Positions 1 to 59,815 of a DNA stretch of 59,815 nt are shown piece by piece (the stretch's first letter is position 1; each line of letters opens with the position of its first letter). The stretch covers positions 1 through 59,815 of the forward strand of contig JAITDW010000002.1 in NCBI GenBank assembly GCA_031282355.1. The letters are read 5' to 3'. Under the pieces are notes generated by a model. The model was not told the origin of the DNA and searched no databases. It saw only the letters and a list, made by a program, of their open reading frames with translations. Source of the stretch: Candidatus Endomicrobiellum neotermitis. Lineage in GTDB: Bacteria > Elusimicrobiota > Endomicrobiia > Endomicrobiales > Endomicrobiaceae. A program made the position numbers and the translations under genes.

Positions 1-232
1 GTACGAGAGGACCGGAATGAACATACCTCTGGTGTTTCGGTTGTTCCGCCAGGAGCATTGCCGAGTAGCCAAGTATGGACGAGATAAACACTGAAAGCAT
101 ATAAGTGTGAAACTCACCTTGAGATAAGGTTTCCCTGAAGGGCACTTGTAGACTACGAGTTTGATAGGCTGGAAGTAGAAGTACAGTAATGTATGTAGCT
201 AACCAGTACTAATCGCCCGTTTGGCTTGATCA
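1..232 (+). rRNA. rrl: 23S ribosomal RNA, 3' end (partial)
   Basis: The window opens inside the sarcin-ricin loop: gtacgagaggaccgg at positions 1-15 matches the universally conserved loop where EF-G and EF-Tu contact the large subunit. The rest of domain VI follows, with recognisable segments such as ctgaaagcat (91-100) and aactcacctt (111-120). The 3' boundary is approximate. It is placed just after the tail ggcttgatcac, where the sequence becomes plain AT-rich spacer. The body of the 23S gene and any 16S gene lie upstream of the window. Confidence 0.95.
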
Positions 233-353
233 CATTTTCTAATTTTATTTATCAGCTTATTATAAAAAACTGTTTGCTGTTTATCAATGTGATTCTAGTA
301 TTTATTGTAGTCGCATAGTCGGATTATAGTAGTTATTTGTTTTTATGTTAGTA
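233..353 (+). other. 23S-5S internal transcribed spacer
   Basis: About 120 bases of AT-rich spacer between the two rRNAs. I see no tRNA in it (no T-loop GTTCGA motif and no cloverleaf arms). It presumably carries the 23S and 5S processing sites, but none can be assigned from sequence alone. Confidence 0.6.
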
Positions 354-474
354 TTTTCCGGTGGTTATTCCGATGGTGTTACACCCGATCCCATTCCGAA
401 CTCGGAAGTTAAGCCCATCAGGGCCGATGGTACTTGGACCGCAGGGTCCTGGAAGAGTAGGTTGCTGCCGGAAA
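354..474 (+). rRNA. rrf: 5S ribosomal RNA
   Basis: Complete 5S gene. The terminal helix is visible as ttttccgg at the 5' end pairing with ccggaaaa at the 3' end. Between them lie the conserved loop B/C region (cccgatcccattccgaac), the ctcggaagttaagcc segment and the loop E/helix IV region gatggtacttgg. Length is about 120 nt, normal for the molecule. It is co-oriented with the 23S gene, so it is the last RNA of this rRNA operon. No strong intrinsic terminator follows, and rplJ begins about 147 bases later. Confidence 0.95.
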
Positions 475-620
475 ACTTTTTTCTGTGAATTAAGATTACT
501 TTTATCAGAGTAAGGATGTTTTATACAACGCCACAACAAATGTGTTTATGTTTAGAAAAAATTGTAAATTTTATTTGTTTTGCATGTAAATACCATAAGC
601 AATTGTTACAGGAGTGATGG

Positions 621-1127
621 ATGTCAAGTTTGAAAAATAGGCAAATAGTAAAAAGTTTAATAGAAAAGTTTAAGAATATAAATGGTTTAATACTTACAGA
701 ATATCATGGCCTTACAGTTAAAGAAATATCTGATCTTCGTTCAAAACTTTATAAATTCGATAGTGAATACCTTATTGCTAAAAATACTCTAAGTAGGATA
801 GCTATTAAAAATGTTGGTATTAAAATAAATGATGTTTTATCTGGACCTATAGCTTTTGTTATAGAGAATGGAGATGTGATATCTCCAACAAAAGCTGTTG
901 TAGAATTTGCAAAAAATAATGAGAAGCTAAAGATTAAGTCTGGTTTTTTTGAAGGAAAATTTGTAGATTCGTCGGTTATTAGACAATTGTCGGAATTACC
1001 TTCTAAAGAGATCCTTGTCAAAAAAGTATTAATTAGTATGAATGCACCTATAACAGAATTTGTGAATATATTGATGGCAAATATTATAGGGTTGATCAAT
1101 ACTCTAAATGCTATTATAGAAAAATAA
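621..1127 (+). CDS. rplJ: 50S ribosomal protein L10
   Basis: 168 residues, the usual size for L10, which forms the base of the ribosomal stalk and carries L12 dimers on its C-terminal helix. The N-terminal rRNA-binding domain shows the family signature around residues 27-40 (EYHGLTVKEISDLR) and the KNTLSRIA stretch near residue 54. The start is ATG 621 with GGAG at 611-614; an ATG at 617 is in another frame and stops quickly. It pairs with rplL downstream. The usual upstream partners rplK and rplA are missing; a 5S rRNA gene is there instead. In many bacteria L10-(L12)4 represses its own mRNA through a leader, but I cannot identify that fold in 475-620. Confidence 0.97.
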   Translation: MSSLKNRQIVKSLIEKFKNINGLILTEYHGLTVKEISDLRSKLYKFDSEYLIAKNTLSRIAIKNVGIKINDVLSGPIAFVIENGDVISPTKAVVEFAKNNEKLKIKSGFFEGKFVDSSVIRQLSELPSKEILVKKVLISMNAPITEFVNILMANIIGLINTLNAIIEK

Positions 1128-1204
1128 GCAGTTTATGTCTGTGATATGTTTAATTTTATTTAAAAAACAATAAAAAAATAAGTAGTGATTTAGGGGGTAA
1201 TAAG

Positions 1205-1588
1205 ATGGTAGAATTGTCTAAAGAGCAGTTGATTGAGGTGATTTCTTCTTTGTCTGTTATTGAACTTTCAGAGCTTGTAAAGGCGTTAGAAAAAAAATTT
1301 GGAGTATCAGCAGCGCAGCCAATTGTAGCAGCAGTATCTCCTCAAGTAGCAGGTGTGGATATTAAAACAGAAGAAAAAACAGAATTTGATGTTCTTCTAG
1401 CTAGCGTTGGTGTAAGTAAAATAAATGTTATTAAACTTGTAAGAGAAATTACTGGATTAGGACTTAAAGAATCAAAAGACCTTGTTGATAATGCTCCTAA
1501 AACTATAAAAGAAAAGGTTTCAAAATCTGAAGCTGATGATATAAAGAAGAAATTTAGTGAAATTGGTGCAAATGTTGAACTTAAATAG
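1205..1588 (+). CDS. rplL: 50S ribosomal protein L7/L12
   Basis: 127 residues. An N-terminal dimerisation helix pair (about residues 1-36) is followed by a flexible Ala/Val/Pro-rich hinge (about 37-58) and the globular C-terminal domain with the conserved [18 protein letters not shown] helix that recruits translational GTPases. ATG 1205 sits behind a GGGGG run at about 1192-1196. It follows rplJ by 77 bases, and the next gene, rpoB, has its own promoter, so rplJL may form a short unit with read-through. Nothing is unusual in the sequence. Confidence 0.97.
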
Positions 1589-1682
1589 AGTGTAACATTA
1601 AGGTAACTGTTGTAATTTTTATAAATTCAAAATGAAGTTTTGTTTAGAAATTTTTATTGTTTTCGTCTTGTGTTGACTATTT

Positions 1683-1712
1683 TTGACAAGTAATATGTAT
1701 ATTAGATATAAT
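1683..1712 (+). promoter_or_regulatory. Sigma70-type promoter for rpoBC
   Basis: Perfect consensus hexamers: TTGACA at 1683-1688 and TATAAT at 1707-1712, separated by 18 bases. They lie 72 bases upstream of the rpoB start in the 195-base rplL-rpoB gap. This is the clearest promoter in the window. It implies that rpoBC transcription is topped up or uncoupled from rplJL. A second TTGACT at 1673-1678 could pair with TATATT at 1698-1703, but less well. Confidence 0.75.
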
Positions 1713-1783
1713 TAGCGTTTATATGTCATTTAAGCGTTAAGCAATATAATTTTATCGGACAAAAAAGTAGGTAGATAATAATA

Positions 1784-4700
1784 ATGAATAAGGTCAATTT
1801 TGGAAAAATTGCAGTTTCAATAGATCCTCCGCTTCTTTTGAAGATGCAAATAGATTCTTTTTCTGCGTTCTTGCAGAAAGAAGTCACTGCGGAAAAAAGA
1901 AAATTCCAAGGACTTGAAGGTGTTCTAAGAGATGTATTTCCTTTAGTAAATTCTGATGAAAGTTTAATTTTAGAATATATTTCTTATTCTCTTGGTGAAC
2001 CGAGGTATTCTGTTGAAGAATCAATTATCAGAGATGCAACCTATGCGGCTCCATTAAAAGTTAAGTTAAGACTTGTACATAAGAAAGAAGGTGATGAAAA
2101 GGAAGAATTATCTGAGCAGGAAGTGTATTTTGGAGATATTCCTTTAATGACTGACACTGCAACATTCGTCATAAATGGTGCGGAACGTGTTGTTGTAAGT
2201 CAAATTCATCGCTCTCCAGGAGTAATTTTTGAGGAGGACGAAGAAAAAAAAGTCACTGTTTTAGGGAAATCATTGTATTCGGCAAAAATTATACCATATA
2301 GAGGTGCGTGGGTTGAATTTGAGTTTGATCAAAACGGCATTTTATACGTGAGAATTGATCGTAAAAGGAAAGTATTTGTAACTACTTTTTTACGTGCTTT
2401 AGGTTTTAGTACTGACGAGAGTATTTTGAACCTTTTTAAAGAGGTAAAAAAAATATCATTGGATTCTGTATTTGCTTCTTCATCTACTTCTCTTTTTTAC
2501 GGGTATGTTGCTGAAGATATTTATGATAAAAATACTGGTGAGATAATAGTAGATGCTGGTAAGGAATTAAGAGAGGATTTAGTTAAAAAATTACAAACAA
2601 AAGGACTCACTGAAATATCAGTTTTTAAAGACATATCTATACTTCTAACATTAAAAAAGGATTCTGTGAAGAATTCAAAAGATGCTATTAGTTACATATA
2701 TAAAGTTTTAAAAACACAAGAATTTATTATGCAAGAAAGAGCTCAAGGCTTTTTAGAGGAACTTCTATTTAAATCTGTTAGAAGATATGATCTGACTAGC
2801 GTTGGTAGATATAAAATCTTAAAAAAACTAGCTCCAATTTTCAAATATTATGAGAATAACTTTGATTTAGCGATACCAGCAGATAATAAAAGGACTCTTG
2901 CAAAAGAAGATGTTATAGCAACCATTAAGTACTTGTTAATGCTTTATAATGGAGAAACTGAATTTGTCCATAGTAAACAAGTCCTTAAAATAACATTGGA
3001 TGATATAGATCATTTAGGTAATAGGAGAGTGAGATCAGTTGGGGAGTTGCTCGAAAATCAGATAAGAATCGGTTTAGTGCAGATGGCAAGGTTTGTAAAA
3101 GAATGTATGAATAATCAAGACAAAACTAATGCTACTCCGAGATCTCTTGTAAATATCACTCAGTTTGTAGCTCAAATAAGAAAGTTTTTTGGAACTTCAC
3201 AGCTCTCTCAATTTATGGATCAAATAAATCCATTAGCAGAACTTACACATAAGCGACGTCTTTCAGCTTTAGGACCTGGTGGATTGAATAGAAAAAGAGC
3301 AGGTTTTGAGGTTAGGGATGTTCATCATACCCACTATGGGAGAGTCTGTCCTATTGAAACACCAGAAGGTCCAAATATTGGATTGATAACATCTTTATCA
3401 ACATTTGCACGAGTAAATTCTTATGGACTGATAGAAACTCCTTATAAAAAAATAAAATGTGGTAAAGCAACTGATAAAATTGAATATTTAACTGCAGATA
3501 AAGAAGACGAATTTTTTGTAGCACAAGCGAATACCCCTTTAGATAAAGATGGAAATATTTTGTCTGATTCAGTTCAGGGACGTAAATGGAATGATTTTTT
3601 ATTTCAATCTCCTGCTAAAGTTGATTATATGGATGTTTCACCAATGCAAGTAGTATCTGTTTCAGCTGCATTGATTCCTTTTTTGGAGCATGATGATGCT
3701 AATCGTGCTTTGATGGGTTGTAATATGCAACGTCAGGGTGTTCCACTTTTAATAACAGAATCTCCTATAGTAGCAACTGGTATTGAGGAAAAAATTGCTA
3801 AAGATTCTGGAGTGCTTGTTATATCAAAATCGAATGGTGAGGTTGTATCGGTCTCTTCGGATGAAATAGTGATTTATTCTGAAGATAAAAACATAGAGAT
3901 GTACAAGTTAAAAAAATACTTACGCTCTAATCAAGACACTTGTATAAACCAAAAACCCTTAGTAGTTTTGGGTGATATTGTTAAGAAGGGACAGGTGATA
4001 GCTGATGGCCCTGCAACTAATAGAGGGCAACTTGCGTTAGGTCAAAATCTTATTGTTGCATATATGCCGTGGGACGGTTATAATTTCGAAGATGCAATGT
4101 TATTATCAGAAAAATTAATTCATGATGATAAATTTACTTCTGTGCATATTAGGGAGTTCCAAACTGAAGCTAGAGAAACAAAAGGGCGTCCTGAAGAGAT
4201 AACAAAAGATATTCCGAATGTTGGAGCTGAAGATCTTTTAAATCTTGATGAAAGTGGAATAGTTAAAGTGGGTTCAATGGTTCAAAGAGGAGATATACTT
4301 GTAGGAAAAACAGCACCGAAGGGAGAGCAACAAACAACTCCTGAGGAAAGATTATTACGAGTTTTGTTTGGAAAAAAAGCGGAAGATGTACAGGACGTAT
4401 CGCTTAGAGTCCCTCCAGGTGTATCTGGCAGGGTTGTAGCTGTTAGAACATTTGTAAGGCTTGAAAAAGTTTCTGAAAAAGATGGAAAAATGAAATATAA
4501 TGATATGCGCAGTGCTTTTGATTTAGAAAAAATAAAACTGCGTAAAGATAAAAGAGAACAGCTTGTAAATGCAAAGAAATCTGACATTGAAAAGATAGAA
4601 GCACTTTATGATGCTAAAGAAAAAAAATTAAAACATGATTATGAAAGTGAAAAAGAGAGATTTAAAAAAGGTGATGATTTACCAGTTTCTGTAAATAAAA

Positions 4701-5557
4701 TTGTAAAAGTTTATGTTGTTACTAAATTAAAAGTTCAAGTTGGCGATAAGCTTGCAGGGAGACATGGTAACAAAGGTATTGTTGCTCGTATACTTCCTGT
4801 TGAAGATATGCCACGACTTCCTGATGGTACTCCGGTTGATTGTGTTCTTTCACCGCTTGCTATCCCTTCGCGCATGAACGTTGGACAACTTCTTGAAATT
4901 ATGTTAGGTTGGGCTGGCAAAGAATTGAAAAACCAAATGATTACTCCTGTTTTTGATGGAGCAAGTGAAGAACAAACAAAGTGCTACGTTGAAAAAGCAA
5001 AAGAAAAAATAATAGATGAAAGGAAGAAATTTTTAATCGAACACGGTTTAACTGGTGAGGAACTTAAAGCATCTCTAAAAAAATTTGCTAATGAAAACCT
5101 ACCAACTAATGATTGTAAAATTACTCTTTATGATGGGAGAACAGGTGAAGCATTTATGGAAAAGGTGACTGTAGGAGTTATGTATGTTATGAAATTAAAT
5201 CATCTTGTAGAAGATAAAATGCATGCAAGGTCAACAGGACCATATTCGCTTGTTACACGTCAACCTCTAGGTGGAAAAGCTCAATTTGGAGGGCAGCGGT
5301 TCGGTGAAATGGAGGTTTGGGCTATAGAAGGTTATGGTGCTGCTCACACGCTTAGAGAGTTTTTAACAGTTAAATCAGATGATGTTGATGGAAGGATTAA
5401 AATGTATGATTCAATTATAAGAGGAGAGTCTATATCTAAACCAGGAGTTCCTGAGTCATTTAAAGTTTTAGTAAATGAACTTAAGGCTTTAGGTCTTAAT
5501 GTTGAACTTATAGACACAAATGTAAAAACGATAAAAAAAGAAAACAAAGGGTATTAA
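1784..5557 (+). CDS. rpoB: DNA-directed RNA polymerase subunit beta
   Basis: 1257 residues, between the Bacillus and E. coli lengths. It forms the catalytic cleft with beta-prime. Visible landmarks are the fork-loop region (FVINGAERVVVSQIHRSPGV) and the rifampicin pocket at about residues 468-500 (SQLSQFMDQINPLAEL, then THKRRLSALGPGG). ETPEGPNIGLI lies near 525, GRHGNKGI near 992, and the C-terminal switch/clamp segment with GGQRFGEMEVWA. The Asp, His and Ser positions that commonly mutate to rifampicin resistance carry the sensitive residues; one pocket position (Asn518 in E. coli) is Ile. The start is ATG 1784, and rpoC follows after 9 bases. Confidence 0.98.
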   Translation: MNKVNFGKIAVSIDPPLLLKMQIDSFSAFLQKEVTAEKRKFQGLEGVLRDVFPLVNSDESLILEYISYSLGEPRYSVEESIIRDATYAAPLKVKLRLVHKKEGDEKEELSEQEVYFGDIPLMTDTATFVINGAERVVVSQIHRSPGVIFEEDEEKKVTVLGKSLYSAKIIPYRGAWVEFEFDQNGILYVRIDRKRKVFVTTFLRALGFSTDESILNLFKEVKKISLDSVFASSSTSLFYGYVAEDIYDKNTGEIIVDAGKELREDLVKKLQTKGLTEISVFKDISILLTLKKDSVKNSKDAISYIYKVLKTQEFIMQERAQGFLEELLFKSVRRYDLTSVGRYKILKKLAPIFKYYENNFDLAIPADNKRTLAKEDVIATIKYLLMLYNGETEFVHSKQVLKITLDDIDHLGNRRVRSVGELLENQIRIGLVQMARFVKECMNNQDKTNATPRSLVNITQFVAQIRKFFGTSQLSQFMDQINPLAELTHKRRLSALGPGGLNRKRAGFEVRDVHHTHYGRVCPIETPEGPNIGLITSLSTFARVNSYGLIETPYKKIKCGKATDKIEYLTADKEDEFFVAQANTPLDKDGNILSDSVQGRKWNDFLFQSPAKVDYMDVSPMQVVSVSAALIPFLEHDDANRALMGCNMQRQGVPLLITESPIVATGIEEKIAKDSGVLVISKSNGEVVSVSSDEIVIYSEDKNIEMYKLKKYLRSNQDTCINQKPLVVLGDIVKKGQVIADGPATNRGQLALGQNLIVAYMPWDGYNFEDAMLLSEKLIHDDKFTSVHIREFQTEARETKGRPEEITKDIPNVGAEDLLNLDESGIVKVGSMVQRGDILVGKTAPKGEQQTTPEERLLRVLFGKKAEDVQDVSLRVPPGVSGRVVAVRTFVRLEKVSEKDGKMKYNDMRSAFDLEKIKLRKDKREQLVNAKKSDIEKIEALYDAKEKKLKHDYESEKERFKKGDDLPVSVNKIVKVYVVTKLKVQVGDKLAGRHGNKGIVARILPVEDMPRLPDGTPVDCVLSPLAIPSRMNVGQLLEIMLGWAGKELKNQMITPVFDGASEEQTKCYVEKAKEKIIDERKKFLIEHGLTGEELKASLKKFANENLPTNDCKITLYDGRTGEAFMEKVTVGVMYVMKLNHLVEDKMHARSTGPYSLVTRQPLGGKAQFGGQRFGEMEVWAIEGYGAAHTLREFLTVKSDDVDGRIKMYDSIIRGESISKPGVPESFKVLVNELKALGLNVELIDTNVKTIKKENKGY

Positions 5558-5566
5558 CAAAAAATA

Positions 5567-8500
5567 ATGGCTAAAATAAACTTTCATAACCAGAAGAGAC
5601 AGATTAGTAATCCTAATTTCGAAAATTTTGATGCTGTTAAGATAAGTGTTGCAAGCCCAGAACAAATCCGAGCTTGGTCTTATGGTGAAGTTAGAAAGCC
5701 AGAGACAATTAATTATAGGACGTTTAAACCTGAGAGGGATGGTCTATTTTGTGATAGGATTTTTGGTCCAGTAAAAGATTGGGAATGTCATTGTGGAAAA
5801 TACAAATATATTAAGCATAAAGGGACAATATGTGACAGATGTGGTGTTGAGGTTACCGAATCTAAGGTTAGAAGAGAAAGATTTGCTCACATAGATCTTG
5901 CTGTACCTGTAGCTCATTTATGGTTTTTAAGGAAGCCACCATCTAGAATTGGAATACTTTTAAATATGAAAGTTTCTGATTTAGAGAGGGTTATATACTA
6001 TACACGATACGTGGTTACTGAAAATTTAAAAGATCGTGCTGGGATTTCTTCTCCTATTATGAAAGGTGTTCTGTTAAAAGAAGAAGAGTTTAATCTGTTT
6101 AAGTATGGGATAGATAACCCTATTGTCAAAGAGGAGTTTAAAACCGTATTTGATGGTATTGTGATTAAAGAAGTAAAATTGGATTCTGATAATGCTAAAG
6201 CTTTGAAACAACTAAAATCCTTAGTAAAAATTCAAGCTGATCTAGCTAAGATTTCTTCTATTGAAGCTGCTCAAAAAATATTCGAAAATATTAAAAAAGG
6301 TGATGTTTACTACAAAGTTTACTTTAAGCCGCATTCAGTATATTACTATGCTGATCTAGATTTAGCAAATCGTAATGAAATAAAAAAAATTTTTGAGGAA
6401 AAGTTTGGACAAAATGAAACAGTTTCAATAGTAGAGCAAGATAAGAAAATTAGAATAGAATTTTTTGATACTGAAAAGGATGATGTTTATAATGAACTTA
6501 GAAAAGATGCTAATATTTTAAAAAAATATGAAGGTCACTTAAGAATTGAGATATCAAAGAATGACATTCCATTTATAAAAAATTTTTCAAAACCAAATAA
6601 TACTTTATTGTTTGAAATAAATGATATAAAAAATATTAGGGATGGTTTCGGTAGTAATTTAAAAGTAGATATAGGTGCTATTGCTATAAAAAAGCTTTTA
6701 GAGGAAATCAGTTTAGATGAAGAAGCTCAAAATATACATCTAGAAATAAAGAAAACAAAATCAGATGCTGAAAGAGCAAGGCTTATAAAAAAACTTAGAG
6801 TTGTTGAGGGGTTTTTAAATTCTAAAACAAGACCTGAGTGGATGGTGCTTACAGCTTTACCAGTAATTCCTCCAGATTTAAGACCTTTGGTTGCCTTGGA
6901 TGGTGGAAGATTTGCAACTTCAGATCTAAATGATTTATATAGAAGGATAATAAATAGAAATAATAGGTTACGCCACATTGAACAATTAAAAGCTCCAATA
7001 GTTATGATAAACAACGAAAAGAGACTTTTACAAGAGGCAGTTGATGCTTTAATAGATAATGATTCAAGAATAAGACCGGTAACAGGTGCTGGAAATAGAC
7101 CACTTAAGTCACTATCTGATACACTTAAAGGGAAACAAGGTCGTTTTAGGCAAAACTTACTTGGTAAAAGGGTTGACTACTCTGGTAGAAGTGTTATAGT
7201 TGTAGGGCCTAACTTAAAATTGAACCAGTGTGGACTTCCTAAAGAGATGGCTTTAGAACTTTTTAAACCTTTCATTATAAGAGAGTTGATAAAACAAGAA
7301 AATGTAACACTTAAATCGGCTAAAAGAATGCTTGAAAGAAGCGACATAAAAGTATGGAATATACTTGAAAAAGTTACACAGAATCATTCTGTTCTCTTAA
7401 ATAGAGCTCCTACTCTTCATAGATTAGGTATACAGGCATTTAATCCTATTTTAGTTGAGGGTAAATCAATACAGCTTCATCCTCTCACATGCTCCGCTTT
7501 TAACGCAGATTTCGATGGCGATCAAATGGCTGTTCATTTGCCTATTTCACTTGAAGCTCAACTAGAAGCTAAAGTACTAATGATGGCTACAAGAAATATA
7601 TTGTCTCCAGCTTCTGGTAAACCTATTACAATTCCTTCACAGGATATGGTTCTGGGAATTTGTTATCTTACGAAAGAGAAGAGCGGTGTTGTTGGAGAGG
7701 GTAAAATTTTTTCTTCAGTAGATGAAGTTATCAGCGCATATCAGGCAAAAAAAATAGATCTACAAGCAAAAATTAAAGTTTTAACTATTACGGCAATAAA
7801 AGACGAAAGACTTAAAGATAATGAGCAAAGAGATGTTGTAAAATGGAAAAATTATAGAGCTGAAAATGGAAAAAAAGTTACTAATTATACAACTGTTGGA
7901 AGAATTTTATTTAATGAGCAACTTCCTAAAAATGATGATGGTTCTTACGCTTTAGGCTATCAAAATAAAAGTATGACAAAAAGGGAACTTGCTATTCTTA
8001 TTGATAGATGTTATAAAGAGCTTGGACAATTTAAAACCACAATATTATTAGATGAAATAAAAAGAATAGGTTATAAATATGCAACTCTTGCTGGTGTTTC
8101 TATTTCTATAAACGAGATGAAGATTCCACCTAAAAAAGAAAAAATGGTAAAAGAAGCAAAGATAAAAATTAAGGAGATTGAAAGGCAAGCAAAACTTGGG
8201 TTAATAACTGAATCAGAGCGTTATAACAAAATTATTGATATTTGGACAAGAGTAACAGATGAAGTTGCCGATATAATGTTTGATGAAATGAGAAAAAAAG
8301 AAACTGAAATATATAAAGTAGGTGAAAATCGTTTTAATTCAATATTTATGATGGCAGATTCTGGGGCAAGGGGGTCAAGGCAACAAGTAAGACAACTTGC
8401 AGGTATGCGCGGACTCATGGCAAAACCTCAAAAAAAGCTTACTGGTGGTGTTGGTGAAATTATTGAAACTCCAATTATTTCAAATTTCAGAGAAGGTCTT

Positions 8501-10291
8501 ACAGTGCTGGAGTATTTTATTTCAACTCATGGAGGGCGTAAGGGATTAGCTGATACTGCTTTAAAAACAGCAGAAGCGGGATACCTCACTAGAAGACTTG
8601 TTGATGTAGCTCATGATGTTGTTGTTAGAGAAGAAGATTGTAAAACTGTTAATGGAATTTTTATAGGTACTCTACGAAATGGTGATGAAATTGTTGAAAG
8701 AATAGATGAACGTGTTGTTGGTAGAGTAGCACTTGATAATGTTGTTGATATTGTTCGTGATGAAATTATAGTAAACAGAGGTGAGCTCATTAGTTCTGAA
8801 AAAGCTCAAAAATTAATTGAAGTCGGTATTGACAAAATAGGTATTAGAAGTGTTTTGACATGCGGCTCCGAGCATGGTATATGTGCAAAATGTTATGGTG
8901 TAAATCCTGCAACAGGAAAACAAGTTGAAGTAGGTGAAGCAGTAGGTATTATTGCAGCACAATCAATTGGAGAACCTGGGACACAACTTACACTTAGGAC
9001 ATTTCATATAGGAGGAGCTGCAAGTCGTGTTGTCAGACGCTCGGAGATTTATGCTGAGAATAATGGTACAGCCGATTACTATAATTTGAAAACTATTAAA
9101 AATAGAGATGGTGAAGTTATAGTATTAAGTAGAAATGCAGAGTTAATTTATACAGAATTTCCAATTCACCGCAGACAGGTTTACCAAATACCTTACGGTG
9201 CAATAATTGAAGTACAAGATGGGGAACAGGTTGAAATTAAAGTTGATAATGTAACTGGTGTAAAGAAAAACGTTTTGATAGCAAAGTGGGATCCACATTC
9301 AAAACCGATTATTTCTGAATTTGAAGGAATAGTACATTTTGTAAATATAAAAGATGGTGTAACATTACACAAAGAGAAGTCAAAAATAACTGGACAAATT
9401 GAAAGGGTCATTATTGAACATTCTTCAGAAAGAAAAAATCCTAAGATTTTGGTTAAAAAAGACAATAAAATAATTGCTGAGTATCCTCTTCCTGTAGACA
9501 CAACTCTTGTTACACATGATGGTGACAAAATTAAAGTTGGCGATATTTTAGCAAAAATTCCACAAGAAGTTTCAAAGTCAAAAGATATTACAGGTGGTTT
9601 ACCAAGGGTTGCTGAATTATTTGAAGGAAGACGACCGAGAAATGCTGCTGTTATTTCAGAAATCGATGGAGTAGTTCATTTAGGTGGAGCTACATCCAAA
9701 GGCAGCATAAAGGTTGAAATTGAAAATCTTGAAACACACATGAAAAAAAATTATATTATTCCTTCAGGGCGCCATTTATGTGTTTATGAGGGAGATAGAG
9801 TTAAAGAAGGTGAAGCTCTTTCTGATGGTGCTATAAATCCCCATGATATTCTTAAAGTTAAAGGACCTAAGGAAGTTCAAGAGTATCTTGTTAATGAAAT
9901 TCAACAAGTTTATAGACTTCAAGGTGTAACAATTAATGATAAGCATATTGAAATAATAGTAAGACAAATGTTATCCAATGTTAGAATAATTGATTCTGGA
10001 GATAGCAGATATCTTAACGGAGAAATTATTTCAAGATATAAATATGAAATGGATAGAAAAATTGTTAAGAGTAAAAATGGAAGAGCTCCTGTAGCTCATC
10101 CTATTCTTTTGGGTATAACAAAAGCCTCGTTATCATCAGATTCATTCATCTCGGCTGCATCTTTTCAAGAAACAACTAGGATTTTAACTGAGGCTGCAGT
10201 TTCAGGTCAAGTAGATAGTTTGAGAGGATTGAAAGAAAATGTTTCTATAGGACATTTGATACCTGCTGGAACTGGTACCAAGGTATCATAA
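5567..10291 (+). CDS. rpoC: DNA-directed RNA polymerase subunit beta-prime
   Basis: 1574 residues, longer than the usual ~1200-1400. Order: N-terminal zinc ribbon (C74, C76, C89, C92); an extra block at about residues 183-367; the PEWMVLTALPV and LDGGRFATSDLN core; the lid/rudder region; and the catalytic loop NADFDGD at 646-652, whose three Asp bind the active-site magnesium. The bridge helix/trigger loop follows, then the second zinc site in CGSEHGICAKC, then the C-terminal clamp. The insertion sits where Thermus and some other deep lineages carry a non-conserved beta-prime domain. It begins 9 bases after rpoB, so the two are surely co-transcribed. Confidence 0.98.
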   Translation: MAKINFHNQKRQISNPNFENFDAVKISVASPEQIRAWSYGEVRKPETINYRTFKPERDGLFCDRIFGPVKDWECHCGKYKYIKHKGTICDRCGVEVTESKVRRERFAHIDLAVPVAHLWFLRKPPSRIGILLNMKVSDLERVIYYTRYVVTENLKDRAGISSPIMKGVLLKEEEFNLFKYGIDNPIVKEEFKTVFDGIVIKEVKLDSDNAKALKQLKSLVKIQADLAKISSIEAAQKIFENIKKGDVYYKVYFKPHSVYYYADLDLANRNEIKKIFEEKFGQNETVSIVEQDKKIRIEFFDTEKDDVYNELRKDANILKKYEGHLRIEISKNDIPFIKNFSKPNNTLLFEINDIKNIRDGFGSNLKVDIGAIAIKKLLEEISLDEEAQNIHLEIKKTKSDAERARLIKKLRVVEGFLNSKTRPEWMVLTALPVIPPDLRPLVALDGGRFATSDLNDLYRRIINRNNRLRHIEQLKAPIVMINNEKRLLQEAVDALIDNDSRIRPVTGAGNRPLKSLSDTLKGKQGRFRQNLLGKRVDYSGRSVIVVGPNLKLNQCGLPKEMALELFKPFIIRELIKQENVTLKSAKRMLERSDIKVWNILEKVTQNHSVLLNRAPTLHRLGIQAFNPILVEGKSIQLHPLTCSAFNADFDGDQMAVHLPISLEAQLEAKVLMMATRNILSPASGKPITIPSQDMVLGICYLTKEKSGVVGEGKIFSSVDEVISAYQAKKIDLQAKIKVLTITAIKDERLKDNEQRDVVKWKNYRAENGKKVTNYTTVGRILFNEQLPKNDDGSYALGYQNKSMTKRELAILIDRCYKELGQFKTTILLDEIKRIGYKYATLAGVSISINEMKIPPKKEKMVKEAKIKIKEIERQAKLGLITESERYNKIIDIWTRVTDEVADIMFDEMRKKETEIYKVGENRFNSIFMMADSGARGSRQQVRQLAGMRGLMAKPQKKLTGGVGEIIETPIISNFREGLTVLEYFISTHGGRKGLADTALKTAEAGYLTRRLVDVAHDVVVREEDCKTVNGIFIGTLRNGDEIVERIDERVVGRVALDNVVDIVRDEIIVNRGELISSEKAQKLIEVGIDKIGIRSVLTCGSEHGICAKCYGVNPATGKQVEVGEAVGIIAAQSIGEPGTQLTLRTFHIGGAASRVVRRSEIYAENNGTADYYNLKTIKNRDGEVIVLSRNAELIYTEFPIHRRQVYQIPYGAIIEVQDGEQVEIKVDNVTGVKKNVLIAKWDPHSKPIISEFEGIVHFVNIKDGVTLHKEKSKITGQIERVIIEHSSERKNPKILVKKDNKIIAEYPLPVDTTLVTHDGDKIKVGDILAKIPQEVSKSKDITGGLPRVAELFEGRRPRNAAVISEIDGVVHLGGATSKGSIKVEIENLETHMKKNYIIPSGRHLCVYEGDRVKEGEALSDGAINPHDILKVKGPKEVQEYLVNEIQQVYRLQGVTINDKHIEIIVRQMLSNVRIIDSGDSRYLNGEIISRYKYEMDRKIVKSKNGRAPVAHPILLGITKASLSSDSFISAASFQETTRILTEAAVSGQVDSLRGLKENVSIGHLIPAGTGTKVS

Positions 10292-10333
10292 AAATTAATG
10301 AGCAGATTTTACTGAAAAAAAATGAGGATAGAT

Positions 10334-10717
10334 ATGCCAACAATTAATCAGTTGATGTTTAGAGGAAGAGAAGGCGTAACAAAAAAAACAAAGTCACCAG
10401 CACTTAAGAATTGCCCACAAAGAAGAGGTGTTTGTACTAGAGTTTATACTATAACACCTAAAAAACCAAATTCTGCTTTAAGGAAAATTGCTAGAGTTAG
10501 ATTAACATCTGGACATGAAGTTTCTTCATATATTCCTGGTGTTGGACATAATCTTCAAGAGCATTCATTGGTTCTCATTCGTGGTGGTCGTGTAAAAGAT
10601 CTACCAGGTGTCAGGTATCATATTATAAGAGGTAGTTTAGACGCAGCTGGTGTTGATGGTCGTAAACAAGGTAGGAGCAAATATGGAACTAAAAAAAAGA
10701 AGACTGTTACTAAATGA
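10334..10717 (+). CDS. rpsL: 30S ribosomal protein S12
   Basis: 127 residues from ATG 10334. I prefer this start to the in-frame ATG 10322 because GAGGA at 10324-10328 lies 5 bases before it and S12 proteins begin MPTINQL. S12 sits at the decoding centre. The accuracy loops [11 protein letters not shown] and [11 protein letters not shown] are present with the Lys/Arg residues of streptomycin-sensitive ribosomes. It opens the str group (rpsL-rpsG-fusA-tuf) 42 bases after rpoC, with no promoter that I recognise, so it is probably read through from rpoBC. Confidence 0.97.
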
Positions 10718-10808
10718 AGAAAGATTTTCTATAAGGTGAATTGAATGTAGTTTATAACAAATAGCGTAAGAATAAATTAATTTTAATATGAGAGGTCAGC
10801 GTTTTTAT

Positions 10809-11288
10809 ATGCCACGCAAAACATTAAAACCTAAAAAAAAGAGGAAATTACCAGATCCAGATGCAAAATTTGGTTCAGTTATTGTATCTAGGTTTATAAA
10901 TAAACTGAATTTTAAAGGTAAAAAAAGTATAGCTGAATCTATTTTATATAGTGCTTTTAACACGATAAAAAAAAGAACTAATGAAGATCCTATTATAATT
11001 TTTGATAGGGCTGTAGAAAACGTGCGTCCGTTACTCGAAGTAAAACCTCGTAGAGTTGGAGGAGCTACATATCAAGTTCCTGTTGAGGTTTCTTTAAGTC
11101 GTTCAATAACACTTGCTATTGATTGGCTTATAGAAATTGCAAAAAGTAAAACAGGAAAACCTATGAGCGAAAAACTTGCTCAAGAAATTATTGATAGTAG
11201 TAAAAAAGAAGGTGCTGCAATAAAAAAAAGGGAAGATACACATAAAATGGCAGAGGCTAATAAAGCTTTTGCACATTATAGATGGTAA
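10809..11288 (+). CDS. rpsG: 30S ribosomal protein S7
   Basis: 159 residues from ATG 10809 (MPRKTLKPKKKRK, then LPDPDAKFGS). The in-frame ATG at 10788 would add seven residues not typical of S7, and the GAGAGG at 10790-10795 would then lie inside the gene instead of serving as its ribosome-binding site. S7 nucleates assembly of the 30S head and lines the E site; the conserved VKPRRVGGATYQVPVEV beta-hairpin region is intact at about residues 76-92. The N-terminus is a little longer and more basic than in E. coli. It stands between rpsL and fusA as in most bacteria. Confidence 0.96.
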   Translation: MPRKTLKPKKKRKLPDPDAKFGSVIVSRFINKLNFKGKKSIAESILYSAFNTIKKRTNEDPIIIFDRAVENVRPLLEVKPRRVGGATYQVPVEVSLSRSITLAIDWLIEIAKSKTGKPMSEKLAQEIIDSSKKEGAAIKKREDTHKMAEANKAFAHYRW

Positions 11289-11333
11289 TAAAAAATAAAG
11301 AGAGAGTTTTCATATTAAAGTAAAAGGTAAAAA

Positions 11334-13406
11334 ATGGCTAGAGAGTATTCGTTAGAAAAAATTAGAAATTTTGGAATCGCGGCTCACATCGATGCTGGTA
11401 AAACTACAACCACGGAGCGGATTTTATACTATACTGGTAAAACGCATAAAATTGGTGAAGTACATGAAGGTACTGCTACAATGGATTGGATGGAACAAGA
11501 AAGGGAAAGGGGTATAACTATTACTTCAGCTGCTACGTATTGTAAATGGCGTGATATGCAATTCAATATAATTGATACACCTGGACATGTTGATTTTACT
11601 GCTGAAGTTGAGAGATCGTTAAGGATTCTGGATGGTGTAGTTGTTGTGTTTGATTCTGGGAATGGAGTTGAACCTCAATCTGAGACTGTTTGGAGACAAG
11701 CTGATAAATATAGAGTACCAAGAATCGTTTTTTTGAATAAAATGGATAAGATCGGAGCAGATTTTTTTATGGTTGTAGATGATATAAAAAAGAAACTTGG
11801 AGCAGTACCATTACCAATTCAAATCCCTATAGGCGTAGAATTTGATTTTAAGGGTATAATTGATCTGGTGACTATGAAAGCTCATATTTGGTCAGGAGAA
11901 GAACTTGGTGCTAAATTTGAGATATCAGATATTCCAATAGAACTTAAGGAAAAAGCCCATAGTGTACGTAATAAAATGATAGAGCTTATTGCAGACTATA
12001 GCAATGATGTAATGAATAATTTTATGGAGGGAAAAGAATCTACAGAGTTGCAGATAAAACAAGCAATTAGAAATGCTACTCTTCAAATAAAACTTATTCC
12101 TATACTTTGTGGTTCGGCTTTTAAAAACAAAGGTGTACAACCGATGCTTGACGCTGTTTGTAATTATTTGCCATCCCCACTTGATAGAAAAGCGTTTGGA
12201 GGAATAGATCCAAAAACTGGTAATCCAGATAGTAGGGAAGTTAGCGATATAGTACCTTTCAGTGCACTTGCATTTAAAATTCAGACAGATCCTTACATGG
12301 GTAAGCTTACGTACTTCAGAGTATATTCTGGAACTTTAGAAAGTGGTTCGTATGTTTATAATTCTAGGAAAAATATAAGAGAAAGAATTTCACGTATAGT
12401 TCGTATGCATTCTAATAATAGAGAAGATGTAAAATCAGTCAATACTGGAGATATCGCAGCTGCTGTAGGTTTAAAAAGTACAAGCACTGGTGATACTTTA
12501 TGTGATGAAAATAAACTAATACTTCTTGAATCTATGGATTTTCCAGAACCAGTTATTGATGTTGCAATAGAGCCAAAATCTAGATCTGATGAAGAGAAAC
12601 TTAGTATAGCTTTGAATAGACTAGCTGATGAGGATCCTACTTTTAAGGTAAGAATGAATAATGAGACAAATCAGACAATTATAGCTGGAATGGGTGAGCT
12701 TCATATTGAAATTTTAGTTGATAGGATGAAAAGAGAATTCAACGTCAAAGCAAATATTGGAAAACCACAAGTTGCATATAGAGAAACAATAACAAAGATA
12801 CAAAAAGCTGAGGCAAAATACATTAGGCAAACTGGTGGACGTGGACAATATGGACATGTTGTTATTACTGTTGAACCGAAAAAATCAGGTACAGGTTATG
12901 AGTTTGTAAATAAAATTGTAGGTGGAGTAATCCCTAGAGAATATATACCTGCGATAGACAAAGGAATTAAAGAAACGATGAACTCTGGAGTTTTAGCTGG
13001 GTATCCAGTTGTTGATGTGAAAGTAACTGTAGTAGATGGATCTTTTCATGAAGTTGACTCTTCTGAAATTGCATTTAAAATTGCTGGATCTATGGCTTTT
13101 AAAGATGCATGTAGAAAAGCTAATCCTATTATTTTAGAACCAATAATGGAGATTGAGGTAATAGTACCAGAAGAGTATATGGGTGACGTTATTGGTGATT
13201 TAAATTCAAAACGTGGTAAAATTGTAAATATGGAATCTAAGAATAGAGTACAACAAATAAAAGTAAACGTTCCACTTGCTGAGATGTTTGGATATTCAAC
13301 ATCATTACGTTCTCTTACACAAGGACGAGGAAATTATAGTATGGAACCATCACATTATGAAGAGGTTCCAAAACAGATTGCTTATAAAATATTAGAAAAA
13401 AAATAA
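11334..13406 (+). CDS. fusA: Translation elongation factor G
   Basis: 690 residues, full length. The GTPase domain has the P-loop AHIDAGKT at about residues 17-24, a canonical switch I (ERERGITI near 53-60), DTPGHVDF and NKMD. Domains II-V follow, with [12 protein letters not shown] in domain IV and the C-terminal [22 protein letters not shown] drives ribosomal translocation and, with RRF, recycling. Its intact RGITI is a useful control for the altered motif in the adjacent EF-Tu. In the first ~200 codons isoleucine is written with a mix of codons (I count 8 ATA of 24), typical of this region. Confidence 0.98.
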
Positions 13407-13439
13407 GATTATAATTAAAAACATAAGAGGAATAAAAAA

Positions 13440-14639
13440 ATGGGCAAAGAAAAATTTGATAGAAGTAAACCACACGTTAACATAGGAACTATAGGGCATG
13501 TTGATCATGGGAAAACTACGTTAACATCAGCTATAACAAAGGTACTTGGAGATAAGGGATTGGCACAATATGTGTCATATAACCAAGTTGCAAAAGCATC
13601 AGAATCACAAGGGCGGAGAGATGATACAAAAATAGTAACGATAGCTGTTAGCCATGTAGAATATTCAACAACAAAAAGGCATTATGCGCATATAGATTGT
13701 CCTGGGCATGCTGATTATGTAAAAAATATGATAACTGGAGCAGCACAGATGGATGGAGCAATTTTAGTGGTGAGTGCATTAGACGGTCCTATGCCACAGA
13801 CAAGAGAACATATATTATTAGCGAGACAAGTAAATGTACCGTCGATCGTGGTATTCTTAAATAAATGTGATGCTGTAGAGGACAAAGAATTATTAGATCT
13901 TGTAGAAATGGAGATAAGAGATTTACTGACTAAATACAATTTCCCTGGTGATAAAACACCTATAATAAAGGGAAGTGCTTTACAGGCACTTAATGGTAAT
14001 CAAGAAGGTATAGTTTCGATAATGAATTTAATGGAAGCGATAGATGAATCTATACCATTACCAGTAAGAGATGTAGATAAACCGTTTTTGATGAGTGTAG
14101 AAGATGTATTTTCAATAACAGGAAGAGGTACAGTTGTCACAGGTAGAGTAGAAAGAGGTAAAATAAAAGTTGGAGAAAATGTTGAAATAATAGGTATGTG
14201 TGATACAAAAAAATCAGTGGTAACTGGTATAGAAATGTTTAATAAATTACTTGATGATGCACAAGCCGGAGATAATATAGGTATGTTATTAAGAGGAATA
14301 GAGAAAAATCAGGTGGAGAGAGGACAAGTAGTAGCAGTACCTGGAGCAATAAAACCATATAAGAAATTCAGAGGTCAAGTATATGTATTGACAAAAGAAG
14401 AAGGTGGGAGACATACTCCTTTTTTTAATGGATATAGACCACAGTTTTATTTTAGGACGACAGATGTTACAGGAATAGCACATTTATCTGAAGGTGTAGA
14501 GATGGTAATGCCAGGAGATAATGTATCAATGGATATAGAATTAATCATGCCTGTAGCTATGGAAAAGCAACTAAGATTTGCAATAAGGGAAGGCGGAAGA
14601 ACAGTTGGTTCTGGAGTTGTCACAGAAATTATTGAATAA
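13440..14639 (+). CDS. tuf: Translation elongation factor Tu, with an unusual switch I
   Basis: 399 residues with all three EF-Tu domains. GTP-binding motifs are P-loop GHVDHGKT (19-26), [12 protein letters not shown] and GSAL. Domains II/III carry [23 protein letters not shown] and [15 protein letters not shown]. The oddity is switch I: where nearly all EF-Tu proteins have ...EEKARGITI, this has [15 protein letters not shown] at 54-68. That is a five-residue insertion, with R59, G60 and I61 of E. coli replaced by K64, I65 and V66; the Mg-binding Thr survives as T67. Isoleucine is ATA in 26 of 31 codons, unlike fusA. ATG 13440 follows AGAGGA. It sits between fusA and rpsJ, the normal str-S10 position. 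Confidence 0.97.
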
Positions 14640-14673
14640 TAGTGTAAAAAAAATGTAAATAGGGTTAAATTTT

Positions 14674-15000
14674 ATGGTGAATGAAAAAGTATTATCGACT
14701 CAACGCTTAAGAATTAAATTACGGTCATATGATCACAAAATGTTGGATGATTCATTAGCAAAAATTGTTGATACGGCAAGGCGTACTGGTGCGGCTATAA
14801 CAGGTCCTGTACTTTTACCTACTAATATAAGGAAGTACACTGTTAATAAGTCAGTGCATGCTGATAAAAAGTCGCGTGAGCAATTTGAAATGAGGATACA
14901 TAAAAGATTAGTAGATATCCGTGAACCTTCTTCAAAAACTGTTGAGGAACTTATGAAACTTGATTTGCCAGCTGGTGTTGATATTGAGATTAAAATGTAG
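14674..15000 (+). CDS. rpsJ: 30S ribosomal protein S10
   Basis: 108 residues, slightly longer than the usual 102-105 because of an N-terminal extension ([10 protein letters not shown]) before the conserved [15 protein letters not shown] start. S10 sits in the 30S head; in many bacteria it also acts as NusE in antitermination complexes. The loop region around [15 protein letters not shown] is present. The start is ATG 14674 with GGG about 9 bases upstream. First gene of the S10 operon, 34 bases after tuf. Confidence 0.96.
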
Positions 15001-15027
15001 TTTAAAAAAATATTTTAGAGAGAATAT

Positions 15028-15675
15028 ATGCTAAAATCGATTATTGGGAAAAAAGCAGGTATGATGCAGTTTTTTAATGATAAGGGAGACCTTATTCCTG
15101 TAACTGTTATAGAAGCTGGTCCGTGTGTTGTTGTTGGAATACGTACAATTGAAAAAGATAATTATTCTGCAATTCAAATTGCTTTTGAGAGCGCAAAAGA
15201 AAAAAATCTTAGTAAGCCTGAAATTGGTCTTTTTCATAAGCATAATCTTTTGCCAAAGAAGAAAATAAAAGAATTTAAAGTGTTAAACACATCTGAATTT
15301 ATTATCGGTCAAAGAATAAATGTTGATGTATTTAAAATTGGTGATTATGTTGATGTTTCTGCTATTGCGAAGGGTAAAGGGTATGCTGGAGTTATTAAAA
15401 GACACAATTTTAGTATGCAACCTACTACTCATGGACAATCAGATAGGTCTCGTGCTAGAGGATCAAGTGGTGGACAAGGACCTCAAAAAGTTTTAAAGGG
15501 TACAAAAATGTCTGGACATTTAGGTAATAAATATGTTACAATACAAAACCTGTGTGTTGTTAGTGTTGACGTTAAGAGGAATGCATTGCTCGTTAAAGGT
15601 TCTGTTCCTGGTGTTAAAACTGGAACATTGTTTGTAAGAAGTGCAGTTAAGAAATCTATTTACAGTTCTAAATAG
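15028..15675 (+). CDS. rplC: 50S ribosomal protein L3
   Basis: 215 residues. It starts with the family-typical [12 protein letters not shown], and the long loop reaching toward the peptidyl-transferase centre is recognisable at about 120-160 ([20 protein letters not shown], then RARGSSGG). The Gln of that loop (target of PrmB methylation in enterobacteria) lies within it. ATG 15028 is preceded by AGAGAG. L3 is one of two proteins that initiate 50S assembly. Position between rpsJ and rplD is standard. Confidence 0.97.
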
Positions 15676-15770
15676 TATGGAATGCAGAGTTAAATATTAA
15701 TATATACTATTAACGTATACATAGAAGAATAGATTCAGTAATTATAAAAAATCAATTGAGGAAAAATGAT

Positions 15771-16400
15771 GTGGAAATAGTAGTTCATGATATGAATGGT
15801 ATTGAAAAAATGAAGATGGATCTTCCTTCACTTTTTAGTGTAAAGGCATCCGTTGCATTATTACACGAAGTCGTAGGTGCATATTTAAACAACCAAAGAG
15901 CTGGTACACATAAAACAAAGACAAGGGGTGAGGTATCTTTTTCTGGGTCAAAACCTTGGAAGCAAAAAGGTACTGGTAATGCCCGTGCAGGCCAAAGAAA
16001 TTCTCCGTTGTGGAGAAAAGGTGGGATTATTTTTGGACCACAACCGAGGGACTATTATACAAAAATATCTAAACGAAAGAAGAAAATTTCTTTGAGCATG
16101 GCGTTTTCTGTACAGTTTCATAATAATGCTATAATCGTTGTTGATTCGATAAAAATAGATGAAATTAAGACAAAAAAAATAGTTGAATTAATAAAAAATC
16201 TTAAAGTTGAGAATAAAAAAATAATATTCTTGTGTAATTATGACATAAATTTAAAAATTGCAGCAAGGAATATAAAAAATGTTATTGTTGAAGATATTAA
16301 AAATGTTAATACTTATCAAATTCTTAAAGCAGATAAATTAATTATGACACCTGATTCTATTAAAACATTAAAAATGAGGCAAGATAAATTAATAGAATAA
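15771..16400 (+). CDS. rplD: 50S ribosomal protein L4
   Basis: 209 residues from GTG 15771. The longer frame from TTG 15756 would overlap the ribosome-binding site itself: GAGGA at 15758-15762 lies 8 bases before the GTG, so GTG is the better start. An ATG at 15766 is out of frame and stops at once. The extended loop that lines the exit tunnel is present (about residues 43-95, including GEVSFSGSKPWKQKGTGNARAG), followed by the globular domain. L4 represses the S10 operon in some gammaproteobacteria; no such leader is recognisable here. Confidence 0.96.
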   Translation: MEIVVHDMNGIEKMKMDLPSLFSVKASVALLHEVVGAYLNNQRAGTHKTKTRGEVSFSGSKPWKQKGTGNARAGQRNSPLWRKGGIIFGPQPRDYYTKISKRKKKISLSMAFSVQFHNNAIIVVDSIKIDEIKTKKIVELIKNLKVENKKIIFLCNYDINLKIAARNIKNVIVEDIKNVNTYQILKADKLIMTPDSIKTLKMRQDKLIE

Positions 16401-16434
16401 AATTGTTTTTTTTGTTTTTTAAGGGATGGCAAAG

Positions 16435-16722
16435 ATGGATTTTAAAAACGTTATCATAAGACACATTGTGACTGAAAAAGCAGGAATTTTAAAAGATAAA
16501 AATGGTAAGTATACTTTTGAAGTAAATAGAAATGCTAATAAATTTCAAATAAAGCGATCTATTGAAATTTTATTTGGAGTGAGTGTTAAAAGTATACGTA
16601 CTTTGAATTATTTAGGTAAAAGTAAAAAAGTTGGTAAGTGTGTAGGATTTAAAAATGATTGGAAAAAAGCTATAGTTAAGCTTGCTGTTGGTGAAGAAAT
16701 TCATATGTCTAATGAGTTTTAA
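16435..16722 (+). CDS. rplW: 50S ribosomal protein L23
   Basis: 95 residues from ATG 16435. The upstream in-frame ATG 16426 directly abuts the ribosome-binding site AAGGGA (16421-16426), while 16435 is 8 bases from it. The family pattern is clear: IIRHIVTEKA near the N-terminus, YTFEVNRNANKFQIKRSIE in the middle, and the beta-hairpin ending in KKAIVKL. L23 lines the tunnel exit and docks trigger factor and SRP. Follows rplD by 34 bases. Confidence 0.95.
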   Translation: MDFKNVIIRHIVTEKAGILKDKNGKYTFEVNRNANKFQIKRSIEILFGVSVKSIRTLNYLGKSKKVGKCVGFKNDWKKAIVKLAVGEEIHMSNEF

Positions 16723-16821
16723 TTTTTGTTTTTAATAGCGTTTATTATGTATAGAAAGATGTAAAACAAGTACGAAAAGTATATTTGTGTGTTTTTGTAA
16801 TATAGAAATAAAGGAAAAACA

Positions 16822-17658
16822 ATGACAATGAAGACGTTCAAACCTTATACACAATCAAGAAGACATATGTCTGTTTCTGTTTTTTCTGATATTACGAAAA
16901 AAGATCCTGAAAAATCACTTGTAAAAATAATAAAAAAGAAAGGCGGACGTAATAACACTGGAAAAGTTATGGTTCGTTTCAAAGGCGGCGGACATAAAAG
17001 GTTTTATAGAATTATTGATTTTAAGAGAAATAAATTTAATATTCCTGCAAAGGTTATATCCATAGAGTATGATCCTAATCGTTCAAGTAGAATTGCACTT
17101 TTGCAGTATGACGATGGGGAAAAAAGATATATAATTCAACCTATAGGTATAAAAGTTGGAGATTTTCTTATGTCTGGACCTAATGCAGAAATTAAACCTG
17201 GAAATTCTCTTCCGCTTGTAAATATACCTATTGGCTCTTTTATACATAACATAGAGCTTATAAGAGGTAAAGGTGGACAGCTTGTTCGTTCAGCTGGAGC
17301 AGTAGCACAACTTCTTGCGAAAGAAGGGAATTATGCTAGTATTAGAATGCCTTCCAGTGAGATAAGACTTATTCGCCTAGAATGCTATGCAACAATTGGA
17401 CAAGTTGGTAATTTAGATCATGAGAATATTATAATTGGTTCTGCTGGAAGAAATCGTCATATGGGAATAAAATCTCATGTACGCGGAACTGCAATGAATT
17501 CTGTTGATCATCCACATGGTGGAGGAAGAGGTAAATCTAAAGGTAATAATCAACCAAGGAGTCCTTGGAACCAACCTGCTAAAGGGTTTAAGACAAGATC
17601 TAAAAAAATATGGGATTGGATGATAGTAAGTAAGCGTAGTAATGGTAGAATGCGCTAG
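16822..17658 (+). CDS. rplB: 50S ribosomal protein L2
   Basis: 278 residues, normal length. L2 supports subunit joining and the peptidyl-transferase centre. The C-terminal segment keeps the conserved His in [14 protein letters not shown] (about residues 226-239), although the common GGGEG reads GGGRG. The N-terminal RNA-binding fold contains [22 protein letters not shown] 16822 is 6 bases from AAGGA; ATG 16828 is a possible alternative with a long spacer. A 99-base gap precedes it without a recognisable promoter. Confidence 0.97.
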
Positions 17659-17688
17659 TAAATTTCGTTTAAGGAGAGAAAGTAGAAA

Positions 17689-17973
17689 ATGAGTCGTTCG
17701 ACAAGAAAAGGTCCTTATGTAAATGAAAAACTTCTGAAAAAAATACAAAAACTTAATGAAAACGGTAATAAAAAAATCATCAAAACTTGGGCTAGATCGT
17801 GTGTTATAGTACCTGAATTTGTTGGGCACACATTCGCAATACATAATGGTAGGAAATTTTTACCGATATTCATATCAGAACAAATGGTTGGACATAAGTT
17901 AGGAGAGTTTGCTCCTACTAGGACGTTTAAGGGTCATGGTGGTATGGCAAAACAAGAAACATCTCTTACATAA
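17689..17973 (+). CDS. rpsS: 30S ribosomal protein S19
   Basis: 94 residues, starting [20 protein letters not shown]19 binds 16S rRNA in the 30S head beside S13. The conserved core [30 protein letters not shown] and the [13 protein letters not shown] tail are intact. AAGGAGAG at 17671-17678 is a strong ribosome-binding site. It is 30 bases after rplB. A 143-codon antisense frame across this gene and rplB is a shadow and not a gene. Confidence 0.97.
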
Positions 17974-18062
17974 ATTTGATTTATATGATTTAGTAGTATG
18001 AAATATATATAGTTTTAGTATGTTTATGGAATTTGTATTCTTAATCAAGAAAGGTGATTAAA

Positions 18063-18407
18063 GTGGAATCAAGAGCAGTAGCAAAATTTGTTAGATTTAG
18101 CCCAAGAAAAGTAAATAGTGTCCTTACTGTTATTAGGAATAAACGAGTTGAGGAAGCTCTTGAAATTCTTTCTTTTCTTCAAAAATCTGCAGCAATGCTT
18201 GTTACTAAAGTTTTAAGGAGTGCTGTTGCAAATATGGGAAAAATTGATGATTATTCCTTAATTAGAATTAAGGAAGCATGGGTTGGAAATGGGCCTATAT
18301 TAAAAAGGATAAGGCCAGGACCTATGGGAAGGAGTATGCCAATCAAGAAAAGAACATCACATTTAACTATAGTTGTTACAAATGCGTTAGTGAAAAATAA
18401 AGAATGA
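18063..18407 (+). CDS. rplV: 50S ribosomal protein L22
   Basis: 114 residues from GTG 18063 (MESRAVAKFVRFSPRKVN). An in-frame GTG at 18054 lies inside the ribosome-binding site AAGGTG (18051-18056), so the downstream GTG, 6 bases away, is chosen. The long tunnel-lining hairpin is visible near the C-terminus (GPILKRIRPGPMGRSMPIKKRTSHLTIV), the region where macrolide-resistance changes occur in other bacteria; nothing stands out. Position between rpsS and rpsC is standard. Confidence 0.96.
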   Translation: MESRAVAKFVRFSPRKVNSVLTVIRNKRVEEALEILSFLQKSAAMLVTKVLRSAVANMGKIDDYSLIRIKEAWVGNGPILKRIRPGPMGRSMPIKKRTSHLTIVVTNALVKNKE

Positions 18408-18467
18408 TAATATAGTTTATTGTGTAGGTTATGAGATTTTGTGTATAAATTTCAAAGAAGGTGAAAA

Positions 18468-19181
18468 ATGGGGCATAAAATACATCCAAAGAGTATAAGA
18501 TTAGGGTATACTAAAGATTGGGAATCTAGATGGTTTAATTTAAGAGAAATGCCTAGTTTTATAGAAGAAGATTACCGTATAAGAATATACTTGAAGGATA
18601 AACTTAAGTTAGCTTCTGTTTCAAAAATTGGTATAGAAAGACCTGGTAAGTATTTGCGTATAAATGTTTATACATCTCGTCCCGGAGTTGTGATAGGAAA
18701 AGGTGGCCAAGGTATTGAAAATTTAAAAAAAGATATTGAGTCAATGACTATAAAAAAGGTTTCCATAAATATTGTAGAAATTAAAAAACCTGAAATTGAT
18801 GCTCAACTTGTAGCTGAAAATATTGCGTTTCAGCTGGAAAAACAAATTGCTTTTAGAAGAGTAATGAAGAAAGCAATAGAGAAAGCAATGATATCTGGAG
18901 CAAATGGTGTAAAAATAATGATTTCAGGAAGACTTGGTGGTGCTGAAATCGCAAGAACTGAATGGCTTAAAGAAGGTAGAGTCCCTCTACAAACTTTTAG
19001 AGCTGATATAAATTATGGTTTCACTGAAGCTTGTACGACTATGGGGCGTATAGGTGTAAAGGTTTGGATATTTAAGAAAGAATTTTTAAAAGAAATAGCT
19101 ACTAAAGAACTGGTTAAAGAAATAAAAAACACAATAGATGATACTTCTTTAATAGAAGAACAAATTAAAAATAAGAAGTAA
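18468..19181 (+). CDS. rpsC: 30S ribosomal protein S3
   Basis: 237 residues. N-terminal MGHKIHPKSIRLG, then the KH domain with VVIGKGGQGIENLKKDI at about residues 73-89, then the C-terminal domain with SGRLGGAEIARTEW. S3 forms part of the mRNA entry channel and its helicase site. AAGGTGAAAA precedes ATG 18468. Length is typical, with a lysine-rich tail. Confidence 0.97.
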   Translation: MGHKIHPKSIRLGYTKDWESRWFNLREMPSFIEEDYRIRIYLKDKLKLASVSKIGIERPGKYLRINVYTSRPGVVIGKGGQGIENLKKDIESMTIKKVSINIVEIKKPEIDAQLVAENIAFQLEKQIAFRRVMKKAIEKAMISGANGVKIMISGRLGGAEIARTEWLKEGRVPLQTFRADINYGFTEACTTMGRIGVKVWIFKKEFLKEIATKELVKEIKNTIDDTSLIEEQIKNKK

Positions 19182-19213
19182 AATGTAAGTTAAAAAAGGA
19201 TATTTGAAGTATT

Positions 19214-19624
19214 ATGTTAATGCCAAAGAGAATTAAATATAGAAAAATGCATAGAGGAAGAATGAAAGGTAGAGCTAAAGGTGGTACATATTTAGCTTTC
19301 GGTAAATATGGTCTTCAGGCTCTTGAACCGGTGTGGATGAGTAGTAACCAAATAGAGTCTGCTCGTATAGTATTGTCAAAATTTGTGAAAAAAGGTGGAA
19401 AAATTTGGATTAGAATATTCCCTGATAAGCCAATCACTAAAAAGCCTGCTGAAACAAGAATGGGAAAGGGAAAAGGCGATCCGCAGTTTTGGGTTGCTGT
19501 AGTTAAACCTGGTAGAGTAATATTTGAAATTGACGGAATTTCTGCGATAGAAGCTAAGAAAGCTTTAGTTCTCGCTTCGAATAAGCTTCCAATACACACG
19601 AAAATTTTAATAAGGGCTGACTAA
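19214..19624 (+). CDS. rplP: 50S ribosomal protein L16
   Basis: 136 residues ([15 protein letters not shown]...). L16 organises the A-site tRNA elbow and the central protuberance. Conserved [17 protein letters not shown] and [24 protein letters not shown] are present. ATG 19214 is chosen over ATG 19220 because L16 proteins commonly begin with one or two residues before PKR and the upstream GAAG and AAGGA elements are closer. It precedes rpmC by 11 bases. Confidence 0.96.
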
Positions 19625-19635
19625 TTGAGGTTAAG

Positions 19636-19878
19636 ATGAAGCGTAAAGATTGGAATGAAATAAAGAATATGTCTACTTCAGAACTTGCTACAAAACTTAC
19701 TAGTCTACAAGATAGTATTTTTAGGTTACGGTTTCGTAATTCTACATCTCAAATAAAAAATCCTATTGCGATAAGATATATTAAGAAAGATATAGCGAAA
19801 ATAAAAACGCTTATTGCTGAAAAGGGTAAGGTACAAATAGATAAAAATAGGAAGGTTATAGATGCAAGAAGAACGTAA
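19636..19878 (+). CDS. rpmC: 50S ribosomal protein L29
   Basis: 80 residues, somewhat longer than the usual 60-70. A two-helix protein at the tunnel exit next to L23, with the typical pattern LATKLTSLQDSIFRLRFRNSTSQIKNP then IRYIKKDIAKIKTLI. GAGG lies about 7 bases before ATG 19636. Its last 17 bases overlap the start of rpsQ, which suggests translational coupling. The extra residues are the charged C-terminal tail ([18 protein letters not shown]). Confidence 0.94.
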   Translation: MKRKDWNEIKNMSTSELATKLTSLQDSIFRLRFRNSTSQIKNPIAIRYIKKDIAKIKTLIAEKGKVQIDKNRKVIDARRT

Positions 19879-20128
19879 AAAACGTAAGTATCGTGTTGGT
19901 TTTGTTGTAAGTAATAGTAAAGATGGTAAGACGAAGTATGTTTCTGTTAAAAGAACTTATCGTCATTTTTTATATGATCGTGTGGTCCGTAGTAATAATA
20001 AATTTGCTGTACATGATGAAAATGGTATTTCTAATATAGGAGATATGGTTAGAATAATTGAATCGAGACCGCTTTCAAAGACTAAAAAATGGATTATAGT
20101 CAAAGTTTTAAATAAAGGATTATTGTAA
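19862..20128 (+). CDS. rpsQ: 30S ribosomal protein S17
   Basis: 88 residues. OB-fold 16S-binding protein with the core [20 protein letters not shown] then [23 protein letters not shown] and the [14 protein letters not shown] segment. ATG 19862 lies inside the end of rpmC with GAAGG at 19851-19855 as ribosome-binding site, so the overlap is genuine. Normal in size and content. Confidence 0.96.
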
Positions 20129-20168
20129 GTTTGTATTTTTTCTGTTTTTAGAGAGAGAGGATATTTAT

Positions 20169-20537
20169 ATGATTCAAGAAAGAACTATTTTGAACGTTGC
20201 TGATAATTCAGGAGCAAGGAAAATTCGTTGCTTTAGAGTTACAAAAGGATTGAGACGTCGTTATGCTAGTATAGGAGATGTAATACATGCATCGGTTCGA
20301 GATGCATTAGCACATGCAAGCATTCGAAAGGGTGATATTGTAAAAGCTGTAGTGGTGCGTACAGTTAAAGAAATTAGGCGTAAAGATGGGACATATATTA
20401 AATTTGATGATAATGCAGCTGTCATTATAAATGATGACGGAGAACCTAAAGGAACTCGCATTTTTGGGCCAATAGCTAGAGAATTAAGGGAAACTGGCTA
20501 CACTAAAATAGTATCTTTAGCATCAGAAGTAGTGTAA
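20169..20537 (+). CDS. rplN: 50S ribosomal protein L14
   Basis: 122 residues. Begins [19 protein letters not shown], the L14 signature. L14 sits at the subunit interface and is the docking site for the silencing factor RsfS. The middle contains [37 protein letters not shown] and the end [12 protein letters not shown] 20169 is behind a GAGAGAGG tract. Opens the spc part of the cluster. Confidence 0.97.
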
Positions 20538-20606
20538 ATATGAGCTTCGAAATAATATATTTTTTATAAATAAAAAGATAAAAATAAAATAAGGTGTGTT
20601 TATTTA

Positions 20607-20921
20607 ATGTTAAAAATTAAAAAAAAAGATAACGTGTTGATTCTATCTGGAAAAGATAGAGGAAAAAAGGGCGAAGTTCTTGATGTTTTTCCTAAAAAAG
20701 GTAAGGTCATTGTTTCAAAAGTTAATTTTATTAAGAAACATCTTAAAACTACACAAAAACAATCTGGAGGAATTTACGAAAAAGAAGCTCCTATTTACGT
20801 GAGTAAAGTTATGCTTCTATGCCCTAAATGTATGCAAGCTTCAAGACCTAGATTTGATACACTCTCAGATAGTGGTAAAAAGGTAAGAATATGTCGTAAA
20901 TGTAGAGAAACGATAGTTTAA
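20607..20921 (+). CDS. rplX: 50S ribosomal protein L24, Cys4 type
   Basis: 104 residues. The KOW motif is near the N-terminus (KDNVLILSGKDRGKKGEVLDV). The C-terminal part carries two Cys-x2-Cys knuckles (LCPKC at about 71-75 and ICRKC at about 95-99), a zinc-ribbon-like arrangement seen in many but not all L24 proteins. L24 initiates 50S assembly with L3. ATG 20607 has AAGGTG about 13 bases upstream, a rather long spacing. Confidence 0.96.
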   Translation: MLKIKKKDNVLILSGKDRGKKGEVLDVFPKKGKVIVSKVNFIKKHLKTTQKQSGGIYEKEAPIYVSKVMLLCPKCMQASRPRFDTLSDSGKKVRICRKCRETIV

Positions 20922-20967
20922 CATAAATATATAAAGTTTGTAGTTATAGTTTATAAAGAGGGAAACA

Positions 20968-21513
20968 ATGAATAGGCCTCGTTTAAAAGAGTTTTATCAG
21001 AAAAATGCGATTGTTGAATTGAAAAAACAGTTTGGTTTTAGAAACATACATCAAATTCCTAAAATTATAAAAATTGTTGTAAATATGGGGTTAAGCGAAG
21101 CAAAGGAAGACATTAAAGTTTTGGATGTTGCAATTACGGAACTTGCAGCCATAACAGGACAGAAACCTATAATTTGTCGTGCAAAACGATCAATATCGAA
21201 TTTTAAATTGCGGCAAGGAATGCCTATAGGAATTAAAGTTACACTCAGAAATGCTATTATGTATGAGTTTTTAGATAGGTTTGTAAATACAGCAATACCG
21301 CGTATAAGAGATTTTAGAGGTATTGAACCTGACTGTTTTGACGGGCGAGGTAATTTTAATTTCGGTGTTGTTGAACAGTATATTTTTCCAGAAATTAATG
21401 TTGAAAAATCAGATAAAACTAAAGGGATGAATATTAGTATAGTTACAACAGCATGTAACAATGAACATGCAAAAGCACTGCTAAAGTCTCTTGGTATGCC
21501 GTTTAAAAATTAA
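20968..21513 (+). CDS. rplE: 50S ribosomal protein L5
   Basis: 181 residues. Binds 5S rRNA and forms the B1b bridge to S13. The family blocks are all there: [44 protein letters not shown] and [10 protein letters not shown], then [28 protein letters not shown] precedes ATG 20968. An unrelated antisense frame of 136 codons inside it is a shadow. Confidence 0.97.
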
Positions 21514-21544
21514 AATATTTCATAATAATAAAAGGATGTTTTTT

Positions 21545-21730
21545 ATGGCAACAACCTCAGCAGAAGCAAAGGTACGTAAACTTCAAAAATTTACAACGCG
21601 GTGTAGAAATAGATGTCGCATATGTGGAAGGCCTCGTGGTTTTTATAGAGATTTTGGATTATGTAGAATATGTTTACGTAAATTAGCACATAACGGGGAA
21701 ATACCTGGTGTTATGAAATCAAGTTGGTAG
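21545..21730 (+). CDS. rpsZ: 30S ribosomal protein S14, zinc type
   Basis: 61 residues from ATG 21545, 8 bases after AAAGGA (21531-21536). The frame open upstream to 21491 overlaps rplE and adds unrelated residues, so it is rejected. The zinc ribbon C24-x2-C27 ... C40-x2-C43 identifies the short zinc-dependent form (S14p type Z) and not the ~100-residue zinc-free form. S14 sits in the 30S head. Located between rplE and rpsH as usual. Confidence 0.96.
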
Positions 21731-21751
21731 AAACTTAAAAGAGGTTTATTT

Positions 21752-22150
21752 ATGGTTACAGATCAAATATCGGATATGTTTGTTCGTATTCGTAATGCAA
21801 ATGCAAAATTGCATGAAAAAGTCGATATTCCTTTTTCTAAATTTAAATTTGAAGTTGCAAGAGTTTTAAAAGAAGAAGGATATATTATGAATTATAGGAG
21901 TATCGAAAATCACAAGAAACATAAAACTTTAAGGATTTACCTTAAATATACAAATAATAAGAATGCGGTTCTTCAAGGAATAAAAAGAGTTTCAAAACCA
22001 AGCTTAAGAGTATATAGATGTTATGTAGATATACCTAAAACAGTTAATGGGTTAGGTACTACTATTGTTTCTACATCTAAAGGATTGATGACTGATAAGC
22101 AAGCAAAAAGAAATAAGATTGGAGGAGAAATCCTTGGATATGTTTGGTAG
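21752..22150 (+). CDS. rpsH: 30S ribosomal protein S8
   Basis: 132 residues. A primary 16S rRNA binder of the platform that controls spc operon translation in E. coli. The N-terminal ISDMFVRIRNANAKLHEKVDIPFSKFK and the C-terminal STSKGLMTDKQAKRNKIGGEILGYVW are diagnostic. AGAGG lies about 8 bases before ATG 21752. Ordinary sequence; followed by a 104-base AT-rich gap. Confidence 0.97.
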   Translation: MVTDQISDMFVRIRNANAKLHEKVDIPFSKFKFEVARVLKEEGYIMNYRSIENHKKHKTLRIYLKYTNNKNAVLQGIKRVSKPSLRVYRCYVDIPKTVNGLGTTIVSTSKGLMTDKQAKRNKIGGEILGYVW

Positions 22151-22254
22151 GTTTCGTAAAATAGATAAAAAAGTAAAAAGTCTTTTATACAAATATTTTA
22201 AAAGCAATTATTGTGTGTGTTTTATTAAAAATTTTATACTGAGGGTCAAGTAAA

Positions 22255-22824
22255 ATGAGCCGTTTAGGTAAGAAGTTAGTACATATACCTGAAAAGGTTG
22301 ATGTAGAGTTTAGTGGTGGAGTATTAAATGTAAAAGGACCTATGGGAATGGTTTCACAGGTTATAGATAAAAGGATAAATATAAAAAAAGTTAATGACAA
22401 TAATATTTTTATTGAAACACTTGGAGATTCACGTGAGCATAACGCGTTTCGTGGACTCACGAGGGGGTTGGTAGTTAATATGTTTGAAGGTGTTACAAGA
22501 GGTTTTAAAAAAGAATTAGAAGCAATAGGGCTTGGTTATAAAATAAATGTAGAAAATGACAAAAAATTAGTAATGGCGGTTGGTTTTTCACATATGGTGA
22601 GTCTTGATATTCCATTGAGTGTAAAGGTTACTGTAACTCTTACATCGGATAAAAATATTTTGATCAGTGTAACAGGAATTGATAAATGTGAAGTTGGAGC
22701 TTTTGCTGCTAAGATAAGAGACGTAAAGCCACCAGATGCCTATAAAGGATTTGGTGTGAGGTATCTTGGTGAAAAAATTATAAAAAAAGCTGGTAAAACT
22801 GCTACGAGTTCAGGTAAGAAATAA
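22255..22824 (+). CDS. rplF: 50S ribosomal protein L6
   Basis: 189 residues. Two tandem repeats of the L6 fold; MSRLGKKLVHIPEKV at the start, EAIGLGYKI near the domain boundary, and the rRNA-binding C-terminal block RDVKPPDAYKGFGVRYLGE. It lies near the factor-binding centre by the sarcin-ricin loop. GAGGGTC precedes ATG 22255. It carries a short lysine-rich tail (about ten residues longer than E. coli). Confidence 0.97.
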   Translation: MSRLGKKLVHIPEKVDVEFSGGVLNVKGPMGMVSQVIDKRINIKKVNDNNIFIETLGDSREHNAFRGLTRGLVVNMFEGVTRGFKKELEAIGLGYKINVENDKKLVMAVGFSHMVSLDIPLSVKVTVTLTSDKNILISVTGIDKCEVGAFAAKIRDVKPPDAYKGFGVRYLGEKIIKKAGKTATSSGKK

Positions 22825-22883
22825 TTTTTATTGTATTAGGTTATTTTTTAATAAATATTTATAGATGTAAAAAGGATTGTTAG

Positions 22884-23243
22884 GTGAAAAATTCATATAA
22901 GAGATTTAATTATCGTGTAAAAAGGGTTAGACGTAAAATTAAAGGTACAGGTGATAGACCGCGTTTAAGTGTTTACCGTGGACATAAACATATTTATGCG
23001 CAAATCATTAATGATATCAAAGGAGTGACTATTGTATCAGCATCAACGTTGTCACCAGAATTTAAAATAAAATTAAATACTAGTAATACTGTATATGCAG
23101 CTGAACATGTTGGAAATTTAATTGCGAAGAAAGCAATTAAAAAAGGAATAAGAAAAATTGTTTTTGATCGCAGGGGATATACGTATACAGGTAAAATTAA
23201 AACTTTAGCTGATGCTGTAAGAAAACATGGATTAGAATTTTAA
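22884..23243 (+). CDS. rplR: 50S ribosomal protein L18
   Basis: 119 residues from GTG 22884, 7 bases after AAGGA; no suitable ATG exists. L18 binds 5S rRNA with L5. Conserved GTGDRPRLSVYRGHKHIYAQII at about residues 21-42 and RRGYTYTGKIKTLADAVRKHGLEF at the end. The residues before the core are very basic (YRVKRVRRKIKG), as is normal for the 5S-binding N-terminus. Confidence 0.96.
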   Translation: MKNSYKRFNYRVKRVRRKIKGTGDRPRLSVYRGHKHIYAQIINDIKGVTIVSASTLSPEFKIKLNTSNTVYAAEHVGNLIAKKAIKKGIRKIVFDRRGYTYTGKIKTLADAVRKHGLEF

Positions 23244-23308
23244 TAGAGTTTTGTTTTTTACGATACAAAAGGCATTTTTAAATTACATTAAAATAGTTTT
23301 GGGGGGAT

Positions 23309-23818
23309 ATGTTGGGTGAACATTTAGTACGACAACGACAAAATAATAATTCTTTCAAAGAATTTGTGGTTGCTGTTAATAGAGTTTCAAAAGTTGTAAA
23401 AGGTGGTAAAAGATTTTCTTTTAATGCTTTAGTAGTAGTTGGTGATGGAGCTGGAAAAGTTGGGTGTGGTCTTGGAAAAGCAAATGAAGTCCAGGTTGCA
23501 ATTCAAAAAGGCAGTACTCAGGCCTCAAAGCATATGGTTTCAATAGTTCTTAAAGGTAGTACCATACCACATGAAATAATCGGTATTTCTGGTTCAGGAA
23601 AAGTTTTTCTTAAACCGGCTGCTCCTGGTACCGGTGTTATTGCTGGTGGTGCAATTAGAATGGTACTTGAAGTTGTTGGAATCAAAGATATTCTTACAAA
23701 ATCAATACGTTCTTCAAATTCTTTCAATATAGTTCGTGCAACAATAGAAGGCCTTAAAGCTCTTCGTTCAAAAGAGAATGTCGCTAAAATCAGGGAAAAA
23801 AAAGTTGAGGAAATATGA
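23309..23818 (+). CDS. rpsE: 30S ribosomal protein S5
   Basis: 169 residues. A double-stranded-RNA-binding-like N-domain with [23 protein letters not shown] and the C-domain with [26 protein letters not shown]5 helps decode and opens mRNA structure together with S3 and S4. The start is uncertain by one codon: ATG 23309 lies only 2 bases after the GGGGGG tract (23301-23306), so TTG 23312 is also possible. The gene overlaps rplO by 4 bases, leaving no room for rpmD (L30), which usually sits between them. Confidence 0.96.
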
Positions 23819-24261
23819 TAAATTTATCTAATTTAAAACCTGCAAAGAATTCGAAACATAGAAAAAAAATTATTGGACGTGGTGTTGGTTCTGGACATGG
23901 TCGTACTTCTACGCGTGGCACTAAAGGTCAGAAATCACGCACAGGTGATGGCTCTAAAAAAATAGGGTTTGAAGGAGGGCAAATGCCAATTTTTAGGAGG
24001 GTCCCTAAGAGAGGTTTTAATAATAGTATGTTTCGTAAAAAATACGAAATTGTCAATGTTAGTAGTTTAAATAAATTTGAAATCGGGACTGAAATTACCC
24101 CATCAGTATTAAAAGATGCTGGTATCATTCAGAAAAAATTTGTAAAAATTTTAGCTGTTGGTGATATAACAAAACCTCTAACTGTCACAGCAAATGCCTT
24201 TTCAAAAGCTGCTATTAAGAAAATTGAATCATCTGGTGGTAAAGTAAAAAATATTAGATAA
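23815..24261 (+). CDS. rplO: 50S ribosomal protein L15
   Basis: 148 residues. The Gly/Arg/Lys-rich N-terminus ([19 protein letters not shown]) winds through 23S rRNA; the globular C-domain follows. ATG 23815 overlaps the rpsE stop in ATGA, so the two are translationally coupled, with GAGGAAAT upstream. The direct rpsE-rplO junction shows that rpmD is missing from its usual site. Confidence 0.97.
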
Positions 24262-24334
24262 AATTAAAAAAGAATAAATAATTTCATGTTATTTTTATAT
24301 AAATTACTATGACTTCCTTCGTAGGTACTAAAAA

Positions 24335-25690
24335 ATGAGAATGTTGAAAGATTTTCTTGGTGTTTTTAAATTAAATGAACTTAAAAAAAGATTGTTTTTC
24401 ACGATATTACTCATTGTTGTATACCGAATAGGAGTAACAATTCCTATTCCTGGTGTTAACATTGAAGCTGTTAGATCACTGTTTTCTGCTCAATCTAATG
24501 GTTTTTTTAATTTTCTAGATATATTTTCAGGTGGTGCCATTAACAGGATGTCAATTTTTTCTGTAGGCATTATACCATATATTAATGCGTCTATTATAAT
24601 GAGCTTGATACAAAGTGCGCATATTTTTCCATATTTTGATAAGTTTGCAGAAAATGGAGAAACAGGAAGAAAAAAAATTACACAGATAACAAGGTACGGT
24701 GCCCTTATCCTTGGTGCAGTACAATCTTTTGCTCTAGCTATAGCAATGACTAAAATGCCTGCTGCGTTTTCTAGTGTTGTTCTTGATCCATCATGGCAAT
24801 GGATTATTTTAACAGTTTTTACACTCCTTGCAGGTAGTATTTTAATTATGTGGCTTGGGGAACAGGTTACTGAAAGAGGTATAGGGAATGGTATTTCGCT
24901 TATAATTTTTGCTGGAATAGTTGAAAAACTTCCACGTGCAATATTAAAAGTTGCAAAACTTTTACAGAGTAAAGAAATTCAAATTTTATATGTTCTAACT
25001 TTTCTTGCTGTTATAATCATTGTTTTGATTTCAGTAATTTGGATTGAAACAGCACAAAGAAAAATACCAATACATTATGCAAAAAGGGTAGTTGGAAGAA
25101 AAATGTATAATAGTCAAATGTCATTTTTACCAGTAAAAGTCGATCAGTCAGGTGTTATTTCTGTAATATTTTCGGTATCAATTTTGTCTGTACCATTAAC
25201 TATAGCACAATTTGCTCCAAAATTTACAATATTAGGATTTCCTGTGGCTAAAAAAATTACTGAAGTATTTAATTCCGGTTCTTTAATATACAGTATAATG
25301 TGTGCATCTCTAATTATTTTTTTCTGTTATTTTTATAACTCCATATCTTTCAATCCAAAAGATTTAGCTGAAAATATAAAAAAATTTGGTGGTTTTATTC
25401 CAGGTGTAAGACCTGGAAATTCTACTTCTTTATATATACAAAGAGTTTTAGAAAGGGTCACTTTATGCGGTGCGTTGTTCGTTGCATCTATTGCTATTTT
25501 ACCAGATTGTTTACGTACAGCGATGAATATACCGTTTTTTTTGGGTGGAACATCATTACTTATTGCTGTGGGTGTCTCCTTGGATACAATAGGACAAATG
25601 GAATCATATATTATAATGCATCAATATGAAGGATTTATGAAAAAAGGATATGTAAAAAGAAAATGGTTTCATAATAAGATAGATTCGTGA
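24335..25690 (+). CDS. secY: Protein translocase subunit SecY
   Basis: 451 residues with about ten hydrophobic membrane spans. SecY is the channel through which the Sec pathway moves or inserts proteins. Diagnostic parts are ELKKRLFFTILLIVVYRIG at the first membrane segment, the plug/TM2 region with FFNFLDIFSGGAINRMSIFSVGIIPYINASII, and the cytosolic loops RRIPIHYAKR-like (QRKIPIHYAKRV) and GGFIPGVRPG. ATG 24335 is 8 bases after AGGT. It follows rplO by 73 bases and overlaps adk by 4 bases. secE is not in the window. Confidence 0.97.
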   Translation: MRMLKDFLGVFKLNELKKRLFFTILLIVVYRIGVTIPIPGVNIEAVRSLFSAQSNGFFNFLDIFSGGAINRMSIFSVGIIPYINASIIMSLIQSAHIFPYFDKFAENGETGRKKITQITRYGALILGAVQSFALAIAMTKMPAAFSSVVLDPSWQWIILTVFTLLAGSILIMWLGEQVTERGIGNGISLIIFAGIVEKLPRAILKVAKLLQSKEIQILYVLTFLAVIIIVLISVIWIETAQRKIPIHYAKRVVGRKMYNSQMSFLPVKVDQSGVISVIFSVSILSVPLTIAQFAPKFTILGFPVAKKITEVFNSGSLIYSIMCASLIIFFCYFYNSISFNPKDLAENIKKFGGFIPGVRPGNSTSLYIQRVLERVTLCGALFVASIAILPDCLRTAMNIPFFLGGTSLLIAVGVSLDTIGQMESYIIMHQYEGFMKKGYVKRKWFHNKIDS

Positions 25691-26337
25691 ATTATATACT
25701 TTTAGGTCCTCCAGGCGCTGGTAAAGGTACGCAAGCAAAGAAAATAGTTGAATGTTTTGGTATGGTTCATTTATCTACTGGCGATGCATTTAGGGAATTC
25801 AAAAAATTCAGCAAAGTTTTAGATAAATTTCTTTTATCAGGACATCTTGTTCCAGATAAAATAGTAATTACTGTAGTAAAAAAATATATTAATAAAAAAG
25901 ATCATATAGGTAGAGGGTTTCTGTTTGATGGGTTTCCTAGGACCATACAACAGGCTAAAGAATTGGATATAATACTTAAGTCTAAAAACTTAAAAATAGA
26001 TGCTGTTTTTTTAATAGATATATGTTTTGAAGAAGCTATTAAGAGAGTGATGAAAAGAAGAGTTTGTAAATGTGGAGCAAGTTATAATACAGAAGTATTT
26101 TATCAAGGAGAAGTTGAAAAATGCAATGTTTGTGGGTGTAGACTTATTCAGAGAAATGATGATGAAAAAGATATCGTTAAAAAGCGATTTAGTATTTATG
26201 AGAAACATTTAAATCCTTTAATTGAGTATTATAGAAAAGATAGAACACTTGTTAATATAAATGGTTCTCAAAATGAGGAAGATATTTTTGAGCAAATAAA
26301 AAAACAAATAAATAGATGTTGTCTAAGTAAACTTTAG
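25687..26337 (+). CDS. adk: Adenylate kinase, zinc-type LID
   Basis: 216 residues from GTG 25687, which overlaps the secY stop (GTGA); no clear ribosome-binding site, so re-initiation after secY is likely. It interconverts ATP+AMP and 2 ADP. P-loop GPPGAGKGT (residues 7-15), the AMP-site HLSTGD and the GFLFDGFPRT segment are present. The LID carries four Cys (127, 129, 146, 149), a zinc-type LID, but the first pair is C-x-C instead of the common C-x2-C. The long-LID form fits a 216-residue enzyme. The secY-adk-map order is the classical spc arrangement. Confidence 0.95.
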   Translation: MNYILLGPPGAGKGTQAKKIVECFGMVHLSTGDAFREFKKFSKVLDKFLLSGHLVPDKIVITVVKKYINKKDHIGRGFLFDGFPRTIQQAKELDIILKSKNLKIDAVFLIDICFEEAIKRVMKRRVCKCGASYNTEVFYQGEVEKCNVCGCRLIQRNDDEKDIVKKRFSIYEKHLNPLIEYYRKDRTLVNINGSQNEEDIFEQIKKQINRCCLSKL

Positions 26338-26405
26338 ATGTTATTTATTTTTACAGTTTTTATATCTGTTTTTATGTTATAAAAATATATTTTGAGGTGT
26401 AAATT

Positions 26406-27185
26406 TTGCTTTTTAGTAAACATATTGTAAAATTGAAAACAGTAAAAGAAGTTGAAAAAATGAAGATTGCTGGTAAGATTGTTGGAGAAATTTTAAAAAA
26501 ACTCGAAGATATAATAAAACCCGGAGTAACAACTAAAGAGATAGATATTTTTTCGGAACAATATATGAAGTCTTTAGGTGTCCTTCCAGCATTTTTAGGA
26601 GTAAAAGGTATAAATTGTCCATTTCCAGCATCATCATGTATTTCAAGGAATAATGAAGTAGTACATGGTATTCCAAATACTTCGTGTGTACTTAAATGTG
26701 GTGATATAGTTTCTGTGGATGTAGGTGTAATTTATGAAGGATATTATGGTGATGCTGCAAAGACATATGCAGTTGGCAATGTGTCAGATGTTGCTGAAAA
26801 ACTTCTTAGAGTTACTGAGAAATCTTTACAAAAAGGTGTTGAACATGCTTTACCTGGGAAAAAAATTGGTGATATCTCTTTTGCAATACAAGAAACTGTT
26901 GAACGTGCTGGTTTTTCGGTTGTGAGAGATTTTGTTGGACATGGAATAGGTAAAGTTTTACATGAAGCACCTCAAATTCCAAATTTCGGTAAAGCTGACA
27001 CAGGTATTGAATTACTTCCAGGTATGGTTCTTGCAATAGAGCCTATGGTGAACGTTGGTAGTTATGAGGTTTTTGTAGCAAATGATGGTTGGACAGTTTT
27101 TACGAAAGATGGTAGTTTGAGTGCTCATTTTGAGCATACTGTAGCAATAGTCGAAAATGGTTATGAAATTCTTACAAAGGTATAG
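26406..27185 (+). CDS. map: Methionine aminopeptidase, type I
   Basis: 259 residues from TTG 26406, which has GAGG at 26394-26397 eight bases upstream and no earlier or nearby better start. Removes the initiator Met from nascent proteins at the tunnel exit. All five metal ligands of the family can be placed: Asp in VSVDVGV, Asp in GDAAKTY, His in GHGIGK, Glu in AIEPMV and Glu in HFEHTV. The catalytic-pocket His (EVVHGIP) is also present. It lies 6 bases upstream of infA. Confidence 0.96.
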   Translation: MLFSKHIVKLKTVKEVEKMKIAGKIVGEILKKLEDIIKPGVTTKEIDIFSEQYMKSLGVLPAFLGVKGINCPFPASSCISRNNEVVHGIPNTSCVLKCGDIVSVDVGVIYEGYYGDAAKTYAVGNVSDVAEKLLRVTEKSLQKGVEHALPGKKIGDISFAIQETVERAGFSVVRDFVGHGIGKVLHEAPQIPNFGKADTGIELLPGMVLAIEPMVNVGSYEVFVANDGWTVFTKDGSLSAHFEHTVAIVENGYEILTKV

Positions 27186-27191
27186 GAATAA

Positions 27192-27410
27192 ATGAATAAA
27201 GAAGAAAAAATTATAGTTGATGGTAAGATTTTAGAATCTTTACCTGATACGATGTTCAAAGTAGAAATTGAAGGCGGGCATGTCATTTTAGCTCATATAT
27301 GTGGTAAGATGAGAATGCATTACATAAAAATTTTACAAGGTGATAGAGTGAAAGTTGAGCTTTCCCCATATGATTTAACAAGAGGAAGAATAATTTATAG
27401 AGAAAAATAA
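27192..27410 (+). CDS. infA: Translation initiation factor IF-1
   Basis: 72 residues, exactly the usual size. A single OB-fold domain that occupies the A site during initiation. Typical sequence: [21 protein letters not shown] then [33 protein letters not shown] 27192 is 6 bases after the map stop, so it is co-transcribed with map and rpmJ, as in many bacteria. Confidence 0.96.
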
Positions 27411-27512
27411 TTAGGTCACTTGCTATAAAGTTAATTGTTCAAACATAATGTTATTATGCGAGTATTTTTAAAGAGCTTAACAAAAACAAATTGTAAAAAA
27501 TGGAGTGTTTGT

Positions 27513-27626
27513 ATGAAAGTAAGAACATCAGTTAAGGTTATATGTCAAAAGTGTAAAGTAATAAAACGTACTGGAGTCGTAAGAGTAATTTGTTCTAATC
27601 CTAGACATAAGCAAAGACAGGGATAA
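27513..27626 (+). CDS. rpmJ: 50S ribosomal protein L36, zinc type
   Basis: 37 residues from ATG 27513 with GGAG about 8 bases upstream. The frame is open upstream to 27435, but those residues are not part of L36 and would exclude the ribosome-binding site. Zinc ligands C11, C14, C27 and H32 are all present, so this is the zinc-dependent form. Short enough to be easily missed. It sits between infA and rpsM, its standard place. Confidence 0.95.
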
Positions 27627-27777
27627 ATTTGAAATAATAAAATTATGATTTTTTACTGTGTGATAATTTTTTGTAAATTATAGAGTATATAGTGAGAAAT
27701 TTTAGCGTAGTTATAATTAATTGTGAGAATATAATAGTTAAAAATATAATAGTAAGAGAAATTCGGAGGATAAATAA

Positions 27778-28167
27778 ATGGCTCGCGTAGCTGGTGTAGA
27801 TTTGCTAAAAAATAAGAGACTTGATATAGGGTTGAGATATATTTATGGAATAGGACCTGCTATATCCCATGAGATAATTAAAGAACTTTCATTAAATCCA
27901 TCTAAAAGAATTAGGGATTTAACTGAAGAAGAAGTTAACACGATAAATAATTTTATAACAAAAAATCTTAAAGTCGAAGGAGATCTTAAGAGAGAAATTC
28001 AATCAAATATCAGAAGACTCATAGAAATAGGAAGTTACAGAGGATTACGTCATAGAAGAAATCTCCCAGTAAGGGGACAAAGATCTAAAACGAATGCACG
28101 TACAAAACGTGGTAAGAGAAAAACTGTTGGAGCTGGAAGAGTACCAACATTGAATAAAAAAAATTAA
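27778..28167 (+). CDS. rpsM: 30S ribosomal protein S13
   Basis: 129 residues. S13 in the 30S head contacts tRNA and the L5 bridge. [25 protein letters not shown] at the start and [28 protein letters not shown] near the C-terminus are the family blocks. GGAGGA precedes ATG 27778. The 151-base gap before it is AT-rich with several TATAAT-like strings (for example near 27720-27755), but no convincing -35 element, so I do not call a promoter. Confidence 0.97.
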
Positions 28168-28210
28168 TTAATGATTTTTTTATATATGCAAAAATAAACG
28201 GAGGGGAAAT

Positions 28211-28606
28211 ATGGTAGAGGATAAGAAAAAGATCAATGAATCTAAAAAAAAAAGATATATTGGTGGGATTGCAAAGGCTTATGTGTTATCAACATTTAAC
28301 AATACTATTATTAATATAACAGATGAGAAAGGAAACACTTTAGCCTGGATTTCAGCTGGGGCTTCTGGTTTTAAAGGAACAAAAAAAGGGACTCCATTTG
28401 CAGCTCAAATGAGTGCAGCGGCTATAGGAAAAAAAGTTATCGATATAGGTGTTAAACAGGTCACTGTTTTTGTAAATGGCCCAGGACCCGGAAGGGAGAC
28501 TGCAATAAGAGGATTACAGAGTTCAGGACTTGTAATAACAGCCATAAAAGATGTTACTCCTGTTCCACATAACGGTTGTCGTCCTCAAAAGCCTAGAAGA
28601 GTGTAA
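28211..28606 (+). CDS. rpsK: 30S ribosomal protein S11
   Basis: 131 residues. Platform protein near the E site. The core [44 protein letters not shown] (about 21-64) and the C-terminal [18 protein letters not shown] are unmistakable. Ribosome-binding site GGAGGGG at about 28200. Ordinary length and context (rpsM-rpsK-rpsD-rpoA). Confidence 0.97.
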
Positions 28607-28659
28607 AAAAATAATTGTACGTGAAAAACTGACAAAATGATTTTGGAGGAATTTAATAT

Positions 28660-29280
28660 ATGGCACGTTATTTAGGTTCTGTATGTAAGTTATGTCGTAG
28701 AGAAAAAGAAAAGCTTTTTCTTAAAGGAGAAAAATGCTACTCTAATTGTATTCTTAGTAAGAAAAGAGGTAAAAACGCTCCAGGACAACACAGAATTATA
28801 AAAAGTAAGATATCTGATTATGCAAAACATTTGCGTGAAAAACAAAAGGCAAGAAGAATTTACGGTTTAACTGAAGAGCAATTTAGTCACTATTACGAAA
28901 TTGCAGATAAAATGAGAGGATCTACAGGAGATAACTTACTTAGACTCCTTGAATCAAGGCTTGATAGTGTAGTTTATAAGTTAGGTATTGTTTTATCAAA
29001 AAAAATGGCAAGACAAATGATAAATCACGGTAATATTTTAGTTAATAACAAAAAAATAGATGTACCACGTTATCATGTAAAAATTGGTGATAATATAACA
29101 TTTTCTGAAAGATGTAAGACAAATATGAGAAAATTTCATAAAAAGACTGCATTGAACACCCCAGCGTGGTTAAGTTTTAATGAAGATAAATTTATTGGAA
29201 CGGTTTTGAATGAACCACTGCTAGATGAGATTTCTCGTTATATCAATAGTCAACTTATTGTCGAGTATTATTCAAAGTAA
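28660..29280 (+). CDS. rpsD: 30S ribosomal protein S4, zinc-binding N-terminus
   Basis: 206 residues. Primary assembly protein and translational regulator of the alpha operon in several bacteria. The N-terminus has four Cys (C9, C12, C26, C30), a zinc-site variant with the second pair as C-x3-C, one residue shorter than the Bacillus S4 spacing. The S4 RNA-binding domain (ESRLDSVVYKLGIVLSKKMARQMINHGNILVNNKKID) follows at about residues 92-128. GGAGG precedes ATG 28660. Confidence 0.96.
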   Translation: MARYLGSVCKLCRREKEKLFLKGEKCYSNCILSKKRGKNAPGQHRIIKSKISDYAKHLREKQKARRIYGLTEEQFSHYYEIADKMRGSTGDNLLRLLESRLDSVVYKLGIVLSKKMARQMINHGNILVNNKKIDVPRYHVKIGDNITFSERCKTNMRKFHKKTALNTPAWLSFNEDKFIGTVLNEPLLDEISRYINSQLIVEYYSK

Positions 29281-29327
29281 ATTAATTAACAAAACTTATG
29301 AGTGTTTATCAAGTGAGGATATAAAGA

Positions 29328-30302
29328 ATGAATGTACCAGATCTTAAAAAATTACGGACGCTTGTTTTAGATGAAAAAACTAATACAGAGTTTTATGGTC
29401 GTTTTACTGCAGGACCATTTGAGCGTGGTTATGGACACACAATAGGAAATTCATTAAGAAGAATTCTTCTTTCAAGTCTTGAAGGAGCTGCTATTACTTC
29501 TGTAAAAATTATAGGTGCTGTACATGAGTTTGCAATTTTAAAAGGTGTAAAAGAAGATGTAGCACAGATTATTTTAAATTTGAAAAAAATTAGAGTTAAA
29601 CTTTATTCTACTGGACCTGAGATACTTTTTTTAAATGTAAAAAAAGCAGGAAAAGTAATTGCGGGTGATATTGATATTAATAAGAACGTTGAAATTATGA
29701 ATCCTGATCAGGAAATTGCTAATATAGATAATGGTGCTACAGTTGAAATGCAATTAAAAGTTTCTTCTGGTAAAGGGTATGTTTTTTCTGAAGATATGAA
29801 ATTTGATAAGTGTTCAATTAGTGATAATGCAATTGCTATTGATTCATTATTTTCTCCTATAGTAAAAGTTAATTATGAGGTTGAGAATACACGTGTGGAA
29901 CAAACTCTTAATTATGATAAACTTATTATAGAAATATGGACTGATGGAACAGTGAGTCCTCAGAATGCTTTAGCAAAATCTGCAAAGATACTTAAGGATA
30001 GTCTTTCGATTTTTATAAATAATACAATGATAAGTTCTGAAGTCTATGATTTTAGTTCAAAAGAAAAGAACGATAATGAAATTTTTAAGCAGTCAATAAA
30101 TTTTATGAATCTTTCTACAAGAGTTTTAAATAGTTTAAAAAATGCAAATATTGAAACTGTAGGTGATCTTATTAAGTTAAATGAAATTGACATGATGAAA
30201 CTTGATAATTTTGGAAAACGTTCACTTGAAGAAATTAAAAACAAACTTGATATATTAGGATTGGGTATTAAAATAGGAGTAAAAGATGATAAAAACATAT
30301 AA
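29328..30302 (+). CDS. rpoA: DNA-directed RNA polymerase subunit alpha
   Basis: 324 residues. The N-terminal dimerisation domain includes RFTAGPFERGYGHTIGNSLRRILLSSL (about 25-51), which scaffolds beta and beta-prime assembly. A linker and the helix-hairpin C-terminal domain follow (about 258-318, MNLSTRVLNSLKNANIETVGDL then LDNFGKRSLEEIKNKL), which binds UP elements and activators. ATG 29328 is behind GAGGAT. Its end overlaps rplQ by 17 bases. Confidence 0.97.
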   Translation: MNVPDLKKLRTLVLDEKTNTEFYGRFTAGPFERGYGHTIGNSLRRILLSSLEGAAITSVKIIGAVHEFAILKGVKEDVAQIILNLKKIRVKLYSTGPEILFLNVKKAGKVIAGDIDINKNVEIMNPDQEIANIDNGATVEMQLKVSSGKGYVFSEDMKFDKCSISDNAIAIDSLFSPIVKVNYEVENTRVEQTLNYDKLIIEIWTDGTVSPQNALAKSAKILKDSLSIFINNTMISSEVYDFSSKEKNDNEIFKQSINFMNLSTRVLNSLKNANIETVGDLIKLNEIDMMKLDNFGKRSLEEIKNKLDILGLGIKIGVKDDKNI

Positions 30303-30639
30303 TGGAAGTAAACTTGGTATTACAAGCTCTCATAGAAAAGCTTTACTTCGCAATTTAGCTAAAAATTTATTTTTACATGAAAAAGTAACTACTACTTTAG
30401 CTAAAGCAAAAGAACTTGTGAGTTATTCTGAAAAACTTGTAACAAAAGCTAAAAAAGCTGATTTAAGTGCTATAAGAGCAATAAGTAGTGCTATAAATGA
30501 TAAAGTTGTTGTTAAAAAGATTTTTGATGTTTTAGTTTTAAGATATAAAGAAAGAAATGGTGGATATACGCAAATTATTAAGATTGGGACAAGATATGGT
30601 GACAGAGCAAATATTGCTGTTGTTAAGTTAATTATTTAA
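30286..30639 (+). CDS. rplQ: 50S ribosomal protein L17
   Basis: 117 residues, MIKTYNGSKLGITSSHRKALLRNLAKNLFLHEKVTTTLAKAKEL. The N-terminus differs from the common MRHRxxGRKLGR but the following SSHRKALLRNLAxxL and TTxAKAKE core is clear. It starts inside the end of rpoA (17-base overlap) with AGGAG in the rpoA coding sequence as ribosome-binding site. Last ribosomal gene of the supercluster. Confidence 0.96.
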   Translation: MIKTYNGSKLGITSSHRKALLRNLAKNLFLHEKVTTTLAKAKELVSYSEKLVTKAKKADLSAIRAISSAINDKVVVKKIFDVLVLRYKERNGGYTQIIKIGTRYGDRANIAVVKLII

Positions 30640-30675
30640 GAATATATTTTTATTTAAAGTTTTTTGAGGTAATAA

Positions 30676-31707
30676 ATGTTTTTTAATTACATTTTTGGGT
30701 TGTTTTCAAATGATATGGGTATAGACCTTGGTACATCTTCAGTTATTGTTTTCATTAAAGGTCAAAATATAGTTTTAAGAGAACCTTCAGTTGTAGCTAT
30801 GGAATGTGGCACTAAGCGTGTTTTAGCTATAGGGATAGAAGCAAAAAAAATGCTTGGAAAAACTCCATCTAATATCATTGCAATAAGACCTCTTAGAAAC
30901 GGAGTTATTGCAGATTTTGAAGCAACTGAAAAAATGATAAGGTATTTTATAAAAAAAGTTCATGTAAAAAAAACACTTTTACATCCTAGAGTTGTCATAG
31001 GTGTTCCTTCTGGTATTACTGAAGTTGAAAGAAGAGCTGTAAGAGAGTCTGCAGAACAAGCTGGAGCGAGAGAAGTATATCTTATAGATGAACCAATGGC
31101 AGCGGCTATTGGTGCTGGAATTCAAATTCAAGAACCTAAGGGTAATATGATAGTTGATATAGGAGGAGGGACAACCGAAGTTGCAATTATATCTTTAGGT
31201 GGAATGGTTGTTGCAAAGTCACTTGATGTTGCTGGTGATAAGTTAGATGAAGCAGTAGTTCAGTATTTTAGACGTAAATATAATCTTACTGTAGGTGAAA
31301 ATACCGCTGAGGAAGTTAAAATGAAGATGGGATCGGTTTTTCCACTTGAAGAAGAATTAACTATGAATGTTAAAGGTAGGGATTTATTAACCGGACTCCC
31401 CAAAACTGTTAGTATAACTTCAGAAGAAGTGAGAGTTTCGTTATCAGAACCTATAAGTAAAGTAATAGGAGTTGTAAGAAGTGTTCTTGAAGAAACTCCT
31501 GCGGAACTTGCAGCTGATCTTGTAGATCAAGGTATAATATTAAGTGGTGGTGGGTCTCTCGTTAAGGGACTTCCAGAACTTTTGATAAAAGAAACAGGAC
31601 TTCCAGTTAATCGTGCAGATGATCCTCTTACTTGTGTAGCGAAAGGTACTGGTATGTATTTAGAAGAATTAGATAATATTAAAAATTCTAGAAAGATAAA
31701 TATATAA
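30676..31707 (+). CDS. mreB: Rod shape-determining protein MreB
   Basis: 343 residues, bacterial actin that orients the wall-elongation machinery under the inner membrane. Nucleotide-binding motifs are phosphate-1 [12 protein letters not shown] (about 15-26), phosphate-2 [13 protein letters not shown] (about 157-169) and the adenosine motif [10 protein letters not shown]. The N-terminus ([12 protein letters not shown]) is hydrophobic, matching the membrane-touching end of MreB. GAGG lies before ATG 30676. It begins an mreB-mreC-mreD-mrdA-rodA elongasome operon directly after rplQ, implying a rod or elongated cell. Confidence 0.97.
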
Positions 31708-31742
31708 AATTTATTGTTCCATATAAATTAGGTTTTTGTAAA

Positions 31743-32579
31743 ATGTATCGACGAAGAAAATTAAGAAGTGGTGATGTAATTTTTATAGTTTTGGTTTTTA
31801 TTAGCTTTTCTTTCGTAATTTGTAGAGTTACTTATCCGCTAAAAATTATAAAAACTTTAGTTTATCGTGTTACTTACCAAAATTTAAACTTAACAAGTCG
31901 TGCGTTTCGTTTAGTTCATATATTTACGGATATAGTTAAGTCAACAATTCATATGTATCATGATAATGTTGCTTATAAGCAAAAAAATCAAGAACTTATA
32001 AACAATCTTAACAACTATATTGAGATGTCTAAAGAGTATAATGATTTATTAAGTTTTTTAAAATTAGGTAAAATAAGGAATGTAAAATCTGTTTTTGCTG
32101 AAATTTCTGTTATAGAACCAAATGGATGGTACAGGTGTTTTATAATAAATAAAGGTAAATCTGATGGGTTATATAATGAACTTCCAGTGCTAGTCTTTAA
32201 TTCCAAAAATAATACTCTATACCCTGTTGGGAAGATAATAGAAACATATGACACATCTTCTAAAGTTGTTATGATAACTAATTCAATTCATACATTACCT
32301 GTTGAAATTAAAACTAGTGGTATTAACTGTCTTGCAGAAGGATGTAATTCAAATTTATTGAAAATTAAGTACATACCATGCAGTGCTGATGTTAAACTTG
32401 GTGATGAAATTATTGTGAGTAGATTAAGTACTATTTTTCAAAAAGGCATACCAGTAGGTACTGTTATTAATATAACTGATAGTAAATTTATGGATTTTAA
32501 AACCGCTGTAGCAGAAGTTTATTTCGAAAAAATTGCTTTTTTTAGGGTGATTGTTTTTGTTCCACATACTGAAAAATGA
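31743..32579 (+). CDS. mreC: Rod shape-determining protein MreC
   Basis: 278 residues. A short cytosolic basic start (MYRRRKLRSGD), one membrane span (about residues 15-32), a coiled-coil stretch (about 60-100), then the periplasmic beta domain with the family pattern IEPNGWYRCFIINKGKSDGL and GDEIIVSRLSTIFQKGIPVG. MreC polymerises in the periplasm and activates PBP2-RodA. The end overlaps mreD by 4 bases (ATGA). Confidence 0.93.
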   Translation: MYRRRKLRSGDVIFIVLVFISFSFVICRVTYPLKIIKTLVYRVTYQNLNLTSRAFRLVHIFTDIVKSTIHMYHDNVAYKQKNQELINNLNNYIEMSKEYNDLLSFLKLGKIRNVKSVFAEISVIEPNGWYRCFIINKGKSDGLYNELPVLVFNSKNNTLYPVGKIIETYDTSSKVVMITNSIHTLPVEIKTSGINCLAEGCNSNLLKIKYIPCSADVKLGDEIIVSRLSTIFQKGIPVGTVINITDSKFMDFKTAVAEVYFEKIAFFRVIVFVPHTEK

Positions 32580-33040
32580 GAAAAATTATTTTTTATAACG
32601 TTTTGTGTTTGTTGCAATTTTTTTTTAGTAAATATATTAGTATATATAAAATTTCTCCAAATTTTGTATTAGTAGCTATAATATATATTGGACTCTCAAG
32701 AGGGATAATATATGCTGAAATAATGGGTTTTTTATTAGGATTAACATGGGATGCTTTTTCAAGTGAAGTCTTTGGAATGAAAGCTATGATGTTCACAATT
32801 GTGGGATATTTTTCTGGTAAGATTCATAAAAAGTTTGATCATAGAAAAATTTTTACACAATTTGTAGTTATATCTTGTGCTAGTATTATTTATTGTTTAG
32901 GAACAAATTTATTTTATTTTATTCTCATGAATAATTTTAATCATGTATTTTTTCTTACTAGATTGGATTTAGTAAATATCCTTGCCACAGTGTTTGTTGC
33001 ACCACCATTGTTTTATATATTGGATCGCGTTGGTTTATAA
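32576..33040 (+). CDS. mreD: Rod shape-determining protein MreD
   Basis: 154 residues, very hydrophobic, with about five predicted membrane spans. MreD proteins are poorly conserved; the assignment rests on size, the mid-protein GFLLGLTWDAFSSEVFGMKAM segment (MreD proteins share a G-x2-x-D-x-s-x-x-x-G-x-x pattern there) and position between mreC and mrdA. ATG 32576 overlaps the mreC stop, so they are coupled. Confidence 0.88.
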   Translation: MRKIIFYNVLCLLQFFFSKYISIYKISPNFVLVAIIYIGLSRGIIYAEIMGFLLGLTWDAFSSEVFGMKAMMFTIVGYFSGKIHKKFDHRKIFTQFVVISCASIIYCLGTNLFYFILMNNFNHVFFLTRLDLVNILATVFVAPPLFYILDRVGL

Positions 33041-33043
33041 ATA

Positions 33044-34816
33044 ATGGTATGGCAAAAAGATGATAAATCTGCTTATGAAGTTTTCATAAAAAAATATAAC
33101 ATAGTTTTTTTGTTTTTTTTATTTTTGTTTATTTGTTTATCGTTGCGTCTTTTTTATCTGCAAATTATCGTTGGCAGTAAATATAGAAAAATTTCAGAAC
33201 AACAAAGATTATATAATACATGTGAGCGTGCGCCTAGAGGAATTATTTATTCTGCAGATAATGTGGTACTTGTAGAGAATAGACTTGATTATACTGCTTT
33301 ATTTTATCGTTTGGGAAGAGAAGAAATTTTATTATCTAGCAATCTAAAAGAACTTAGTAAAATTTTAGGGAAAGACATCAAATTAATAAAAAATAATAAA
33401 TCTAATAAAGTTGTGAAGCTTGTGAATAATCTCACAATATATGATATGTTTAAAATACAAGAAAAAAAACAAAACTTGAAATATATCAATATTGTTGGAG
33501 AAACGCATAGGACTTATTATTATCCTGAAGCTTTATGCCATATAACTGGCTATGTAGGTGAGGTAGGAACTAATGAATTGTTAACACCAAATAAATATAA
33601 AATAGGAGATCGTGTTGGAAGAGGAGGTATAGAACAATTTTACGATAAGTACTTAAAAGGACAGGATGGAGGGTGGCAAATTGAAGTAAATGCAAGGGGC
33701 TACTATATAAGGGCATTTAAGTATATCCATCCAAAAATTGGAGCAAATATTTACACAACAATAGATTTAAAACTTCAAATTGAAGCTTATAATTTGTTAA
33801 AAAACACTGTTACAGGTAAAGGAGCCGTAGTAGTTATTGATGTAAGAACAGGTGCTATAAAAGCACTCGTATCTTGTCCAGGCTTCAATGCAAATAATAT
33901 AAGTAAAAACTTTGATGAATATTTGAAAGATAAAAAATTACCTCTTTTCAATAGAGCACTTCAAGCACTTTATCCTCCTGGTTCAATATTTAAAATAGTA
34001 ACCCTCACAGCTGCATTAGAAATTTTAAATACTGATCACAAAAGAACTATGAACTGCACAGGTAGTTTTAAACTTGGAAATAGGTATTATTCTTGTTGGT
34101 GTAAATCAGGACATGGTGATGTAAACCTTATTTCTGCGATGGCACAATCTTGCAATATTTATTTTTATCATTTGGGTCTTAAGATTGGAGTAAAAAATCT
34201 TAAAGAATATGCTAAAAAATTTTATTTTGGGCGAGAGACACATATAGATTTACCTAATGAAAAGAAAGGATTTATTCCTGACAGAAAATGGAAAGAGCAA
34301 AAAATGAAAACGCCTTGGCGTCAAGGAGATACAGTTATATTTTCAATAGGACAAGGTGCTCTTTGGACGACACCTCTTCAGATGGCATATATGATGTCTG
34401 TTGTTGCAAACAAAGGTAAAGAATATAATAGGCCATATATTGTTGAAAAAATTAAAAATTTTGATGGAAAAGAAATATATAAACATAAAAAATCTATAGG
34501 AGATATAATAAAACTGTCATCAAATACATGGAATGTTTTACATGAAGCTCTTTTAGAAGTTGTTGAAAACGGTACCGGTAAAAGAAGTAAGATATCAGAT
34601 ATTAAGATTGCTGGGAAAACTGGAACCGCTCAAAATCCACATGGTGAAGGACATGCTTGGTTTGTTTCCTATGCACCAGCTGATGTTCCTGAAATCGCAA
34701 TGGCTGTTATTGTTGAAAATGGAGGTAGTGGAGGATCAAGTGCTGCACCCATAGGTAAAAAAATTTATGAAACATATTTCAATATGAAACTTGAAAATAA
34801 AGATAAAAATAGATAA
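33044..34816 (+). CDS. mrdA: Peptidoglycan D,D-transpeptidase MrdA (PBP2)
   Basis: 590 residues. One N-terminal membrane span (about 17-38), the pedestal/dimerisation domain (ERAPRGIIYSADN near 62-74), then the transpeptidase domain. Catalytic motifs are S314-x-x-K317 (PGSIFK), S369-C-N371 and K525-T-G. It crosslinks side-wall peptidoglycan with RodA as glycosyltransferase partner and is a beta-lactam target. It begins 3 bases after mreD. A 64-codon frame inside its 3' end is only a shadow. Confidence 0.96.
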   Translation: MVWQKDDKSAYEVFIKKYNIVFLFFLFLFICLSLRLFYLQIIVGSKYRKISEQQRLYNTCERAPRGIIYSADNVVLVENRLDYTALFYRLGREEILLSSNLKELSKILGKDIKLIKNNKSNKVVKLVNNLTIYDMFKIQEKKQNLKYINIVGETHRTYYYPEALCHITGYVGEVGTNELLTPNKYKIGDRVGRGGIEQFYDKYLKGQDGGWQIEVNARGYYIRAFKYIHPKIGANIYTTIDLKLQIEAYNLLKNTVTGKGAVVVIDVRTGAIKALVSCPGFNANNISKNFDEYLKDKKLPLFNRALQALYPPGSIFKIVTLTAALEILNTDHKRTMNCTGSFKLGNRYYSCWCKSGHGDVNLISAMAQSCNIYFYHLGLKIGVKNLKEYAKKFYFGRETHIDLPNEKKGFIPDRKWKEQKMKTPWRQGDTVIFSIGQGALWTTPLQMAYMMSVVANKGKEYNRPYIVEKIKNFDGKEIYKHKKSIGDIIKLSSNTWNVLHEALLEVVENGTGKRSKISDIKIAGKTGTAQNPHGEGHAWFVSYAPADVPEIAMAVIVENGGSGGSSAAPIGKKIYETYFNMKLENKDKNR

Positions 34817-34885
34817 CTATTTTTTGTAACTTTAAATTTAGCACTAATATTTGTGTATTGAAATAAATAGGATATTGATCTTGAA

Positions 34886-36229
34886 ATGATTATCAGAGAA
34901 AAGGACTTTTTTCATCGTATAATTCATAATATGGATTATTGTCTTATCTTTGCTGTAATGATTTTATTAGTTATAGGATTTACTGCAATATACTCATCTG
35001 CGAGTAATTGTATCATGACATCATTCAAATATATATCAGTTCAGTTTACAGCACTTGGATTAGGGTTTATAGCATTTATTATGCTAGCAAGTTTTAATTA
35101 TCAATATTACGAGCATACATATAAATTTATTTATACTCTATCAATTATACTTTTAAGTTCAGTCTTAATTTTTGGTTCTGTTAAAAGAGGAACAAAAGGT
35201 TGGTTTGACTTTGGTTTTATTGCTTTTCAACCTGTTGAAATTGCAAAAATAATGTTTATTTTAGTACTTGCTTCTATTCTTAATAGAAAGAAAGTAAAAA
35301 AAGGTTTATTTCTAATTCATATATTTTTAGCATTTTTTGGCCATTTATTATTCATAATGCTACAACCTGACTTTTCATCAACATTATCTTATTTCCCTAT
35401 AACGTTAGTTCTTCTTTTTGTATCTGGTATTGATTTATTTTATTTGTTTTGTGTAATAATTTTATGTTTTTTTGCTATGAGTATTCCTCTTGTAAAGATT
35501 TTTTTATTACAGATGGAATTTTTACAAAATAGTGTGTTTATAGCGAATTTTATAGTTTCTCTAAAAAATAGTTTGACAATGATTTATATTATTGTGATTA
35601 TAATACTATTCATAATGAGTTGCTGGTGGTTTTTACAAAAATTGAGAATAAAAATTTCTATTATTTATCCATTAATACTATGCATTTCTATATTATTAGG
35701 TTGTATGGCATCTGTATTTATAGAAAAATCTCTTAAAGATTATCAAAAAAAGAGACTAATAGTGTTTCTAAATCCTAAAATCGATCCAAAGTCTTCAGGG
35801 TATAATATTACACAATCAAAAATAGCTATAGGATCGGGAAAACTTTTTGGGAAAGGTTTTAAAAATGGAACACAAACCCAACTTGGATTTTTACCTGAGC
35901 AACACACAGATTTTATTTTTTCTGTTATAGGAGAAGAAGGTGGTTGGATCATGTCACAACTTACGCTTATATTTTATTGGATTTTTATATGGCGATCTCT
36001 TATCATATCAAAAGAAGCCCGTGATAAATATGGATCTTTTGTAGCATTAGGCCTTGCAAGTATGTTTACGTTCTATGCCGTAATAAATATCGGAATGGTC
36101 ATGGGTATTATGCCAGTAACAGGTATACCATTACCTTTTCTTTCTTATGGCGGATCTTCAATTTTTTCATCATTATGCGCTATTGGTATTTTATGCTCTA
36201 TTAGCATTAGAAAACATACCTATTATTAA
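34886..36229 (+). CDS. rodA: Peptidoglycan glycosyltransferase RodA, enlarged
   Basis: 447 residues, against ~370 for typical RodA. SEDS family membrane polymerase of lipid II. Signatures are KGWFDFGFIAFQPVEIAKI (104-122), QPDFSSTL (160-167), the extracellular loop with the essential Asp in NPKIDPKSSGYN (D300), SKIAIGSGKLFGKG and the C-terminal PVTGIPLPFLSYGGSS. Between the QPD motif and DYQKKR (285) there are about 124 residues instead of the ~48 in E. coli. The excess adds roughly two hydrophobic spans (about 198-255). ATG 34886; it follows mrdA by 69 bases. Confidence 0.94.
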   Translation: MIIREKDFFHRIIHNMDYCLIFAVMILLVIGFTAIYSSASNCIMTSFKYISVQFTALGLGFIAFIMLASFNYQYYEHTYKFIYTLSIILLSSVLIFGSVKRGTKGWFDFGFIAFQPVEIAKIMFILVLASILNRKKVKKGLFLIHIFLAFFGHLLFIMLQPDFSSTLSYFPITLVLLFVSGIDLFYLFCVIILCFFAMSIPLVKIFLLQMEFLQNSVFIANFIVSLKNSLTMIYIIVIIILFIMSCWWFLQKLRIKISIIYPLILCISILLGCMASVFIEKSLKDYQKKRLIVFLNPKIDPKSSGYNITQSKIAIGSGKLFGKGFKNGTQTQLGFLPEQHTDFIFSVIGEEGGWIMSQLTLIFYWIFIWRSLIISKEARDKYGSFVALGLASMFTFYAVINIGMVMGIMPVTGIPLPFLSYGGSSIFSSLCAIGILCSISIRKHTYY

Positions 36230-36467
36230 AATTATATATTTCTATAATAAGTAAAAATTTGTATAAAAATATAATTTTTTTATTTTTAACTTTTAATATA
36301 ATAAATTTTAATCAAAATTTATGATTTATCTTCCATTATTAGACATGCATAAATATTTTTTTGTATAACTATTCTTTGAGAATTAAATAGATAAATAATA
36401 ATCTAAGTTCTAGATTTTTTGTTTCATTGTTTTCTATGTATTTTTTACTAAGGAGAAATAATTAAAA

Positions 36468-37700
36468 TTGAAAAATCTTGATAGAGGTTGGGTTTTAACA
36501 TGTTTTGGGACTGCTGTTGGAGCAGGGATTTTATTTTTACCAATTCAAGCTGGGCTAAGTGGAGTTTGGAGTATTGTATTTTTAACATTTATAATTTATC
36601 CAATAACCTATTTTTCTCATAGGGGAATAACTAGAATTGTTGCATCTTGTCCAAAAGAAACTGATATTATAGGAGCTATAGAATATGATCTAGGTTATAC
36701 TATGGGGCTTGTTATTTCTATACTTTATTTTTTATCAATTATAAGTATTTGTGTTGGATATGCTACAGGATTAACTAATATAATAAATTCGTTTTTGACT
36801 AACCAGATGTATTGTGTTAGACTACCAAGGTCTTTACTTACATTTGTTGTTCTTATCATCATGACATTGATAATGCTTAGTAGTGAAAAAATTATGATTA
36901 CTATCACATCAATCGTAACTTTTCCACTAATAATTTTATTGTTTATGCTTTCAGTATATATGATTCCTAAATGGAATTTTTCAGCTTTTTGTCAGCCTTT
37001 TGTTATAAAAAACTTTGTTAAAAATACTTTACTTTTATTACCAATACTTATTTTTGCCATGAATTTTTCTCCAGTATGCTCCTCCCTTGGAACTTTTTAC
37101 AGAAAAAAATATAATGATATCGATAAAGCAATAATTCATTCGGATTCTATTGTCAAATGGAATTCCTTAATTTTGTTATTTTTTGTTATGTTTTTTGTTT
37201 TTTCTTTATTTTTTTCAGTAACACCAGATATTTTAATAAATGCTAAAAATAACAATGTAGATATTTTAACTGCAATAGCATTGGCTTATAATAATAAAAT
37301 TTTAAAGTATGTATCCCCGGTTATTGCGTTTCTTGCTATAATTAGCTCATATTTTGGACATTTTACAGGTACTAGAGAGGGATTAAGTGGTATTATTATT
37401 CAAATTATTTCATGGAAACACCCAGAAATAAAACATAAATTAAATTTAAAAAAAATAAAATTATTTAGTACATTACTATTGTTTGTCTTATTATGGTTTT
37501 TAGCTATTTATAATCCATCTATTTTATCAATAATTGGAGCTCTTGCTGCTCCAGTTATTGCACTTTATGCTTATTTAATGCCTGTTGTACTGATGAAGCA
37601 TATACCAAGATTACGTAAATACCGTTCAAAATTAGCGTTTTTTATTTTTGTTATTGGTATATTTACTATTGTGGGGTATTATATCGAAAAGATTATATAA
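36468..37700 (+). CDS. HAAAP-family amino-acid permease (serine/threonine type)
   Basis: 410 residues from TTG 36468 with AGGAG 12 bases upstream; no ATG fits. About eleven membrane spans. The start (RGWVLTCFGTAVGAGILFLPIQAG) is the HAAAP hallmark. YPITYFSHRGITRI and the later GHFTGTREGLSG match SdaC/TdcC-type proton-coupled serine or threonine importers more than the aromatic branch. The substrate is inferred. A 238-base AT-rich gap precedes it and one of 311 bases follows, so it is probably its own unit. Confidence 0.85.
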   Translation: MKNLDRGWVLTCFGTAVGAGILFLPIQAGLSGVWSIVFLTFIIYPITYFSHRGITRIVASCPKETDIIGAIEYDLGYTMGLVISILYFLSIISICVGYATGLTNIINSFLTNQMYCVRLPRSLLTFVVLIIMTLIMLSSEKIMITITSIVTFPLIILLFMLSVYMIPKWNFSAFCQPFVIKNFVKNTLLLLPILIFAMNFSPVCSSLGTFYRKKYNDIDKAIIHSDSIVKWNSLILLFFVMFFVFSLFFSVTPDILINAKNNNVDILTAIALAYNNKILKYVSPVIAFLAIISSYFGHFTGTREGLSGIIIQIISWKHPEIKHKLNLKKIKLFSTLLLFVLLWFLAIYNPSILSIIGALAAPVIALYAYLMPVVLMKHIPRLRKYRSKLAFFIFVIGIFTIVGYYIEKII

Positions 37701-38011
37701 ATTCTACTTTATAATAAGTAAATATTTATAGAAATCAAAAAAGATAATTATGCTTAAAAACAGATTTCAATAATAGATACTTCGGAAAAATTAATAAAAA
37801 GTGAATCACGATGTTATTTATAATAGAATAATGCTTAAAAAGTAATGTTTTATAAATTAGATTATATATTCAAATACGATTTTATATGTCATAAGTGGAA
37901 TGTTTATTAGTGAAATACTATATAAAACGTATTAATACTGTGTTTTTTTATAGTTTATTGTGTTTAGTAAACTTGTTATTGTATTTTTGTTTTTAAAATT
38001 TCTAAAAAAAT
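37701..38011 (+). other. Intergenic region, no gene seen
   Basis: 311 bases, extremely AT-rich, with stops in all frames. I see no tRNA, no GC-rich hairpin and no gene remnant. A ten-base string tgcttaaaaa occurs twice (about 37751 and 37832). TTGTTA/TTGTAT strings near the 3' end could serve as -35 elements for lpxK but have no matching -10, so no promoter is called. Confidence 0.6.
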
Positions 38012-39034
38012 ATGAATGAATTATTTTTATACCCACTTTCTTTAGTGTACTCTATTTTATTAAAAGCAGATAGATATATTATTAATAGACATAAAAAACT
38101 CTTCAAACCAGTAATAAGCGTTGGCAATATTACGCTAGGTGGTACTGGTAAAACTCCAATTGTAATTGAACTTTTAAGATTATTTGTCAAAAATAATTTA
38201 AGACCTGTAGTTTTAACGCGCGGATATTTTAGATGTAATAAACATCCAATTCTATTAGAAAATGGTGCTGTTAATAATATAGATGTATCAGATGTTGGAG
38301 ATGAAGCACTTTTAATTTCTAAAACGGTTCCTCAATCTACTGTTATTGTTGGATCTAATAGATACTCCAACGTTTTAAAATTTAAAAACAAAATAATTCC
38401 AGATGTTTTTATTTTAGATGATGGATTTCAACACTGGCATATTAAGCGAGATTTAGATATAGTCTGTGTTAATGCGTCTAATCCTTTTAGTAATGGGAAA
38501 CTTATACCAGCAGGATCTTTAAGAGAAAAACCAGCAGCTTTAAAAAGAGCTTCTATTATAATTATTACAAATTCTGATATGATTTCAAATACATCACTTG
38601 AAAATTTGAAGAAAAAATTACTCAATTTTTCAAGTACAGATCCTATTGAAACTTATTACGGTGATTTTGAATATAAAACTACAGATTTAAAAACTGATTT
38701 TGATCTAGAATTATTGAAAAAATCTGAAATATACTCGTTAAGTGCAATAGGATTCAGTGAAGGATTTAATCATTCTATTAGAAAGTCAGGAATAGAAATA
38801 AAAGGTAGCATATCGCTAAGAGATCATAGTTATTATAATAATGATATGATAAAAAATATAGTTTTAAATAGAAAAAATTCTTGTTTTATTATTACAAGTA
38901 AAGATGCTGTTAAGTTTCAAAATATTGATATAGATATTTTGAAAAAAATTGCAGTTCTTATTGTAAAACCAAAATTCAAGACTGGAGAAAAAAATTGGGA
39001 ACAAATAATATTAAAAAGCCTGCAGTTTTTTTAG
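38012..39034 (+). CDS. lpxK: Tetraacyldisaccharide 4'-kinase LpxK
   Basis: 340 residues. Phosphorylates the 4' position of the lipid A precursor at the inner membrane. The N-terminal hydrophobic helix (LFLYPLSLVYSILLKA) is followed by the P-loop GNITLGGTGKTP (about residues 37-48), LTRGY and DDGFQHWHIKRDLDIV, all LpxK hallmarks. It implies a lipid A outer membrane. ATG 38012 has no clear ribosome-binding site, which is unusual for this window. The last 40 bases overlap gmhB. Confidence 0.94.
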   Translation: MNELFLYPLSLVYSILLKADRYIINRHKKLFKPVISVGNITLGGTGKTPIVIELLRLFVKNNLRPVVLTRGYFRCNKHPILLENGAVNNIDVSDVGDEALLISKTVPQSTVIVGSNRYSNVLKFKNKIIPDVFILDDGFQHWHIKRDLDIVCVNASNPFSNGKLIPAGSLREKPAALKRASIIIITNSDMISNTSLENLKKKLLNFSSTDPIETYYGDFEYKTTDLKTDFDLELLKKSEIYSLSAIGFSEGFNHSIRKSGIEIKGSISLRDHSYYNNDMIKNIVLNRKNSCFIITSKDAVKFQNIDIDILKKIAVLIVKPKFKTGEKNWEQIILKSLQFF

Positions 39035-39564
39035 ATAGAGATGGAACACTTATTTTTAACAGAAATTATTTGAAATTTCCTAGTATGGTAAAGCTTTATT
39101 CATGTGTTGCTGAGAGTATAAATAAATTGCACACTACTGGATTTAAGGTTATAGTTGTGACAAATCAATCTGGTATTCGAAGAGGATTATTAACTGAAAA
39201 TGAGTTGTATAAAGTTAATGAAAAATTTTTATCTATTCTTAAGAGTAAAAATGCTAAAGTCGATGGGCTTTATTATTGTCCACATATTGAATCAGATAGA
39301 TGCTTCTGCAGAAAACCAAAAATAGGTATGGTATTACAAGCTGCAAATGATTTTAATATAGACCTTTCAAAGTCATATACTGTAGGTGATAATATCAAAG
39401 ATTGTTTACTTGGGTTTAACATGGGTGGAAAAAGTATACTAGTTCTTACAGGACATGGTAAAAAATATCAAAATAATTTGATAAATGCAAAAATTACAAC
39501 ATTTATTATATGTAAGAACTTTAAACAGGCTGTCAACTTTATAATAAAGGATACAAAAAATTAG
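38995..39564 (+). CDS. gmhB: D-glycero-beta-D-manno-heptose-1,7-bisphosphate 7-phosphatase
   Basis: 189 residues from TTG 38995, inside the end of lpxK, with GGAG at 38984-38987 seven bases upstream. HAD phosphatase of subclass IIIA. Nucleophile motif FLDRDGT (D14, D16), TNQSGIRRG, the zinc-site YYCPHIESDRCFCRKP with its Cys-x-His ... Cys-x-Cys pattern, and GDNIKD. That zinc loop is typical of GmhB/histidinol-phosphatase-like enzymes. Next to lpxK, the LPS inner-core heptose pathway is the best reading, although the exact substrate anomer cannot be read from sequence. Confidence 0.88.
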   Translation: MGTNNIKKPAVFLDRDGTLIFNRNYLKFPSMVKLYSCVAESINKLHTTGFKVIVVTNQSGIRRGLLTENELYKVNEKFLSILKSKNAKVDGLYYCPHIESDRCFCRKPKIGMVLQAANDFNIDLSKSYTVGDNIKDCLLGFNMGGKSILVLTGHGKKYQNNLINAKITTFIICKNFKQAVNFIIKDTKN

Positions 39565-39611
39565 AACGTATTTTGAATATTAATTCTACTATTTTATAAT
39601 GAGGTACAAGA

Positions 39612-40493
39612 ATGAAATTGATTGATGGCAAAAAAATATCAAATATTCAAAGACTTAAAATTAAAGAAGAAGTTTATAGAATTAAAAGTAAAACAGGAAC
39701 AATACCAGGGCTTGCAACAATTCTTATAGGTAAAGATCCTGCGAGTCAAATTTATATTAAGTCAAAAATAGAAGCTTGTAAACATGTTGGAATTAGATCT
39801 TTTCATCACGATCTTACTGAGAATTCATCACAAAAAGATATTATCGATTTAATAAAAAATTTAAATAATAATCGTGATATTGATGGTATCTTACTTCAAT
39901 TGCCGCTCCCAAAAAACAGTTATGTTCAAAAATGTATTGATGAGATTAGTCCTATGAAGGATGTTGATGGACTTCATCCTATGAATATAGGAGTTTTAAG
40001 TTTATCAAAAAACTGGGATGAAATCATTAGGAAAAGTGTACTTATTTCATGTACTCCGCTTGGTATAATGTATTTATTAGAGCAATCAAATATAAAAATT
40101 TGTGGCAAAACTGCTGTTGTAATTGGAAGATCAAATCTTGTAGGTAAGCCAATATCAATGCTTCTACTCGCAAGTAATGCTACTGTTATAATGACTCATT
40201 CAAAAACTAAAAATCTTAAAGAAATATGTAAATCTGCTGATATTCTTGTTGTGGCTATAGGGAATCCTAAATTCATAAATAAAGATTTTATTAAAAATGG
40301 TGCTACTGTTATTGATGTAGGTATAAATAGAACGCACGATGGATTATGTGGAGATGTTGATTTAGATACTGTGAGAAATATGAATATAAAAATAACTCCT
40401 ACTCCGGGAGGAGTAGGTCCTATGACAATAACAATGCTTCTAGAAAATACACTTAAAGCATTTAATAACAGAAGAAAGAACAGCAGTCAATAA
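39612..40493 (+). CDS. folD: Bifunctional methylene-THF dehydrogenase / methenyl-THF cyclohydrolase
   Basis: 293 residues. Interconverts 5,10-methylene-THF, methenyl-THF and 10-formyl-THF with NADP. YIKSKIEACKHVGI contains the catalytic Lys and Tyr. DGILLQLPLPKN, the PMKDVDGLHPMNIG stretch, the nucleotide-binding VIGRSNLVGKP and the closing TPTPGGVGPMTITMLLENT are all present. GAGGTAC precedes ATG 39612. With fau and gcvT in the same window it forms a one-carbon theme. Confidence 0.97.
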   Translation: MKLIDGKKISNIQRLKIKEEVYRIKSKTGTIPGLATILIGKDPASQIYIKSKIEACKHVGIRSFHHDLTENSSQKDIIDLIKNLNNNRDIDGILLQLPLPKNSYVQKCIDEISPMKDVDGLHPMNIGVLSLSKNWDEIIRKSVLISCTPLGIMYLLEQSNIKICGKTAVVIGRSNLVGKPISMLLLASNATVIMTHSKTKNLKEICKSADILVVAIGNPKFINKDFIKNGATVIDVGINRTHDGLCGDVDLDTVRNMNIKITPTPGGVGPMTITMLLENTLKAFNNRRKNSSQ

Positions 40494-40546
40494 TTAAATA
40501 ATAAAAACTTTTATAATTTAGGATTGATTTACACCGGTATTCACGT

Positions 40547-41812
40547 TTATTTTGGTCTTATAGTACTAAAACCTGTATACTTATGCAGTATTTCAGGAAT
40601 TAATACAGACCCATCTTTTTGCTGATAGTTTTCAAGTATCGCAGCAAAAGTTCTGCCAACTGCTACTCCCGAAGCATTTAAAGTATGTAAAAATTCTTTT
40701 TTTTTATTTTGTAATTTTACCTTTATATTCATTCTTCTTGCTTGAAAGTCTTTGAAATTGGAACATGATGAAACCTCTTTATATGTAGCATCACTAGCAA
40801 ACCATACTTCTAAATCATAAGTTTTAGATGATGCAAAACTCATTTCTTCTGTTGACAAAAGTACTGTTCTATAAGGAAGTTCTAATAGTTTTAAAACATT
40901 CTCAGCATCATCAAGAAGGAATTCAAGTTCTTTGTTTGAAGTATCTGGACTGACAAATTCAACTAATTCAACTTTATTGAATTGGTGATTTCTAATGAGT
41001 CCTTTTGTATCTTTACCATAGGTTCCTGATTCTCTTCTGAAACATGCTGAGTAAGAAACATATTTTTTTGGTAAAAAAAATTCTTCTAGAACGCTGTCTC
41101 TATGGATATTTGTTACAGGTACCTCAGCTGTTGGTATTAAATATAATTCGTCGTTAGCACACTTAAATACTTCTTCTGTAAATTTTGGAAATTGCCCGGT
41201 ACCTATCATTGAATTTCGGTTTACAAGATAAGGAGTCATTACTTCTTTATATCCTCTAGTTTTATGAGTATCTATGAAAAAATTGATGATCGCTCTTTCT
41301 AAAGTACATCCTTCATTTTTTAAAATCACAAAACGTGCTCCTGAAATTTTTGATGCTGTTATAAAATCAAGTATATCTAGTTTTTTACCTAATTGCCAGT
41401 GAGATTTCGGATTGAAATGAAACTTTTTAGGTTTACCAACAAACTTTAAAATTTTATTATTTTTACCCACAGGCACACTTTTGTCAGGAATATTAGGAAC
41501 GCATAACAAAGAATCGTTTATACTAGTTTCAATTTTAAAGAGTAATTTTTCTTGTGTCTGAATTTCAGATCTTAACTCATTTAGTTCTGAAGTAAGCTTT
41601 GATAAAAAATCATTTTTGCATTTTACTTTATATTTGTATATTATTTCAGATCCTTTATTCCTTTTAAGTCTCAAATGTTCTATTATAGATATTAATTTTT
41701 TTCTTTGACTATCAAGGTCTAATAGCCTATCAAAATCAATCACTATATTTCTATCAAGCATTGCTTGTTTAGCGTTTTCTATATTTTCCTTAATAAACTT
41801 AATATCTATCAC
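40547..41812 (-). CDS. serS: Serine--tRNA ligase
   Basis: 421 residues, the only confident minus-strand gene. It has an N-terminal antiparallel coiled-coil arm (about residues 30-105), which grips the tRNA-Ser long variable arm, and a class II catalytic domain. Motif 2 lies at [18 protein letters not shown], and motif 3 lies near the C-terminus, ending in [16 protein letters not shown]. The class II serine site segment [13 protein letters not shown] is present. Convergent with folD and divergent from the rubredoxin gene. I searched its upstream region for a T-box antiterminator sequence and found none. Confidence 0.96.
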
Positions 41813-42279
41813 TTTTTTTATACACCTATATCCTCTATATGCTTAAAAATAAAAACCTACTTCATTTAACTTAACTTTTTAACTTAATTTTAGAAAATAC
41901 CTTCTATGAATGTTAACTATTGAATAAATAAAAACAACCAAAAATTTAATAAATTAAAGACAGTTAATATACAAAAATGCTAAAATATAAAACACTAAGA
42001 AATTAATTTACATAAGATCACTTATATAGTAAATTTTACTCAATTTGACAAGTGCTTAGCATAAATCATAACATGAAGCTATGACTACTACGTAAGTTAT
42101 TTATGTGAAACAAAAAATGTCTAAAACAGTAGTTTCTAAGGTATCTGTTTAGTAGTAAAGATATTATCGTAAATTTTGCATTCATAATTATGTAAAAATT
42201 ATGTTTGAGAAATTTTAGATCATGTAAAAAATTATTTGATATGGAATCAAAATTAAAAATCTAAAAAAAGGAGAATATT
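41813..42279 (+). other. Intergenic region between divergent serS and rubredoxin gene
   Basis: 467 bases, very AT-rich, no gene or tRNA seen. Short direct repeats occur (aacttaa twice near 41868-41886; aattatgt twice near 42186-42203). A possible plus-strand promoter is TTGACA at 42045-42050 with TAACAT at 42069-42074 (18-base spacer), but it would leave a ~200-base leader before the rubredoxin gene. It could hold an old degraded gene, but I see no recognisable remnant. Confidence 0.5.
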
Positions 42280-42441
42280 ATGAAAAAATGGAAATGCATC
42301 TTATGTAATTATGTTTATGACTCTGCAATTGGGATTCCCGATGATGGAATTGTTTCTGGTACGCTTTTTGAACAGTTACCAGATGATTGGGTATGTCCGC
42401 TATGTGGGGCATCAAAAGATAATTTTGAGATAAGTGAATAA
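42280..42441 (+). CDS. Rubredoxin
   Basis: 53 residues from ATG 42280 with AAAGGAG about 7 bases upstream. One Fe(Cys)4 site: C6-x2-C9 and C39-x2-C42, with the typical aromatic and PDDW/CPLCG surroundings. Rubredoxins are small electron carriers, in anaerobes often feeding superoxide reductase, rubrerythrin or oxygen reductases. Too short to appear in many gene lists. It ends 9 bases before the NifS-like gene, so the two are probably co-transcribed. Confidence 0.96.
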
Positions 42442-42450
42442 AAGTTTTAT

Positions 42451-43656
42451 ATGAAGCAAGTATATTTAGACAATCAATCAGGTACTAAACTTGATACAAA
42501 AGTGATTGATGCAATGGTGCCTTTTTTTACTGAATATTATGGGAACCCGCAAAGTATTCATTCTTTAGGAATTATTTCAAGAAAAGCTTTAGAAATAGCA
42601 AGATATCAGGTTAGTTCTTTGATAAATGCATCTGAAGAAGAAATTATTTTTACGTCTTGTGGTACTGAATCAAATAATTTAGCAATAAAGGGCATTGCTG
42701 ACACTTTGAAATCTAATGGGAAACATATCATTGTTTCTTCAATAGAGCATATTTCTATTTTAAATTCAGTAAGAAAACTTAAAGTTGAAGGGTTCGATAT
42801 CAGTTACTTACCAGTAGATAATAAAGGAAATATTATTGAAGATGAATTAAAAAAAATGTTAAGAAAAGATACTATTTTGGTATCTATACAATATGCAAAC
42901 CCTGAAATTGGAACAATTCAAGATATAAAAAAATTAGTTTCAATAGTCAAGAATAGCATCAATGTTAGTGATTTTATAGTTTTTCATAGTGATGCTGTTA
43001 GTGCTTTTGGAATAATTCCCATAGATGTTGAAAAATTAGGAGTTGATATTTTGACTTTTTCATCTTCAGTAATTCATGGACCTAGAGGATCTGCGGGGTT
43101 GTACGTAAAAAAAGGTATAAGGATTAGTTCTCAAATTAATGGTGGTGGACAAGAAAATTTTAAACGTTCAGGGACTGAAAATCTTCCATCTATTGTTGGA
43201 TTTGGTAAGGTATGCGAAATAGTCAAGAATGAAATGTCAAAAAATAACGAAATTATTTGTACGTTAAGAAATAAACTTATTACTGAACTCTCACAAAGAT
43301 TAAAATATATTTACTTAAATGGTGCTTGTGAAAATCGTTTACCGGGTAATGTTAATTTTTCTGTAGAATTCGTTGAAGGTGAAGCACTACTTTTACTTTT
43401 AGATAATGCAGGTATTATGGTATCAAGTGGTTCTGCGTGTGCTAGTAAAAATCTTAAGTCTTCATATATTTTATCAGCTATTGGCGTTAACACTGTACTT
43501 AGACAAGGATCTATAATATTTACATTATCAAAATTTACTACAAGAGAAGAAATCAATTATGTGTTGGAAAAATTTTCGGATATTGTTAGCAAACTGAGAA
43601 ACATATCCTCATTGTATTTAGATTTTATAAAAACAGGAAGAAGGATTAAAGTTTAA
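42451..43656 (+). CDS. NifS/IscS-like protein lacking the PLP lysine
   Basis: 401 residues, full length for a class V aminotransferase-fold cysteine desulfurase. It starts like NifS (VYLDNQSGTKLDTKV), and keeps the ring-stacking His (H100), the Asp under the pyridine nitrogen (D181) and the flexible-loop catalytic Cys (SSGSAC, C330). The cofactor lysine motif S-x-H-K reads S204-S-S-V207 before HGPRG, so both the His and the Schiff-base Lys are gone. The Gln after the Asp is S184, NNEIG reads NPEIG, and the usual substrate-binding Arg before SLGRFTT is Ile. It probably cannot use PLP normally. No IscU/NifU scaffold lies nearby. Function unknown. Confidence 0.85.
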   Translation: MKQVYLDNQSGTKLDTKVIDAMVPFFTEYYGNPQSIHSLGIISRKALEIARYQVSSLINASEEEIIFTSCGTESNNLAIKGIADTLKSNGKHIIVSSIEHISILNSVRKLKVEGFDISYLPVDNKGNIIEDELKKMLRKDTILVSIQYANPEIGTIQDIKKLVSIVKNSINVSDFIVFHSDAVSAFGIIPIDVEKLGVDILTFSSSVIHGPRGSAGLYVKKGIRISSQINGGGQENFKRSGTENLPSIVGFGKVCEIVKNEMSKNNEIICTLRNKLITELSQRLKYIYLNGACENRLPGNVNFSVEFVEGEALLLLLDNAGIMVSSGSACASKNLKSSYILSAIGVNTVLRQGSIIFTLSKFTTREEINYVLEKFSDIVSKLRNISSLYLDFIKTGRRIKV

Positions 43657-43704
43657 AAGATTGAGAAAAAAATCAATAAAACAGATTATAAAAATGAAAG
43701 AGTT

Positions 43705-43932
43705 ATGGAGAATATCGATATTTTGGTTGTAAGAATAGAAAAAGTAATAGGAAGGTTAAAAATGCTAGTTGAAGAAAATCGTATGCTTAAGTTAGAACTA
43801 GAATATCTTAAAAAGGAATATACTAACAGTAAAAGACAGATGAGTGGATGTATTGTGTTAAAAAAAAATACTGAAGATGCTATAGTAAAAATAGAAAAAA
43901 TTATAAAAAAAATTGATATGACTAAAATTTAA
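43705..43932 (+). CDS. Small coiled-coil protein, ZapB-like
   Basis: 75 residues, almost entirely heptad-patterned (LKMLVEENRMLKLELEYLKKEY). No membrane span and no catalytic motif. Many bacteria encode a short coiled-coil protein of this kind immediately before zapA, where it acts in or is annotated as the ZapB division-ring bundler; that context is the basis of the call. Similarity to true ZapB is only of the coiled-coil type. ATG 43705 has a weak GAAAGAG upstream. The zapA gene follows 3 bases after its stop. Confidence 0.6.
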   Translation: MENIDILVVRIEKVIGRLKMLVEENRMLKLELEYLKKEYTNSKRQMSGCIVLKKNTEDAIVKIEKIIKKIDMTKI

Positions 43933-43935
43933 ATT

Positions 43936-44220
43936 ATGGTAACCGCAAGAGAAAAAATTATGGGGAGAGATATAGATCTTAACATAGATGATATAGATGA
44001 ATCAATATTTAACAAAGTTGTAAATTTTGTAAATGAAAAATGGTTAGAGGTAAAAACTGAAAACGTTAACGTCCCTGATACTCAAAAAATAGCAGCTTTA
44101 ACTGCTATAAAAATTGCGATTGAATTGCTTAAATTGAGAGATCTACAAAAAGACATTTTAAGTAGTTATGAAAACAAAATAAAAAAACTCATAGTACATC
44201 TTGACGAAAATAATTATTAA
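43936..44220 (+). CDS. zapA: Cell division protein ZapA
   Basis: 94 residues. Order matches ZapA: a short beta hairpin (REKIMGRDIDLNI), then VNFVNEKWLEVK and, in the long helix, DTQKIAALTAIKIAIELLKLRD, which is the family's best-conserved block, followed by a coiled-coil tail. ZapA crosslinks FtsZ filaments at midcell. The start is ATG 43936 without a visible ribosome-binding site, so translation probably couples to the preceding gene; ATG 43960 is possible but cuts the first strand. Confidence 0.8.
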   Translation: MVTAREKIMGRDIDLNIDDIDESIFNKVVNFVNEKWLEVKTENVNVPDTQKIAALTAIKIAIELLKLRDLQKDILSSYENKIKKLIVHLDENNY

Positions 44221-44638
44221 GATGAACATTTTAGACTATAGCTTTATATAGGATTTACTATATATGATTTTTTACAAAATGTTCTATAAGAAAAATATAT
44301 TTTTTGCGATATTATTTATTTTCTTTTAAGAAAAGTTAGATCGATATAAAACAATAAAATATTGTAGCTTTTACATTATAAATAATAGTAATTATTGTGA
44401 AATAAATTCTTTAAAATATCTCAAAACATAAAGATAGATTTCTTGTTATAAAAATATCAGTTTGCAGTGTTTAAAAATCTGACGTTTCAAACTATTTTAA
44501 AGATTCAAATTTATGTGATAGAATATCGAGACGTTGTAGTAAAAAAACATATTTATACATTTTCAAATGTGTTATTTGACAAACTATTTAGAATTTTAAA
44601 CCACCCTTGAGTAAAGGGTTTGTAAGGGGGTAAATCTC
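44221..44638 (+). other. Intergenic region zapA-fau; possible 6S RNA locus
   Basis: 418 bases without a protein gene. In many bacteria the 6S RNA gene lies exactly between zapA and the 5-formyl-THF cyclo-ligase gene. The 3' part here has pairing potential: CGAGA 44527-44531 with TCTCG 44635-44639; AACATATTT 44546-44554 with AAATGTGTT 44565-44573; and a hairpin at 44603-44619. The outer stem is only five pairs and I cannot show the open central bubble of 6S RNA, so this is a candidate only. Confidence 0.25.
44603..44630 (+). promoter_or_regulatory. Hairpin able to compete for the fau ribosome-binding site
   Basis: ACCCTT (44603-44608) can pair with AAGGGT (44614-44619) around a five-base loop. 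Its CCCTT part can alternatively pair with AAGGG at 44624-44628, within the AAGGGGG ribosome-binding site of fau. Two mutually exclusive pairings next to a start codon could modulate translation. This is a by-eye observation in otherwise AT-rich sequence, without any recognised riboswitch family. Confidence 0.25.
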
Positions 44639-45223
44639 GTGAGTGATTGTTTAAAATTTGAAAAAAATAGAATAAGACATAATTTTTTAGCTTTAAGAAA
44701 TAAAATAGATACTGATACAGCTTTATCTTATAGTGCTAATATTTTTGCTAAAGTACAAAAATTCTCAACTTATAATAATGCTAAAATTGTTATGTTCTAT
44801 TTATCTTATGGTTCCGAAGTTGTTACTGATAATATGATAAATTCAGCGATTCATAATAATAAAACTGTTGTTGTACCAGCACTTGACACTTCAAAAAATG
44901 AAAAAATATATGCTGTAAAAATTTTGAAACTTAATGATGCTTCAGAACTTATTTATGGCATAAGACAACCAAAAATAGTTATGACTAATGTTATAGAACG
45001 AAATAATATAGATTTAATCTTTGTACCAGGTATTGCATTTGATATCTCAGGATATAGGATAGGATATGGTAAGGGTTGTTATGATAGATGGCTTGAAAAA
45101 TTATCTTTAAAAAAAACTATGGGTCTTGCTTATGATTTTCAAATAACAAATAAGCTTCCAAATGAAAAATATGATGTTCAACTTGGCACTATCGTTACTG
45201 AAAAAAGGATCATATGTAATTAA
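44639..45223 (+). CDS. fau: 5-formyltetrahydrofolate cyclo-ligase
   Basis: 194 residues from GTG 44639, 8 bases after AAGGGGG. ATP-dependent conversion of 5-formyl-THF to methenyl-THF. The N-terminal helix with [21 protein letters not shown], and the ATP/Mg loop [15 protein letters not shown] near the C-terminus identify the family. In that loop the usual GKGYYDR has Cys for the first Tyr. It lies 13 bases before the RNase Y start, with zapA upstream, an order found in other bacteria. Confidence 0.92.
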
Positions 45224-45236
45224 TAAGGAGCGAAAA

Positions 45237-46790
45237 ATGGATAAATTAATGATGATTATTATATTTTTTGTAGCTTTTATCGCAGGATATATTTTACGTG
45301 TTATTTACGCTAAGTTAAATGCTAGATCAATAGAACAAATTTCAGAAAGAATTATAAAAGAAGCTAGTCTTGTAGCTGAAACTAAATCAAAAGAAACACT
45401 CTTAGAAGCGAAAATTGCTATTGATAGAGAGAGAAAAGAATTTGACCAAGAAATGAAAGAAAAGAGACAATTTATTAAAAATGCAGAAAATAGAATTATC
45501 CAACGCGAAGAAAATTTAGATCGTAAAATAGACATCTTAGATAAGAGAGAAAGAGATTTTGTTGATAAGGAAAAAGTTTTTAGTACTAAAGAACGTGTAC
45601 TTTGTGAAAAATTTATTGAAATAGAAAAAATGAAGGAAGAACAAAAGAAGTCACTTGAAAAAATTTCAAATATGACTAGGGATGAAGCAAAGCAGATTCT
45701 TTTAAGTGAGATGGAAAAAGAAGCAAGGCATGATGCTTCAATTTTAATGCAAAAAATTGAGCAAGAAATGTTAGAAAATATTGACAAAAAATCCAAAGAA
45801 ATTATTTCAGTTGCAATTCAGCGTGTTGCTGTTGAACACACAGTTGATTTAACTGTTTCTATTGTTCATATACCAAATGATGAAATGAAAGGAAGAATTA
45901 TAGGAAGAGAAGGTAGAAATATCAGGGCTTTTGAACAAGCGACTGGTGTTGATTTAATAGTTGATGATACGCCTGAAACAATTACTATTTCGGCATTTGA
46001 TGGTGTAAGGAGGCAAATAGCAAAAATTGCTTTAGAAAGGTTAATTATTGATGGAAGAATACATCCTGCAAGGATTGAAGAAATTGTTGAAAAAGTTAGT
46101 AAAGAAATAGAACGGCATATTCGAGATGTTGGAGAACAAGCAGCTATAGATGCAGGAGTACCTGGTTTAAATATTGAAATTATCAAACTGCTTGGGAAAC
46201 TAAAATATAGAACTTCATATGGCCAAAATCAATTACAACATACACTTGAGGTTACATTGCTTGCAGGTGCTATAGCTGGTGAACTTGGACTCGATGTAAT
46301 GTTTTGCAAAAAAGCTGGATTATTGCATGATATAGGTAAAGCAGTCGACCATGAGTTTGATGGAACACATCATCAAATTTCTGCAGATATAGCTAAAAGA
46401 TATGGTGAAGACACTAAAATGTTAAATGCAATTTTATCACATCATGAAGGTTTTGATACGCCATCTAGTCCTGAAGCGTTCGTTATAGCTGCAGCTGATG
46501 CAATCTCAGCAGCGAGACCTGGTGCTAGAAGAGAATCTATAGAGCATTATATAAAGCGTCTTGAGAAACTTGAAAAAGTTGCTAAAGAGTTTCCTGGTGT
46601 TTTAATGGCTTATGCAATACAGGCAGGTAGAGAAGTAAGAATACTTGTAGAGCCTGAAGAAATAGATGATGGACAGGCGCATATTCTAGCACATGATATA
46701 GCTAAAAAAGTAGAACAAGAGCTAAAATATCCTGGACAAATTAAAATAACAGTTATAAGAGAAACAAGAGCTCAGAATATAGCAAAATAG
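45237..46790 (+). CDS. rny: Ribonuclease Y
   Basis: 517 residues from ATG 45237 with AAGGAG at 45225-45230. The longer frame from 45162 overlaps fau and hides the ribosome-binding site. N-terminal membrane anchor (about 3-22), a long coiled coil (about 30-200), a KH domain with [19 protein letters not shown], and an HD hydrolase domain with [12 protein letters not shown]. Membrane-bound endoribonuclease that begins mRNA decay in bacteria without RNase E. A 163-codon antisense frame here merely reflects the Lys/Glu-rich coiled coil. Confidence 0.96.
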
Positions 46791-46940
46791 TTTTAGGTAA
46801 AGTCTATTACAACCTTGTAAAAGAGAATTTTTTTTTATAGAATGAGTGGTCTTTATCATTCGATGAAACATAAAAGTATTTAATGTGTTTATAAAATATG
46901 AAAAATACAATCAAAATCAAAGGAGAATTATCGTATACAC

Positions 46941-47753
46941 ATGGCTAACATAACAATGAAAGCTTTATTGGAAGCTGGGGTACATTTTGGACATCAAACT
47001 AGAAAATGGAATCCTAAAATGGCAAAATTTATTTTTGGAATAAGAAATAAAATCCATATTATTGATCTTCAAAAAACTCTTAGAGAGTTAAAAAAAAATT
47101 ACAAAATTATAAAAGATTTTGTAGCTGAGGGTAAAAGTGTAATATTTGTAGGGACAAAAAAACAAGCACAACTTCCCATAAAAGAAGAAGCATTACGATG
47201 TGGCGCTTATTTTGTTTCCGAAAGGTGGCTTGGAGGAACACTTACAAACTTTGAAACATTAAAAAAATCAATTGCTAGATATTGGGAAATAGAAAAAATG
47301 AAGGAGAATGGGATTTTTAAGTCTCTTTCTAAAAAAGAACAATCTCGAATTGAAAAAGAAAAAATAAGGTTAGAAAAATCCTTAGAGGGTCTTAAAAATA
47401 TGTCAAGTCTTCCAGATATTATGTTTGTAATAGATCCACATGAAGAAACGACTGCCGTTTTAGAAGCAAGAAAACTTAATATTCCAGTTATCGCACTTTG
47501 TGACACAAATTGTGATCCGGATTTTGTTAATTACCCTTTACCTGGAAATGATGACGCTATAAGGGCTGTAAAATTATTTTGTTCTATTATTGCTGATGCT
47601 GTTTTAGAAGGTAAAAATATTATTGAAAAGCAAGATAAGAATATAAAAGCAAATACATTAAAAACAGAAGAAGTTGAAAAACAAAAAATAAAAGAAATTA
47701 ATAATGGTAACGGAGAAGTAAAACAATGTCAACAGAACTTGTGTCTAAGTTAA
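46941..47753 (+). CDS. rpsB: 30S ribosomal protein S2
   Basis: 270 residues, with a Lys/Glu/Asn-rich tail longer than in E. coli. [22 protein letters not shown] at the start, [26 protein letters not shown] and the [26 protein letters not shown] block are diagnostic. S2 joins the 30S late and binds S1. AAAGGAG is about 16 bases upstream of ATG 46941, a long spacing. Its last 28 bases overlap tsf, so the two are translationally linked. Confidence 0.97.
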
Positions 47754-48322
47754 GGAAAATGACCGGAGCAGGTGTTATGAATTGCAAGAATGCATTAAAA
47801 GAGTCTAATGATGATATAGATAAAGCTTGCAGATGGCTTAGAGAAAGAAAAATGACTTTAGCGGTTGAAAAAATATGTAGATCTACAAAACAAGGAATTG
47901 TGTATTCGTACATACATAATAATGAAACGTTAGGAGTTTTAGTTGAGATCAATTGTGAAACTGATTTTGTCGCAAAAACTGAAGAATTTAAAAATTTGGC
48001 CAGAGAAATTGCAATGCAAATTGCTGCTACTGCACCAATTTATATATCTCGTGATTCTATTCCTCTAAATGTCATTGAAAGTGAAAAAGATATTTATAAA
48101 ACTCAACTTTTAAAAGAAAAAAAATCAGAGGATGTGTTTTGTAGAATTATCGATGGGAAACTTGAAAAATTCTATAGTAATGTATGTTTATATGATCAAA
48201 TTTATATAAGAGATACAGTACCTAAAAAAACAATAAAAGATTTGGTTACAGATGTCATTATGAAAACTGGGGAAAACATAATAATCCGAAGATTTGCAAG
48301 GTTTAAAGTAGGAGAATATTAG
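47726..48322 (+). CDS. tsf: Translation elongation factor Ts, short form
   Basis: 198 residues, the short form known from Thermus, against ~283-295 in E. coli and Bacillus; the second core subdomain is missing. The N-terminal UBA-like domain ([23 protein letters not shown]) has MNCK for the usual MDCK. The nucleotide-exchange signature [11 protein letters not shown] is intact. It regenerates EF-Tu-GTP, and its partner here is the EF-Tu with altered switch I. ATG 47726 is in the end of rpsB with GGAG 11 bases upstream. Confidence 0.95.
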
Positions 48323-48324
48323 TA

Positions 48325-49020
48325 ATGTCTGTAAAAAGGGTTCTTTTAAAACTTTCTGGTGAGATTTTTTCTGATGAATTTTCTTTAATAAGTGAAAGTA
48401 GTCTCATAAGGATTGTAAAAGAAATTAAGTGTGCTATTAATGATAAAGTTCAACTTGCTGTTGTTATTGGTGCAGGTAATATTTGGAGAGGAACAGGGAA
48501 ATTTATAGAAAGAGTTACTGCAGATAAAATGGGAATGTTAGCGACAGTTGTAAATTCTCTTGCTCTGAGTGATGCTCTGAGAAAAACTGGAATAAAGTCG
48601 AGTGTATTTTCAGCAAGTGGTATAAGTAGTTTTGTTGAAACTTTTAACAAAGAAAATGTTATTAATTATATTGAAAATGGATGTATAGCTATTCTTGCAG
48701 GTGGGACTGGGAACCCATTTTTCACAACTGATACTACTGCTGCTTTGAGAGCTGCAGAAATAGAAGCTGATGTGCTTTTAAAAGCTACGCAAGTTGATGG
48801 TGTCTATGATACTGACCCTAAGAAGAATAAAAATGCGGTCAAATTTGTTTCTCTAACGTTTAAAGAAGCATTAGATAGGCATTTAAAAATAATGGATATT
48901 TATGCTTTTTCGTTGTGTATGCAAACAAAAATATCAGTTGTTGTGTTTGATTTTTATAAGAACGGCAATTTAAAAAGAGTTTTAAATGGTGAAAATGTGG
49001 GAACTTTAGTGGAGGCATAG
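48325..49020 (+). CDS. pyrH: Uridylate kinase
   Basis: 231 residues, amino-acid-kinase fold. Makes UDP from UMP. VLLKLSGEIF at the start, VIGAGNIWRGTG, ADKMGMLATVVNSLAL, the GGTGNPFFTTDTTAALRA block and KATQVDGVYDTDPKKNKNA are all present. It starts 2 bases after tsf. In the rpsB-tsf-pyrH-frr order common to most bacteria. Confidence 0.97.
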   Translation: MSVKRVLLKLSGEIFSDEFSLISESSLIRIVKEIKCAINDKVQLAVVIGAGNIWRGTGKFIERVTADKMGMLATVVNSLALSDALRKTGIKSSVFSASGISSFVETFNKENVINYIENGCIAILAGGTGNPFFTTDTTAALRAAEIEADVLLKATQVDGVYDTDPKKNKNAVKFVSLTFKEALDRHLKIMDIYAFSLCMQTKISVVVFDFYKNGNLKRVLNGENVGTLVEA

Positions 49021-49028
49021 AGTATAGA

Positions 49029-49589
49029 ATGAAGTTATATAATTTTTTCACTATAGCAGAAGAGAATATGAAAAAAACAGTAAACAAATTTAAAGTTGAG
49101 TTAGCCTCTATAAGAACAGGAAGGGCAAGTGTTCCTATAGTTGGGAATATAAAAGTTAAGAGTTATGATTCTATTTTAACTATAAGTCAAATTTCAAAAA
49201 TAAGTCTTCTTGATGCAAAAACAATAGAAGTTAGACCATGGGATGTTTCTCAAATTGATATAATAGAAAAAGCAATACTTAAGGCTGATATAGGACTTGT
49301 ACCAGTGAATTACAAAAAATTTATACGTATTTCTGTACTTCCTCTTACTGAGGATAGGAGGAAATATGTTTGTGGGTCAATAAATAAGATGTCAGAAGAG
49401 TTCAAAATTACTATAAGAAATGAGAGAAGAATTTTACTTGATAATATAAAAAAACTTGAGAAAAATAAAGTTATAACTGAAGACGATAAAAAAAATCTTG
49501 AAATAAAAGCTCAGAAAATTACAGATGCTTATATAAAGAACATAAATGAAAGTGTTATTGCTAAAGAGCATGAAATTATGCAAATATAG
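49029..49589 (+). CDS. frr: Ribosome recycling factor
   Basis: 186 residues. A three-helix bundle domain plus a small beta domain that mimics tRNA and splits post-termination ribosomes with EF-G. ELASIRTGRASVPIVGNIKV, ISLLDAKTIEVRPWD and LPLTEDRRKYV are the family blocks. The C-terminal helix is rich in Lys/Glu as expected. Starts 8 bases after pyrH, whose GGAG near the stop serves as ribosome-binding site. Confidence 0.96.
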   Translation: MKLYNFFTIAEENMKKTVNKFKVELASIRTGRASVPIVGNIKVKSYDSILTISQISKISLLDAKTIEVRPWDVSQIDIIEKAILKADIGLVPVNYKKFIRISVLPLTEDRRKYVCGSINKMSEEFKITIRNERRILLDNIKKLEKNKVITEDDKKNLEIKAQKITDAYIKNINESVIAKEHEIMQI

Positions 49590-49621
49590 TTTATAAAACT
49601 AAAAAAGGGGAACGTGTTGAA

Positions 49622-49795
49622 ATGGAGTATCAAGTTGATAAAAGTGTATGTGTAGGGTGTGGAGCATGTGCTGGAAACTGTTGTGTTTCTGCTATTGAAG
49701 AAAAAGATGGTAAATATGAAATTAACACTGAAGCATGTGTGGGATGTGGAGTATGTGAATCAACTTGTCCAGTAAATGCAATTTCTCAAAAATAA
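49622..49795 (+). CDS. Two-cluster [4Fe-4S] ferredoxin
   Basis: 57 residues from ATG 49622; too short for many ORF lists. Two cluster motifs: C10-x2-C13-x2-C16-x3-C20 and C39-x2-C42-x2-C45-x3-C49-P. The residue after the fourth Cys of the first motif is Cys (C21) where Pro is usual, so there is one spare thiol. A clostridial-type soluble electron carrier. It is inserted between frr and uppS, which are usually adjacent; ispG downstream is an Fe-S enzyme needing electrons, but a link is speculative. Confidence 0.94.
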   Translation: MEYQVDKSVCVGCGACAGNCCVSAIEEKDGKYEINTEACVGCGVCESTCPVNAISQK

Positions 49796-49812
49796 AAGAT
49801 AAGAGAAAGTTT

Positions 49813-50508
49813 TTGATACCTGTACATGTAGCTATTATAATGGATGGTAATGGAAGATGGGCAAGGCAAAAATCTTTACCTAGGATTTTTGGCCACAAAC
49901 AAGGGGTCGAAACTATAAAGAAGATTATTAAAGCTGCAAGTAATCTTGGAATAAAAGTTTTGACCCTTTATGCATTTTCTACTGAAAATTGGAAGAGACC
50001 GGTTAAGGAAATAGAAGCACTGTTTAGTTTACTTAATATTTTTATAAGGGAAGAATCTAAAGAGTTGGATGATTTAGGCGTTTGTCTAAGAATACTTGGA
50101 GATTTATCAAAATTTCCATGTAATATAAAAACTGAAGTTGAATATATTTGTAAAATCACATCTAAAAATACTGGACTTCAACTAAATATAGCATTAAACT
50201 ACGGTGCAAGACAGGAACTTGTGCATGCTTTTGGAAAAATGTTAGAATGTGGCATTGAAAATCCAACAGAGGAAATAGTATCATCGTTTTTATATACTGC
50301 AGGTCAATCTGATCCAGATCTACTTATCCGCACATCAGGAGAATTTAGGATATCAAATTTTCTTCTTTGGCAAATTGCGTATTCTGAAATTTATGTGACA
50401 GATAAATTATGGCCTGATTTTACGAAACGAGATTTAGAAGATGCTATATTAGAATTTCAAAAAAGAGAGAGACGTTTTGGCGGACTTATAGAGTCAAATA
50501 TTGATTAG
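49813..50508 (+). CDS. uppS: Undecaprenyl diphosphate synthase (di-trans,poly-cis)
   Basis: 231 residues if started at TTG 49813, which puts three residues before the conserved HVAIIMDGNGRWA. The frame is open to TTG 49765, which would overlap the ferredoxin by 31 bases; neither start has a good ribosome-binding site, so the N-terminus is uncertain. It condenses IPP units into the C55 carrier lipid for peptidoglycan and LPS. Catalytic Asp in IMDGNG, GHKQGVE, LYAFSTENWKRP and the substrate-binding DLLIRTSGEFRISNFLLWQ are present, as is the closing FQKRERRFGG. Confidence 0.93.
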   Translation: MIPVHVAIIMDGNGRWARQKSLPRIFGHKQGVETIKKIIKAASNLGIKVLTLYAFSTENWKRPVKEIEALFSLLNIFIREESKELDDLGVCLRILGDLSKFPCNIKTEVEYICKITSKNTGLQLNIALNYGARQELVHAFGKMLECGIENPTEEIVSSFLYTAGQSDPDLLIRTSGEFRISNFLLWQIAYSEIYVTDKLWPDFTKRDLEDAILEFQKRERRFGGLIESNID

Positions 50509-50547
50509 ATTTAAAGTATGTAGATGTTACAATTTTGGAGTTTAAGC

Positions 50548-51345
50548 ATGTTGTTAACAAGAATATTAACAGCTATTATAGGAATTCCTTTTATATGCGT
50601 TTGTACGTATTATGGAGGTAATTTATTTTATGTGATGATGTTCGCTGTATCAACATTATGTGTTAAAGAGTATTTATCGATATCAAAAAAATATAATCCT
50701 CATGCTACTATATCACTAATAATATCAGTTATATTATTCATGTTAATGTGGTTTTTTAAAAATTTTTCATTAAATAAAATGGGTATTTATGCTGTTTTAA
50801 TAATGCTAGTGTTTTTTGGAATAGAACTTTTTAATGGACATCCTAATTTATGCATAAATAGAATATCATCATCATTTTTAGGTGCTTTTTTTATACCTCT
50901 TACTATGATTTATATGGCTTATATACGTGATCTTGATAAAGGTATGGAGTTTACATTTTTTATCTTTATAATAGTTTGGTGTTTAGATACTGCAGCATAT
51001 GCATTTGGTAAATTTTTTGGAAGACATAAACTACTTAAAAATGTCAGTCCTCAGAAGACAGTAGAGGGTGCGGTAGCAGGAACTATTTTTGGTATTTTTG
51101 TTGCTATTATTTGCAGAAGCATGTTTATGAGTAAATTTTTAACTTTAAAGAATTCAATAGCACTTGGCACCGTTATTATTTTAATTAGTCAATTTTCTGA
51201 TCTTGCAGAATCTCTTATAAAAAGAGATAGTGATGTTAAAGATTCTGGAAAAATAATGCCAGGACATGGAGGAGTTTTTGACAGGTTTGATTCTTATATG
51301 TTTATGGCTCCAGTAGTTTATTACATCTTAGAGTTTTTAAGATGA
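50548..51345 (+). CDS. cdsA: Phosphatidate cytidylyltransferase
   Basis: 265 residues from ATG 50548, which has GGAG at 50537-50540; the frame is open to ATG 50524 but that start has no ribosome-binding site. Around eight membrane spans. Makes CDP-diacylglycerol, the precursor of all major phospholipids. Signatures are WCLDTAAYAFGKFFGRHKL, SPQKTVEGAVAG and the final SLIKRDSDVKDSGKIMPGHGG then FDRFDS. It overlaps dxr by 4 bases (ATGA). Confidence 0.94.
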   Translation: MLLTRILTAIIGIPFICVCTYYGGNLFYVMMFAVSTLCVKEYLSISKKYNPHATISLIISVILFMLMWFFKNFSLNKMGIYAVLIMLVFFGIELFNGHPNLCINRISSSFLGAFFIPLTMIYMAYIRDLDKGMEFTFFIFIIVWCLDTAAYAFGKFFGRHKLLKNVSPQKTVEGAVAGTIFGIFVAIICRSMFMSKFLTLKNSIALGTVIILISQFSDLAESLIKRDSDVKDSGKIMPGHGGVFDRFDSYMFMAPVVYYILEFLR

Positions 51346-52520
51346 AAAAAATTACAGTTTTAGGATCATCTGGTTCTATAGGATTACAAACTTTAGACGT
51401 AGTTTCAAAAATGTCAGACATTATTAGTGTTCAAGGTTTATCGGTTGGTTCTAATATAGAAACATTAAAATTACAGATTAAAAAATTTAATCCTAAGGCA
51501 GTATCTGTAAGTAATTTTGTCAATGCTCAGAAACTGAAAAAATGGTGTGTCTTAAACAATTTAAAAACTAATGTTTATAATGGTGATATAGGTCTTAAAA
51601 AACTCGCAACCATACCAGAAGTTGATATGGTTGTTGTTGCACTTGTTGGTGTCGTTGGACTTAAATCTATAGAAGCAGCAATAAAAGCTAAGAAAAATAT
51701 TGCTATTGCAAATAAAGAAGTTCTCGTTATGGCCGGAGATTATATAATGAAACTTGTTACTGAAAATAGAGTTTTAATGCTCCCTATTGATAGTGAACAT
51801 TCTGCAATTTTTCAATGTTGTGCAAACGAAAAAAAATCACAAATAAAAAAAATTATACTTACAGCTTCAGGAGGTCCATTTTATTGGTATAACAAAGACT
51901 TTTCTAAGATAACAGTAAAACAAGCATTGAATCACCCAAGATGGAAAATGGGTAGAAAAATAACAATTGATAGTGCTACTCTTATGAATAAAGGATTTGA
52001 AAGTATAGAAGCTTCTGTTCTCTTTGGTATTTCAATAGACAAAATTGAAGTTATAATACATCCTCAATCTATAGTACATTCTATGGTAGAGTATATTGAT
52101 GGTTCAGTTATAGCACAACTTTCAAATCCCGACATGAGGATTCCTATACAGTATGCTTTAACTTATCCTGAAAGGATGCAGTCAAATATTAAGACATTAG
52201 ATTTTACTAAAATCAGTGAGTTAAACTTTTACAAACCTGATTTTAATAAATTTCCATGTTTAAAACTCGCTTATTCTGCAGCAAGAGAAGGATATACGAT
52301 GCCTGCTGTAATGAATGCTGCAAATGAGATTGCAGTTTCAGCTTTTTTAAATAGAGAAATAAAATTTAATGACATATATAAAATTATTGATATTGTTATG
52401 AAATCACATAAAATTTCAAAAAAATCTTCATTAAAAGTTTTCCAAGACGCTGATTCATGGGCAAGACAATATTCATATGAAATTATATGTAAACATACAT
52501 GCAATATAAAAAACAAATAG
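51342..52520 (+). CDS. dxr: 1-deoxy-D-xylulose 5-phosphate reductoisomerase
   Basis: 392 residues. First committed step of the MEP isoprenoid pathway, target of fosmidomycin. NADPH-binding GSSGSIGLQTLDV at residues 7-19, ANKEVLVMAG, the metal/substrate motif LPIDSEHSAIFQC, TASGGPF, and HPRWKMGRKITIDSATLMNKGFE are intact. The start codon overlaps the cdsA stop. With uppS and ispG it supplies isoprenoid carriers for the cell wall. Confidence 0.97.
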   Translation: MKKITVLGSSGSIGLQTLDVVSKMSDIISVQGLSVGSNIETLKLQIKKFNPKAVSVSNFVNAQKLKKWCVLNNLKTNVYNGDIGLKKLATIPEVDMVVVALVGVVGLKSIEAAIKAKKNIAIANKEVLVMAGDYIMKLVTENRVLMLPIDSEHSAIFQCCANEKKSQIKKIILTASGGPFYWYNKDFSKITVKQALNHPRWKMGRKITIDSATLMNKGFESIEASVLFGISIDKIEVIIHPQSIVHSMVEYIDGSVIAQLSNPDMRIPIQYALTYPERMQSNIKTLDFTKISELNFYKPDFNKFPCLKLAYSAAREGYTMPAVMNAANEIAVSAFLNREIKFNDIYKIIDIVMKSHKISKKSSLKVFQDADSWARQYSYEIICKHTCNIKNK

Positions 52521-52553
52521 TTATTATATTATTACATAAAGGAAAAAATTAGT

Positions 52554-53603
52554 ATGACAATATTTCTTCAAGCATTTAGCGTTATAGTGGGAATTGGATT
52601 TTTAGTTTTTATACATGAACTTGGACATTTTATTGCTGCAAAAATATGTAAAGTGAAGGTATTGACTTTTGCTTTTGGCCTTGGTCCAGATTTAATTAAA
52701 AAAACTCATAATGGTACTAAATATTGCATAAAATTAATCCCATTTGGTGGCTTTGTTGCTATGGCAGGTGAAAATCCATATAAGGTCACTGGATTAAAAG
52801 ATGAGTACTTATCACTTAAGTGGTATAAAAAGATATTTGTTGCATTTTCAGGTTCGTTTTTAAATTACATTTTTGCTATTTTTATTTTTGCCATGTTTTT
52901 TAGCATGTGTGGCATATCAGTGACATCTAAAGATCCTTTTATAGGATCAACTATTAAAAATTATCCAGCTGCGCTTTCAGGACTTATGTCTGGTGATAAA
53001 ATAAAATCAATAGATGGGGTGAAAATAAACGCTTGGAACGATTTAAATATTAATTTAAAAAATAAAGTGAATAAGATGACATCATTTATAGTAGAAAGAA
53101 GAAATAATTCTTTTCAGGTAAATATATTTGTTCAAAAAAATCCAGCAACACAATCAGGAATAATAGGTATAAATCCTGTTTTAGTAAAAATGAAGATAGG
53201 ATTTTTTAGATCCTTTTATCTTGGATTAAAAGTTTCGATAGCTCAAACTACTGCAACTATTATGCATCTTTGGAATAAAATAATTTCTTTTGAAAATCCT
53301 GATGTTGTAGGTCCCGTTGGTGTCATTCATATTATGCTAAATGCTTTTAAAAATGGTATATGTAGTTACATAAAATTAATTGCGTTTATATCTATTGCAC
53401 TAGGTTTGTTTAATTTACTACCGATTCCTATGCTCGATGGTGGGATGATAATGTTGTTTTTTGTTGAAGGAATTAGAAAAAAGCAACTAAAAATGAGATT
53501 TATTCAAATCTATAATATGATAGGATTAATTTTTGTCATAGTTGTTTTTGCGTTTGCAACATGGAATGATTTAGCAAGATTGAGCAGCCATAATTATAAA
53601 TAA
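52554..53603 (+). CDS. rseP: Site-2 intramembrane zinc protease RseP
   Basis: 349 residues. Zinc site H21-E22-L-G-H25 in the first membrane segment and the third ligand in NLLPIPMLDGG (Asp near residue 294). One PDZ domain lies between them (about 115-195, with the IKNYPAALSGLMSGDKIKSIDGVKI stretch). Enterobacterial RseP has two PDZ domains, whereas this shorter single-PDZ form is common elsewhere. It cleaves anti-sigma factors or signal-peptide remnants in the inner membrane. AAAGGAAA precedes ATG 52554. Confidence 0.93.
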   Translation: MTIFLQAFSVIVGIGFLVFIHELGHFIAAKICKVKVLTFAFGLGPDLIKKTHNGTKYCIKLIPFGGFVAMAGENPYKVTGLKDEYLSLKWYKKIFVAFSGSFLNYIFAIFIFAMFFSMCGISVTSKDPFIGSTIKNYPAALSGLMSGDKIKSIDGVKINAWNDLNINLKNKVNKMTSFIVERRNNSFQVNIFVQKNPATQSGIIGINPVLVKMKIGFFRSFYLGLKVSIAQTTATIMHLWNKIISFENPDVVGPVGVIHIMLNAFKNGICSYIKLIAFISIALGLFNLLPIPMLDGGMIMLFFVEGIRKKQLKMRFIQIYNMIGLIFVIVVFAFATWNDLARLSSHNYK

Positions 53604-53695
53604 ATGTTATTTTAACAACAAATATAAGAAGTTTTGTTTTTAATAATCATTTTATATAAAAAAATGTTTTTATTTAGTTTAATATAATTATAAAA

Positions 53696-54793
53696 ATGAA
53701 ATTTTATAAAAGGTTTCAAACAAAAAAAATTAATATTGGTAATGTTACTATAGGTGGTGGGTTACCTATAAGAATACAATCCATGACAAATACAAATTCA
53801 AGAGATTTGAAATCTACTGTAAAACAAATCAAACAACTTGAAGAGGTTGGTTGTGAACTAATACGTGTTTCGTTTCCAGATATGGAGTCGGCACTAAATG
53901 TTAGAAAGATAAAAAAACATATAAAAATTCCTTTAATAGCAGATGTTCATTTTGATTACAAAATAGCACTTGAAGTAATAAAACAGGGTGTTGACAAATT
54001 GAGAATTAATCCTAGTAACATAGGATCACAAGATAAATTAGTAGCTTTAGTAAAAGAAGCTAAAAATGCGCATATTCCTATTAGAATAGGAATTAATGCA
54101 GGTTCGTTAAAAAAAATCCATCATTCCTCTAATAATTTTATGCGAGCAAAAACTCTTGTATGTGTAGCAATAGAACATATAAAAGTTCTAGAAAAATATA
54201 ATTTTCAAGATATAGTTGTCTCTTTAAAAGCTTCTAATATTGATACAACAATACAAGCATATAGATTATTTGCATCAAAAAGAACTTATCCTTTACATTT
54301 AGGAATAACAGAAGCAGGATCAATTTTTAGTGGAACTATAAAATCATCGATAGGTGTTGGAATAATGTTATATGATGGAATTGGTGATACAATAAGAGTT
54401 TCTCTTACTGCTGATCCTATTGAAGAGATTAATGTAGCTTATTGTATTTTACAATATATGGGATTACGCAATTTAGGTGTTGAAGTTATTTCATGCCCTA
54501 CATGTTCTAGATGTGAGGTTGATTTAATAAATATAGTCTTAAAACTTGAAAAAAAGATTAGTGTTATAAAAAATTTAAGAAAATTACATAAACCTATAAA
54601 AGTAGCTTTAATGGGTTGTGTTGTAAATGGTCCTGGAGAAGCAAAAGATGCAGATTTTGGTATAGCTGCTAGTGGAAAAAATATTGGCGTATTATTTAAA
54701 AATGGAAATATTATATGTAAAATTAGTTCTGATAAATGGGTAAACAAAATTATTTCTATGATAGAAGAACGTATGATTCATATACAGAGGTGA
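53696..54793 (+). CDS. ispG: 4-hydroxy-3-methylbut-2-en-1-yl diphosphate synthase
   Basis: 365 residues, the short bacterial form. Penultimate MEP-pathway enzyme, a [4Fe-4S] reductive dehydratase. The TIM-barrel half shows IQSMTNTNSRDLKSTVKQI, LIRVSFPDMESA and IADVHFDYKIAL. The cluster half has the Cys set in ISCPTCSRCEVD and MGCVVNGPGEAKDADFGIA. An adjacent-operon ferredoxin could be an electron donor, by inference only. A 92-base AT-rich gap precedes it; greA follows after 6 bases. Confidence 0.96.
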   Translation: MKFYKRFQTKKINIGNVTIGGGLPIRIQSMTNTNSRDLKSTVKQIKQLEEVGCELIRVSFPDMESALNVRKIKKHIKIPLIADVHFDYKIALEVIKQGVDKLRINPSNIGSQDKLVALVKEAKNAHIPIRIGINAGSLKKIHHSSNNFMRAKTLVCVAIEHIKVLEKYNFQDIVVSLKASNIDTTIQAYRLFASKRTYPLHLGITEAGSIFSGTIKSSIGVGIMLYDGIGDTIRVSLTADPIEEINVAYCILQYMGLRNLGVEVISCPTCSRCEVDLINIVLKLEKKISVIKNLRKLHKPIKVALMGCVVNGPGEAKDADFGIAASGKNIGVLFKNGNIICKISSDKWVNKIISMIEERMIHIQR

Positions 54794-54799
54794 GTACAA

Positions 54800-55264
54800 A
54801 TGGTAGAAATATATTTAACTCGAGAAGGTAGAAAAAAACTTATTGAAGAATTGGAAAAACTTCAAAAAAGAAAACCTGTTATTCAAGATGAAGTTGCTAG
54901 AGCAATAGAACATGGTGATTTAAGAGAAAATGCAGAATATTACGCCGCGAAAGAAACTCTTGGTAACCTTATGCGTAGAATTATGGAACTGGAATCAAAA
55001 ATAATGTGTGCAAAAATAATAGACAGACAAAATATTAATACTGATAAAGTGTCTATTGGTGTTACCATAGAAATAAAAAGTGAAAACAATGAAAATTACA
55101 AATATACTATTGTAGATTCAGAGGAAGCTGATATTAGTGTAAATAAAATATCGGTGCAGTCTCCTCTTATACAAGGACTGTTAGGACATGAAGAAGGTGA
55201 AACTTGTGAAATAAAACTTCCATCTGGAAGCACAAAAATTAAGATATTAAAAATTTCTAAATGA
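54800..55264 (+). CDS. greA: Transcription elongation factor GreA
   Basis: 154 residues. An N-terminal antiparallel coiled coil (about 1-75) with the tip motif DLRENAEYYAAKE, whose acidic residues reach the polymerase active site and trigger cleavage of backtracked RNA. The C-terminal FKBP-like domain (about 80-154) ends in SPLIQGLLGHEEGETCEIKLPSG. GAGG-like GAGGTGAG overlaps the ispG stop upstream of ATG 54800. Ordinary. Confidence 0.96.
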   Translation: MVEIYLTREGRKKLIEELEKLQKRKPVIQDEVARAIEHGDLRENAEYYAAKETLGNLMRRIMELESKIMCAKIIDRQNINTDKVSIGVTIEIKSENNENYKYTIVDSEEADISVNKISVQSPLIQGLLGHEEGETCEIKLPSGSTKIKILKISK

Positions 55265-55297
55265 ATTATAAAACATAAGTAAATTGAGAGGTTTATA

Positions 55298-57001
55298 GTG
55301 TTATTTTCTAAACTATTAATTCCAACTTTAAAAGAAGTTCCATCTGATGTTGATATAACATCTGCAAAATTAATGATAAGATCTGGAATTGTGAATAGAC
55401 TTTCTTCTGGTATTTATGAATTTTTACCACTTGGTGTTAAAATCTTAAAAAAAATAGAAAAAATAATAAGACATGAGATGGATGTTATAGGTGGACAAGA
55501 AGTGACTCTTTCATTGATGCTTCCCAAAGAATTATTGTTAGAAACTGATAGATGGAATGTCTATGGGAAAGAATTATTTAGGTTAAAAGATAGAAAAGGA
55601 GCAGAATTTTGTCTCGTACCTACAGCAGAAGAAGGCATAACTGATTTGATAAGAAGAAATGTTAAGTCTTATAAGCAACTTCCAATTACATTATATCAGT
55701 TTGGCACAAAATTTAGAGATGAAATACGTCCACGCTTTGGCGTAATAAGAGCGAAAGAATTTTTGATGAAAGATGCATACTCATTCCATGCTGATGAGTT
55801 TGATTTAGAAAAATATTATAAAATTATGTTCAATGCGTATATGAATATATGTATAAAGTGTGGTTTAAAATTTCGTGTTGTCGAAGCTACATCAGGTGCA
55901 ATCGGGGGATCATTTTCTCATGAATTTGTAGCCTTAGCAGATGCTGGAGAAGAAGAAATAGTATGGTGTAATTGTGGTTATGGAGCAAGCACTGAAAAAG
56001 CTAAATGCTTTAAAATTGAGCGATTTAATAATGATGGACCGTTAAATATGGAAGAAGTTGTAATTCCAAACATAAATACAATTGTAGATGCTGCAAATTT
56101 TTTAAATTTATCAGTAAAAAAAATTATAAAAACTGTAATTTATATTACAGATGGTAACCCTGTTGCTGTTCTAATAAGGGGAGATCATGAAATAAATGAA
56201 ACAAAACTTAAAGATTTACTTGGAGCAAGTAAAATATTGATTGCAGATGAGCAAACTGTAATTTCTATAATTAATGTACCATTAGTTTTTTTAGGTCCAG
56301 TAGGACTTAAAAATATAAAAATTATAGCTGACACATCAGTTATAGATATATTAAATGCCTTTGTTGGAGCAAATAAAAAAAATTGTTATATTAAAAATGT
56401 AAATTATAAAATAGATTATGATGTTGACATAATTGCTGATGTGAGAAAAATTATGCATGGAGATATTTGCTCAATATGTAAAAAAGAAAAACTGATGTTT
56501 TCAAAAGGAATTGAAATTGGACATATTTTTAAACTTGGTAATAAATATTCAGAATTAATGAAAGCTACATACGTTGATAAAAACGGTAAAAAAAAGTTTA
56601 TCAGTATGGGTTGCTACGGTATAGGAGTTACACGAATACTAGCTGCGGCAATAGAGCAATCTTACGACAATAATGGTATAATATGGCCCAACAGTATTGC
56701 GCCTTTTGAAGTTGTAGTTGTTCCTGTAGATTATAAAAATAGCAAAATTAATAAAATAACAAAAAAAATATATGAAGAGTTATCTTCAAATGGACTAGAT
56801 GTTTTGATTGATGATAGAAATGAAAGAATTGGTGTTAAGTTTAAAGATGCCGATTTAATTGGTATTCCTTATAGAATAACTATTGGAGAAAAGAATCTTG
56901 CTAATGGTAATGTAGATTTAAAATCTAGAAAAAATACTAAAAGTAAGATTTTAAAGCCTGAATGTGCCGTTGCTGAAATAACACAGATGTTTTATAAATA
57001 A
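55298..57001 (+). CDS. proS: Proline--tRNA ligase, bacterial type
   Basis: 567 residues from GTG 55298 with GAGG about 8 bases upstream. Bacterial-type ProRS with the editing (INS) domain between motifs 2 and 3. Catalytic blocks are PLGVKILKKIEKIIRHEMD, LVPTAEEGIT (motif 2 follows, FRDEIRPRFGVIRAKEFLMKD), the editing domain about residues 220-380, and motif 3 in MGCYGIGVTRILAA. The C-terminal anticodon domain contains IDDRNERIGVKFKDADLIGIP. Follows greA by 33 bases. Confidence 0.96.
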   Translation: MLFSKLLIPTLKEVPSDVDITSAKLMIRSGIVNRLSSGIYEFLPLGVKILKKIEKIIRHEMDVIGGQEVTLSLMLPKELLLETDRWNVYGKELFRLKDRKGAEFCLVPTAEEGITDLIRRNVKSYKQLPITLYQFGTKFRDEIRPRFGVIRAKEFLMKDAYSFHADEFDLEKYYKIMFNAYMNICIKCGLKFRVVEATSGAIGGSFSHEFVALADAGEEEIVWCNCGYGASTEKAKCFKIERFNNDGPLNMEEVVIPNINTIVDAANFLNLSVKKIIKTVIYITDGNPVAVLIRGDHEINETKLKDLLGASKILIADEQTVISIINVPLVFLGPVGLKNIKIIADTSVIDILNAFVGANKKNCYIKNVNYKIDYDVDIIADVRKIMHGDICSICKKEKLMFSKGIEIGHIFKLGNKYSELMKATYVDKNGKKKFISMGCYGIGVTRILAAAIEQSYDNNGIIWPNSIAPFEVVVVPVDYKNSKINKITKKIYEELSSNGLDVLIDDRNERIGVKFKDADLIGIPYRITIGEKNLANGNVDLKSRKNTKSKILKPECAVAEITQMFYK

Positions 57002-57251
57002 ATTATGTATTAAAGGTTTATAAGTATAAACTGATGTTTTTGTTGGTGTTCCACGTTCTGCTATAGTTGTATGTTATTATGGTTAGTAAATTTCTTATTA
57101 TGAACAGGCGCTACTTGTATTTTTACAATAACTGTTATATGTTTTGCTTTTAATTCATACTGTATTGTAAAATTAGCACGCTACAAAAAATAAAAGATAT
57201 GCGTATCTCTATTATTTTAATTCATTTTATTAATGCTAAGGGGTGTTAAAT
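57002..57251 (+). other. Intergenic region proS-lpdA, possible weak promoter
   Basis: 250 bases with no gene or tRNA seen. TTGCTT at 57144-57149 and TAAAAT at 57168-57173 (18-base spacer) might be a promoter for lpdA-gcvT, but the -35 box matches consensus in only three positions. The change from the continuous rpsB-proS run to a separated metabolic pair supports a new transcription unit beginning here. Confidence 0.35.
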
Positions 57252-58610
57252 TTGAATAAATATGATGTTGTTGTTATAGGATCAGGACCTGGTGGATTTA
57301 CAGCAGCTGTAAGAGCAGCTCAAATAGGTGCTAAGGTTGCAATAATAGAGAAATCTTTTATTGGTGGTACTTGTTTAAATTGTGGATGCATTCCAACGAA
57401 ATTTTTATGGAAAGCTCTAAAAATAAAACAGGAAATACAAAGATCTTATGAATATGGGTTTAGTGCAATTTTAGACCCTGTTATTTTTGAGAATATAATT
57501 AATAAAAAGAATAAAAATATTTCTATTATTAGAAAAGGTATGGAATCTATATTATCTTCATATAATATAGTTTTTTTTTATGGGGTTGCCTCGTTCAAAG
57601 ATAAAAACACGTTGTTAATTCTAAATAGTGAAAATGGTAAAACAGAGATATATGCAGATAAAATTATTATTGCTTCAGGAACAGAACCTTCAACAGTAGG
57701 GAATTTTGTATTCGATGGTGTTAGAGTAATTAATTCAACTGATGCTTTAAATCTTAAAAAAATACCTAAAAATATGCTTATAGTAGGTGGTGGTGCAATA
57801 GGTATTGAAATGGCTACAATATTTTCGGGATTTGGTTGCCAAATAACTTTAGTTGAACGTGCAAATTCTCTACTATCGAGTGAAGATCATGAAGTGTCAG
57901 AAGAAATAAGTAAAAATTTATCGAGACATGGTGTTAAAATAATTACTTCATGTACAAATGCTATTTATGATATAGATAGGTACGAAAAAATATTAGTAGT
58001 TACAGGTAGATCCCCAAGTAGTATTTTCTTAAATTTAGAAAACGCTGGAATTAACACAGTAAGAGGCAATGGATTTATCGAAACAAATGAGTTTTGTCAG
58101 ACAAAGATAAATAATATATACTCTGTTGGCGATATAGCAGGTAAAAATTTGCTTGCTTATACTGCTCAAAATGAAGGTGTTGCGGCTGCTGAAAATGCCA
58201 TTAATGGAAATAATATTTCAGTTAATAACTGTGCCGTTCCTCAAGTAGTTTTTTCAATGCCACCGAGTGCTTCAGTAAAAATATTGAATTTTATAGAAAG
58301 TAAAAATATAATATTCGGAAAATTTCCGTTTACAGCAAACGGAAGAGCACTTATTGAAAATGAGCGTATGGGTTTTGTTAAATGTGCTGTTGATGTGTTG
58401 ACTAGAAAACCTTTAGCATTTTGGATTGTTGGGGCTCATTCAGATGAAGTTGTAAATGCTGCTGCACAAATACTCAAAAGCGGTATGAAATGTTTATCTA
58501 GAGAAACAATATTTCATCCATCATTTAGTGAAAGTTTGTTAAATGCTTATGAAGATGCTTTTGGTAAATGTACTGAAGCTGTAAAAAAGAATAAAGCTAA
58601 AAAAATTTAA
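57252..58610 (+). CDS. lpdA: Dihydrolipoamide dehydrogenase-like flavoprotein, shortened
   Basis: 452 residues from TTG 57252, 8 bases after AAGGGG; an in-frame GTG at 57243 overlaps that site. FAD motif VVIGSGPGGFTAAVRA (7-22), redox pair C41 and C46 in GGTCLNCGCIPTK with an extra Cys at 44, NAD motif IVGGGAIGIEMA, the GDIAGKNLLAY FAD motif and the C-terminal HPSFSE with the catalytic His/Glu. The stretch between the NAD motif and VVTGRSP is about 25-30 residues shorter than usual. Next to gcvT, so a glycine-cleavage L-protein is likely. Confidence 0.85.
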   Translation: MNKYDVVVIGSGPGGFTAAVRAAQIGAKVAIIEKSFIGGTCLNCGCIPTKFLWKALKIKQEIQRSYEYGFSAILDPVIFENIINKKNKNISIIRKGMESILSSYNIVFFYGVASFKDKNTLLILNSENGKTEIYADKIIIASGTEPSTVGNFVFDGVRVINSTDALNLKKIPKNMLIVGGGAIGIEMATIFSGFGCQITLVERANSLLSSEDHEVSEEISKNLSRHGVKIITSCTNAIYDIDRYEKILVVTGRSPSSIFLNLENAGINTVRGNGFIETNEFCQTKINNIYSVGDIAGKNLLAYTAQNEGVAAAENAINGNNISVNNCAVPQVVFSMPPSASVKILNFIESKNIIFGKFPFTANGRALIENERMGFVKCAVDVLTRKPLAFWIVGAHSDEVVNAAAQILKSGMKCLSRETIFHPSFSESLLNAYEDAFGKCTEAVKKNKAKKI

Positions 58611-58622
58611 AAAGAGGTAAAA

Positions 58623-59684
58623 ATGAAAAGAACTAGTCTATACTATATACATAAAAAAAATGGTGCAAAATTTACAGAATTTAGTGGATGGGAAATGCCT
58701 GTACAATATACTTCAGTAATTAGTGAACATATTGCTGTGAGAAAATTTGTTGGTATGTTTGATACATCTCATATGGGAACTTTCATAGTTACAGGATTTG
58801 ATGCCGAAAAATTTTTAGATTATGTTACGCTTGGTAATATATCTGGAATGCCAGATAAAAAAGCAAGATATTCTATGTTTTTAAATGAAAATGGTGGAGT
58901 TAAAGATGATATTATCGTTTACAAATTTGATGTAGGATATTATATGATTGTTGTAAATTCGGGAAACTTGAGCAAAGATTTTGATTGGTTAAATAAAAAT
59001 ATATGTGGAAACGTAAAAGTAGAAGATATAAGTCATGATATTTGTCTTATTGCTGTGCAAGGACCTGAAGCTGTTAATATATTACAGAGCATTTCTAAAA
59101 CTAATATTAGTTCTATGAAGTATTTTACAATATCAGAACTACAGCTTAATAACATAAATACGTATTTCTGTAGAATTGCAAGAACTGGATATACTGGAGA
59201 AGATGGATTTGAGATTTTCATTTCTAAAGAAAATGTAATTGAACTTTGGGATACACTTGCAAACCTTTCAGTAAAAATGTGCGGGCTTGGTTGTAGAGAT
59301 ACATTAAGACTTGAGGCTTGTATGCCTTTACATGGGCATGAAATTAATGAAGAAATTAATCCAATAGATGTTGGATTTCAAAAAATGATAAACTGGGATA
59401 AAAATTTTATAGGTAAGAATAAATTATTGTGTTTTAAAGATAAACCTTCTAAAAAATTGATAGCTTTTGAATGTCTGTCAGGTATTGCTAGAAATATGAG
59501 TAGCGTTTTTTTAGATAATACTAAAGTTGGATATGTAACTAGCGGATCATTTTCACCTACTTTTAAAAAAGCAATAGGAATGGCATTAGTTAATTCAAAA
59601 ATAACTATCAATAACTTAGAAGTCGAAATTTATAACAGCAAAAGGAGAATTAAAGTAGTTAATAGACCGTTTTATAAAAGATAG
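58623..59684 (+). CDS. gcvT: Aminomethyltransferase (glycine cleavage T-protein)
   Basis: 353 residues. Transfers the aminomethyl carbon from H-protein lipoamide to THF, giving methylene-THF and ammonia. FTEFSGWEMPVQYTS, VGMFDTSHMG, and YFCRIARTGYTGEDGFEIFIS and GLGCRDTLRLEACMPLHGHE are characteristic. AGAGG precedes ATG 58623, 12 bases after lpdA, so they form an operon. gcvH and gcvP are not in the window and do not follow immediately. Confidence 0.95.
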   Translation: MKRTSLYYIHKKNGAKFTEFSGWEMPVQYTSVISEHIAVRKFVGMFDTSHMGTFIVTGFDAEKFLDYVTLGNISGMPDKKARYSMFLNENGGVKDDIIVYKFDVGYYMIVVNSGNLSKDFDWLNKNICGNVKVEDISHDICLIAVQGPEAVNILQSISKTNISSMKYFTISELQLNNINTYFCRIARTGYTGEDGFEIFISKENVIELWDTLANLSVKMCGLGCRDTLRLEACMPLHGHEINEEINPIDVGFQKMINWDKNFIGKNKLLCFKDKPSKKLIAFECLSGIARNMSSVFLDNTKVGYVTSGSFSPTFKKAIGMALVNSKITINNLEVEIYNSKRRIKVVNRPFYKR

Positions 59685-59757
59685 AAATAAAAATAAAAAA
59701 TATTGTGATTTAATAAAAATGTAACCGAATGTTAATTAAGTCTTAGGAGAAGATTAA

Positions 59758-59815
59758 ATGAAACAATCTGGCGAAAAAAATTTGCAAAGGAATTTAAGTG
59801 AAAGACATGTTCAAT
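59758..59815 (+). CDS. Amino-acid permease, 5' end (partial)
   Basis: Only 19 codons are inside the window: ATG 59758 after AGGAG at 59745-59749, then MKQSGEKNLQRNLSERHVQ. The pattern L-x-R-x-L-x-x-R-H-x-Q is the start of APC-superfamily amino-acid permeases, where it precedes the first membrane helix (IAIGGxIGxGLF). The call rests on those few residues alone and could be wrong. It follows gcvT by 73 bases. Confidence 0.5.
   Translation, partial: MKQSGEKNLQRNLSERHVQ

Follow-up and report, generated by a model that had tools for sequence, protein, structure and literature searches.

An IscS-like protein that has lost the Schiff-base lysine of cysteine desulfurases is encoded in the genome of Candidatus Endomicrobiellum neotermitis, on contig JAITDW010000002.1, of which positions 1 to 59,815 (hereafter the window) were analysed. 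We label this 401-amino acid protein (Pfam Aminotran_5) IscS*, for a presumably PLP-independent IscS paralogue, and consider it reasonably probable that it is a dedicated structural partner of the scaffold IscU, with its Cys330 serving as a ligand or as a persulfide carrier. Many bacteria and archaea encode Lys-less kin beside iscU and genes of sulfur carriers; iscS* is therefore probably not a broken gene but a functional one, re-purposed for Fe-S cluster assembly.

Residue state and fold of IscS*

The iscS* gene extends over positions 42451..43656 of the forward strand, which encodes all the residues mentioned below, and translation of its 401 codons encounters no stop. Residues were aligned to E. 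coli IscS (the sequence of PDB 3lvj), whose numbering serves as reference. Translation and alignment place Ser206-Val207 (43066..43071) at His205-Lys206, the latter being the Schiff-base lysine. The alignment also places Ser184 (43000..43002) at the PLP-contacting Gln183 (PMC9978102), Pro151 (42901..42903) at Asn155, giving NPEIG for NNEIG, and Ile356 (43516..43518) at the substrate-carboxylate Arg354. Three residues are retained, namely His100 (42748..42750), Asp181 (42991..42993) and, in the SGSAC loop, Cys330 (43438..43440), which correspond to His104, Asp180 and the catalytic Cys328, respectively. These losses and retentions had been read from the DNA alone in the original prediction; all are real and correctly numbered.

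In profile searches, IscS* did not reach the cut-off of any NCBIfam desulfurase model (444.6 against 530.75 for TIGR03402, 379 against 643 for IscS and 269.8 against 304 for PRK02948). Among the hallmarks of a desulfurase, the window protein hence lacks a score above a curated HMM cut-off as well as Lys206, Gln183, His205 and Arg354, and possesses the equivalents of the catalytic Cys, His104 and Asp180. In E. coli IscS, the K206A and Q183E substitutions destroy activity, some PLP still being bound by K206A (PMC9978102). Judging by its sequence, the window protein is unable to form the internal PLP aldimine.

An AlphaFold2 model of IscS*, built with 27 orthologues, reached a pLDDT of 89.2 and a pTM of 0.88, the segment 331-337 of the Cys loop being disordered (pLDDT < 50). 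Its top PDB match is NFS1 in human ISC complexes (query-normalised TM-score of 0.93-0.95), followed by Archaeoglobus fulgidus IscS in complex with IscU (4eb5; query-normalised TM-score of 0.91-0.92). A. fulgidus IscS (PDB 4eb5, 4eb7 and 4hvk) had been put forward as a precedent, and rightly so: it shares with IscS* the fold, the retained Cys and, probably, an IscU partner, its Schiff-base Lys is replaced by Asp199, and the positions of Gln183 and Arg354 are occupied by Ala and Leu. It differs from IscS* in being archaeal, in replacing Lys by Asp instead of Val/Gln and in its overall sequence (42% identical in the structural alignment). This archaeal protein has no desulfurase activity and contributes a Cys as ligand of the IscU-bound cluster (PMC7585200).

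The Cys loop of IscS* carries two lysines specific to the Lys-less group (Lys333-x-x-Lys336, 43447..43458), which, in E. coli numbering, occupy positions 331 and 334 and are present in 78% and 95% of the Lys-less proteins versus 1% each of the canonical ones. Together with the invariance of His104 and Asp180 and the PLP kept by E. coli K206A, they would suit a protein that is still a desulfurase, holding PLP non-covalently or through one of these relocated lysines. We regard this as quite improbable, because Gln183 and Arg354 are gone along with Lys206, the E. coli K206A and Q183E variants are inactive, as is A. fulgidus IscS, and the loop segment bearing both lysines is disordered in the model.

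Distribution, conservation and ancestry of the Lys-less family

The lysine is absent from 68 out of 68 orthologues checked in the Endomicrobia phylum (genus, order, class and phylum samples). A read error or frameshift at the Lys codon was rejected on this basis, and a correction restoring Lys at codon 207, which the original prediction had named as fatal to its reading, is contradicted by the absence of Lys in all homologues. Among the best 80 of 583 confirmed relatives, the nearest named homologues of the window protein belong to ‘Candidatus Endomicrobiellum’ and to Endomicrobium MAGs, i.e. to symbionts of termite-gut flagellates. The multi-residue Lys-less signature recurs in approximately 38 further proteins, which come from about 15 additional bacterial groups and from three archaea. 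A contig scan, which took the best 80 of 583 confirmed relatives and is hence a biased sample, yielded 36 Lys-less loci outside Endomicrobia, in Bacillota, Dehalococcoidia, other Chloroflexota, ‘Deltaproteobacteria’, Omnitrophota, Nitrospirota, Acidobacteriota, Saganbacteria/Margulisbacteria, Planctomycetota, Zixibacteria, WOR-3, Bathyarchaeota and Thaumarchaeota; a clade confined to Endomicrobia was thereby rejected. The commonest replacement of Lys in the family is Gln.

Residue states were compared between 106 Lys-less and 76 canonical proteins. As the Lys-less rows are defined by the Lys column, the co-varying residues constitute the actual test. Arg354 is kept in 0/105 Lys-less proteins, Gln183 in at most 5/106 and His205 in 8/106, and every Lys-less protein covering the respective columns keeps His104 (106/106), Asp180 (106/106) and Cys328 (105/105). 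The canonical rows keep Gln183, His205, His104, Asp180 and Cys328 in 76/76 and Arg354 in 75/76.

By NG86, close orthologue pairs gave a dN/dS of 0.09-0.20; when the window gene was one member of the pair, the range was 0.08-0.23, with dS near saturation. Selection on the protein, initially deduced from the open frame and the Cys loop, is thus borne out by the close-pair values and by the retention of Cys wherever its column is covered. The gene is kept in symbiont genomes of 0.2-0.6 Mb and is also carried by free-living relatives of 1.5-3.4 Mb, and its presence in the latter led us to reject a decay restricted to one lineage with a small genome. The reduced size of the window genome (0.58 Mb), the departure of iscS* from the iscU operon and the disappearance of the His-rich tail could all evoke a duplicate in decay or a pseudogene-in-progress; this is highly improbable given the intact ORF, the dN/dS values of the window gene relative to its relatives, the invariant Cys and the occurrence of the protein across phyla. 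A near-complete genome of the class (G027, 99%) harbors the canonical protein only, and IscS* is hence dispensable in some lineages.

Phylogenetic trees were built with the trait columns removed. In the unconstrained trees, the bacterial Lys-less proteins cluster, with the Lys-bearing protein of PDB 9wep near their base, and A. fulgidus IscS and its archaeal homologues form a group apart from this bacterial clade. When all Lys-less rows were constrained to a single group, the resulting tree scored 24 log units above that of the quick search, and the AU test did not reject it (p-AU 0.78). The unconstrained trees had suggested separate losses of Lys in Bacteria and in Archaea, which we therefore do not firmly assert. 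The PDB entries 9wep, 9wer, 9wew, 9wfe, 9wf8, 9wfb and 9wfy all represent one cysteine desulfurase whose PLP site was altered stepwise; one entry of the series is devoid of Lys, and the wild-type-like sequence is the one found near the base of the Lys-less clade.

IscS* retains a long C-terminal region (in the window protein, the tail SSLYLDFIKTGRRIKV at 43606..43653), whereas that of the canonical paralogue is short. In relatives, the tail is extended by a His/acid-rich segment, GPGTDYEHEHEH, which the window protein has lost. At least three His are found in the tail of 42/68 IscS* from the Endomicrobia phylum, compared with 0/35 other bacterial Lys-less proteins and 0/77 canonical proteins. 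The His/acid-rich tail GPGTDYEHEHEHEE occurs on IscS* of L024, L026, L023 and other phylum members, and has been lost in the most reduced symbionts. This tail is possibly a metal site. These counts, along with the PerR/Fur and ferritin-like genes in the operons of many relatives, could suggest that IscS* serves IscU as a subunit delivering iron or sensing metals; this is improbable, as neither the window protein nor the proteins from other phyla have the tail, which is hence at most an add-on.

Genomic context in the window genome and in relatives

The genome, 582 kb in size and 85% complete, comprises three contigs, one of which is the window. A second, canonical desulfurase, whose existence the original prediction proposed to verify, is indeed present in this genome (G000) at G000:C1:231583-232743, near mnmA. 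It displays the SAHK motif and the GSAC loop, is 42% identical to IscS* and is the only further class-V homologue of this type in the genome. The sole IscU is encoded on another contig than iscS* (C3:190832-191194), within an iscU-zinc ribbon-flavodiiron operon; iscU therefore does not adjoin iscS* here, and the pairing of their products in this organism rests on the relatives. No SufB/D core was found in the window genome, making IscU the only Fe-S scaffold system found. The SUF core is likewise missing in 40/41 genomes of the class, the same search being positive in 14/14 control genomes, and IscU is present in 41/41 class genomes. No TusA was found in the window genome, nor in any of the 25 genomes of the symbiont genus.

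In the window, iscS* is preceded by the divergent serS gene (40547..41812, reverse strand) and followed by an ORF encoding 75 coiled-coil-like amino acids (43705-43932) and a zapA-like gene (43936..44220, forward strand). A 418-bp gap (44221-44638) separates zapA from the 5-formyl-THF cyclo-ligase gene (ygfA). The zapA-ygfA gap is a frequent site of 6S RNA; no Rfam match was obtained in the gap, and no 6S RNA was found there. The contig starts with a partial 23S rRNA gene followed by the 5S rRNA (1-473), and no tRNA genes were found across the 60-kb window.

In relatives, iscS* and iscU are at most 1 kb apart in 33 of the 38 class genomes that possess both (coordinate count), the window genome being among the exceptions, and a solo orphan gene was rejected by these operon data. 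Neighbours were labelled by homology, the IscU, DsrE2 and TusA labels being confirmed by Pfam/NCBIfam. Two layouts recur: (PerR, ferritin-like)-iscS*-iscU-zinc ribbon-dsrE2-tusA-(flavodiiron, desulfoferrodoxin, rubrerythrin) and mnmA-iscS(K)-[Rrf2]-iscS*-iscU. Across the phylum, iscS* is the operonic partner of iscU, and purifying selection maintains the fold, the Cys loop, His104 and Asp180 of its product. A non-desulfurase role, as originally proposed, thus gains support from this selection, from the joint loss of Lys, Gln, His and Arg with total retention of Cys, His104 and Asp180, from the pairing with iscU and from the presence of a canonical paralogue able to do the chemistry. The sequence alone did not reveal the spread of the family over several phyla, its tie to TusA/DsrE2 or the absence of SUF.

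In Endomicrobia and Dehalococcoidia, the operons that contain iscS* and iscU encode, directly 3' of iscU, a zinc-ribbon protein of 57-100 amino acids with no assigned function (L053:9282-9452, L102:5576-5758); the window genome keeps a relative (L223:5143-5391, on G000:C3) beside iscU and the flavodiiron gene. Three class members (G036:C3, G039:C24 and G033:C3) carry a TusA domain within open frames of 540-766 amino acids, which are possible TusA fusion proteins.

In the contig scan of the best 80 of 583 relatives, whose loci are phylogenetically non-independent, TusA was located no more than 3 kb from 25/36 of the Lys-less loci but from only 1/42 of the canonical ones (Fisher 7e-11); for DsrE2, the respective counts were 12/36 and 0/42 (Fisher 3e-5). 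A second, smaller control relied on canonical loci, most of them from genomes in which a Lys-less gene is likewise present: TusA was nearby in 12/17 Lys-less versus 0/27 canonical loci, IscU in 15/17 versus 5/27, and mnmA was near six canonical loci and no Lys-less ones. This suggests a division of labour, with canonical IscS devoted to tRNA thiolation and sulfur supply, and IscS* to IscU.

Live and dead IscS are encoded side by side in one operon in several Endomicrobiaceae (L205, L206, L207, L209, L210 and L211), often together with mnmA and, in some, with Rrf2 nearby or between. IscS is an obligate dimer that, in E. coli, binds IscU near its C-terminus (PMC2854127). IscS* could hence be the regulatory or structural dead half of a heterodimer with live canonical IscS, steering the live site to IscU, which would also fit the proximity of both genes in one Dehalococcoidia locus and the longer C-terminal tail, retained in IscS* but absent from the canonical copy. 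We find this unlikely, as the two proteins are only approximately 42% identical and their genes are far apart in most genomes. Furthermore, on a complete Dehalococcoidia chromosome (L102, 1.12 Mb), the Lys-less protein is the only IscS/NifS/SufS-type protein found, the next class-V match being a serine-pyruvate-aminotransferase-like protein; likewise, no canonical class-V desulfurase was found beside IscS* in two further genomes, L103 and L131, which may be incomplete.

Proposed mechanism and relation to known systems

As a PLP-independent partner of IscU, our favoured reading, IscS* would form an IscS*2-IscU2 complex as in A. fulgidus 4eb5, which would place Cys330 at the IscU assembly site. 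There, Cys330 could either ligate the nascent cluster, as reported for A. fulgidus, or carry a persulfide generated elsewhere. Free-living relatives would obtain their sulfur from TusA/DsrE2, and the TusA-less symbiont from its canonical IscS paralogue or from sulfide. As the symbiont genus has lost TusA yet keeps IscS*, TusA is not the sole reason for IscS*, and canonical IscS or sulfide must suffice as a source there. A broader proposal, which we advance tentatively and hold to be rather doubtful, is that of a widespread and ancient ISC variant in which clusters are built on IscU with no cysteine desulfurase acting there. Sulfur from TusA/DsrE2, or sulfide, would be passed to the Cys loop or beyond it, the PLP-free IscS having become purely a persulfide relay and a ligand-providing subunit for the cluster. 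In this scheme, some anaerobes would do without a class-V desulfurase, and Endomicrobium symbionts would keep the relay together with canonical IscS as their sulfur source.

ISC-type systems are described as taking sulfur from L-cysteine via a PLP desulfurase (PMC11559095). E. coli IscS and human NFS1 share with IscS* the fold (TM-score 0.91-0.95), the Cys loop and an LSPL-type C-terminal region, and differ from it by Lys206, Gln183, His205 and Arg354, lost in IscS*. IscS binds both IscU and TusA (PMC2854127); canonical IscS gives sulfur to TusA, and the flow may be reversed for IscS*. In the MIS system (MisS-MisU), a minimal Fe-S machine is likewise made up of IscS-like and IscU-like proteins, but its cysteine desulfurase is described as supplying the sulfur (PMC11559095), whereas the neighbour of IscU described here is devoid of the catalytic residues. 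The pattern that defines MIS, an IscS-like/IscU-like pair without SUF, is nevertheless found in the class, with IscU in 41/41 genomes and the SUF core in 1/41. Methanosarcina acetivorans IscS1, an uncharacterised protein of an iscSU pair, is likewise reported to lack the catalytic Lys (PMC7585200).

Lys-less IscS is thus already known from A. fulgidus and M. acetivorans, and so are minimal IscS-IscU systems such as MIS (PMC11559095). The open-access literature searched contained no specific description of bacterial Lys-less IscS, of a multi-phylum family or of a TusA-DsrE2-IscU operon, and within it the breadth of the family and the link to TusA/DsrE2 appear to be new. A. fulgidus IscS has so far looked like an isolated oddity; if our reading is true, a Lys-less family located by iscU, and often by tusA/dsrE2, in more than 10 bacterial groups and in archaea would turn this oddity into the rule for many anaerobes, and the source of sulfur where the partner of IscU is dead would become a question testable with small soluble proteins. 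The cut-off of PRK02948, ‘IscS subfamily cysteine desulfurase’, is passed by two of the four homologues scanned; public pipelines can therefore name Lys-less proteins ‘cysteine desulfurase’, and pathway reconstructions may be wrong as a result.
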